NCBI GenBank assembly: GCA_015063745.1
Contig: SVTO01000026.1
Location: forward strand, 1 to 37,261
Length of the DNA: 37,261 nt
Source: Oscillospiraceae bacterium
Lineage (GTDB): Bacteria > Bacillota > Clostridia > Oscillospirales > CAG-272
Reading direction: 5' to 3'
Positions 1-37,261 of this stretch are shown here, piece by piece. The translations under genes and the position numbers were made by a program. Each line of letters begins with the position of its first letter. Position 1 is the stretch's first letter. The notes beneath the pieces were generated by a model. The model was given only the letters and a program-made list of their open reading frames with translations, was not told the DNA's origin and searched no databases.

Positions 1-64
1 GGCAATAGACTTGTCTTTCCTATTGTACCACCTTAGGAGTTTTTTTGGTATAACCTTTTGTTGC

Positions 65-170
65 CCACCCGCATAGCGGGTGGTTGTCTGTTTCGCACTT
101 CGTGCTCAACTGCCTAAAGGCATTAACCAAAGGCTGATGTGCCGAGGGTAAAACCCTCGTAACATCAGCC
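65..170. repeat. Cluster of four short palindromes (REP-like, possible terminator)
   Basis: Four hairpins lie in about 105 bases. The first is at 65-83 (8-bp perfect stem CCACCCGC/GCGGGTGG, loop ATA). The second is at 95-105 (GCAC/GTGC) and the third at 111-122 (TGCC/GGCA). The fourth is a long one at 132-170: 9-bp outer stem GGCTGATGT/ACATCAGCC, 7-bp inner stem CGAGGGT/ACCCTCG, loop AAA. They sit just downstream of the M23-like gene, so the long one may terminate it, although the T-run on the minus strand is short. Several unlike hairpins in a row resemble repeated extragenic palindromes or an insertion-sequence end. I see no transposase here. Bases 1-64 hold nothing else I can name. Confidence 0.6.
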
Positions 171-193
171 AAAAATTATTCCCCGCGAACCGC

Positions 194-1930
194 TCAGTCC
201 GCCTCACTGACGGACTTCCAGTCCAACCCGTAATCGTTGCGGATGACCGTGTCATCCAGCACAAAAAATGCGTCTTGTGCGTATACATCCCCGGTGCCGA
301 ATTTCATCGTCTCCGCATCATACTTGCCGCGGTAAACCGCCAGATGAATGTGCGCGCCGGTGGATATGCCCGCTGTGCCGTTGCGGTAGAAATATTCTCC
401 CTGCGTCAGCACACGGCCAACCGTCAGATCCGCAATGTCGTTGTCGTGCATGTATAATACCGTCATGTAATCATAACTGCCGTCCGCATAACGTACCTTG
501 TTGATGCTCTCGATCCAGACACCGTTGCAGGTCGCGTATCCCGGGTTCACTGCCACTACCTTCGCGTTGAACGGCGCAAATGCCATGCCGTTGGTCGGCT
601 GCATGTCCAGCGCGTTCTGGCTCTGGTGGGAATAGGTGTCGTATGCACCCTGGGTGATCTGCATCGTCTGAGCCGGGAACAGCGCCAGATCCTGGCCCGC
701 AGAGTTGATGATCCCCTGCTTCTCAATAATCCAGGTCAGTGCCGTTTCCGTTTCGTCCGCCAGCCGGATCGCCGCCCCGTTGTTCAGTCCGCCGGCCGTC
801 AGATACTTTTCTCCGTTCTTCGTCAGACCGCAGATTCTCCATGTACCGTCTACGTCGCCCTGAATCGAAAATTCCAGCGCACTGGCCGATACGTCACGGT
901 ATAACCCTACGGATACACCGTCACGGCCAACACCCAGTACTCTGTTGAATCCGCCCCGGCTGCAGGCTGCGTAAATCAGATATGTACCCCTCGCCGTGCG
1001 CTCCAGACGGAAAGACTGGGTAATGTCATCCGTATTCCGCCACAGCGTTACGCCAAGCCCTTCATAATCCCGGTTCGGTCCGTCGGCCAGTACGTTCAGC
1101 ACACAGTCCTCGGTCTCCGATGCACGGATCGTGTAGTATCCGTCGGGAATGATCCACTCCGCCGTGTAACCGACCGCATCCATGTATGCCTTCGTTTCCT
1201 CCGCATCCGTACTCCACAGCAGGAATACCGCGTCGGAATGGGACATCACGCCCTTGGCCGCCAGCTTCTCCGACAGCATCCGGGCAGAATTCTTCATCGT
1301 TGTGCGCAGCGTGTTGTACATCGCCGCTACCGCATCTCCGCGGGTCATGGGTTTGTCCTCGCTCTTCTCGGCAATGCCCGCACTTTCTGCCAGGGATGCC
1401 GCGTTGAGGATCGAATAGTCACCCTTCTGGATCCGATACCCCAGAGCGTAGAGCATATAGCTCATGAACACTTCCTGGGACATGGGCGAGTCGGGATAGA
1501 ACTTCAATTCCGGATTGATCTCCGCCAGACCGCAGGCGTGCAGATACCCTACATACGATGCAGCCCATTCGGGAACGTCCGTGAAGGGATGGGTGTACCC
1601 TCCGGAGGGCAGATCGGCTTCCACGCCCATCAGACGTACCGCCATTACCGCACCTTCCATCCGGGTAAGGTCACGTTCCAAATCGAAGGAGATCCCGCCA
1701 TTGACCGCTGTGCCGGTGCCGGTGATCAGATGGAGATAGTACAGCCGCATGGCCGCTTCCTCCGGTACCAGGGTAAGGCCGGCCTGAATATGGGAAGAGA
1801 TGGCGTGCTTTGCAAGGGTGTTTCTCAGTGCGGAAGCGGATGCCACATCGGTGGGAACCACTGCGCTGATCGGCTGAACCAGCATAAGCAATGCCAGTAC
1901 AGCAGAGAGAAGCATGGCGCTTCGTTTCAT
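194..1930 (-). CDS. Secreted SLH / beta-trefoil / M23-like peptidase domain protein
   Basis: A 578-residue exported protein. Residues 1-23 form a signal peptide. Residues about 80-210 look like degenerate S-layer-homology repeats (FTDVPEWAASYV, then a TRGDAV motif), which would anchor it to the cell wall. Residues about 260-400 resemble a ricin-type beta-trefoil. Residues about 420-560 match an M23/LytM-type fold, with candidate zinc ligands H435 and D442 and an HIH pair at H527/H529; H495 is another candidate. The H-to-D spacing is seven residues rather than the usual four. Likely role: cutting or binding peptidoglycan at the surface. ATG is preceded by AAAGGA about 7 nt away, with a consensus promoter further upstream, so it is probably transcribed alone. 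Domain limits are approximate, and peptidase activity is inferred. Confidence 0.75.
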   Translation of the reverse strand: MKRSAMLLSAVLALLMLVQPISAVVPTDVASASALRNTLAKHAISSHIQAGLTLVPEEAAMRLYYLHLITGTGTAVNGGISFDLERDLTRMEGAVMAVRLMGVEADLPSGGYTHPFTDVPEWAASYVGYLHACGLAEINPELKFYPDSPMSQEVFMSYMLYALGYRIQKGDYSILNAASLAESAGIAEKSEDKPMTRGDAVAAMYNTLRTTMKNSARMLSEKLAAKGVMSHSDAVFLLWSTDAEETKAYMDAVGYTAEWIIPDGYYTIRASETEDCVLNVLADGPNRDYEGLGVTLWRNTDDITQSFRLERTARGTYLIYAACSRGGFNRVLGVGRDGVSVGLYRDVSASALEFSIQGDVDGTWRICGLTKNGEKYLTAGGLNNGAAIRLADETETALTWIIEKQGIINSAGQDLALFPAQTMQITQGAYDTYSHQSQNALDMQPTNGMAFAPFNAKVVAVNPGYATCNGVWIESINKVRYADGSYDYMTVLYMHDNDIADLTVGRVLTQGEYFYRNGTAGISTGAHIHLAVYRGKYDAETMKFGTGDVYAQDAFFVLDDTVIRNDYGLDWKSVSEAD

Positions 1931-2028
1931 GTCATCATCCTTTTTCTCATTTTTGTTCCGCGCTTATATGCCGCAGAAACGGTATTTTCCCCGGAAAGTG
2001 CTTGCCTGCCCGGGAATACCCAAGTTAT

Positions 2029-2057
2029 ATTATACCTGATTATGCAGTATTCGTCAA
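2029..2057 (-). promoter_or_regulatory. Sigma-A promoter of the M23-like gene
   Basis: On the minus strand, TTGACG (2052-2057) and TATAAT (2029-2034) are separated by exactly 17 bp. This lies about 100 nt upstream of the start codon at 1930, so a 5' leader of roughly 90 nt is expected. Confidence 0.8.
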
Positions 2058-2190
2058 GAGCACAGCCCGTGAAAAAACCGCCGTTTCCCTGCCAATTCCC
2101 CGCATTTCTGCATAATTCCGGCAGAATCTTCGGAATTTTCCCGAATATTTCCACATCCGGAAATGATTTTTCCCCCGCCGCAGATACAAA

Positions 2191-2225
2191 AACAGACCCC
2201 CGTGCCCGCAGGCTGAGAGTCCGTT
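2191..2225 (-). terminator. Possible terminator right after the GDPD gene
   Basis: On the minus strand, the arm AACGGACTC begins at the base after the stop codon and pairs with GGGTCTGTT (with G-U pairs), followed by a short T-run. The loop is large (about 16 nt), so this is only a plausible terminator. Confidence 0.4.
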
Positions 2226-3071
2226 TTATTTCTGTTCGTCCGTATAAATACCGGAAATGCCCATTGCAAAATACCCATCCTGCTCCGTGTCCCCGTTGAC
2301 CGTATGTATGTACAAGGGTACGCCGCAGGTCAGCATTTCCTCCACGTATCCGTCCAGGCTGCACAGATCGGCCGCAAAAGTGTAGCCAAACAGCAGCTTC
2401 TCCCCGGCAAGCTCCCGCAGATGGTCCGTGTCCGTTTTTCCAGCCCAGTCCAGCCGGTACAGGGTGTAGATGATGTTCTCAAATCCCATCTCCCATACCG
2501 CATCGTATTCATCCTCATGGTAGATCTGGGCAATAAACCGATGGCGCAGCTCCGGATACCGGGAGGCAATATGGGCCAGCCCTGCCAGATTGTCATCCTT
2601 GATGTCCGTCACGATGTACAGGTCATCGTACTGCAGCAGAAACGCCGCCGCATCCTCCAGCAGCATGGGCGTGTACGTATCGTAGATCCGACATTCCCGG
2701 AATTCCGCAGCCGTCAGCGGTACGTTGTCCGTGATCGCGGACGAATACTGCGTATACCAGTCATGCACGCAGGCTAACTCTCCGTCGGCGGTAAAATTGA
2801 AATCCAGTTCCACAAACCGGCATCCCGCCCCACAGGCCGCTTCCATGGCTTCCCTGCTGTTGGACCCGGTCATTCCGTCCACTGTACCGGCTGCATGGGT
2901 AATATACCGTACCTGCCGGCAAAGCTCCACAATGACCTCCGCCCTGTCCATCACAGCCTCCGCCGTCATGGGATACGTCTTCGGTACAGCCGTTCCCTCC
3001 GGCGCCGTGAGGCACATATGCAAAGCACTCAGACAAATCAGAAGTCCGAGCAAACACCCGATCAGACGCAC
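2226..3071 (-). CDS. Glycerophosphodiester phosphodiesterase family protein, exported
   Basis: 281 residues with a hydrophobic N-terminal segment (about residues 3-22) that is a signal peptide or membrane anchor. The GDPD-family active-site pattern is visible: H59 (THAAG), then E88 and D90 in VELDFNF, then H103 in VHDW. The family hydrolyses glycerophosphodiesters to glycerol-3-phosphate and an alcohol using a metal ion. Outside the membrane it would act on lipid head groups or teichoic-acid fragments; the substrate is not readable from sequence. Start is GTG at 3071, supported by GGGAGGG 5 nt upstream and by the signal peptide beginning there. It lies 77 nt downstream of ispH-S1, and the terminator of that gene falls in its leader, so its own promoter is not obvious. 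Confidence 0.85.
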   Translation of the reverse strand: MRLIGCLLGLLICLSALHMCLTAPEGTAVPKTYPMTAEAVMDRAEVIVELCRQVRYITHAAGTVDGMTGSNSREAMEAACGAGCRFVELDFNFTADGELACVHDWYTQYSSAITDNVPLTAAEFRECRIYDTYTPMLLEDAAAFLLQYDDLYIVTDIKDDNLAGLAHIASRYPELRHRFIAQIYHEDEYDAVWEMGFENIIYTLYRLDWAGKTDTDHLRELAGEKLLFGYTFAADLCSLDGYVEEMLTCGVPLYIHTVNGDTEQDGYFAMGISGIYTDEQK

Positions 3072-3095
3072 CGAATCCCTCCCTTCCGTCAGAAC

Positions 3096-3133
3096 AAAAA
3101 ACCGGAGAACAGAAGCTTTCCCTCCGTTCTCCG
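3096..3133 (-). terminator. Terminator of the rpiR-to-ispH operon
   Basis: An 8-bp stem CGGAGAAC/GTTCTCCG (3103-3110 with 3126-3133) is followed on the minus strand by six T (complement of 3096-3101). It begins 15 nt after the ispH-S1 stop codon, as expected for a rho-independent terminator. Confidence 0.8.
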
Positions 3134-3148
3134 ATCTTTCATAACCAA

Positions 3149-5170
3149 TTATTCTTCGTCAGAAGCAGCTTCGTCAGCGTAGCTGTCGTCAACTTCTTCT
3201 TCAGCAGCTTCTTCCAGCAGAGCGCGGATGGAGAGGCTGATCTTGCGGTTGTCCGTGTCGATCGCGGTGATCTTCGCGGTAACAACCTGACCGATTTCCA
3301 GGCATTCTTCGGGCTTTGCGATCTTGTGATCGGCGATCTGGCTGATGTGGATCAGACCGTCGCAGCCGGGAACGATTTCAGCGAATGCGCCGAAGGGCAT
3401 CAGGCTAACGATGCGAACGTCAGCAACGTCACCTTCCTGATACTGGGAGGTGAAGATGGTCCAGGGATGCATTTCTTCGCTCTTGTAGCCGAGAGAAATT
3501 CTGCCCTTTTCACGGTCGAAGCCCTTAACGTATACGTGAATCTTGTCACCAACGCTTACAACTTCGGAAGGATGCTTGATACGTCTCCAGGACAGTTCGG
3601 AGGTATGTACCATACCGTCTACGCCGCCCAGGTCTACAAATGCACCGAAGGTGGTCAGGCTCTTAACTTCACCGTCAAATTCCTGGCCTTCTTCGATTGC
3701 TGCCCAGAATGCTTCTTCCTTAGCCTTTCTTTCTTCGCGGAGTACGGCACGGATGGAAGCGTATGCTCTCTTGCGGTCAGCCTTGATTTCGATGATCTTT
3801 ACCTTCTGAGTGGTACCGATCAGGGTGGTCAGGTCGCCTTCCTTCGGAACACCGGTCTGGGATGCGGGGATGAATACTCTTACGGAGTTCAGGGAGATGA
3901 TCACACCGCCCTTAACCGCTTCAACGATCTTGCCTTCCAGGATTTCGCCCTTTTCGCTTGCTTCAACGATGGAGAGCCAGTTGGCTTCAGCGTCAACGCG
4001 GGTCTTGTCCAGGGTTGCCAGACCGTCGATATCGCTTACCTTAACAACCTTGGCCTTTACAACGTCGCCGATCTTGTACAGCTGGTCGAGCTTTGCAGAA
4101 GGATCGTCGGTTGCCTTGTCGTGAGTCAGAACACCGGTGGTCTTTGCACCGAGATCCAGATGAATCTCATTCTGGGATATGGACGTAACCACACCTTCGA
4201 CGATGTCTCCTGTATTTAAAGTTTTCATTGATGCTTCGAGCAGTTCGGCAAAGTTTTCTACTTGCTCATTCATGGTTTTATATACCTCCTGTATTATACT
4301 ATCCGGAGTCGATGCCCCGGCAGTTATTGAAACTTGATGCAGGTCAGAGGGAATTCTCATTCCGCTCAGTTTAGCCGCATTGCTTACGAAAAGCACATGG
4401 GGACAGCCTTCTCTGCATACCTCGTACAGCTTCCGTGAGTTGGAGCTGTCCGGAGAGCCGATAACAACCATCAGATCCGATTGCATTGAAAGTCGGGCGG
4501 CTTCTGTCTGCCTGTTTTCAGTCACATTACATATTGTATCAAAAATTTCGGCATTTGTATATACCTTTTTGAGAAATTTTAAAGATTTTTTCCATTCTGA
4601 TAATTTCTGAGTGGTCTGAGCGGCCATTGCTATGGATTTTTCACCAAAATGACCGTTCCCGTCCGCCGAAATCAGCCGCTCCAGCTCCGCGGAATCCGAA
4701 AAAACGTATCCCTCGCCTCTGACGCAGCTCATGATCCCTTCCACTTCCGGATGATTTTCCGTCCCCAGAAGCAGAAACACCTTGTCCTCTCCCGAGTTGT
4801 CCTCGGCGATCCGGCGTACTCTGTTCACGTAAGGACAGGTGCAGTCCAGCACCGTCAGTCCATCCGTCTTTTCCGCACAGGCGTACAGCTTATCCAGCAC
4901 CGGCCGGATCTCTCCGTGGGCGCGGATGACGACGGTGATCTTTTCTCCGGCTTCGGCACGGCGGATCACGCTGTCCACATCGTCCCTGGAAATCTCCCCG
5001 CAGCCGAGGGAGCGGATATGTTCGATGTATTCATCATTATGGATAATTCTGCCGAGGGTATATACCTTTGTGTCCGTACCGGCAGCATCGGCCAGTGCTT
5101 TTTCCAGCGTATCGGCCGCACGGCGCACACCGGGACAGAATCCCGCATTTTCCGCAAGGATTATGTTCAT
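3149..5170 (-). CDS. ispH: IspH (HMBPP reductase) fused to S1 RNA-binding repeats
   Basis: 673 residues. Residues 1 to about 285 are 4-hydroxy-3-methylbut-2-enyl diphosphate reductase, the last step of the MEP isoprenoid pathway. The three cysteines that hold its 4Fe-4S cluster are present: C12 in GFCPGV, C112 in CTCPYV and C214 in ICNVTENRQ. Residues about 318-660 contain four S1 (OB-fold) repeats, including the typical GAFVDLGGVDGMVH and GAFAEIVPGCDGLIH segments, like ribosomal protein bS1. This fusion is typical of Clostridia. Start is ATG at 5170, which overlaps the plsC stop in an ATGA, so translation is probably coupled. A methionine preceded by AGGAGG lies between the two halves (start 4273), and codon choice becomes more biased after it, hinting at separate production of the S1 half. 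Confidence 0.95.
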   Translation of the reverse strand: MNIILAENAGFCPGVRRAADTLEKALADAAGTDTKVYTLGRIIHNDEYIEHIRSLGCGEISRDDVDSVIRRAEAGEKITVVIRAHGEIRPVLDKLYACAEKTDGLTVLDCTCPYVNRVRRIAEDNSGEDKVFLLLGTENHPEVEGIMSCVRGEGYVFSDSAELERLISADGNGHFGEKSIAMAAQTTQKLSEWKKSLKFLKKVYTNAEIFDTICNVTENRQTEAARLSMQSDLMVVIGSPDSSNSRKLYEVCREGCPHVLFVSNAAKLSGMRIPSDLHQVSITAGASTPDSIIQEVYKTMNEQVENFAELLEASMKTLNTGDIVEGVVTSISQNEIHLDLGAKTTGVLTHDKATDDPSAKLDQLYKIGDVVKAKVVKVSDIDGLATLDKTRVDAEANWLSIVEASEKGEILEGKIVEAVKGGVIISLNSVRVFIPASQTGVPKEGDLTTLIGTTQKVKIIEIKADRKRAYASIRAVLREERKAKEEAFWAAIEEGQEFDGEVKSLTTFGAFVDLGGVDGMVHTSELSWRRIKHPSEVVSVGDKIHVYVKGFDREKGRISLGYKSEEMHPWTIFTSQYQEGDVADVRIVSLMPFGAFAEIVPGCDGLIHISQIADHKIAKPEECLEIGQVVTAKITAIDTDNRKISLSIRALLEEAAEEEVDDSYADEAASDEE
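4271..4290 (-). promoter_or_regulatory. Internal ribosome-binding site and ATG for the S1 half
   Basis: Inside ispH-S1, on the minus strand, CAGGAGG (AGGAGG at 4285-4290) is followed after 11 nt by an in-frame ATG at 4273. Initiation here would give a 374-residue S1-only protein beginning MNEQVENFAELLE, a plausible free-standing S1 N-terminus. The spacing is slightly long but workable. Confidence 0.5.
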
Positions 5171-5823
5171 TCTTCCCCGGCCCGTCCCTTCAGACGCTTT
5201 CTCTCCGGCGGGGCAAGCAGGGTGTCCTCCCCGTACTTGATGGCACATACCCGGCGGAAGATCTCCTCGGATACGGCCTGATATTCCTTCGCACCGCCGT
5301 CCGTGAAGCCCAGCTCCTCATAGGGGATCATCTTTCCGAAAATCACCGTATTGCGGCGCAGGATGCCGGTCTTGCCCCTCTTGTTGTCGATAAACGCGGG
5401 CAGAACCGCCGAATGGGTGTGGTAGGCGATCATGCCGATACCGCCCTTGACCTCCGTTGTCCGGGGATCCTCGTAGCCGCGGCGGGTTCCCTGGGGGAAG
5501 ATCCCGATCAGCTCTCCGCCCTCCAGCAGACCGATGGTACGCTTGATGCTGCCCACGTCCGCACCGCCTCTGTTGACGGGATAGGCGCCCAGAGCCGAGA
5601 TCAGCCGGCCCAGCAGAGGAATTTTGAAAAGCTCCTTCTTTGCCATATACCGCACCTGACGCTTCGCCGCCGCGGAAACCACCAGCACATCGGAAAATGC
5701 CGTATGGTTGCAGGCGAGGATGCATCCCTCGGCCGGTACATTTTCAATACCCTCCACCTTTACTCTGTACAGCCAGAGTATCGGCCGGGCAAATATAGAA
5801 TACATGGTCTGATAAAAACCCAT
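5167..5823 (-). CDS. plsC: 1-acyl-sn-glycerol-3-phosphate acyltransferase
   Basis: 218 residues. It shows the glycerolipid acyltransferase HX4D box (H40 TAFS D45 in CNHTAFSD) and the substrate-binding block FPQGTRRG, with a hydrophobic N-terminal segment. The enzyme adds the second acyl chain to lysophosphatidic acid to give phosphatidic acid at the membrane. I chose ATG at 5823 rather than 5829 because GGAGG directly abuts the upstream ATG, leaving no spacing, whereas it lies 6 nt from the second. It starts 25 nt after cmk and its stop overlaps the ispH start by 4 nt. The order cmk-plsC-ispH/S1 is a common Clostridia arrangement. Confidence 0.92.
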   Translation of the reverse strand: MGFYQTMYSIFARPILWLYRVKVEGIENVPAEGCILACNHTAFSDVLVVSAAAKRQVRYMAKKELFKIPLLGRLISALGAYPVNRGGADVGSIKRTIGLLEGGELIGIFPQGTRRGYEDPRTTEVKGGIGMIAYHTHSAVLPAFIDNKRGKTGILRRNTVIFGKMIPYEELGFTDGGAKEYQAVSEEIFRRVCAIKYGEDTLLAPPERKRLKGRAGEE

Positions 5824-5848
5824 GTCCATCCTCCGTTATCAGGGCGGA

Positions 5849-6535
5849 TTACTGCAGTTCCGCCGCCTTTTTTTCCGCCAGAGCAATAATGTATTCCGCG
5901 GATTCTTCCACATTGTAGCCGTCGTTGACGAACTGCACCGCATCTTCCGCAGGCACACAGGGAGCGCTTTCTCTCTCTCTGTCGTTCTTGTCTCTGGCTT
6001 CCATATCGGCAAGGACTTCCTCATAGGTCGTCTCCATGTCCTTTTCGCACAGTTCCTTATACCGGCGTCTTGCTCTTTCCGCCAGTGTTGCGGTCATGAA
6101 TACCTTCAGCTCCGCATCGGGAATGATCACCGTGCCGATGTCCCGTCCGTCCATGATCACGCCGCCCTTTGCCGCAAGATCCTTCTGCAGACCAAGCAGC
6201 TTTTCACGGACTTCGGGAATTTTGGACACGGCGGAAGCGTACATGGATGCCTCCGGGGTACGGATCTTATTGCCCACGGGTTCTCCGTGCAGCAGAACCA
6301 CCTGTTCCCCGTCCCGGTACAGCAGCTCGATCTCCACCGACGGCAGCAGAGCAATGATCCCCTGTACGTCGTCGCTTGCCACACCGTTCTGCATGACCCA
6401 CAGACCTACCGTACGGTACAGCGCGCCCGTATCCACGTAAACGATGCCCATTCTGGCGGCAATCGCCTTGGCAACGGTACTTTTTCCCGCACCGCTGGGG
6501 CCGTCGAGAGCTATGCGAATTTTCTTTATATCCAT
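5849..6535 (-). CDS. cmk: Cytidylate kinase
   Basis: 228 residues, a normal length. The P-loop GPSGAGKST is at residues 12-20, followed by the YVDTGALYR and DGRDIGTVIIPDA segments typical of bacterial CMP kinase and the arginine-rich lid ARRRYKEL. It phosphorylates CMP/dCMP with ATP in pyrimidine nucleotide salvage and synthesis. AAGGAG lies about 5 nt before the ATG. It sits 61 nt after the BaiN-like gene and 25 nt before plsC, in the same direction, so it belongs to the five-gene run. Confidence 0.95.
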   Translation of the reverse strand: MDIKKIRIALDGPSGAGKSTVAKAIAARMGIVYVDTGALYRTVGLWVMQNGVASDDVQGIIALLPSVEIELLYRDGEQVVLLHGEPVGNKIRTPEASMYASAVSKIPEVREKLLGLQKDLAAKGGVIMDGRDIGTVIIPDAELKVFMTATLAERARRRYKELCEKDMETTYEEVLADMEARDKNDRERESAPCVPAEDAVQFVNDGYNVEESAEYIIALAEKKAAELQ

Positions 6536-6596
6536 TGTGTACTCCTTATTCTGTGTACATCACGTTTTCCGTAAGTTTTTCACTTTTCCGGCAGAT

Positions 6597-7880
6597 TTAT
6601 GCATCCGTCCGGGCAAAAGCGTGTTCCGCAGCGCCCTGTCCCGCTTTATAGCCGGTGCAGAAGGCGATCTGCAGATTGTATCCGCCGGTGTAGGCATCCA
6701 GATCCAGCAGTTCTCCCGCCGCAAACACACCGGGCAGGCTCTTTATCATCATATTCTTCGGCTGTACCGCCCCTGTTTCCACACCGCCGCAGGTGATGAT
6801 GGCCTCCGCAATGGGACGGAAGGAGGTGGGGGTAAAGGGCAGGTTCTTCAGCAAAGCGGCGAAATTCTGCCGCATGACCTTGTTGACCGATGCGGTTTTT
6901 GCGTGGGGCGGGATGCCGCTTTTTTCGATGCACCAGGGAATGAGCTTCTTCGGCAGCAGATCATCCAGCGCGTTGCAGAAATCTCTCTGGGCATATTTCG
7001 TGAAATCCCCGATGAGCCGGCGATCCAGTTCCTCGAAGGAAAGGGCGGGCTTCAGGTCGATAAACAGCTTATATTCGGCAATGCTGCCCTCCTGCATATT
7101 GGCGGAAGCGGACAGCACCAGCGGCCCCGTCACGCCGAAATGGGCAAAGAGCATTTCGCCAAGCTCCGTATACACGGTTTTTTCACCCCGTTTTGCCGTC
7201 AGGGTCACGTTTTTCAGAGTCAGACCCATCAGCGCTCCCGTATCCTCGGCCGTTTCGATGGGCACGAGGGAGGGCTTGAGGGCGGTTACCGGTACGCCCC
7301 GGGATTTTAAAATCCGGTGTCCGTCGCCCGTGGAGCCTGTGCCGGGATAGGATACACCGCCGGTCGCCAGAATCACGGCATGGCAGAGCATCCATTCTCC
7401 GCCCACCTTTACGGCAGGGGATTCTTCATCCGTCTCCGGCCGCACGTCGGTCACACGCGCATTTCTGCGAACCGTCACACCGGCCGAAACCACGGCTTTT
7501 TCCAATGCATTCACAATATCCGCCGCTTTGTCGGACACGGGAAACACTCTGCGTCCCCGTTCGGTTTTCAGCGGTACACCGAGGTTTTCGAAAAACTGCA
7601 TGGTATCCGCCGGGGTAAATCCGGCTGCCGCACCGTAGAGGAACTTGCGGTTCCGGGTCACGGCTTCCAGAAATTCGGCGGGGGTACAGTTGTTGGTCAC
7701 ATTGCATCGGCCCTTGCCGGTGATGCGCAGCTTCTTCCCAAGCATATTTCCCGCTTCAAACAGGGTAACGGATGCGCCGGAGACAGCCGCCATATACGCC
7801 GCCATCATACCAGCCGCACCGCCTCCCACTACAAATACGGTGGGGTTTATTTCATTCATCATAATATCCGTTTTTCTCAC
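6597..7880 (-). CDS. BaiN/HI0933-family NAD(P)/FAD-dependent oxidoreductase
   Basis: About 427 residues. The N-terminal dinucleotide-binding motif VVGGGAAGMMAA is followed by the family signature LRITGKGRCNVTN. The C-terminal FAD-contact region AGELLDLDAYTGGYNLQIA is also clear. This family (YhiN/HI0933/BaiN) comprises flavoproteins of uncertain physiological substrate, some reported as bile-acid-pathway reductases, so I do not assign a reaction. Start is taken as GTG at 7880, which overlaps the stop of the upstream regulator as GTGA. ATG codons at 7862 or 7859 are alternatives, and none has a strong Shine-Dalgarno. The gene is often seen next to cmk in Clostridia. Confidence 0.88.
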   Translation of the reverse strand: MRKTDIMMNEINPTVFVVGGGAAGMMAAYMAAVSGASVTLFEAGNMLGKKLRITGKGRCNVTNNCTPAEFLEAVTRNRKFLYGAAAGFTPADTMQFFENLGVPLKTERGRRVFPVSDKAADIVNALEKAVVSAGVTVRRNARVTDVRPETDEESPAVKVGGEWMLCHAVILATGGVSYPGTGSTGDGHRILKSRGVPVTALKPSLVPIETAEDTGALMGLTLKNVTLTAKRGEKTVYTELGEMLFAHFGVTGPLVLSASANMQEGSIAEYKLFIDLKPALSFEELDRRLIGDFTKYAQRDFCNALDDLLPKKLIPWCIEKSGIPPHAKTASVNKVMRQNFAALLKNLPFTPTSFRPIAEAIITCGGVETGAVQPKNMMIKSLPGVFAAGELLDLDAYTGGYNLQIAFCTGYKAGQGAAEHAFARTDA

Positions 7881-8785
7881 AGGGGCGGCATATTGGACTT
7901 CTTGCCGTCCGCTGTGCTGGTATATACATTATATTCCTGCCATACCTGTTCCAGTCTGCCGAAGGTTTCGGAAATTTCTCCCTGCTTGCGCTTGCCGATA
8001 TAGGCGATCAGGGCATTGATGATGCTCATGGGCGCCACCAGTGAATCCACAAAGGAAGCCATTTCGCTCCGGGCGATCAGAACCTCGTCGGAAAACGGAA
8101 CAAGGGGAGAGGATTGGCTGTCGGTGATGGAGATGACCTTTGCGCCGGTATTCTTCGCGTACTCCACGGCGTGGACGATACCCGTTGTATACCGGGGGAA
8201 GCTGATGGCGATAATCACGTCGTCGGACTGCACCTTCATGAGTCTTTCGAAAATTTCGCTGCCGCTGGCCGGACGGATCAGGCGCACGTTATCAAAGAGG
8301 AAACAGAAATAATAGTGCATGAATTCCGTCAGAATCGCAGAGGAACGCATACCCATGAGGTAAATATTCCGCGCTCCCAGGATCAGATCCACGCTGCGGC
8401 GGAAGGCTTCTCTGTCGATGGTCTCCAGCGTTGTCTGTATCTTTTCCGCATCGGCGGTCAGGACGGTACTCAGTATCTCGTCCTCGGGGATCCGGTCGTT
8501 GGCCGCTTCCACTCTCTGTACCGTGGTCAGCCGTACACGCACAGTCTCCCGTATCGCTTCCTGCATCCGGGGATAGCCGTCCCAGCCCATTTCCACGGCG
8601 AAACGTACCACGGTGGATTCCGATACACCTACCGCTTCCCCCAGTGCCGACGCTGTCATATACGCCGCTTTGTCATAGCTTTCCAGCAGATATGCCGCGA
8701 TCCGCTTCTGTCCCTTGGACAAGGACGGCATGGCCGCTTCCAGATCCTTCAGCAAATCGCCGGTTCTCACAAATTCATGATGCAA
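7877..8785 (-). CDS. RpiR/MurR-family transcriptional regulator (HTH + SIS)
   Basis: 302 residues. Residues about 5-80 form the RpiR-type helix-turn-helix (LSKGQKRIAAYLLE ... VGVSESTVVRFAVEMGW). Residues about 120-265 form a SIS sugar-isomerase fold that normally binds a phosphosugar effector. The start is TTG at 8785: GGGAGGAAA lies about 5-8 nt upstream and no in-frame ATG is available nearby. It is first in the operon and its stop overlaps the next start by 4 nt. No sugar gene is adjacent, so its effector is unknown. Palindromes of the TGAAA/TTTCA type in the shared upstream region are candidate binding sites. Confidence 0.92.
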   Translation of the reverse strand: MHHEFVRTGDLLKDLEAAMPSLSKGQKRIAAYLLESYDKAAYMTASALGEAVGVSESTVVRFAVEMGWDGYPRMQEAIRETVRVRLTTVQRVEAANDRIPEDEILSTVLTADAEKIQTTLETIDREAFRRSVDLILGARNIYLMGMRSSAILTEFMHYYFCFLFDNVRLIRPASGSEIFERLMKVQSDDVIIAISFPRYTTGIVHAVEYAKNTGAKVISITDSQSSPLVPFSDEVLIARSEMASFVDSLVAPMSIINALIAYIGKRKQGEISETFGRLEQVWQEYNVYTSTADGKKSNMPPL

Positions 8786-8818
8786 GGCGCTTTCCTCCCA
8801 TGTCAGTCATTCTTCATT

Positions 8819-8847
8819 ATTATAGTAAATTTCACGCTTTTTGTCAA
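8819..8847 (-). promoter_or_regulatory. Consensus sigma-A promoter of the rpiR operon
   Basis: On the minus strand, TTGACA (8842-8847) and TATAAT (8819-8824) are exactly 17 bp apart, a perfect match to consensus in both boxes. The spacer contains TGAAATTTA, similar to the palindromes upstream of the ATP synthase operon. Confidence 0.92.
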
Positions 8848-8937
8848 GGGGAAAAGGCTCTGCACGGCCTGCGGAAAACATACTTTTCCCGAGATTCTCA
8901 CACTTTCTCCTTTTTCCACCGCATATCCTCCCGTGCG

Positions 8938-8964
8938 CATGAAAATTTCACACAAAATTTCATG
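8938..8964. promoter_or_regulatory. Palindromic operator candidate (TGAAA/TTTCA type)
   Basis: A 27-bp inverted repeat has arms CATGAAA (8938-8944) and TTTCATG (8958-8964). Nested inside is a perfect 11-bp palindrome TGAAAATTTCA (8940-8950). RpiR-family proteins often bind TGAAA-type dyads, and this one lies between the rpiR and ATP synthase promoters. Binding is inferred. Confidence 0.5.
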
Positions 8965-8971
8965 TAAAAAG

Positions 8972-9006
8972 GTGAAAAACCGTGATAAACTACATTGATT
9001 TTTCAC
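8972..9006. promoter_or_regulatory. Inverted repeat overlapping the ATP synthase -35 box
   Basis: Eight-base arms GTGAAAAA (8972-8979) and TTTTTCAC (8999-9006) are separated by 19 bp. The right arm overlaps the -35 hexamer of the ATP synthase promoter, so a protein bound here could compete with polymerase. A/T-rich arms can arise by chance. Confidence 0.4.
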
Positions 9007-9023
9007 AGAGATGGTGCTATACT
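8995..9023 (+). promoter_or_regulatory. Sigma-A promoter of the ATP synthase operon
   Basis: TTGATT (8995-9000) and TATACT (9018-9023) are spaced by 17 bp, about 70 nt upstream of the first gene of the operon. It is divergent to the rpiR promoter. Confidence 0.8.
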
Positions 9024-9092
9024 ATTGTTTAATCCAAACCGGCGTTTTCATGCAGATATCACCGGCTTGATGGTATGAAAGGAGGCCGACAT

Positions 9093-9413
9093 ATGCCCGG
9101 CTTGATCATCGGTGCCGTTTTCGGTCTGGGGCAGTTTCTCCTGCTCCGGCAGATCTCCGCACGGATCACAGGAAGCGGCAAAGGCCGTATCGTTCCCGTA
9201 TTTCTCATAAAGGTTCTGCTCTATGGTGTGCTCATCGCCATGGCACTGACCGTGTACAGAGAGGATGTACTGCTTGTTGGCTGCGGTTATGCGGCCGGCA
9301 TGGGCATCGGTATCGTTCCGGCCGTTATTTCCCTCTTCGGAAAAGGCGGAAAAGAAGACACCCCCGCTGTCCCTTCCCCCTCCGATACCGAAAACAAAAC
9401 GGAAGGTGAGTGA
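9093..9413 (+). CDS. AtpI-like small membrane protein heading the ATP synthase operon
   Basis: 106 residues with about three hydrophobic helices (roughly residues 2-19, 33-54 and 59-80) and a polar, acidic C-terminal tail. Its place directly before subunit a matches AtpI/subunit I, a non-structural factor that helps c-ring assembly or ion supply in other bacteria. Sequence similarity alone is too weak to prove it. ATG at 9093 is preferred over 9075 because AAAGGAGG (9078-9085) sits 7 nt upstream of it and would lie inside the longer version. It ends 9 nt before subunit a. Confidence 0.65.
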   Translation: MPGLIIGAVFGLGQFLLLRQISARITGSGKGRIVPVFLIKVLLYGVLIAMALTVYREDVLLVGCGYAAGMGIGIVPAVISLFGKGGKEDTPAVPSPSDTENKTEGE

Positions 9414-9422
9414 TGTGAAAAA

Positions 9423-10346
9423 ATGAAAAATTTATGGTTTTTAGGCGTTTCGGCCGTGCTCTCGGCGGTGTGTCTGATCGGGTATTTCCTGACCAAAAAC
9501 CGCGCGGACGCAAACCCGGACGATCCTAAAGCGAAAAAGACAAAGAAAGTATTCTTCTTCGGACTGATCTTCATGGGCTGGTTCTTCCTCGGCACGGTGT
9601 GCAACATCCTGCTGGGCGGATCCAAGGGCATCCATGTGGAGTTCGAAATGTTCTCTCCCCGAGTGGAGCTCTTCGGCATCTCCTTCGCCGAAACTTCCCT
9701 GATCGCCGTCGGTGTGACCGTGGTGATCCTGGCCGCCGCCCTGTGGTTCCGGTTCTTCTGCGTGCCGAAATTCTCCGATGACAAGCCCACAAAGGTGCAG
9801 CTGGTCATGGAATTCACCGTGGAATGGATCGACAAGTATACCCACAGCAGTGTGGAAGCCGAAACGGGATGTCTGTCCTCCTATCTGATGGCCGTCGCCC
9901 TGTACATGGCGGGATGTGCCGCCGCGGAACTCTTCGGACTGCGCGCCCCCACATCGGACATCACCGTGACCTTTGCCCTGGGTCTGATCACCTTTTTCCT
10001 GATCAATTATTACAGTATCCGCAAGAAGCATCTCTCCGGACGCATCAAGGGTATGGCGAGTCCCACACCGGTGGTATTCCCCTTCCGGATCATCTCGGAT
10101 ATTGCGGTGCCCGTTTCCCTGGCCTGCCGACTGTTCGGTAATATGCTGGGCGGGCTGATCGTTATGGAACTGCTGAAGGGTGTTCTGGGCGGCTATATGT
10201 TCGGTATCGCACCGGTGGCCGGCCTGTACTTCAATCTGTTCCATCCCCTGATCCAGACCTATATTTTCATCACCCTCTCCCTGACCTTCATCAACGAAGC
10301 CTGCGAGGGTGAGGGCTACGTAAAAAAAGAGAAAAAAGCCAAATAA
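9423..10346 (+). CDS. atpB: ATP synthase Fo subunit a
   Basis: 307 residues. The C-terminal part carries the subunit a signature PVSLACRLFGNMLGG, with the essential arginine at R236 facing the c-ring, followed by the FHPLIQTYIFITLSLTFI helix. It forms the half-channels for proton or sodium passage. Before the usual first helix (about residues 88-109) it has an extra stretch with two further hydrophobic segments, about 4-23 and 43-64, joined by a highly charged loop (KNRADANPDDPKAKKTKK). The protein is therefore longer than the usual 230-270 residues. No strong Shine-Dalgarno is close to the ATG; AAGGTGAG lies about 14 nt upstream. Confidence 0.95.
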   Translation: MKNLWFLGVSAVLSAVCLIGYFLTKNRADANPDDPKAKKTKKVFFFGLIFMGWFFLGTVCNILLGGSKGIHVEFEMFSPRVELFGISFAETSLIAVGVTVVILAAALWFRFFCVPKFSDDKPTKVQLVMEFTVEWIDKYTHSSVEAETGCLSSYLMAVALYMAGCAAAELFGLRAPTSDITVTFALGLITFFLINYYSIRKKHLSGRIKGMASPTPVVFPFRIISDIAVPVSLACRLFGNMLGGLIVMELLKGVLGGYMFGIAPVAGLYFNLFHPLIQTYIFITLSLTFINEACEGEGYVKKEKKAK

Positions 10347-10369
10347 AATCCATTTATCATAATCAAACG

Positions 10370-10411
10370 AAAGGACACCGGATATTTCCGGTACACAGGT
10401 AAATACAAATG
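10370..10411 (+). promoter_or_regulatory. Hairpin between Shine-Dalgarno and atpE start
   Basis: AAAGGA ends at 10375. A 6-bp perfect hairpin ACCGGA/TCCGGT with loop TATT follows at 10377-10392, and the atpE ATG is at 10409. A weak AGG at 10397-10399 is the only closer Shine-Dalgarno. The hairpin may bring the upstream site nearer to the start or tune the high output needed for the c subunit. Confidence 0.45.
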
Positions 10412-10621
10412 AACGCAATCGGCGCAGCACTGGCACTTCTTCCCGCTCTGGGCGCAGGTATCATGATGGGTTTCGCAACCGCTAAGGCAACCGAAGCCGT
10501 AGCAAGACAGCCCGAAGCTTCCGGCAAGATCAACTCCATCCTGCTGATGGGTCTGGCTCTGGCGGAATCCACCGCAATCTATGCATTCGTTATCGCTCTG
10601 ATTCTGGCTACCTCCGTCTGA
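10409..10621 (+). CDS. atpE: ATP synthase Fo subunit c (proteolipid)
   Basis: 70 residues: two membrane helices joined by the conserved polar loop ARQPEA (32-37). The ion-binding carboxylate is E53 in the second helix, within LALAESTAIYAF. S54, T55 and Y58 match ligands or helpers of sodium-type c-rings, but the glutamine of the first helix (Q32 in Ilyobacter tartaricus) is M20 here, so the coupling ion is uncertain. Ten or so copies make the rotor ring. Codon choice is strongly biased, as expected for an abundant subunit. It lies between atpB and atpF, the standard order. Confidence 0.97.
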   Translation: MNAIGAALALLPALGAGIMMGFATAKATEAVARQPEASGKINSILLMGLALAESTAIYAFVIALILATSV

Positions 10622-10664
10622 TAAGCGGCCGCTTCCCATATCAACATTACAGAGGAGATAAACC

Positions 10665-11231
10665 ATGCCAGGACTTGATTTTTCCGTCATTCCCTTCGAT
10701 CTGCTCGTGAACATTGCCAACATTGTTGTCATGTACGTGATCGTGCGGATGCTGGTATATAAGCCGGTGAAAAAGTTCATCGCAGCCCGGGAGGAAAAGC
10801 TGAACGCCCGGAAGGCCGAGGCTGCCGAAATCCGCGCGCAGGCCGATGAACTGCTCACCGAAGCCAAGGAAACCAAAGCAAAAGGCGAGGCTGCCTACGA
10901 TGCCCTGCTCCTTCAGGGAGAAGAGGACGCAAAAGCCAAAGCAAACGAGATCATCACACAGGCCAGGACCAAGGAAGCCGAAGTGCTGGGCAAGGCCGAC
11001 AAGATCATCGCCGACGCCCGCGCGGAAGCCCGTGCCATCCGCAGTGAAGCCGAGGAAAAGGCCGCGGATGCCGAAGCGAATATTCTGGAAAACGCCCGCC
11101 GCGATGTGGTGGATCTGTCCGTACAGATCGCATCCAAGCTGCTGGAAAAGAACATTTCCGACGAGGACAACAGACGGCTGGCCGATTCCTTCTTTGATCA
11201 GCTGAAGACCGGAAAAGGAGAACTGAAATGA
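10665..11231 (+). CDS. atpF: ATP synthase Fo subunit b
   Basis: 188 residues. One N-terminal membrane helix (about residues 10-30, LLVNIANIVVMYVIVRMLVY) is followed by a long, charged, alanine-rich helix (about 40-165) that forms the dimeric peripheral stalk. The C-terminal end, DVVDLSVQIASKLLEKNISDED, is the usual contact region for delta. AGAGGAG precedes the ATG. The stop overlaps the next start in an ATGA. The C-terminus is of ordinary length, so the missing part of delta is not fused here. Confidence 0.95.
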   Translation: MPGLDFSVIPFDLLVNIANIVVMYVIVRMLVYKPVKKFIAAREEKLNARKAEAAEIRAQADELLTEAKETKAKGEAAYDALLLQGEEDAKAKANEIITQARTKEAEVLGKADKIIADARAEARAIRSEAEEKAADAEANILENARRDVVDLSVQIASKLLEKNISDEDNRRLADSFFDQLKTGKGELK

Positions 11232-11449
11232 GAGCCATGCTTCAGGTTGCTCCCGGCACCTCCGGAGAAACCGTTGAGAAGATCTGTGCCTCCTTCCGCG
11301 CGCTGTTGGATCAGGAAGTCGAATTTTACGTAAAGGAAAAGGACGATCTGATCGGCGGATTCATTGCGGAAGTGGACGGCAAGGTATACGACAATTCCCT
11401 GTCCGGCAAAATGCAGGCACTGAAAAAAACCATGTTGGGGGATATGTGA
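11228..11449 (+). CDS. atpH: ATP synthase delta subunit, C-terminal domain only
   Basis: Only 73 residues, against about 175-185 for a normal delta/OSCP. What is present matches the C-terminal part of the family: a beta-rich segment ending VKEKDDLIGGFIAEVDGKVYDNSLSGKM, equivalent to the conserved IGG-DGK-D-S block, then a short helix. The N-terminal six-helix bundle, which in other enzymes caps the alpha-subunit N-termini, is absent. ATGA overlap with atpF and a TGATG overlap with atpA leave no room for the missing part, and neither neighbour carries it. The frame is clean, so this looks like a reduced gene rather than a frameshift. It keeps the region expected to contact subunit b. Confidence 0.85.
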   Translation: MRAMLQVAPGTSGETVEKICASFRALLDQEVEFYVKEKDDLIGGFIAEVDGKVYDNSLSGKMQALKKTMLGDM

Positions 11450-12978
11450 TGGATGAAATGATGAATATAACCGGTTCTGTCACCGATTTCGCCCGCAGTC
11501 TGTCCGACAGAGTGGCCGCTTTTGACCCTGTGGGTCAGGTCAAGCTCTGCGGTACCGTTTCCAAAATCAGCGACAATGTGGCAAGGGTCATCAACCTGCC
11601 CGGCCGCTGCTACGGGGAACTGCTGCGTTTTTCCGACAACATCTGGGGTATTGCCCTGGATCTGGAGGAAAACGGCGTCGGTGCGGTACTGCTCAATCCC
11701 GGCGACACCGTTTGTGTGGGTGACATGGTACACGCCACGGGCCACCCGGTGGATACTGCGGTTTCCGACAATGTACTGGGCCGCATCCTCAGCCCCATCG
11801 GCACCGCCATCGACGGCAAACCCTTCAAGCCCAAGCGCTATGCCCCCATCGAACGTCCCGCCCCCGGCCTGATCTCCCGCCGTCCCGTGGATACCCCCAT
11901 GGACACCGGTATTCTGGCCATCGACAGTATGATCCCCATCGGCAGGGGTCAGCGTGAACTGATCATCGGCGACCGGCAGACCGGCAAAACCACCATCGCC
12001 GTGGACGCCATCCTCAATCAGAAGGGCAAAAACGTAATCTGTATCTACTGTGCCATCGGGCAGAAGGCTTCCACCATCGCCCAGATCGCCCAGACCTTTG
12101 AAAAAAACGGCGCTATGGCATACACCACCATCATCGCCGCCACCGCCGCGGACAGCCCCGCCATGCAGTATCTGGCACCCTACGCCGCCTGCACCATCGG
12201 CGAGGAGTTCATGAAGGAAGGCCGGGATGTACTGGTGGTATATGACGACTTATCCAAGCACGCCGTGGCATACCGTACCATGTCCCTGCTGCTCCACAGA
12301 CCGCCGGGACGTGAAGCTTACCCCGGAGACGTATTCTATCTCCACTCCCGTCTGCTGGAAAGAAGTGCCTGCATGGCCCATTCCGAAGGCGGCGGTTCCA
12401 TGACGGCTCTGCCCATCATCGAAACCACCGGCGGCAACATTTCCGCCTACATCCCCACCAATGTGATCTCCATCACCGACGGACAGATCTATCTGGAATC
12501 CGAACTGTTCCACAGCGGCGTCCGTCCGGCCATCAATACAGGGCTTTCCGTATCCCGTGTGGGTCGTGCGGCCCAGTATCCCGCCATGCGCAAGGTATCG
12601 GGACTTCTCCGTATCGCCCTGGCGCAGTATAAGGAAATGGCGATCTTCTCCCGGTTCGGCTCCGATCTGGACGAGAACACCAAGCGCACTCTGGCCAAGG
12701 GCGAAAAGCTGACCGCCATCTTCAAGCAGAACAAGACAAGACCCTACGCGCTCTCGGAGGAGATCATTCTCCTTCTGGCCAACCAGAGCGATATTTTCGA
12801 CGTGATTCCCTCCGACAAAATGCCCAAGGCCATCCCCTCCCTGCTGGCGTACTGCGGCGAACATATTCCGAAGGTTCTTGCCGTTATCGACAGAACCGGG
12901 GATATGGACGAAAAGACCCAGGCAGCCATGGTGGAAGCCATGAAGGCATGGGCGGCGGAATTCACGGAAAATCTGTAA
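11449..12978 (+). CDS. atpA: ATP synthase F1 subunit alpha
   Basis: 509 residues. The P-loop GDRQTGKTT begins at residue 174, and the arginine finger R370 lies in LSVSRVGRAAQ. Alpha alternates with beta in the hexameric head and holds the non-catalytic nucleotide sites. The start is ATG at 11449, sharing its A with the stop of the delta gene; a GTG one codon upstream is possible, and GGGGG lies about 8 nt before. The N-terminal 34 residues do not show the usual EIS-LIK-QI helix but have another amphipathic stretch (SVTDFARSLSDRVAAF). That may go with the missing delta domain that normally binds this helix. Confidence 0.97.
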   Translation: MDEMMNITGSVTDFARSLSDRVAAFDPVGQVKLCGTVSKISDNVARVINLPGRCYGELLRFSDNIWGIALDLEENGVGAVLLNPGDTVCVGDMVHATGHPVDTAVSDNVLGRILSPIGTAIDGKPFKPKRYAPIERPAPGLISRRPVDTPMDTGILAIDSMIPIGRGQRELIIGDRQTGKTTIAVDAILNQKGKNVICIYCAIGQKASTIAQIAQTFEKNGAMAYTTIIAATAADSPAMQYLAPYAACTIGEEFMKEGRDVLVVYDDLSKHAVAYRTMSLLLHRPPGREAYPGDVFYLHSRLLERSACMAHSEGGGSMTALPIIETTGGNISAYIPTNVISITDGQIYLESELFHSGVRPAINTGLSVSRVGRAAQYPAMRKVSGLLRIALAQYKEMAIFSRFGSDLDENTKRTLAKGEKLTAIFKQNKTRPYALSEEIILLLANQSDIFDVIPSDKMPKAIPSLLAYCGEHIPKVLAVIDRTGDMDEKTQAAMVEAMKAWAAEFTENL

Positions 12979-13013
12979 TCCCGCCAATACGTTAAGAAAA
13001 GGAGGTATGTCCG

Positions 13014-15316
<2,303 letters not shown>

Positions 15317-15317
15317 C

Positions 15318-15722
15318 ATGGCCGAATTCAAATGTGAGGTACTGACTCCGAAACGGCAGTTTTTCTCCGGTATGGTGGAAGCCGTTACCTGCACGCTGGC
15401 CGACGGCGAAATGACGATCTGGAAGGATCACGCACCGCTGCTGGCCGCACTGGAGATCGGTGAACTGCGCTTCAAGCAGAACGGCACATGGCAGACGGTA
15501 TATGCGGCGGAGGGCTTTATCGAAGTCCGTCCCGACGAGGTACTGATCTTCACCCAGGGCTGCGAGCGTCCCGAAGACATCGACGAAGCCCGTGCCGAGG
15601 AAGAAAGAGAGCAGGCCATGGAAAAACTCCGGCAGAAGCAGAGTCTGGTGGAATATCATCAGACCCAGATCGCGTTGTCCCGGGCGATGGCCATGCTGCG
15701 CATCAAGCGGGGACACCGGTGA
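15318..15722 (+). CDS. atpC: ATP synthase F1 subunit epsilon
   Basis: 134 residues, normal length. The N-terminal beta-sandwich (residues 1 to about 85) has the family pattern FKCEVLTPKRQFFSG and DGEMTIWKDHAPLLAAL. The C-terminal part is the two-helix hairpin (EARAEEEREQAMEKLRQKQ ... LSRAMAMLRI) that can inhibit rotation. It is last in the operon. The ATG is one base after the atpD stop, with GGGAG upstream, and a terminator follows 28 nt later. Confidence 0.96.
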   Translation: MAEFKCEVLTPKRQFFSGMVEAVTCTLADGEMTIWKDHAPLLAALEIGELRFKQNGTWQTVYAAEGFIEVRPDEVLIFTQGCERPEDIDEARAEEEREQAMEKLRQKQSLVEYHQTQIALSRAMAMLRIKRGHR

Positions 15723-15750
15723 GATTGCCGCAAATCCAAACGAATACAAA

Positions 15751-15792
15751 AAGGCGAACCCGATTCCGTTTTGTCGGAAAAAGGTTCGCCTT
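15751..15792. terminator. Bidirectional terminator between atpC and addA
   Basis: A 10-bp perfect stem AAGGCGAACC/GGTTCGCCTT (15751-15760 with 15783-15792) encloses a second small stem TTCCG/CGGAA. The minus-strand side is followed by TTTTTGTATT-type sequence and the plus-strand side by TTATTCATTT. It ends both the ATP synthase operon and the converging addB-addA operon. Confidence 0.88.
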
Positions 15793-15799
15793 ATTCATT

Positions 15800-18700
15800 T
15801 CACAAGAGAATCTCCCTTGCCAGAGCCGTGCTGTAGATCACCGTTTCCCGGATCTCCTCGCCGAACATGGCTTCGCAGATTTCCTTATAATACCGCAGCT
15901 GTTCCCCATGCCGGGCACGGAATCTTTTCTCCGCCAGTGCGGGATTTCTGTATTCCTCCCCGCGCACGTGGTCCGTTTTGTAGTCCACCAGCACCAGATG
16001 GCCGTCCGCGTCCCGGAAAACGCAGTCCACAACACCCTGTACCGTCAGGCGGATCCCATCCTCCGTCAGCTTTGCCGCAAGAGCCTCATTCCCCGTGAAC
16101 CGGGAAGCATCCATGGCGGCATTGAACCGGAATTCTCTTCGTATTTCCGATGCACCGCACATACGGCGGAACAAATCGCTCTGCCGGAATTTTTCAATCT
16201 GATCCGTATACACATTCCGGGCCATTTCTTCCGTGATGAAGTGGGTGGAGATCAGCCGGTTCAGCTCCGCCTCCGTTCCCGTTTCCCCAAGCAGGCCGAA
16301 ATCCGCAAACTGCAGAAACACATGGGTAGCCGTACCTCTGTCCGCCGGGGTCACGGTGTCGGTCATGCCGGTCATGAAGCGCGGCAGGGGCATATTTTCC
16401 GCCTTTTCCTCCTGTACCGTCTCCCCGGTATCCAGCATCCGGGAAAGGGGAATGCCCTCCTCCGCCGTATCCTCTTCGTCCAGGATCGTGGGATACAGTC
16501 CCGACACGGTCAGCTTGGCCGGGATATGGGCGAGATAGGCATAGGGATACTCGAAATCACAGTTCTGCCGCAGTTTTTCCGTAAGGGCGGCAATCTCCTG
16601 TGCCGTGTCGGTCTGTGTACCGGACAGCTCTTCCGTCTCCGTTACATCCCCGGCAGACGGTGTGCGGATCACGTAACAGGGAGAGAAGCCTTTTGCGTGG
16701 GCAGCAGTCAGGATCCAGTCCATGTAGGACGATCCGTCCACGATCCGCCACGGTGTCACCAGATCGGCATACTGTCTGTAGTAATCCAGCTCTGCCTGTG
16801 CATCCTTTACCTTGGCCGTCACGATCAGCCGGTTTCTGGCACGGGTCAGCGCCACGTACAGCACACGCATTTCTTCCTCGATGCCCTCTCTGCGGATTTT
16901 TTCCCCGATGCCGCTGCGCAGAGCCGTGCCGCACCGTACCAATCCGCCGGGATCGGGCAGGCGCATACCGAAGCCCAGATCCGCATCGTACAGAATATCC
17001 CCTTCTTCATCCTTCGTATTCCGCTTCTTCGCACATTCGCAGAGGAACACAACATCATATTCCAGACCCTTCGACCGGTGGATACTCAGTATCGTCACCG
17101 CACCGCCGGTTTCGTCCGGGATTTTTTCTTTTTCCTTTCCTTTCAGCTCCTCAATGTAGGAGAGAAAGCCCGCGATGCCGCCGAATGTACCGGATTCGTA
17201 CCGTCTGGCCAGCTCGTACAGGGACTGCAGATTGCCCTGTTCCGCCGGGTTTGCGGCAATTTCCGGCATTTCATAGAATGCGTAGTCCCGGTATACCGTA
17301 TCCAAAAACCGATCCGCACGCATCCCTCTTGCACCGGTTCGCAGTTCTTCCACGGCACGCAAAAACCGACGGCAGCGTTCCAGCAGATCCGCGGGCAGTT
17401 CTTCCTTTTCCGTGGGCTCTTCCCCGGCTTCCGCACCCGTTTCCTCTTCCGTCAGGGCAAACATACCATCCGATTCTCCGTCCGTTTCTTCCGCATCCGT
17501 GGGAAAACGCCATTCCTCTTCCGGCAGAACTGCCATTTTCACCCGGACAAACAGGGGCACGTCCCCGCCGAAGCGTTCCAGACGCACCAGATCCTCCGTG
17601 GTGAAGCCGAAGAGTGGGGAGTGCATCAGTCCCGCCGTGTAGATATCCGACAGGGGATTGTCCGCCGTATGCAGCAGGCACAGCACCAGCAGTACCGCCG
17701 GGGAGGTGAACAGCAGAGGGGTGTTCTGCAGAGTAACGGGGATCCCGCGTCTGGCCAGGGCTGCTCTGTACGCGCCGGCACCGGTATCGGGACTGCGCAG
17801 AAGGATGGCGATATCCTCCGGCCGGATAAGCTTTTCGCCGTCCGCCGATTCCCTGCCGATCATTTCCGCAATCCGCGCGGCCACATATTCGGCTTCCGGG
17901 TCTTCTCCCGCATCCTCTTCCTCATCGGTACGGTTCTTTTCGATCAGGCAGATCTCCGCCGGTGCTTTTTCCTTTCCGTCCTTGCTGAAAACCAGCGCAT
18001 CCGCCTTCGTATACGGAATCCCGCCGGCCGCAAAGAGCACATCGGATACCAGATTCACGAAATCCACCACCGTTTCGTCACAGCGGAAGTTTTCGCTCAT
18101 GAACAGGCACCGTCCGTCTTCGGGAGAAAATGCCGCATCCGTTTCCGTATCGGGATCCACAGTCGGCCAGATATCCCTGTAATGGGAAAACACGGAAGGC
18201 TCGGCGCCTCTGAAACGGTAGACCGACTGCTTGATGTCCCCCACCATAAAGCGGGACGCATTGCCGGAAATCGCCCGGAAAATGGCATCCTGCACCCGGT
18301 TGGTGTCCTGATATTCGTCTATGAAAACATATTTGTATTTCCGTCCCACTTCCGCGGCCGCAGGGGTGGGATCTCCCTTTTCATCCAGATACAGCTGCAA
18401 TGCAAAGCTTTCCAGATCGTTGTAATCCAGCAGGCTCCGGCTGTATTTTTTCATCCGGTACGCATCGAAATACGCTTCCAGCACCACCGATGCCGTGCGC
18501 AGCAGTCCGGCGGTACGGTGCAGAGTATCCGTCAGCACCTCGCCGGGAGAGGAAAAATACCGGTCCGCCAGCTTTGCGATTTCCTTTTTGCATCCGTCCC
18601 GCATATCCTTGAACAGAGCCGATGCTTCCGTGGCATCCTTGGCGGACAGGCTTTTCAATTTGGACAGGGAAAAATCCCGCAGTGCCTGTCTGAGGGCATC

Positions 18701-19519
18701 GTAATCGTTCTTTGCCGCAGTGGTTTCCAGATAGTCGCAGTACGCCAGCAGTTCTTCGGCCGCTTCCCCGTATTTCTCCATCACCTTGGGTGTATCCGCA
18801 AAGGCATTCAGGCAGTACGCACAGCATTTTGCCACGTGATCGGTCAGCAGATACAGGCGTTTTTTGATGGGTTCGCTCTGGGGCATGGAGAAAAATCCCG
18901 CCTCCGCACCTTTTTCGATATCCTCCGCATAGGTCAGCAATACGGAGGGTGTATGACCGGCGGCTGTGATCCGGGCGGCCATGGAAAGTAAGGTTTTGTC
19001 AAGGGATGCCGCATCTCTTGCACCGGACAGCGTGTCCGCCAGCGCAATGAATGCAGCCCCGACACCGTCCTCGGCGGATTGATCGAAAAAGTCGTCCAGG
19101 GTATCCCGCATGGCTTCCTGCCGCAGGGATTCCATGACCGCTTCATCGCCGATGGAAAAATCGGGGGACAGGCCAAGGGCGGCAAAATGGGGACGGAGAC
19201 TGCGGTAGAGGAAGCTGTGGATGGTGGAGATCTCCGCACTGCCCACAGCGGCCAGATGTCCCGCCATCCGACGGCCCGTTTCCTCCCGCGCCGCTTCCAG
19301 AATCCTTTTGCCGATCCGCTCCCGCAGTTCTGCCGCCGCCGCTCTGGTGTAGGTCACAATGAGCATTTCCGGCAGAGAGGCTTCCCCCTGTTCCAGCAGG
19401 CGCAGAATCCGTCCGGTCAGCGTTGCGGTTTTTCCCGATCCTGCCGCCGCGGACAGAAGCAGATTCCCCCGTCCGTATTCCACGGCAGTCCGCTGTGCCG
19501 GTGTATATTGGATAGCCAT
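15800..19519 (-). CDS. addA: AddA helicase-nuclease subunit
   Basis: 1239 residues, the usual AddA length. The Q-motif YTPAQ is at 6-9, the P-loop AAAGSGKT at 24-31, Walker B FIDEYQD with D401/E402, and the UvrD C-terminal motifs around GAVTILSIHRSKGLEYDVVF and EEMRVLYVALTRARNRLI. The C-terminal PD-(D/E)XK nuclease is marked by LVLVDYKTDHV (D1179, K1181). With AddB it processes double-strand breaks to load RecA and degrades foreign linear DNA. GGAG lies about 7 nt before the ATG. It is last in the operon, 51 nt after the DMT transporter gene that separates it from addB. More than 1100 consecutive codons contain no TTA, CTA or TCA. Confidence 0.96.
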   Translation of the reverse strand: MAIQYTPAQRTAVEYGRGNLLLSAAAGSGKTATLTGRILRLLEQGEASLPEMLIVTYTRAAAAELRERIGKRILEAAREETGRRMAGHLAAVGSAEISTIHSFLYRSLRPHFAALGLSPDFSIGDEAVMESLRQEAMRDTLDDFFDQSAEDGVGAAFIALADTLSGARDAASLDKTLLSMAARITAAGHTPSVLLTYAEDIEKGAEAGFFSMPQSEPIKKRLYLLTDHVAKCCAYCLNAFADTPKVMEKYGEAAEELLAYCDYLETTAAKNDYDALRQALRDFSLSKLKSLSAKDATEASALFKDMRDGCKKEIAKLADRYFSSPGEVLTDTLHRTAGLLRTASVVLEAYFDAYRMKKYSRSLLDYNDLESFALQLYLDEKGDPTPAAAEVGRKYKYVFIDEYQDTNRVQDAIFRAISGNASRFMVGDIKQSVYRFRGAEPSVFSHYRDIWPTVDPDTETDAAFSPEDGRCLFMSENFRCDETVVDFVNLVSDVLFAAGGIPYTKADALVFSKDGKEKAPAEICLIEKNRTDEEEDAGEDPEAEYVAARIAEMIGRESADGEKLIRPEDIAILLRSPDTGAGAYRAALARRGIPVTLQNTPLLFTSPAVLLVLCLLHTADNPLSDIYTAGLMHSPLFGFTTEDLVRLERFGGDVPLFVRVKMAVLPEEEWRFPTDAEETDGESDGMFALTEEETGAEAGEEPTEKEELPADLLERCRRFLRAVEELRTGARGMRADRFLDTVYRDYAFYEMPEIAANPAEQGNLQSLYELARRYESGTFGGIAGFLSYIEELKGKEKEKIPDETGGAVTILSIHRSKGLEYDVVFLCECAKKRNTKDEEGDILYDADLGFGMRLPDPGGLVRCGTALRSGIGEKIRREGIEEEMRVLYVALTRARNRLIVTAKVKDAQAELDYYRQYADLVTPWRIVDGSSYMDWILTAAHAKGFSPCYVIRTPSAGDVTETEELSGTQTDTAQEIAALTEKLRQNCDFEYPYAYLAHIPAKLTVSGLYPTILDEEDTAEEGIPLSRMLDTGETVQEEKAENMPLPRFMTGMTDTVTPADRGTATHVFLQFADFGLLGETGTEAELNRLISTHFITEEMARNVYTDQIEKFRQSDLFRRMCGASEIRREFRFNAAMDASRFTGNEALAAKLTEDGIRLTVQGVVDCVFRDADGHLVLVDYKTDHVRGEEYRNPALAEKRFRARHGEQLRYYKEICEAMFGEEIRETVIYSTALAREILL

Positions 19520-19570
19520 AATGTGGCTCCTTTCCGTAATTGTATGATGGGTGAAAGAAGATCCGCAGGC

Positions 19571-20428
19571 TTACTTCCCGATCTCCCCAAGCATCGTGCA
19601 GCCCAGAATCAGTACCGCACCGAACAGGGACAGCGGATTCATCGGTTCACCCAGAAGCGTCATCGACAGCACGATCGCACAGGCCGGGTCGATATAGCTG
19701 CACAGCGCAATCGTCTGGCCGGACAGATCTGTGATGCTGTCGAAATACAGCCGGTATGCCAGACCCGTGTGGATGAACGCCACCACCGCCGTCAGAAGCA
19801 CCGCCGTTACGCTCAACTCTGCCGCCGCTTCGGCAAAATCACCCACAAGAATCCCGTACGGCAGAACCACCAGCGCCGCCGATGCCAGCTGCACAAACGT
19901 GGACTCCGTCGGCGGAATATCACGAAGGAACTTGTTCATCAGCACGACCGATGCATAGAACACCGCCGCGCCGCAGCCAAGCAAAATTCCCACGCCGTCA
20001 CGTGCCCCGGACTGTCCGCCGAATACGCCGGAGACAAACAGCATCCCCAACAGCGCACCGATGATGCACAGTACCTTCCGTACCGTCAGCTTTTCCTTCA
20101 GCACCAGGGGAGAAAGGGCCATCACCAGCACCGGCGACAGGTAATAGCAAACGGTAGCGGTGGCAACGGTCGTATACCGATAGGCTTCAAACAGGAGAAT
20201 CCAGTTGATCCCGATGGCGCCGCCGGATACGATCAGCAGCACCAGATTCCGGCGGATCGCACCCCAGTCGGGCTTTTTGTGGGACAGGTACATGGCGGCC
20301 AGCAGGAAAAGAGCACCGATGATGCCTCTGCAGAAGGCCAGTACCGGCGAGGGAAAGGGAATGAATTTCACGAACACGCCGATGGTACCGAAAATGAGCA
20401 TCGCCGTGATCAGCTTGATTTTGGACAT
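19571..20428 (-). CDS. DMT-superfamily (EamA) transporter
   Basis: 285 residues with about ten hydrophobic helices in two EamA repeats, roughly residues 5-135 and 150-280. A typical end of the first repeat is visible (YYLSPVLVMALSPLVLKEKLTVRK), and the second repeat has the matching SYIDPACAIVLSMTLLGEPMN. The family contains exporters of amino acids and small metabolites; the substrate cannot be read from sequence. AAAAAGG precedes the ATG. It lies 36 nt after addB and 51 nt before addA in the same direction, so it is probably co-transcribed with them, which is unusual for addAB. Confidence 0.92.
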   Translation of the reverse strand: MSKIKLITAMLIFGTIGVFVKFIPFPSPVLAFCRGIIGALFLLAAMYLSHKKPDWGAIRRNLVLLIVSGGAIGINWILLFEAYRYTTVATATVCYYLSPVLVMALSPLVLKEKLTVRKVLCIIGALLGMLFVSGVFGGQSGARDGVGILLGCGAAVFYASVVLMNKFLRDIPPTESTFVQLASAALVVLPYGILVGDFAEAAAELSVTAVLLTAVVAFIHTGLAYRLYFDSITDLSGQTIALCSYIDPACAIVLSMTLLGEPMNPLSLFGAVLILGCTMLGEIGK

Positions 20429-20464
20429 AGAATCACCTTTTTATGTAAATAGAATTATACCGCA

Positions 20465-23400
20465 TTACCGGTACCGGCAGACGGGGCGCATGGAACAATA
20501 GGAGCAGGGATCGCTTCCGTTCCGTACCTTCGGGGCGGCGCAGGATACACCGTTTTTGATTTCTCCCGCAATCTTCCCCACCGTTTCCCGCATCTGGCCG
20601 TAGAGTGCGCCGAACTGTTCCAGATCCTGCAGTGCCGCACGGCCGGTCAATCCGCCATCCTTCTTCCGGGTCACGGAAACGTATTTCCCGCTCAGACCCG
20701 CATCCATGGCGTCCAGGACCTCTTCATCCTTCAGGTATACGCCGCTTCTGCCGATGCCGTCGATGACCTGTTCTCTCGCCGTCTCCGCATCCATGGGCGC
20801 ATCCACACTCTTTTCCCCCGGTTTTATGCTGAAATACACAGCACCCGCCGGGACAATATCCTGAATGTTTCCGCTATCGCCGAAGGGCAGAGGGGAGCGG
20901 CTTTTCCATAGGGAGAACAGATAAATCAGCAGCTGTACGTGAAGTCCGTCCCGAACCTCGGCCAATGAGAAGCTGCGGCTGCCGGTTTTGTAGTCCACGA
21001 CCCGGATGCACAGCTCTCCGTTTTCCTTCGTATAGGTATCCACCCGGTCAATGATCCCCCGCAGGATCACGGAGGTTCCGTCTGGCAGAGTCACGGATAC
21101 GGGAGAAACGCTCTCGCCTCCCTTTTCCGCCGGCATACCCACGGGAAGCTCGAATGCCGCCGGGGTGAATTTTCCCTGGGCAAACTCCCGCATTACCGCT
21201 TCCAGAAATACCATCACATTCCGCTTCAGTCTGCCGAACAGATAGCTCAGTCTGCCGTTGTCCTCACCTACGCCCAGCCGGTACAGGTAGTTTCCGATCA
21301 GCTCTTCGGCAATGGCTTCGGTCTCCTCCTTCGGCAGGGGGTATTTTCTGTCCTTCGTCATCCGGAAGAACTGCTCCAGAATCGCGTGGACAAAGCTGCC
21401 GATGTCGGGCGAGGTGATCTCCGCTTTTGCATCCTCCGACAGACCCATGCCGTAGGTACACCAATAGGCAAAGGGACAGGCGGCAAAACGGTCCAGCCGG
21501 GATTGGGTCAGACCCATGGTATTGCCGAACAGGGCGGCGGTATAGTCCCCCATACGATCCTCGTCGGCGGACAAACCCACATCATGGAAAAATGGCGTCT
21601 GCCGCAGGTTTTCCATGGCATTTTTCAGAACATCCGATGTAATGGGTACTCTGGCCGCAGGATGGTATATCCGTTTCTCCGGCGGCAGGTTCCGGAAAAT
21701 CTCCGGCTTTTCCACACCGCAGATCCGCATCAGCCCCAATGCACCCTGGGACAGCGAACAGGCTTCTCCGTCCACGGTCACGGGAGAGAACACAGAAAGG
21801 CTTTCCAGCGCAGAGGCGGCGGTGCGGTAGAACATCCAGTATTCCTCCGCAATGTATTCCTCACTGCGGTCGCTGTTCAGATTCACGCCCACACCTTCCA
21901 GAAAAATCCGGTCCGTATCTCTGAAAAAGCCCCCATCCGCAGGACTGCCGGGGAAAATGCCCTCACAGGCATCCAGCATGATCACGTGCCGCACTTCCCC
22001 GAAACGCACGCCGTATGCCGAACCCATCAGCACTTCGTCAATGCCGGTGGGAATGGCGCCTATATCCATGGAAGCGATCACCCTGCCGAACAGACCGGAG
22101 AACCGACCTGCCTCAAGCGCGGTGCCGCCCAGTATTTCCACCATTTTGTCAAGGGCGCCGCAGATGGTCTGCCATACACGCCCGGTTTTGTCCGCTTCCG
22201 CACGCTTGCCGTCCGTACGAAGCTTCTCTGCACGCTCCGCCAGCCGTTCGTACACCTGCATTTCCCGGCAGAAAGTCACAATCCCCCGGCAGATCTCCTC
22301 CACCGGTGCGCTTTTTTCGGCAAACAGAGCGGAAAAAGCCATAACAGGCGGCACGATCTTTTCTCTTGCCGTATTGGCATACCGCAGGCAGGCCTTACCC
22401 CAGTCGGAGATCTCGATACGGTACCCGTCGGGGTTCCAGCTCCAGCGGTAGTCCTCTCCGTCGCCGCAGAACATTTTCCGACCCCGGATATTCCATGTGC
22501 CGGTATAAGCCGCAAAGCAGTCACACTCCGTATCGGTCAACGGTGTCAGACCCGTGGCGATCAGGCGGAGAAAATCCCGTCGGTTATAGCTGCCGGCTTC
22601 GATGGCGAGGAGTGACTGGATCATCCGTACCGCAGGACTCTGGGACAGGGGATCGGCTTCGGCAAGGAAGCAGGGGATGCCGTGCCGTTCCATGGCGGTA
22701 TCCAGAATTCCTCTGAAGCTGTCCATATTCCGGGCCACAAGGGCGATATCCCGGTACCGGCATCCTTCCCTGACCTTCTGTTCAATAAGCGCACAGGCGG
22801 CTTCACATTCTTCATACCGATCCGTACAGCGGATCACGCGGATGCTTCCGTCATCGTTTATATTTTCATTCTTCTGTGAAGAGGTATCACTGCAGAACAG
22901 CTTTGCGGCAGCCGAGGCAAGCAGCGGTGCGTTTCTGTGGCGCACATCTTCCGTCAGCGCCGTATAAACGGGTACTTCTCCGATTTCAGCTGCGGCGGCT
23001 TCCATCTGGCCGAGGAATTTCCGGATCCGCAGAAAAGGCAGCTCTCCCGTATCCTCCCTGCCGCAGGCAAAGGTAACGGTCATGGACAGCGCGGAGGCGG
23101 CAATGATGCGCAGAAGACGGATCTCCTGGGCGGTAACGGAATAGAAGGAATCCACAAACACGGCTTTGTCCCGGAAATAGGGTGCGGATTCCAGCTTCCG
23201 GCACAGTCCCGCCATAACATCTTCCCTGTCGCTGTATTCTTCGTGGAGAAGATTCTCGTAGGCGCTGTAGACCAGGGACACATCCGCCAGTCTGTCGGCA
23301 AAGCTGTCACATTCCCCGTCGGCAAGCAGATCCTGGGCGGCTTTTTCCAGCACATCGGGCATCACACCGTTCTGTTTACATTCGGTCACAGCGGAAAGCA

Positions 23401-23761
23401 GGGCGGGGATGTTTTTATCCTCTCTGCCGTCCGCGCCGTGGTTGTATACCTTGAGCATATCCCACACGGAGAGCATGGCACGCCACAGCACCAGTGTCCG
23501 TCCGCCCTCGTCGATCCGGGGCAGGGACAGCCCGCCGTACATACGGAACACGGTATTGGCAAGACGTGTGAAGTTGGTGACCTCCAGCCGGAGCCACGCT
23601 TCGGGCGGCAGAAGCTCCGCCAGTCGGATTTCCCAGGCAGCAGCCTGCTGTTCCGGCACCAGAAGCACGGCCTGTCCGCCGGATTGCAGATGTTCGGTCA
23701 GCTTTGCAAGCAGCAATGTACTTTTCCCCGTACCCGGACGGCCGGTGATGAAATGAAGCAT
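20465..23761 (-). CDS. addB: AddB helicase/nuclease subunit with iron-sulfur cluster
   Basis: 1098 residues. The N-terminal P-loop GRPGTGKST (8-16) is followed by VLLVPEQQAA, typical of AddB/RexB. The C-terminal nuclease has VVDYKTGS with D923 and K925. Four cysteines match the AddB 4Fe-4S site: C762 in FAACPFAYW, and C1086, C1089 and C1095 in the last residues (CSYCSMRPVC). AddB recognises Chi-like sites and cuts one strand. AAGGAGG is placed 6-7 nt before the ATG and a good promoter lies upstream, so this gene heads the addB-transporter-addA operon. Confidence 0.96.
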   Translation of the reverse strand: MLHFITGRPGTGKSTLLLAKLTEHLQSGGQAVLLVPEQQAAAWEIRLAELLPPEAWLRLEVTNFTRLANTVFRMYGGLSLPRIDEGGRTLVLWRAMLSVWDMLKVYNHGADGREDKNIPALLSAVTECKQNGVMPDVLEKAAQDLLADGECDSFADRLADVSLVYSAYENLLHEEYSDREDVMAGLCRKLESAPYFRDKAVFVDSFYSVTAQEIRLLRIIAASALSMTVTFACGREDTGELPFLRIRKFLGQMEAAAAEIGEVPVYTALTEDVRHRNAPLLASAAAKLFCSDTSSQKNENINDDGSIRVIRCTDRYEECEAACALIEQKVREGCRYRDIALVARNMDSFRGILDTAMERHGIPCFLAEADPLSQSPAVRMIQSLLAIEAGSYNRRDFLRLIATGLTPLTDTECDCFAAYTGTWNIRGRKMFCGDGEDYRWSWNPDGYRIEISDWGKACLRYANTAREKIVPPVMAFSALFAEKSAPVEEICRGIVTFCREMQVYERLAERAEKLRTDGKRAEADKTGRVWQTICGALDKMVEILGGTALEAGRFSGLFGRVIASMDIGAIPTGIDEVLMGSAYGVRFGEVRHVIMLDACEGIFPGSPADGGFFRDTDRIFLEGVGVNLNSDRSEEYIAEEYWMFYRTAASALESLSVFSPVTVDGEACSLSQGALGLMRICGVEKPEIFRNLPPEKRIYHPAARVPITSDVLKNAMENLRQTPFFHDVGLSADEDRMGDYTAALFGNTMGLTQSRLDRFAACPFAYWCTYGMGLSEDAKAEITSPDIGSFVHAILEQFFRMTKDRKYPLPKEETEAIAEELIGNYLYRLGVGEDNGRLSYLFGRLKRNVMVFLEAVMREFAQGKFTPAAFELPVGMPAEKGGESVSPVSVTLPDGTSVILRGIIDRVDTYTKENGELCIRVVDYKTGSRSFSLAEVRDGLHVQLLIYLFSLWKSRSPLPFGDSGNIQDIVPAGAVYFSIKPGEKSVDAPMDAETAREQVIDGIGRSGVYLKDEEVLDAMDAGLSGKYVSVTRKKDGGLTGRAALQDLEQFGALYGQMRETVGKIAGEIKNGVSCAAPKVRNGSDPCSYCSMRPVCRYR

Positions 23762-23800
23762 GGATATACCTCCTTTTTGCGGGATGAAATTACTGTGTTC

Positions 23801-23829
23801 ATTATATCATGTTTTCCATCCGCGTGCAA
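23801..23829 (-). promoter_or_regulatory. Sigma-A promoter of the addB operon
   Basis: On the minus strand, TTGCAC (23824-23829) and TATAAT (23801-23806) are 17 bp apart, about 40 nt upstream of the addB start. Confidence 0.8.
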
Positions 23830-23918
23830 GGGGGGAACAGGCAGGTTGTCAGGAAAGCTACCTGCTGCATCGGGTTTCTGCCTGTTTCAGGCACAAAATA
23901 AACATTTTTTCTCAACCC

Positions 23919-23946
23919 TTGCTATTTGTGCTTTTTGTGTTATAAT
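23919..23946 (+). promoter_or_regulatory. Promoter of the lipoprotein gene
   Basis: TTGCTA (23919-23924) and TATAAT (23941-23946) are separated by 16 bp, about 40 nt before the ATG at 23989. It is divergent to the addB promoter. Confidence 0.7.
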
Positions 23947-23988
23947 ATATTTGAAAGACAATAACCACAGAAATACGGAGGATTTCAT

Positions 23989-24777
23989 ATGTATAATAAA
24001 CTTTTATCCCGGATATTCACTGTTTTGCTGATTATATGTGTTTTCACTGCGTGCAGTATACAGGATTCTTTTTTACCCGAGGAAACTTCCACAGAAACTT
24101 CCACAGAGACCATGACGGAAATGAATACCGAAACAGCGGAAGAATCCGTTCCGGAAGAAGAAACCGCAGAGCTGGTGGTTACCGTTGACGGAATCATAGA
24201 AGAAAAAAACGAAGACCAGTTGTTTGAACAGTCCGCGTTGATCATCAGAGGGGTTATCGAGGAAAAAAGCCCGGCTTTTCAGATACAGAGTGTATACGGT
24301 TCGGTAGGAAACTATACCGACTACACCGTACGGATTGCGGAATTATTCCGAGGTGAAGAGGAAGAAAACCGTATCTCCGTCAGACTGCAGGGAGGAACAG
24401 CCGGAGGGTACACCGAAATACACACGTCCGGTCCGGATGTAAAGGTCGGAGAAGAATACGTTTTATTCCTGTATCAACCCGGACGCGGCGGAGCGTTCAA
24501 CACGGAAGGCGAGTATTACTATATTCTGGGCCTTACACAAGGTATTTTCTCGCTGGATGACAATGGAATGTATGTTTCTCAGACCGGTCACGTTCTTGCG
24601 TTGGATACTATCCTAAAAAGAGCGGATGAATACCCTGTTGATCCCGATTATTTCCGTAACGAGTATATTGAAAACCAGAAACTGAATCTGCAGAACGGCT
24701 TCATCACCGCCGAAGAATATCAGAAAGCGATGGATGGGCTGGATATATATGCTGTCATTCAGGATTCTGCGAAGTAA
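23989..24777 (+). CDS. Lipoprotein of unknown function
   Basis: 262 residues, not recognised. The N-terminus is a lipoprotein signal with the lipobox FTAC and lipidated C22. Next comes a low-complexity Thr/Glu linker (about residues 30-60; STETSTET, encoded by a 12-base direct repeat) that would span the wall. A compact domain follows (about 60-205) with YTDYTVRIAELFRGEE and VGEEYVLFLYQPGRGG, reading like a beta-rich extracellular domain. The C-terminal 40 residues include NLQNGFITAEEYQKAMDGL, similar in pattern to short SHOCT-type helices. GGAGG lies about 8 nt before the ATG. It has its own promoter and terminator, so it is a single-gene unit. Confidence 0.8.
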   Translation: MYNKLLSRIFTVLLIICVFTACSIQDSFLPEETSTETSTETMTEMNTETAEESVPEEETAELVVTVDGIIEEKNEDQLFEQSALIIRGVIEEKSPAFQIQSVYGSVGNYTDYTVRIAELFRGEEEENRISVRLQGGTAGGYTEIHTSGPDVKVGEEYVLFLYQPGRGGAFNTEGEYYYILGLTQGIFSLDDNGMYVSQTGHVLALDTILKRADEYPVDPDYFRNEYIENQKLNLQNGFITAEEYQKAMDGLDIYAVIQDSAK

Positions 24778-24803
24778 AATTCTCTGTTTAAACCTATACA
24801 CAA

Positions 24804-24853
24804 AAAAACGGTACCCCGCACATTCCCGAAAGAATGGCGGAAGTACCGTTTTT
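24804..24853. terminator. Bidirectional terminator between lipoprotein and hydrolase genes
   Basis: An outer stem AAAAACGGTAC/GTACCGTTTTT (11 bp) continues inward as CCGC/GCGG and CATTC/GAATG around a short loop. Both strands end in a T-run, serving the two convergent genes. Confidence 0.9.
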
Positions 24854-24861
24854 CTGCTTCT

Positions 24862-26040
24862 TTACATATTTTCCAGAACAGCCTTTTCGATATGCCGTCT
24901 TGTAACCTCGTCAGAGTCAGGGCCGCCGAGCATATTGGTGCAGTACACAACGGAAAGCTGACGGGCGGGGTCACACCAGAAATGGGTACCGAATGCACCG
25001 GACCAGCCGAATGTGCCGGCCAGACGGTATTTCAGATGACCCTTATCCTGCATGACAACCTGCACACCCAGACCCCAGGAGTGGGATTCGTCCGTGCCGG
25101 GCAGGTTCAGAGGCAGCTGGGGTTTGCGCATCTCCTGTACCGTTTCCGCTTTCAGAATTCTCACCCCGCAGCTGATGCCGTCATTGCACAGCATATGGGC
25201 AAACCGGCTGTAGTCCGGCAGAGTGGATACCACATTGGCCGCGCCGGAATGATAGGATGCGGGACCCGTACAGATCATGCGCTTGTACTGAGCCAGCAGC
25301 TCACTCTTCTTTTCGGCCGTGATCATGTACATATTTACCGCTCTCTCCCACTGTTCTTCCGTAGGAGCAAAGCCGGTGTCCTTCATATCCAGGGGATCGA
25401 AAATATATTTCTGCGCATATTCTGCGTAGGTCATGCCGGAGGTCACTTCCACGATGTGTGCCAGTACATCAAAACCAACCAGCCAGCTGTAGTACGCCTG
25501 GGTACCCGGGTCAAAGCCGAGATAGGAAGCGCCCCAGTCCTTCATCTTGTCGCCCAGCACGTATCCATTCGGAACACCGCCGTTGCAGTTGTCATCGCCT
25601 TCCGAGGAACCGATGCCGGAGGAATGGCTCAGCAGGTCACGGATGGTGATGGGACGGGGAGCGGGATGGGTGCCGGTGCGCTTGTTTTCCCCATCGAATT
25701 CCGCCACTTCCATATCCATCAGTTCCGGCACATACTTGCCTGCCGGGTCGTCCAGATTCAGTCTGCCCTCTTCCATTTCCCGCAGTACACAGACCGCGGT
25801 GATGGGCTTGGTCATGGATGCCATGCGGAAGATGTGATTTTCTTCCAGGGGAATTTTATTTTCAAGGTCGGCGTAACCGTGGCACTTTTTGTATACGGTT
25901 TTGTCCTTACAGATCACCTGAATGGCTGCGCATACAATTTCGCCGGCCGCAATATCATCTTCGGCCATTTTGTCGATTCCTGCCGTCAGACGGTCGCTCA
26001 GGCCGACTTCCGAGGGGGATGCGTAGGGGAACAGTTCCAT
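24862..26040 (-). CDS. Serine hydrolase, beta-lactamase / family VIII esterase fold
   Basis: 392 residues, no signal peptide, so probably cytoplasmic. The catalytic SxxK is S75-M-T-K78 (FRMASMTKPI). The second tyrosine motif is YYSWLVGFDVLAHIVE: a Tyr-Ser pair followed by FDVL, closer to family VIII carboxylesterases than to class C beta-lactamases, which have Y-x-N. A WSGAFGTHFWCDP segment lies where the third motif falls. Likely an esterase or a peptide/amide hydrolase; I do not call it an antibiotic-resistance gene. Start is ATG at 26040 because GGAGG sits 5 nt before it; a TTG further up would place the ribosome-binding site inside the gene. It is 33 nt downstream of a paralogue. Confidence 0.9.
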   Translation of the reverse strand: MELFPYASPSEVGLSDRLTAGIDKMAEDDIAAGEIVCAAIQVICKDKTVYKKCHGYADLENKIPLEENHIFRMASMTKPITAVCVLREMEEGRLNLDDPAGKYVPELMDMEVAEFDGENKRTGTHPAPRPITIRDLLSHSSGIGSSEGDDNCNGGVPNGYVLGDKMKDWGASYLGFDPGTQAYYSWLVGFDVLAHIVEVTSGMTYAEYAQKYIFDPLDMKDTGFAPTEEQWERAVNMYMITAEKKSELLAQYKRMICTGPASYHSGAANVVSTLPDYSRFAHMLCNDGISCGVRILKAETVQEMRKPQLPLNLPGTDESHSWGLGVQVVMQDKGHLKYRLAGTFGWSGAFGTHFWCDPARQLSVVYCTNMLGGPDSDEVTRRHIEKAVLENM

Positions 26041-26073
26041 AATTACCTCCAAATATTTTCAAGAAACGTTTAT

Positions 26074-27276
26074 TTACTGTACGTCGTTATGCAGTGTACC
26101 GATATTCTCATATACAGCACACTGCAGTTCATGATGCAGCGGTACATTGCAGCCCATCATATTGGTACCGAATACAACGACCATCTGCCGATCCGGATCG
26201 CACCAGAAATAGGTGGCGTATGCACCGGACCAGTAAAATACACCGGGAAGCATGGGCATCTCTTTACCGTTGGTCTTTGTAATTACCCGCACGCCAAGCC
26301 CCCAGGTTTCATATTCACTGTTGCCGGGAATATGGGAGGGCAGCAGCAGGGTATGCATCATTCTCGCGGTTTCTTCCTTCATGATACGCACGCCGCAGCT
26401 GATACCGTCATTGCAGAGCATATGGGCAAAACGGCTGTAGTCGTTCATGGAAGAAACCAGACCGCCGGCACCGGATTCATAAGAAACGGGACACATCCAG
26501 AGAATCTGTTTGTCCAACCAGTTCTGAGGTTCAAATTTTCCTTCTCCGTTCGCCACGCATACTTCCACAGCACGGTTCCACTGTTCCTCGGTGGGATGGA
26601 AAGTGGAATCGGTCATTTCCAGAGGATCAAAGATTCTCTTCTGAGCAAATTCCGCAATGGTCATACCGGAAAGCATTTCCACAAGACGTGCCAGCACATC
26701 GAATGCAATCAGCCAGCTGTAATCCGTTTGTGTACCGGGATCGAAGGCAAGGTAGGAGTTCCCCCAATGTTCGATCTTATCCGCCAATACGCAATTCGGC
26801 GGAAACTCCATATTGCATTCCAGTTTATCCTGGTGCATACCGCTGAGAAGACCGTTGGAATGGCTCAGCAGATCATGTATTGTAATCGGTCTGGGGGACG
26901 GGTGGGTGCCGATACGGTTGCCTTCCGCGTCGAATTCCGCTACCTGCATATCCTTGAAAACAGGCATATATTTTTCGATGGGATCTTCTATGTCAATTTT
27001 GCCTTCTTCTACCAGCAGCATCACGCACACTGTTATCACCGGTTTGGTCATGGATGCCATACGGAAAAGGCTGTTTTCTCTGAGAGGACGTTTTTCCGTA
27101 TAGTTTTCGTACCCGCGGTCACTCCTGTATACCACTTTATCCTTACAGATAATCTGTACCGATTCGCTGGTAACCCAACCGTCGGCTAAATGTTTTTCCA
27201 TCATTGCATCAATGGCACTTGTAAGGTTTTTATCAAGACCAACCTCTTCGGGTGTTGCATTCGAGAAATATTTCAT
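26074..27276 (-). CDS. Serine hydrolase, paralogue of the downstream gene
   Basis: 400 residues, aligning end to end with the next gene. It has the same SxxK (S75-M-T-K78), the same YSWLIAFDVLARLVE block, shared strings such as SRFAHMLCNDGISCGVRI, and the ending WSGAYATYFWCDPDRQ. The pair clearly arose by duplication and has since diverged widely, mainly in the segment around residues 150-175 and in the C-terminus, suggesting different substrates. Family: beta-lactamase-like serine hydrolase, probably an esterase. AGGAGG lies about 7 nt before the ATG. A promoter is placed upstream, so both genes are likely one transcript. Confidence 0.9.
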   Translation of the reverse strand: MKYFSNATPEEVGLDKNLTSAIDAMMEKHLADGWVTSESVQIICKDKVVYRSDRGYENYTEKRPLRENSLFRMASMTKPVITVCVMLLVEEGKIDIEDPIEKYMPVFKDMQVAEFDAEGNRIGTHPSPRPITIHDLLSHSNGLLSGMHQDKLECNMEFPPNCVLADKIEHWGNSYLAFDPGTQTDYSWLIAFDVLARLVEMLSGMTIAEFAQKRIFDPLEMTDSTFHPTEEQWNRAVEVCVANGEGKFEPQNWLDKQILWMCPVSYESGAGGLVSSMNDYSRFAHMLCNDGISCGVRIMKEETARMMHTLLLPSHIPGNSEYETWGLGVRVITKTNGKEMPMLPGVFYWSGAYATYFWCDPDRQMVVVFGTNMMGCNVPLHHELQCAVYENIGTLHNDVQ

Positions 27277-27312
27277 ATATACCTCCTGTTTTTGGGAAAA
27301 GAATCTACTTAC

Positions 27313-27341
27313 ATTATAACACAGGCGGGAAATGATTACAA
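27313..27341 (-). promoter_or_regulatory. Promoter of the hydrolase pair
   Basis: On the minus strand, TTGTAA (27336-27341) and TATAAT (27313-27318) are 17 bp apart. The -35 region reads TTGTAATCATTTCC, resembling the left half of a Zur-type box (TCGTAATNATTACGA). Its core is nearly the same as that of the divergent znu promoter. Confidence 0.78.
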
Positions 27342-27483
27342 TAATTTTCGGTGAAGCTTTTTTTGTTTTTTCTCCATCCCGGGCAGGTTCTATTGGAAAT
27401 GTGTTTTTTTTCGAAAAAAATCATCTTTCCTCTTCCCACCCATCAGCCGGAGAACGGAAAACCAAAAAACTCCGCAAAAAATA

Positions 27484-27512
27484 TTGTAATCAAAAATCGT
27501 CTATGTTATAAT
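27484..27512 (+). promoter_or_regulatory. Promoter of the znu operon
   Basis: TTGTAA (27484-27489) and TATAAT (27507-27512) are 17 bp apart, about 35 nt before the znuA ATG. TTGTAATCA and TGTTATAATGTAA are shared with the divergent hydrolase promoter. Metal-dependent control is expected for such transporters, but only a half-box is visible. Confidence 0.8.
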
Positions 27513-27546
27513 GTAAAAAGAATACATTTCACAGAAAGAACGAACC

Positions 27547-28539
27547 ATGAAAAATAAACTGCTATCCGTAATTCTCTTATGCACAATCCTGTTCTCCCTC
27601 TCCGCCTGTGCATCATCCGATGCCCCTTCACCGGACGGACTACATATCGTCACCACCAATTTCGCCCTCTACGATTTCGCATCCGCCGTATGCGGGGAGG
27701 ACGACACCGTGACCATGCTCCTGCCGCCCGGTGCGGAAAGTCATGACTACGAGGTTTCCTTTGCCGATATGGCGATACTGGAAAAATGCGACCTCTTGTT
27801 CTGCGTCGGCGGGGAAAGCGAAGAATGGGTCGGCAAAGCTCTCCTTGCCCTTTCGGAATACGACAGCGCACCGGAAACCCTGTGTGCTCTGGATGTGATC
27901 CGTGATGCCGGCAAGCTGCTCTGCGAAGCCACCGTCCTCTCCTCCGACGAAGCCCATGACCACGATCACGATCACAGCCATGCGGAAGACTATACCGGTA
28001 TGGACGAGCACGTATGGACCGCCATTCCCAATGCCGTTCTGCTGATGGATGCGCTGGATGAGACCCTCGCCGGGCTGGATGAGGATCACGTAACGGGCCG
28101 TCATGAAGCCTATGCCGCATCCCTTTCCGCTCTGGATGAAAAGTTCCGCAGCTTAACCGCCAATACCGCCGATCCCCGCATCATCGTGGCCGACCGGTTC
28201 CCCTTCCTGTACATGGCAGAAGAATACGGCATCGGCTATTACGCCGCCTTTGCGGGATGTGCCTCCGATACCGAGCCTTCCGTGGCGGTGGTGAACACCC
28301 TGATCGGTCTGGTGAAGGATACGGGTGCGAAGACTGTCTTTGTTATCGAATTCTCCGACCGCCGTACCGCGGAGCTGATTGCCGCCGAAACCGGTGCGGA
28401 TGTGGCAGAACTGCATTCCTGTCACAATGTATCCGCCGCAGATTTTGCCGCCGGGATTACCTATCTGCAGCTGATGGAGAAAAACTACGCCACCCTCGCC
28501 GCCGCATGGGAAACGGCAAATACCACCTTACAGGACTGA
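27547..28539 (+). CDS. znuA: Zinc/manganese ABC transporter substrate-binding lipoprotein
   Basis: 330 residues. Lipobox LSAC with lipidated C21. Cluster A-I metal-binding fold: first metal histidine H66 in GAESHDYE, a histidine-rich flexible loop HDHDHDHSH (about residues 137-147) typical of zinc-binding ZnuA/AdcA, and a further ligand in MDEHVW. Captures Zn2+ (possibly Mn2+) outside the membrane for ZnuBC. The ribosome-binding site is weak (GAAAG). First gene of a three-gene operon; znuC follows 12 nt later. Zinc is favoured over manganese because of the His-rich loop, but this is an inference. Confidence 0.92.
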   Translation: MKNKLLSVILLCTILFSLSACASSDAPSPDGLHIVTTNFALYDFASAVCGEDDTVTMLLPPGAESHDYEVSFADMAILEKCDLLFCVGGESEEWVGKALLALSEYDSAPETLCALDVIRDAGKLLCEATVLSSDEAHDHDHDHSHAEDYTGMDEHVWTAIPNAVLLMDALDETLAGLDEDHVTGRHEAYAASLSALDEKFRSLTANTADPRIIVADRFPFLYMAEEYGIGYYAAFAGCASDTEPSVAVVNTLIGLVKDTGAKTVFVIEFSDRRTAELIAAETGADVAELHSCHNVSAADFAAGITYLQLMEKNYATLAAAWETANTTLQD

Positions 28540-28551
28540 GGAAACCGACTG

Positions 28552-29346
28552 ATGAACACAAACAAAATTTTACTGCGTATCGAAAACCTGACCCTTTCCT
28601 ACGGCAATGTACCCGTGGTGGAGAACTTGTCCTTTGACGTCTGTGCCGGGGATTATCTCTGCATCGTAGGCGAAAACGGCAGCGGTAAGTCCACTCTGCT
28701 CAAGGCCCTGACCGGCAACCGCAGACCCGACAGCGGCACCATCCGCAGAGAAGGTGTGCGCTACATGGGTTATCTGCCCCAGCAGTCGGAGATCCAGCGG
28801 GATTTTCCGGCGTCGGTCTGGGAAGTGGCGGTATCCGGCTGTCTGGAACGGGAAAGAAATGAAAAACACCCCTTCCGTCCGGGATTCGGTTATTCCGCCG
28901 CCGGGAAAAAGCGTGCCGCCGAAGCCCTTGAAATGCTGGACATTGCCCACCTGGCGAAAAAGCCCTACAATACCCTCTCCGGCGGTCAGCAGCAGCGGGT
29001 TCTTCTGGCCAGAGCGCTGTGTGCCTCGGAGGAGCTGATCCTGCTGGACGAGCCTGTGACCGGTCTTGATCCGGGGGCAACCAAAGAATTGTATGCCATC
29101 ATCCGTCGTCTGCACCGCAGCGGGACTGCCATATTGATGGTCACGCACGATATTGAAGCGGCGCTGACGGAATCCCATCATATTCTCTGCCTGTGCCAGC
29201 GGCATCCGGAAAAGCAGAACGCCGCGGCTCCCTTTTACGGCACATCGGCGGAATACAAGGCTTCCCTTTCCGGGGACGGCTGTTCCTGTTGTACGCCCGC
29301 GAAACCGAACACCGCAAATCCGAAAATCCTGCCGCCCACACTGTAA
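28552..29346 (+). CDS. znuC: Zinc/manganese ABC transporter ATP-binding protein
   Basis: 264 residues. Walker A GENGSGKST, Q-loop LPQQ, ABC signature LSGGQQQR, Walker B LILLDEP and switch histidine VTHD are all present, so it should be an active ATPase. Typical ZnuC/MntB size, except for a C-terminal tail with the cysteine cluster GCSCC and a proline-rich end, beyond the usual domain. GAGGAAACC lies before the ATG. The next gene begins 11 nt after its stop, indicating one operon with the binding lipoprotein and permease. Confidence 0.94.
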   Translation: MNTNKILLRIENLTLSYGNVPVVENLSFDVCAGDYLCIVGENGSGKSTLLKALTGNRRPDSGTIRREGVRYMGYLPQQSEIQRDFPASVWEVAVSGCLERERNEKHPFRPGFGYSAAGKKRAAEALEMLDIAHLAKKPYNTLSGGQQQRVLLARALCASEELILLDEPVTGLDPGATKELYAIIRRLHRSGTAILMVTHDIEAALTESHHILCLCQRHPEKQNAAAPFYGTSAEYKASLSGDGCSCCTPAKPNTANPKILPPTL

Positions 29347-29357
29347 GGAGAACTGCT

Positions 29358-30218
29358 ATGACATTTACGGAAATTCTCTCATCCCCCTTTCTCACCGCGC
29401 TGGTAGGGAAATCCCTTGTTGTGGGTATTCTCGTATCCCTGTGCGCTTCTCTGCTGGGCGTATCCCTTGTGCTGAAGCGGTATTCCATGATCGGCGACGG
29501 GCTGTCCCATGTGGGATTTTTCGCCCTTGCTCTGGCTGCAGCGGCCGGGGTCAGCGGTACCCATTCTCTGGAAGCATCCCTGCCCATCGTGATTCTGGCG
29601 GCGGTGCTGATCTTACGGCTGAGCCGTTCGGAGAAAATCAACGGGGATGCGGCCTGCGCCATCGTTTCTACGGGTGCTGTGGCCATCGGTACTCTGATCA
29701 ACAACCTGACCGGCACCGGCAGCTCCGATGTATGCAGCAGTCTGTTCGGTTCCGCCTCCATTGTGACCCTGTCCGACAAGGATTTATGGATCAGCATCGT
29801 TCTGTCCGCGGCGGTGCTTGTCTGGTACGGCATTTTCGCCCGGCAGATTTTCGCCGTGACCTTTGACGAAACCTTCGCCCGTTCCGCCGGATGCCGCACG
29901 GAGGGCATCAATCTGGCCCTTGCGGTTCTGACGGGTGTTACCATTGTGCTGGGCATGAAGATGATGGGTGCACTGATGATCTCCGCCCTGATCCTGTTCC
30001 CGCCCATGACCGCCATGCGTCTGTTCGGCAGCTTCCGCAGTGTGGTACTGTCCGCGGCTGCGGTGTCGGTGGTATGTTTCCTCATCGGATTCTTTCTGGC
30101 CTGCTGGCTCGGTCTGCAGACGGGTGCGACGGTAGTAACGGTGAATGTGCTGGTATTCTGCATTGTCAGCGGCATCCGTGCAGTTCTGCCGAAGCTGCTG
30201 CGGAAGAAGACGGCGTGA
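29358..30218 (+). CDS. znuB: Zinc/manganese ABC transporter permease
   Basis: 286 residues with about eight hydrophobic helices, ABC-3 family. Landmarks are VLKRYSMIGDGLSHVGFFALAL near the N-terminus, DETFARSAGC in the middle (the loop contacting the ATPase) and KMMGALMISALILFPPMTAM. ATG at 29358 is chosen because AAGGAG lies just before it; the longer open frame upstream overlaps znuC and is not used. It completes the uptake system for the metal bound by the lipoprotein. A strong terminator follows. Confidence 0.94.
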   Translation: MTFTEILSSPFLTALVGKSLVVGILVSLCASLLGVSLVLKRYSMIGDGLSHVGFFALALAAAAGVSGTHSLEASLPIVILAAVLILRLSRSEKINGDAACAIVSTGAVAIGTLINNLTGTGSSDVCSSLFGSASIVTLSDKDLWISIVLSAAVLVWYGIFARQIFAVTFDETFARSAGCRTEGINLALAVLTGVTIVLGMKMMGALMISALILFPPMTAMRLFGSFRSVVLSAAAVSVVCFLIGFFLACWLGLQTGATVVTVNVLVFCIVSGIRAVLPKLLRKKTA

Positions 30219-30241
30219 TATGATATAGGATATAAGAAAAA

Positions 30242-30292
30242 GCACCGCCCGAGTATGGAAGAATTTCTTCCGTATCGGGACGGTGCGTTTTT
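30242..30292. terminator. Bidirectional terminator between znuB and the MerR gene
   Basis: Long hairpin: GCACCG/CGGTGC (30242-30247 with 30281-30286), CCCG/CGGG, then GGAAGAA/TTCTTCC at the tip. GTTTTTT follows on the plus strand, and TTTTTCTTA on the minus strand. It ends both convergent units. Confidence 0.93.
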
Positions 30293-30297
30293 TATTT

Positions 30298-31830
30298 TCA
30301 GTGAGAATCGGAATGGGCTATATTTTCTTCTGTGTTATGTTTCCGACGGAAAAAGGATACAAATACCAGAATACCCGCCGTAATAAGGGGAATAAACTTC
30401 AGACTGCGGATGTACAGATCAAACCACTCCGAACTTCCGCTCAGAACACTCCACATAAAAGAAAGGCGATACATCACAAATTCACTCAGATAAAGCTGTT
30501 CCCGGATCATCCAGGGCTGGAACAGCAGAATCGCCGTCGTCACAACACATAAAACCCCGGAAACCAGAAGCAGGATCTTCTGTCTGCGGATCATCTGCAA
30601 AAACAGTACGACCACCGCCGCTGTCATACACGCCCACGCAATAACAAGGGGCAGATAAGCGACAAAAGTATATATGGAAAGGTTGTAGACATACTCATAT
30701 ACGCCGCCGCTTAGAATTCGTATTTCCCCGAAAATTGTCCGGATCACCACCGGTGTGAACAGGATCACATCCGCAAGCAGGAAAACAAAAGCAATCACCG
30801 GTGATTTGTGTAACGGTTCGGTATTCGGGGTGATTTTTTTGCTTTCTCTGGATTTCTCTTTCTTAGCCCGCCGCAGCGGAGCGATTTTCTGTATCAGATT
30901 TTCCTCTTCAGTCTGCTGTGTCCGCTGACGGAAAAAGGATACAAAAGAAAGGACAGCCGCCGCAGTGATCGGGATATATTTCAGACTCCGGATGAAGAAA
31001 TCAAAACCCTCCGTTTCACCTTTCATGATACTCCACATAAACGAGAAACGGTACTGCAGAAATTCACAGCTGTACATTTCAGCATCCGCCTCTTCTCCAA
31101 GCAAAAGCATAGCCGTCGCCGCAAGGATACACAAAATGCCGCTTACAAGTAAGTGTCTGTTCTTTCCGCCGATCAAATAATCGAACAGTACAGCAATCAC
31201 CGCTGCCATACAAAGCCACGCAATGACAAGAGGCAGGCAGGTAATAAACGCATCGGCAGAGAATGTATACACCCATTCATAACCGCCGCCCGCATGTATT
31301 CTCGTTTCTCCGAACATCGTCCGGACCGTCACCGGTGTAAGCAGCACAATCCCCACCAGCATCACCGCAAAGGCAACCAGCGCCGGTATCCTCTTTTTCA
31401 CAATCTCCTGAACATCTCTCCATCGCATACTCAAGTCCTCCTTAGGTATATGATTCAAGGAGGCTGACCGGCGAAGATGTCCGGCGATTTCCATATACGT
31501 GGGAGCGGCGGTTCCGTCGATCTCCCGCAGTCTGGCAAGGATCATCTGCTTGTTTTCAATATCCCCGACAAGCTTCTGTTTATGGGCTTCCAGAATCTCC
31601 TCCACCTTCTCCGGTTCACTCTGCATGGCCCGGATATCCGCAATGGAAAAATCCGCCTTGCGCAGAGTGGCCACCGCTTCCAGGATTTCCACATCCGACT
31701 CGGAAAAGCGGATGGACTTGCGTCCGGTGTAACTGCTCTCCGCATCCGGGGTGATCAGTCCGCTGTCCATATACAGCCGTACCGCCCGATCCGTCAGCCC
31801 GGTTCTCCCGCATACATCTTTCATTCGCAT
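30298..31830 (-). CDS. MerR-type regulator fused to a duplicated four-helix membrane domain
   Basis: 510 residues. Residues 1-70 are a MerR winged helix (MRMKDVCGRTGLTDRAVRLY, then FSESDVEILEAVATLRKADF), and about 72-110 the dimerisation coiled coil. Two copies of a membrane module follow, about residues 150-300 and 344-494, offset by 194 residues. Each has four hydrophobic helices. Shared motifs are TPV-x-x-RT-x-FGE, LPLVIAW-x-CM-x-A, LLVSG-x-LC, YR-x-SFMWS, IRSLK-x-IP and FVSFFR. A charged linker (301-343, many Lys/Arg) joins them. Predicted topology puts the DNA-binding part and linker inside and the aromatic-rich loops outside, suggesting a membrane-embedded sensor that controls transcription directly. 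I do not recognise the membrane module. ATG at 31830 has AAAGGAG 8 nt upstream. The promoter has a MerR-type operator. Confidence 0.85.
   Translation of the reverse strand: MRMKDVCGRTGLTDRAVRLYMDSGLITPDAESSYTGRKSIRFSESDVEILEAVATLRKADFSIADIRAMQSEPEKVEEILEAHKQKLVGDIENKQMILARLREIDGTAAPTYMEIAGHLRRSASLNHIPKEDLSMRWRDVQEIVKKRIPALVAFAVMLVGIVLLTPVTVRTMFGETRIHAGGGYEWVYTFSADAFITCLPLVIAWLCMAAVIAVLFDYLIGGKNRHLLVSGILCILAATAMLLLGEEADAEMYSCEFLQYRFSFMWSIMKGETEGFDFFIRSLKYIPITAAAVLSFVSFFRQRTQQTEEENLIQKIAPLRRAKKEKSRESKKITPNTEPLHKSPVIAFVFLLADVILFTPVVIRTIFGEIRILSGGVYEYVYNLSIYTFVAYLPLVIAWACMTAAVVVLFLQMIRRQKILLLVSGVLCVVTTAILLFQPWMIREQLYLSEFVMYRLSFMWSVLSGSSEWFDLYIRSLKFIPLITAGILVFVSFFRRKHNTEENIAHSDSH
31426..31443 (-). 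promoter_or_regulatory. Internal ribosome-binding site inside the MerR fusion gene
   Basis: On the minus strand, AAGGAGG (31437-31443) is followed after 8 nt by an in-frame ATG at 31428 (Met135), exactly between the coiled coil and the first membrane helix. Initiation here would give a 376-residue membrane protein without the DNA-binding domain. Confidence 0.5.
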
Positions 31831-31852
31831 CGAATCAGCTCCTTTCGGTGGC

Positions 31853-31883
31853 AGTATAGCATTTCACCTTGGGTGAAAGTCAA
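31853..31883 (-). promoter_or_regulatory. MerR-type promoter with 19-bp spacer and central dyad
   Basis: On the minus strand, TTGACT (31878-31883) and TATACT (31853-31858) are 19 bp apart, the stretched spacing typical of MerR-activated promoters. Between and partly overlapping the -35 box lies the dyad TTTCACC/GGTGAAA with a 3-bp centre (31862-31878). It is 23 nt before the gene, so the regulator probably controls itself. A further copy of GGGTGAAAGT lies at 31914-31923. The rest of 31884-32051 shows no gene. Confidence 0.85.
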
Positions 31884-32051
31884 GGGTTTTTGCGATTTTT
31901 TTGAAAAAACGGTGGGTGAAAGTGATATTTTTCCTTTTATAAACCATATTTTCGGTCCGACGGATAGGTTTTTCCCCCCGTTTCCGCATACCCACCCAAA
32001 CAAAAGGAGGCAGAAACCTTCTCACAAAGTCTTTCTCCCTCCCTATTTGCT

Positions 32052-32972
32052 TTATAATACAAACAGCTTCTCCGGTCTTATGACGGGGTTCCCGTCGATC
32101 ACGTCGGTTCTGCCCAAGGCGAAAAATTCGCCTTTGTTGTACAGACGCACCAGCTGTCCCGGTTCGTCCAGATGGGTGCGGATCTTCTTCTGATACAATT
32201 CCGTCCCGCCGCGGATCAGCTTCGCATGGAAATCCGCCAGACGTACCTCCGGAAGATCGGTGAACAGGGTTTCCACCGGCTTGGGCAGGGTCAGACGTTC
32301 TTCATACGTCATCTCCTCCAGCTGGGCTACCGTATACGCCTGATCGATCGTGTATCCGCCGGAACGTACGCGTACCAGAGAGGACATCACTGCCCCGCAT
32401 CCCAGTGCCGCGCCGATATCCGCGCAAAGTGTCCGGATGTACGTGCCCTTGGAACAGGTTACATCCAGCGTATATTCGTCGGGCCTGTCCGTGGGTGTGC
32501 AGGTCAGAGCGGCAATCTCCACCTCTCTCGGCTCTCTGTCCACTTCCTTGCCTTCTCTCGCCAGATCCACCAGCTTCTGTCCGCCTACCTTGATGGCAGA
32601 ATACATGGGCGGGATCTGCATGATCTTTCCCACAAACTTTTCGCATACCGCCGTCACTTCCGCGCTGTCCGGCAATGTTTCGCATCTCGTCAGCACATTG
32701 CCCGTACTGTCCTCCGTATCCGTGGTCAGACCCAGACGCATTCCGGCAATATATCTCTTTTCCCCCGCCATCACATACTCGGACGCCTTTACCGCACGTC
32801 CGATCAGAATCGGCAGGACCCCGGTCGCCATGGGATCAAGAGTACCCGTATGGCCTACCTGGGTTGTATTGAACAGGCGGCGGCAGATGGAGATCATGTG
32901 ATGGGATGTCACTCCCTCGTGCTTGTGCAGCACCAGAATCCCCGACACCTCCGCCGGTCTTCCTCTACTCAT
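32052..32972 (-). CDS. truB: tRNA pseudouridine-55 synthase
   Basis: 306 residues. The catalytic block GHTGTLDPMATGVLP is at about 40-54 with the nucleophile D46, followed by KRYIAGMRLGLTTDTED and the C-terminal PUA-like part. It isomerises U55 in the T-loop of most tRNAs. GAGG lies about 9 nt before the ATG. It comes 29 nt after nrnA, in the order rbfA-nrnA-truB, common in Bacillota. No clear terminator follows before the MerR promoter. Confidence 0.95.
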   Translation of the reverse strand: MSRGRPAEVSGILVLHKHEGVTSHHMISICRRLFNTTQVGHTGTLDPMATGVLPILIGRAVKASEYVMAGEKRYIAGMRLGLTTDTEDSTGNVLTRCETLPDSAEVTAVCEKFVGKIMQIPPMYSAIKVGGQKLVDLAREGKEVDREPREVEIAALTCTPTDRPDEYTLDVTCSKGTYIRTLCADIGAALGCGAVMSSLVRVRSGGYTIDQAYTVAQLEEMTYEERLTLPKPVETLFTDLPEVRLADFHAKLIRGGTELYQKKIRTHLDEPGQLVRLYNKGEFFALGRTDVIDGNPVIRPEKLFVL

Positions 32973-33001
32973 ATCGGTTTACCTCGCTGTTTTTCCGGCA
33001 C

Positions 33002-34078
33002 TTACGCCAACGTATCCGGGTTATCAAAATCCGCAAGGGCGGACAGAAAGGCTTCCACTACCGTTTCCAGTGCTTCCTCCGGCGATTCCGCAGTCACGGT
33101 ACAGCCGGCAGCACGCACATGTCCGCCTCCGCCGAAGCCTGCGCATACTGCGGATACATCAATATTTCCGTTTGCTCTGGCGGATACCTTATACTGCATG
33201 GGATCCGACGCCAGCTGACGCAGGGACAGGCCTACCAGCACCCCTTCCACACCTCTGGGTGTATCCACAACATTGCCGATCTCCTCTTCCGTCAGTCCCG
33301 CATCCGCCAGCATCTGCTGGGTAAACAGTACCACGCCCAGTCTGCCGCTATCGTAAAAACGCAGGTTCTGGATGGCGATCATCTGGGCGGTCAGTTCCTT
33401 CAGTGTCCGCTGGCCGAACAGAGAACGGCACAGATCCGCTGTATCCATACCTTCATCCTTCGCATTGTTGATGATGTCAACAAGTGCGGCGGCGATCATA
33501 TGGGTTTTGGGTGTTGTATTGGAGAATTTGAAGCTGCCGGTATCCGACACGATGGCGGCGTAGATCCGTCTTGCGGCATCGGGGCAGGTTTCGAAAATGC
33601 CTCTGTTGGCAAGATTTGCGTAAATGTCGTACAGAATTTCCCCGCAGGCAGAAGCTTCGGGATCCACAAAATGGGGGGCAAAGGGGGTTCCCACACCGTG
33701 GTGGTCGATCATGAAGTCGATCCAGGGGATCATGGATGCAAAGGATCCCAGCTGCATGGGCGAGGCCACATCCACGGCACAGATGATATCGTAATCATCG
33801 GGCAGGACGGCGGTATCGGGATCGAAGGCCATATCCTCCTGACCGGACATCAGAAACCGCAGGCGCCTGGGGATATCCCCGGGGCAGATACATCTTGCCG
33901 ATCCGCCGGCAGCGCAGATCATTTCCTTCAGAGCAAACGCGGAACCGACAGTATCCCCATCGGGATTGACGTGGCTGATGATAAGAGCCTTGGGGGCATC
34001 CTCGATGATATCGCAGATTTCCTCAAGGGTAATGGCGGGGTATTCGCTTTCCCCGATCATGCGCTCATTTTCATTCAT
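33002..34078 (-). CDS. nrnA: DHH-family phosphoesterase (NrnA-like nanoRNase/pAp phosphatase)
   Basis: 358 residues. DHH-domain metal motifs are present: SHVNPDGD with H36, D40 and D42, then D103 in AVDVAS, and D125-H126-H127 in IDHHG. The C-terminal DHHA1 domain has the nucleic-acid-binding GFGGGGHVRAAG. NrnA removes nucleotides from very short RNAs and hydrolyses 3'-phosphoadenosine 5'-phosphate. GGAGG lies 9 nt before the ATG. The start overlaps the end of rbfA by 8 nt, so the two are translationally linked. Confidence 0.92.
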   Translation of the reverse strand: MNENERMIGESEYPAITLEEICDIIEDAPKALIISHVNPDGDTVGSAFALKEMICAAGGSARCICPGDIPRRLRFLMSGQEDMAFDPDTAVLPDDYDIICAVDVASPMQLGSFASMIPWIDFMIDHHGVGTPFAPHFVDPEASACGEILYDIYANLANRGIFETCPDAARRIYAAIVSDTGSFKFSNTTPKTHMIAAALVDIINNAKDEGMDTADLCRSLFGQRTLKELTAQMIAIQNLRFYDSGRLGVVLFTQQMLADAGLTEEEIGNVVDTPRGVEGVLVGLSLRQLASDPMQYKVSARANGNIDVSAVCAGFGGGGHVRAAGCTVTAESPEEALETVVEAFLSALADFDNPDTLA

Positions 34079-34451
34079 CGTCTTCGGCCTCCGCAGTCTC
34101 TTCGTCCTTTGCGGGCACGATGGTTTTCAGAATAGCAGCGATATCGGCACCGTGTTCCACGCCATGGTCACGGACAAACTGCAGTTCCGGAGTGATCCGG
34201 AGGTTCAGCCGTTTGGCGAGCTGGCTTCTGACGAAGGGTGCGACGGATTTGAACCCTTTGGCAAGCTCTTTATCGTCCACTTCTCCGTAAACGGAGTAAT
34301 AGATTTTTGCGTATTTCAGGTCCGCGGTGACGTCGCTGGAGGTAATGGTAAGCAATGCGTCGGCCACACGGGGATCCTTGACTTCCCGCAGGATTTCGGA
34401 CACTTCCTGAGTAACGGAGTCATTGATTCTGTTCTGTCTATATTTAGCCAT
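34071..34451 (-). CDS. rbfA: Ribosome-binding factor A
   Basis: 126 residues, single KH-like domain: RINDSVTQEVSEILREVKDPRV at the N-terminus, then VTADLKYAKIYYSVYG and the LRITPELQFVRDHGVEHG region. It assists maturation of the 30S subunit, especially the 16S 5' end. There is an acidic C-terminal tail (about residues 113-126). AAAAGGA lies 7 nt before the ATG. It has its own promoter and is first in the operon; the usual nusA-infB genes are not upstream here. Confidence 0.93.
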   Translation of the reverse strand: MAKYRQNRINDSVTQEVSEILREVKDPRVADALLTITSSDVTADLKYAKIYYSVYGEVDDKELAKGFKSVAPFVRSQLAKRLNLRITPELQFVRDHGVEHGADIAAILKTIVPAKDEETAEAEDDE

Positions 34452-34491
34452 AGTTTTTTCCTTTTCTCATTTTCCTTTTTTACTGATTATT

Positions 34492-34521
34492 ATTATAGCA
34501 TATCTTTATGTTGTCCGTCAA
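34492..34521 (-). promoter_or_regulatory. Promoter of the rbfA operon
   Basis: On the minus strand, TTGACG (34516-34521) and TATAAT (34492-34497) are separated by 18 bp, about 40 nt before the rbfA start. The stretch 34522-34630 has only weak inverted repeats (CCCGGG at both ends of a 24-base segment) and no gene. Confidence 0.78.
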
Positions 34522-34630
34522 GTCGGGAGTTTATGGATCCCGGGCACCAAATCCCACCCGGGCATTCCGGAAATGTCATTTTCCCCGCATTTCTGCCGTA
34601 TTCCGTTGTCCGCATCTGTTCCACAGCACA

Positions 34631-34665
34631 AAAAAGGCACCCCCAAACGGATGAGGTGCCTTTTT
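34631..34665 (-). terminator. Terminator of the surface-protein gene
   Basis: An 11-bp stem AAAAAGGCACC/GGTGCCTTTTT (34631-34641 with 34655-34665) has a 13-nt loop and a T-run on the minus strand. It lies about 40 nt after the stop at 34707. Confidence 0.9.
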
Positions 34666-34706
34666 CTTCAGTTAGTCATGTTGAAAATAATTTATAGGGT
34701 TATAAA

Positions 34707-37261
34707 TTATTCAGCTTCAACAACACCCAGGTCGAAGATGGTGAAGAGAACGGTGTCAGTATCGTATACAACAGCAACCTTGTGAGTTACGCCGTTCCAT
34801 GCACCGCCGATAACTTCGCCGGAAACGTCCTTGCAGGTGATGTTGCCGTTAGCGTCAACAGCATACTTAACGATACCAGCGTAACCGCCGCATACTACCA
34901 TATCTTCAGCGATTTCAGGATGCTTCCAGCCGTAACCAGCGTTGTTGGCCAGAGTGCCGATGCACAGATCATCGGTTTCAATCCACCAGCTGTCTGTACC
35001 ACCCTTAGTCATGGTGATGGTCAGTTCTTCGGTGGTGCCGTCAGCGTTGATCCACTTGTCGAGCAGGATGTATCTGCCGCCGTCGTAGGTGTACATGTTA
35101 GCCATTTCGTCGGTATCCCAGTACAGTTCCTTAGCCATGTCGATGAATTCGTCCATGGTTTCGAACATGGGTTCACCTTCCAGGTTGGTGCCGAAGCCGT
35201 ACCATTCGCCGATGATAACACCGCCGATTACACGGTAAGCCTGGCCTACCTTGAAGTTAACGTTGTTGGCTGCACGAACAACCTGCTGTGCACCGGTCAT
35301 CATGTTGGTTACTACTACGTTGCTCTGCTGTACAGAACCAAGCAGGTAGTCGCCAGCGCCGAGGATTGCATCTTCGGTGATGTCTGCGTCGTAAGCATAG
35401 TTCATTACGTAGCTGTTCTTATCGAACAGAACGATGTCTGTCTGGTATTCGGTGGTGAAGCCAACTACGTCAGCATTGTCTTCATAGAAGAAGATGTAGA
35501 TGCTGTCGGTCTTGTTGCCTTCTGCATCATATACCATAGCTCTTTCGATGTATTCGCAGTTCTTGATGTACCAGTTATCGTTGGTAACGATCCCGTTGAA
35601 TACCTTGATCATGCCGTTGTCGCCGATGAAGATGTACTTATCGTTTTCGGACATGGTCTGAACGTTGCCGTCCCATACTCTGTAACCGCGTTCGAAGGTG
35701 ATGGAGCCAACATTGCGTCCGGTATCCTTGATGTCGTTTACATTCTGGGTTTCAACATGGTAAGCATCCAGTTCTTCGTCGTAAGAGGAGATGTTGTAGA
35801 TGGAACCGGGCATGAACATAGCGTCTTCCAGAGCGTTCATCGGGTAGTACTTGTAGTCACCCTTATGCCAGCCGTTGAAGGAAGCGATCTTGTAGATCTG
35901 TACGCCCATGTCGTTCTTCTTGTCGTTGATATCGTCACGGAGATCCATGGTGGAGTAACCGTAAACAGCGATCAGGTTGTCCTTGGCAGTGATGCCGGCG
36001 TAACCCAGAACAACAATAGCTTCGTCCTGGTACTTAACCTGAGGAATGTCGATGTCAACAACCTTACCGTCAACTACAGTAACCTGAATGTACTTCCACA
36101 GGAATTCATTCAGCATCTGAGCCATAGCCTTACCTTCAGCGTTCAGGTAATAGCCGCCCCATTCGTCCTGATCTCTCAGAGAAGTGAATACAGCACCTTC
36201 CAGGTTTTCGTAACCGATGGGCAGAACTCTGCCGTCCAGGTTAATCTTGGAGGTACCCTTTTCGGTGATGGTGTAGCCCTTCAGCATACCCTTGAAGATA
36301 CCGTTATCGGGATCGTCGGAGAATCTGGGGATTACACGCTGAATGTCAATGTTCTTGGCATTTTCGTCGAAGTGGCAGAGGATAACCATTTCGTTGTTAT
36401 CCTTACCGTCGTTTTCGCCGCGGTACATGTACTTGGTCAGATCCTGGATGGAAGTGAACTGAGTTACTTCTTCACCGCATTCGATGGACCATTCCTGCAG
36501 GAAGTTCAGCAGGTAGAGACCGCTGTATACGGAGTGAGTTTCACCGAATACGCACCAGTCTTCGCCGTTGAGTTTCTGCCAGTAGTCCAGAGCCAGGATA
36601 CCGGCAGCGCTCTGAGAGCCTGCCCAGTCCCAAACAGCGTCCCATACGGTCAGCTGAGCCAGTCTGTAGGTCTTGTACATAGCACGGTCAGCAACGCCGT
36701 CGCCGTCTACATCGTACAGTCTCAGTCTTGCATATGCGGTAGCGGTGTCGGGAGAAGTGGTCAGAGCGTAACGGGAGATCTTACCCTTAGCAACCTGAAC
36801 AGCTTCTGCGTACCATTCTTCAAATACGGTTTCATCCATGAAGTCAACAGCAACCTTGTTAGCGCCGTCGTCCCAGATTACCTTGTAGTACTGGTTGTTA
36901 ACCTGGTCATACCACCATTCAACCTTCCAGTTACCGGAGGAATCCTTCTTCAGGATGTTCAGAGAGTTCACGTCAACTGCAACCTGAGTCTTATCGATAA
37001 CGTAAGTGGAGGTAGCGGTGTGCGCAAACAGCATCAGTTCCGGCTTGTCAGCTTCGGAAATGTAGGGAGTGTCATAGTACTTGGTAACCAGGTTGTACTT
37101 CATCAGCTCGAAACGAGCGTTCTGCTGAGAACCGGCATTCCATACTTCCTTGATCATCAGGTTATGCGCTTCGATCATGTTAACGATACCGTTGTCAGCA
37201 ACTTCGAACAGAGCGAGGTAGGTTTCGCCGATCAGCTGCTGTTCCTGGTTGCCGGAAGTGG
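34707..37261 (-). CDS. Large secreted or surface protein, N-terminus outside the window
   Basis: At least 850 residues; the reading frame stays open to the window edge, so the start is missing. I do not recognise a family. It is acidic, rich in Asp, Asn, Tyr and Trp, and poor in Lys/Arg and Cys, with many beta-type segments and a calcium-site-like DVDGDGVADRAM (once). That pattern fits an S-layer or other wall-attached protein, whose anchor (for example SLH repeats) would be in the missing part. Codon choice is much more restricted than in most neighbours (GCT, GTT, AAC, GAA, CTG favoured), like the S1 half of ispH and atpE, suggesting very high expression. It has its own strong terminator. 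Function is inferred only. Confidence 0.75.
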   Translation of the reverse strand, partial: TSGNQEQQLIGETYLALFEVADNGIVNMIEAHNLMIKEVWNAGSQQNARFELMKYNLVTKYYDTPYISEADKPELMLFAHTATSTYVIDKTQVAVDVNSLNILKKDSSGNWKVEWWYDQVNNQYYKVIWDDGANKVAVDFMDETVFEEWYAEAVQVAKGKISRYALTTSPDTATAYARLRLYDVDGDGVADRAMYKTYRLAQLTVWDAVWDWAGSQSAAGILALDYWQKLNGEDWCVFGETHSVYSGLYLLNFLQEWSIECGEEVTQFTSIQDLTKYMYRGENDGKDNNEMVILCHFDENAKNIDIQRVIPRFSDDPDNGIFKGMLKGYTITEKGTSKINLDGRVLPIGYENLEGAVFTSLRDQDEWGGYYLNAEGKAMAQMLNEFLWKYIQVTVVDGKVVDIDIPQVKYQDEAIVVLGYAGITAKDNLIAVYGYSTMDLRDDINDKKNDMGVQIYKIASFNGWHKGDYKYYPMNALEDAMFMPGSIYNISSYDEELDAYHVETQNVNDIKDTGRNVGSITFERGYRVWDGNVQTMSENDKYIFIGDNGMIKVFNGIVTNDNWYIKNCEYIERAMVYDAEGNKTDSIYIFFYEDNADVVGFTTEYQTDIVLFDKNSYVMNYAYDADITEDAILGAGDYLLGSVQQSNVVVTNMMTGAQQVVRAANNVNFKVGQAYRVIGGVIIGEWYGFGTNLEGEPMFETMDEFIDMAKELYWDTDEMANMYTYDGGRYILLDKWINADGTTEELTITMTKGGTDSWWIETDDLCIGTLANNAGYGWKHPEIAEDMVVCGGYAGIVKYAVDANGNITCKDVSGEVIGGAWNGVTHKVAVVYDTDTVLFTIFDLGVVEAE

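What the first reader, a model, noticed from the sequence alone, without database searches (positions are those of the whole stretch)
30298..31830. Membrane-embedded MerR regulator with a duplicated four-helix sensor
A MerR DNA-binding head is joined to two homologous membrane modules (194-residue offset) with strongly conserved shared motifs (RT-x-FGE, LPLVIAW, YR-x-SFMWS, IRSLK-x-IP, FVSFFR) and aromatic-rich outer loops. MerR proteins are normally soluble. This looks like a one-component transmembrane signalling protein with an unknown ligand and an internally duplicated sensor.
Basis: partly seen in the sequence, partly recalled or inferred. Interest (0 to 1): 0.75.

Follow-up and report, generated by a model that had tools for sequence, protein, structure and literature searches.

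The report
Membrane-embedded, self-regulating MerR protein
A bacterial gene switch of a kind known as soluble proteins is here built into the cell membrane, seems to control mainly its own gene, and carries a hidden second start that would make a membrane-only version, as in known drug-trapping switches.

Summary
In detail: window 30298-31830 (-) encodes 510 aa, a MerR head plus two homologous four-helix membrane modules 194 residues apart. It is not a misjoin: 13 loci from other genomes encode MerR + ONE module (one cut by a contig end). The duplication was seen only here.

Two features change the reading. (1) All 14 family genes have a MerR-type promoter (19-bp spacer with dyad) before themselves. 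In 9 genomes searched with a 31-base operator pattern, the only site at <=1 mismatch is the gene's own promoter. (2) Just before the first membrane helix, 13 of 14 genes carry AAGGAGG-8 nt-ATG in frame, held at nucleotide level and, averaged over 11 genes, more base-paired than synonymous shuffles. This predicts a membrane-only short product.

Self-regulation plus two in-frame products is the plan of TipA, a MerR protein that traps antibiotics; AlbA adds a tandem-duplicated binding domain. I read this as a membrane-embedded analogue with an unrelated module of claudin-like topology and unknown ligand. Autoregulation and internal start are well supported by sequence; ligand trapping is inference.

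The parts
30298..31830 (-). CDS of the long product, 510 aa: MerR head + two 4-TM modules
31853..31883 (-). MerR-type promoter of the gene: TTGACT - 19 bp - TATACT; dyad TTCACC/GGTGAA in the spacer (31862-31877)
31621..31830 (-). MerR winged-HTH, residues 1-70
   Evidence: PF13411 E=1.7e-11
31522..31614 (-). predicted long helix, residues 73-103 (position of the MerR dimerisation helix)
   Evidence: AF2 model
31457..31463 (-). CCTCCTT, 5' arm of a hairpin pairing with the internal Shine-Dalgarno (13-nt loop)
31437..31443 (-). internal Shine-Dalgarno AAGGAGG
31426..31428 (-). internal start codon ATG (Met135), 8 nt after the Shine-Dalgarno
30298..31428 (-). predicted short product, 376 aa, membrane modules only
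   Evidence: inferred from the internal start
30910..31392 (-). membrane module 1 (residues about 147-307): TM1, outer beta hairpin, TM2, TM3, outer helix, TM4
   Evidence: module model pLDDT 90.7
30328..30810 (-). membrane module 2 (residues about 341-501), copy of module 1
30242..30286 (.). long inverted repeat with T-rich tails on both strands between this gene and the convergent ABC-3 permease gene (znuB-like): probable shared terminator
   Evidence: + strand terminator-like site at 30271-30287; minus-strand tail read by eye

Best explanation
It is a self-regulating membrane protein gene built on the TipA/AlbA plan. The long product sits in the membrane with its MerR head in the cytoplasm on its own promoter, whose 19-bp spacer is too long for RNA polymerase until MerR distorts it. 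A compound that enters or binds the outer side of the membrane module would change the head and switch on the gene. The same mRNA then yields the long protein and, from the internal start at Met135, a membrane-only short protein. The short protein (and the long one) would bind or sequester the compound, probably a membrane- or envelope-directed antimicrobial or lipid-like molecule, until the signal falls. In this species the module was duplicated in tandem, as in AlbA. Shown by sequence: MerR head, membrane module, own operator, conserved internal ribosome-binding site, duplication. Inferred: topology, ligand-driven switching, production of the short form, sequestration as the output.
For: 19-bp spacer with dyad in front of 14 of 14 family genes. 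In 9 genomes searched with the 31-base pattern, 1 site per genome at <=1 mismatch, in each case the gene's own promoter; 6 further sites at 2 mismatches lie in front of other MerR genes (5) or of a gene that looks like a membrane protein (1); the backwards-pattern control gave 0 in all 9. No neighbouring gene is shared by all 13 relatives, though close kin share some (by eye). Internal AAGGAGG-8 nt-ATG in frame in 13 of 14 family genes, against SD + GTG in 3 of 83 other MerR proteins of 200 aa or more. The K codon is AAG in 13 of 13 and the E codon GAG in 14 of 14, while other conserved K/E columns are mixed; product of own-gene codon frequencies 2.8e-8 for 13 genes, 7e-7 for 11 without near-copies (the genes are related, so not strict probabilities). 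The residue after K-E changes (D, V, E) but its first base stays G. The short form matches a unit that also occurs alone: stand-alone relatives of 176 aa (L043, E=1.4e-8) and 191 aa (L171, E=3.3e-5). Positive control: of 18 long TipAS frames in the same order (17 with a MerR-like head by eye), 11 have an internal SD+start before TipAS, 8 by the strict SD list (29 of 30 fetched loci were scanned, 18 of them long). TipA: two alternative starts, own gene induced by the drug; AlbA: two in-frame products and a tandem domain (PMC7762955, PMC6078987, passages).
Against: No ligand, no drug and no short protein has been seen. The operator pattern was built from the family's own promoters, so targets with other spacing or sequence would be missed; the window's assembly is 82% complete. 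One of 14 genes (L056) lacks the internal start (GTC) and the full SD. Hairpin masking is clear in only some genes and absent in L050 (78 of 100 shuffles as high). 7 of 18 long TipAS frames lack the internal SD+start, so the signal is not universal even in the known class. No drug-related neighbour is shared by the family. The short form could act otherwise, for example as a dominant-negative partner.
Confidence: 0.5

Rival explanations
1. An ordinary one-component transmembrane regulator: the module senses an outside ligand, the long protein regulates other genes, and the short product is absent or unimportant.
For: MerR + membrane architecture. Conserved charged/aromatic residues lie in predicted outer parts. 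One 2-mismatch operator site precedes a gene that looks like a membrane protein in G051. Many other membrane MerRs occur in these genomes.
Against: No second operator at <=1 mismatch in 9 of 9 genomes; own genome 1 site with up to 3 mismatches of a 31-base pattern. Does not explain the nucleotide-level conservation of the internal SD.
Confidence: 0.25
2. The K-E-D-x-x-M motif is conserved for the protein (for example a helix cap before TM1), and the Shine-Dalgarno likeness is a by-product.
For: The residues K-E and the Met are conserved as amino acids too.
Against: Codon choice is fixed (AAG 13/13, GAG 14/14) where other K/E columns are mixed. D/V/E variants keep the G; the spacing suits initiation. 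The linker just upstream is 30% identical against 62% for the motif.
Confidence: 0.12
3. The membrane module is an enzyme, transporter or bacteriocin-immunity protein. The MerR head was fused to it merely to control its dose; no ligand is trapped.
For: Stand-alone modules exist without MerR. The module is the part that would be over-produced.
Against: No credible Pfam, NCBIfam or PDB-sequence match (stand-alone L043 none). No cluster of catalytic-looking residues; in 15 modules only F, R, K, P are invariant.
Confidence: 0.12
4. The duplicated form is an assembly artefact of this one metagenome bin.
For: Only this genome shows two modules in one frame.
Against: The copies are 46.5% identical in protein and 61% in DNA, too far apart for an assembly repeat. 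One uninterrupted frame. Copies are sister in the tree, support 92/90.
Confidence: 0.03

Closest known systems
TipA class (TipAL/TipAS; MerR head + PF07739)
   Same: MerR head, own long-spacer promoter, own gene as target, internal start giving the effector domain alone
   Different: Effector is an integral membrane module with no TipAS domain; ligand unknown; two modules in the window protein
AlbA (AlbAL/AlbAS)
   Same: MerR head, two in-frame products, TANDEM ligand domain (PMC6078987, passages)
   Different: AlbA's domains are soluble and bind albicidin; no sequence relation to the membrane module turned up in the searches made
Transmembrane transcription regulators (ToxR, CadC and others; PMC10269533)
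   Same: DNA-binding domain anchored in the membrane, one-component
   Different: MerR-type promoter, polytopic 4-/8-TM module, seemingly only self-regulating, predicted short isoform. The only word beginning with 'merr' in that survey's main text is an author's name; its supplementary tables were not read
Claudin / TARP / LHFPL four-helix membrane proteins
   Same: 4-TM bundle with a beta hairpin in the first outer loop; Foldseek's first 18 PDB hits for the module are entries of this group (E 0.016-0.19, prob 0.94-1.00; one, 7ldd_G, is titled only 'native AMPA receptor')

Membership tests
MerR superfamily | N-terminal MerR winged HTH | tested here: met
   PF13411 E=1.7e-11, over the curated cut-off
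MerR superfamily | promoter with 19-20 bp spacer holding a dyad | tested here: met
   19 bp in 14 of 14 family genes; 75 of 87 other MerR loci
MerR superfamily | DNA binding and promoter distortion | not testable with these tools
   needs biochemistry
TipA class | TipAS effector domain PF07739 | tested here: not met
   no TipAS match up to E=1
TipA class | two in-frame translation products | tested here: inconclusive
   internal SD+ATG conserved in 13 of 14 genes; the product itself was not seen
TipA class | own gene is the target | tested here: inconclusive
   own promoter is the only site at <=1 mismatch in 9 of 9 genomes; binding untested
TipA class | binds and neutralises antibiotics | not testable with these tools
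   ligand unknown
Transmembrane transcription regulators | DNA-binding domain and TM helices in one protein | tested here: met
   (predicted; localisation not tested)
Claudin superfamily | four-TM claudin fold | tested here: inconclusive
Claudin superfamily | W-GLW-C-C motif in the first outer loop (motif recalled, from no call) | tested here: not met
   no cysteine in the first outer loop of either window copy

The most novel reading that the evidence does not exclude
A class of minimal, self-contained membrane defence genes of gut Oscillospiraceae-type bacteria: one gene encodes sensor, promoter switch and membrane-embedded 'sponge'. The sponge (short form, claudin-like module) is made from a hairpin-masked internal ribosome site opened by ribosomes translating the long form. 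This would be TipA logic moved into the membrane, with AlbA-like tandem duplication reached independently.
Probability: 0.3. Interest if true: 0.8.

Novelty: new variant of a known kind. Interest (0 to 1): 0.62.

Why it matters
MerR regulators are known as soluble proteins (recalled; a MerR review, PMC9909328, contains the letters 'membrane' nowhere in its main text). A membrane-embedded, self-targeted, two-product MerR would extend the 'single-gene resistance' logic of TipA/AlbA to ligands met in or outside the membrane. It also gives a simple way to find such ligands: the promoter is its own reporter. Nucleotide-level conservation of an internal start inside a coding region is an unusually direct prediction to test.

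Tried and rejected
Link to the neighbouring znuABC-like operon (27547-30218) or to truB: not supported. In the same-genus genome G142 the znuB-side and the truB/nrnA-side stretches are both present, but about 6 kb apart and with the truB/nrnA block turned round, and the module is absent there. 1 of 25 genus genomes has the module, the own one.

Regulon search: a relaxed 16-base dyad gave 3 extra sites in the own genome and 2 in G039, all overlapped by long open frames; the same pattern read backwards gave 6 sites in the 9 genomes, so this is chance level. In that search G051 had no match.

Neighbours: not shared by all 13 relatives, but L048/L049, L049/L057/L058 and L051/L059 share some (by eye); no family scan was made of them.

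Second internal start before module 2: none with an SD (only GTG345). Profile of the module against PDB sequences: nothing credible (E=1.5). Viral fold library: nothing convincing (best E 0.026, a giant-virus protein). Weak module hits L044, L045, L046 and L172 were not counted as relatives. L170 lacks a clear start and was set aside. G542 had two module pieces on two contigs, each cut by a contig end, not a tandem. L077/L169 (one genome, G572) is a family member whose frame is broken between head and module; it was described only and not counted among the 14. L058 is cut by a contig end but counted for promoter and internal start. L058 and L059 are near-copies of L049 and L051 and were dropped from the 11-gene figures. 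In one search one E codon column printed 13 of 14 because my script read L056 three codons off; one search shows GAG in all 14. A first version of the positive control used an HTH model too narrow to see most MerR-TipAS heads (4 of 5 frames with a start) and was replaced; L207 was left out there. L185/L188 and L200/L201/L202 in that control are near-copies.

Paper searches for membrane MerRs: the phrases gave 0 papers; two searches gave 0; some searches gave listings with nothing on the subject. Subscription papers are not in that library.

Full report
What is there. Window 30298-31830 (-) is one 510-aa frame: a MerR winged-HTH head (residues 1-70, PF13411 E=1.7e-11), a predicted long helix where MerR proteins dimerise (residues 73-103), and eight hydrophobic segments in two sets of four. 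The sets are homologous: Smith-Waterman 397 against a maximum of 52 in 500 shuffles, 49% identity in a MAFFT alignment. No Pfam or NCBIfam family covers the membrane part, and no credible PDB sequence matches it.

Family. Searching 146 genomes of the same bacterial family with the whole protein gave matches in 36; the 8 best outside the own genome (41-45% identity over about residues 1-305) have ONE module. A scan of species genomes with the aligned family gave 80 loci. Thirteen (L047-L059, Clostridia/Oscillospiraceae bins, largely from gut samples by their titles; eight of them have the same length and identity as the 8 above) are MerR + one module, L058 being cut by a contig end. Of the other 67 loci, 62 have three or more predicted TM segments, mostly three plus a soluble tail, without this module. 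The loci were fetched by the family's own HTH motifs, so this is not an unbiased census. The module profile matches 18 of 395 family genomes, 6 of 394 genomes of the order and 1 of 25 of the genus, the own one. Some of these matches are weak or belong to stand-alone modules. Two modules in one frame were seen only in the window. In a tree of 15 modules the two window copies are sisters (support 92/90, just under the tool's level for a firm branch), so the duplication most likely happened in this lineage. Stand-alone modules of 176 aa (L043, E=1.4e-8) and 191 aa (L171, E=3.3e-5) exist without a MerR head. In the same-genus genome G142 both flanks of the gene are present, about 6 kb apart and with the truB/nrnA block turned round, without this gene.

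Own promoter. Upstream lies TTGACT-19 bp-TATACT with a TTCACC/GGTGAA dyad in the spacer (31853-31883). All 14 family genes have a 19-bp spacer; so do 75 of 87 other MerR loci examined; random windows of the same loci, which can include real promoters, gave a 19-bp hit in 54 of 3000. Spacers of 19-20 bp are typical of MerR control (PMC9909328, passages). In nine genomes (own + 8) a 31-base operator pattern has exactly one site at <=1 mismatch, in each case the gene's own promoter. Six more sites have 2 mismatches: five precede other MerR genes, one (G051, L135) precedes a 486-aa frame that looks like a membrane protein. The pattern read backwards gave none. In the own genome a tighter pattern with up to 3 mismatches gave only the own promoter. 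A looser dyad search added only 5 sites overlapped by long frames, against 6 for its backwards control. So the gene looks self-regulated and without other recognisable targets. The pattern comes from these same promoters, so unlike targets could be missed, and the assembly is 82% complete.

Hidden second start. In the variable linker before TM1 the window gene reads AAG GAG GAC TTG AGT ATG (K130-M135): a full Shine-Dalgarno, 8 nt, then an in-frame ATG. Thirteen of 14 family genes have AAGGAGG and ATG at this place; L056 does not. Codons AAG (13/13) and GAG (14/14) never vary there, while other conserved K/E columns are mixed. By each gene's own codon use the product is 2.8e-8 (13 genes) or 7e-7 (11 genes); the genes are related, so these are guides, not strict probabilities. 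The following residue is D, V or E, always keeping the G. The same scan finds in-frame SD + GTG in 3 of 83 other MerR proteins. As a positive control, of 18 long TipAS frames in the same order (17 with a MerR-like head by eye) 11 show SD + start before TipAS, 8 with the strict SD list. The linker before the motif is 30% identical, the motif 62%, the HTH 65%, module parts 29-42% (12 rows). The internal SD is also more base-paired than in synonymous shuffles: mean 0.732 over 11 genes against a shuffle mean of 0.598 and maximum of 0.696, 0 of 400 as high. In the window it is a perfect CCTCCTT/AAGGAGG stem. Gene by gene the effect is uneven and L050 goes the other way, and the genes are related, so the hairpin is a lead.

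How it most likely works. TipA is described as a minimal autoregulated multidrug system with sensor, activator and neutraliser in one gene and two translation products (PMC7762955, abstract and passages). AlbA is described as encoding two in-frame products with an unusual tandem of two TipAS-like domains; its authors say the two species still need to be shown in vivo (PMC6078987, passages). The present gene has a MerR head, its own operator, no other recognisable target, an internal start giving the effector part alone, stand-alone relatives of that part and, in this species, a tandem duplication. The economical reading is the same logic in the membrane. A ligand of the module induces the gene, and the short and long products bind it. 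The hairpin could tie short-form synthesis to translation of the long form. Ligand, sequestration and the short protein itself are not shown. It is not a TipA-class member (no PF07739); it works like one.

Known or new. A MerR review contains 'membrane' nowhere in its main text. In a survey of transmembrane regulators the only word beginning with 'merr' in the main text is an author's name (passages and section 6 seen); its supplementary tables were not read. Phrase searches for membrane MerRs found no paper (related searches). Membrane MerRs as such are clearly common in these genomes, so the novelty lies in the self-targeted, two-product design.

Noticed in passing
L023, L024, L026, L027, L028, L030: MerR heads fused to an FGGY-type carbohydrate kinase, 560-580 aa: Pfam FGGY_N and MerR_1 in both of the two scanned, L028 and L030, the other four alike by eye. 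Each has a MerR-type promoter upstream by eye: a possible self-controlled kinase regulator.
   Followed up: partly
L011, L012, L014, L015, L016, L019: MerR heads followed by one or three TM helices and a large tail with CxxC-type or InlB-like repeats (read by eye): membrane MerRs with big, probably extracytoplasmic, domains.
   Followed up: no
L060-L125 (most of these loci): A large class of MerR + 3 TM + soluble tail proteins, mostly about 400 aa, in Clostridia bins, as a rule without the internal start.
   Followed up: partly
L135 (G051), 1501-3022 in the orientation of the site: A MerR-type promoter (19-bp spacer) in front of a 486-aa frame that looks like a membrane protein from its first 80 residues, not a MerR gene.
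   Followed up: no
L187 and G000:C62:14146-14496: The own genome holds two short TipAS-domain frames of about 130 aa.
   Followed up: no
L077 / L169 (G572): A family member whose reading frame is broken between the MerR head and the module; described only.
   Followed up: no
window 34707-37178 (-) and 24892-27189 (+): Two long frames (823 and 765 aa) without a Pfam match over a curated cut-off.
   Followed up: no
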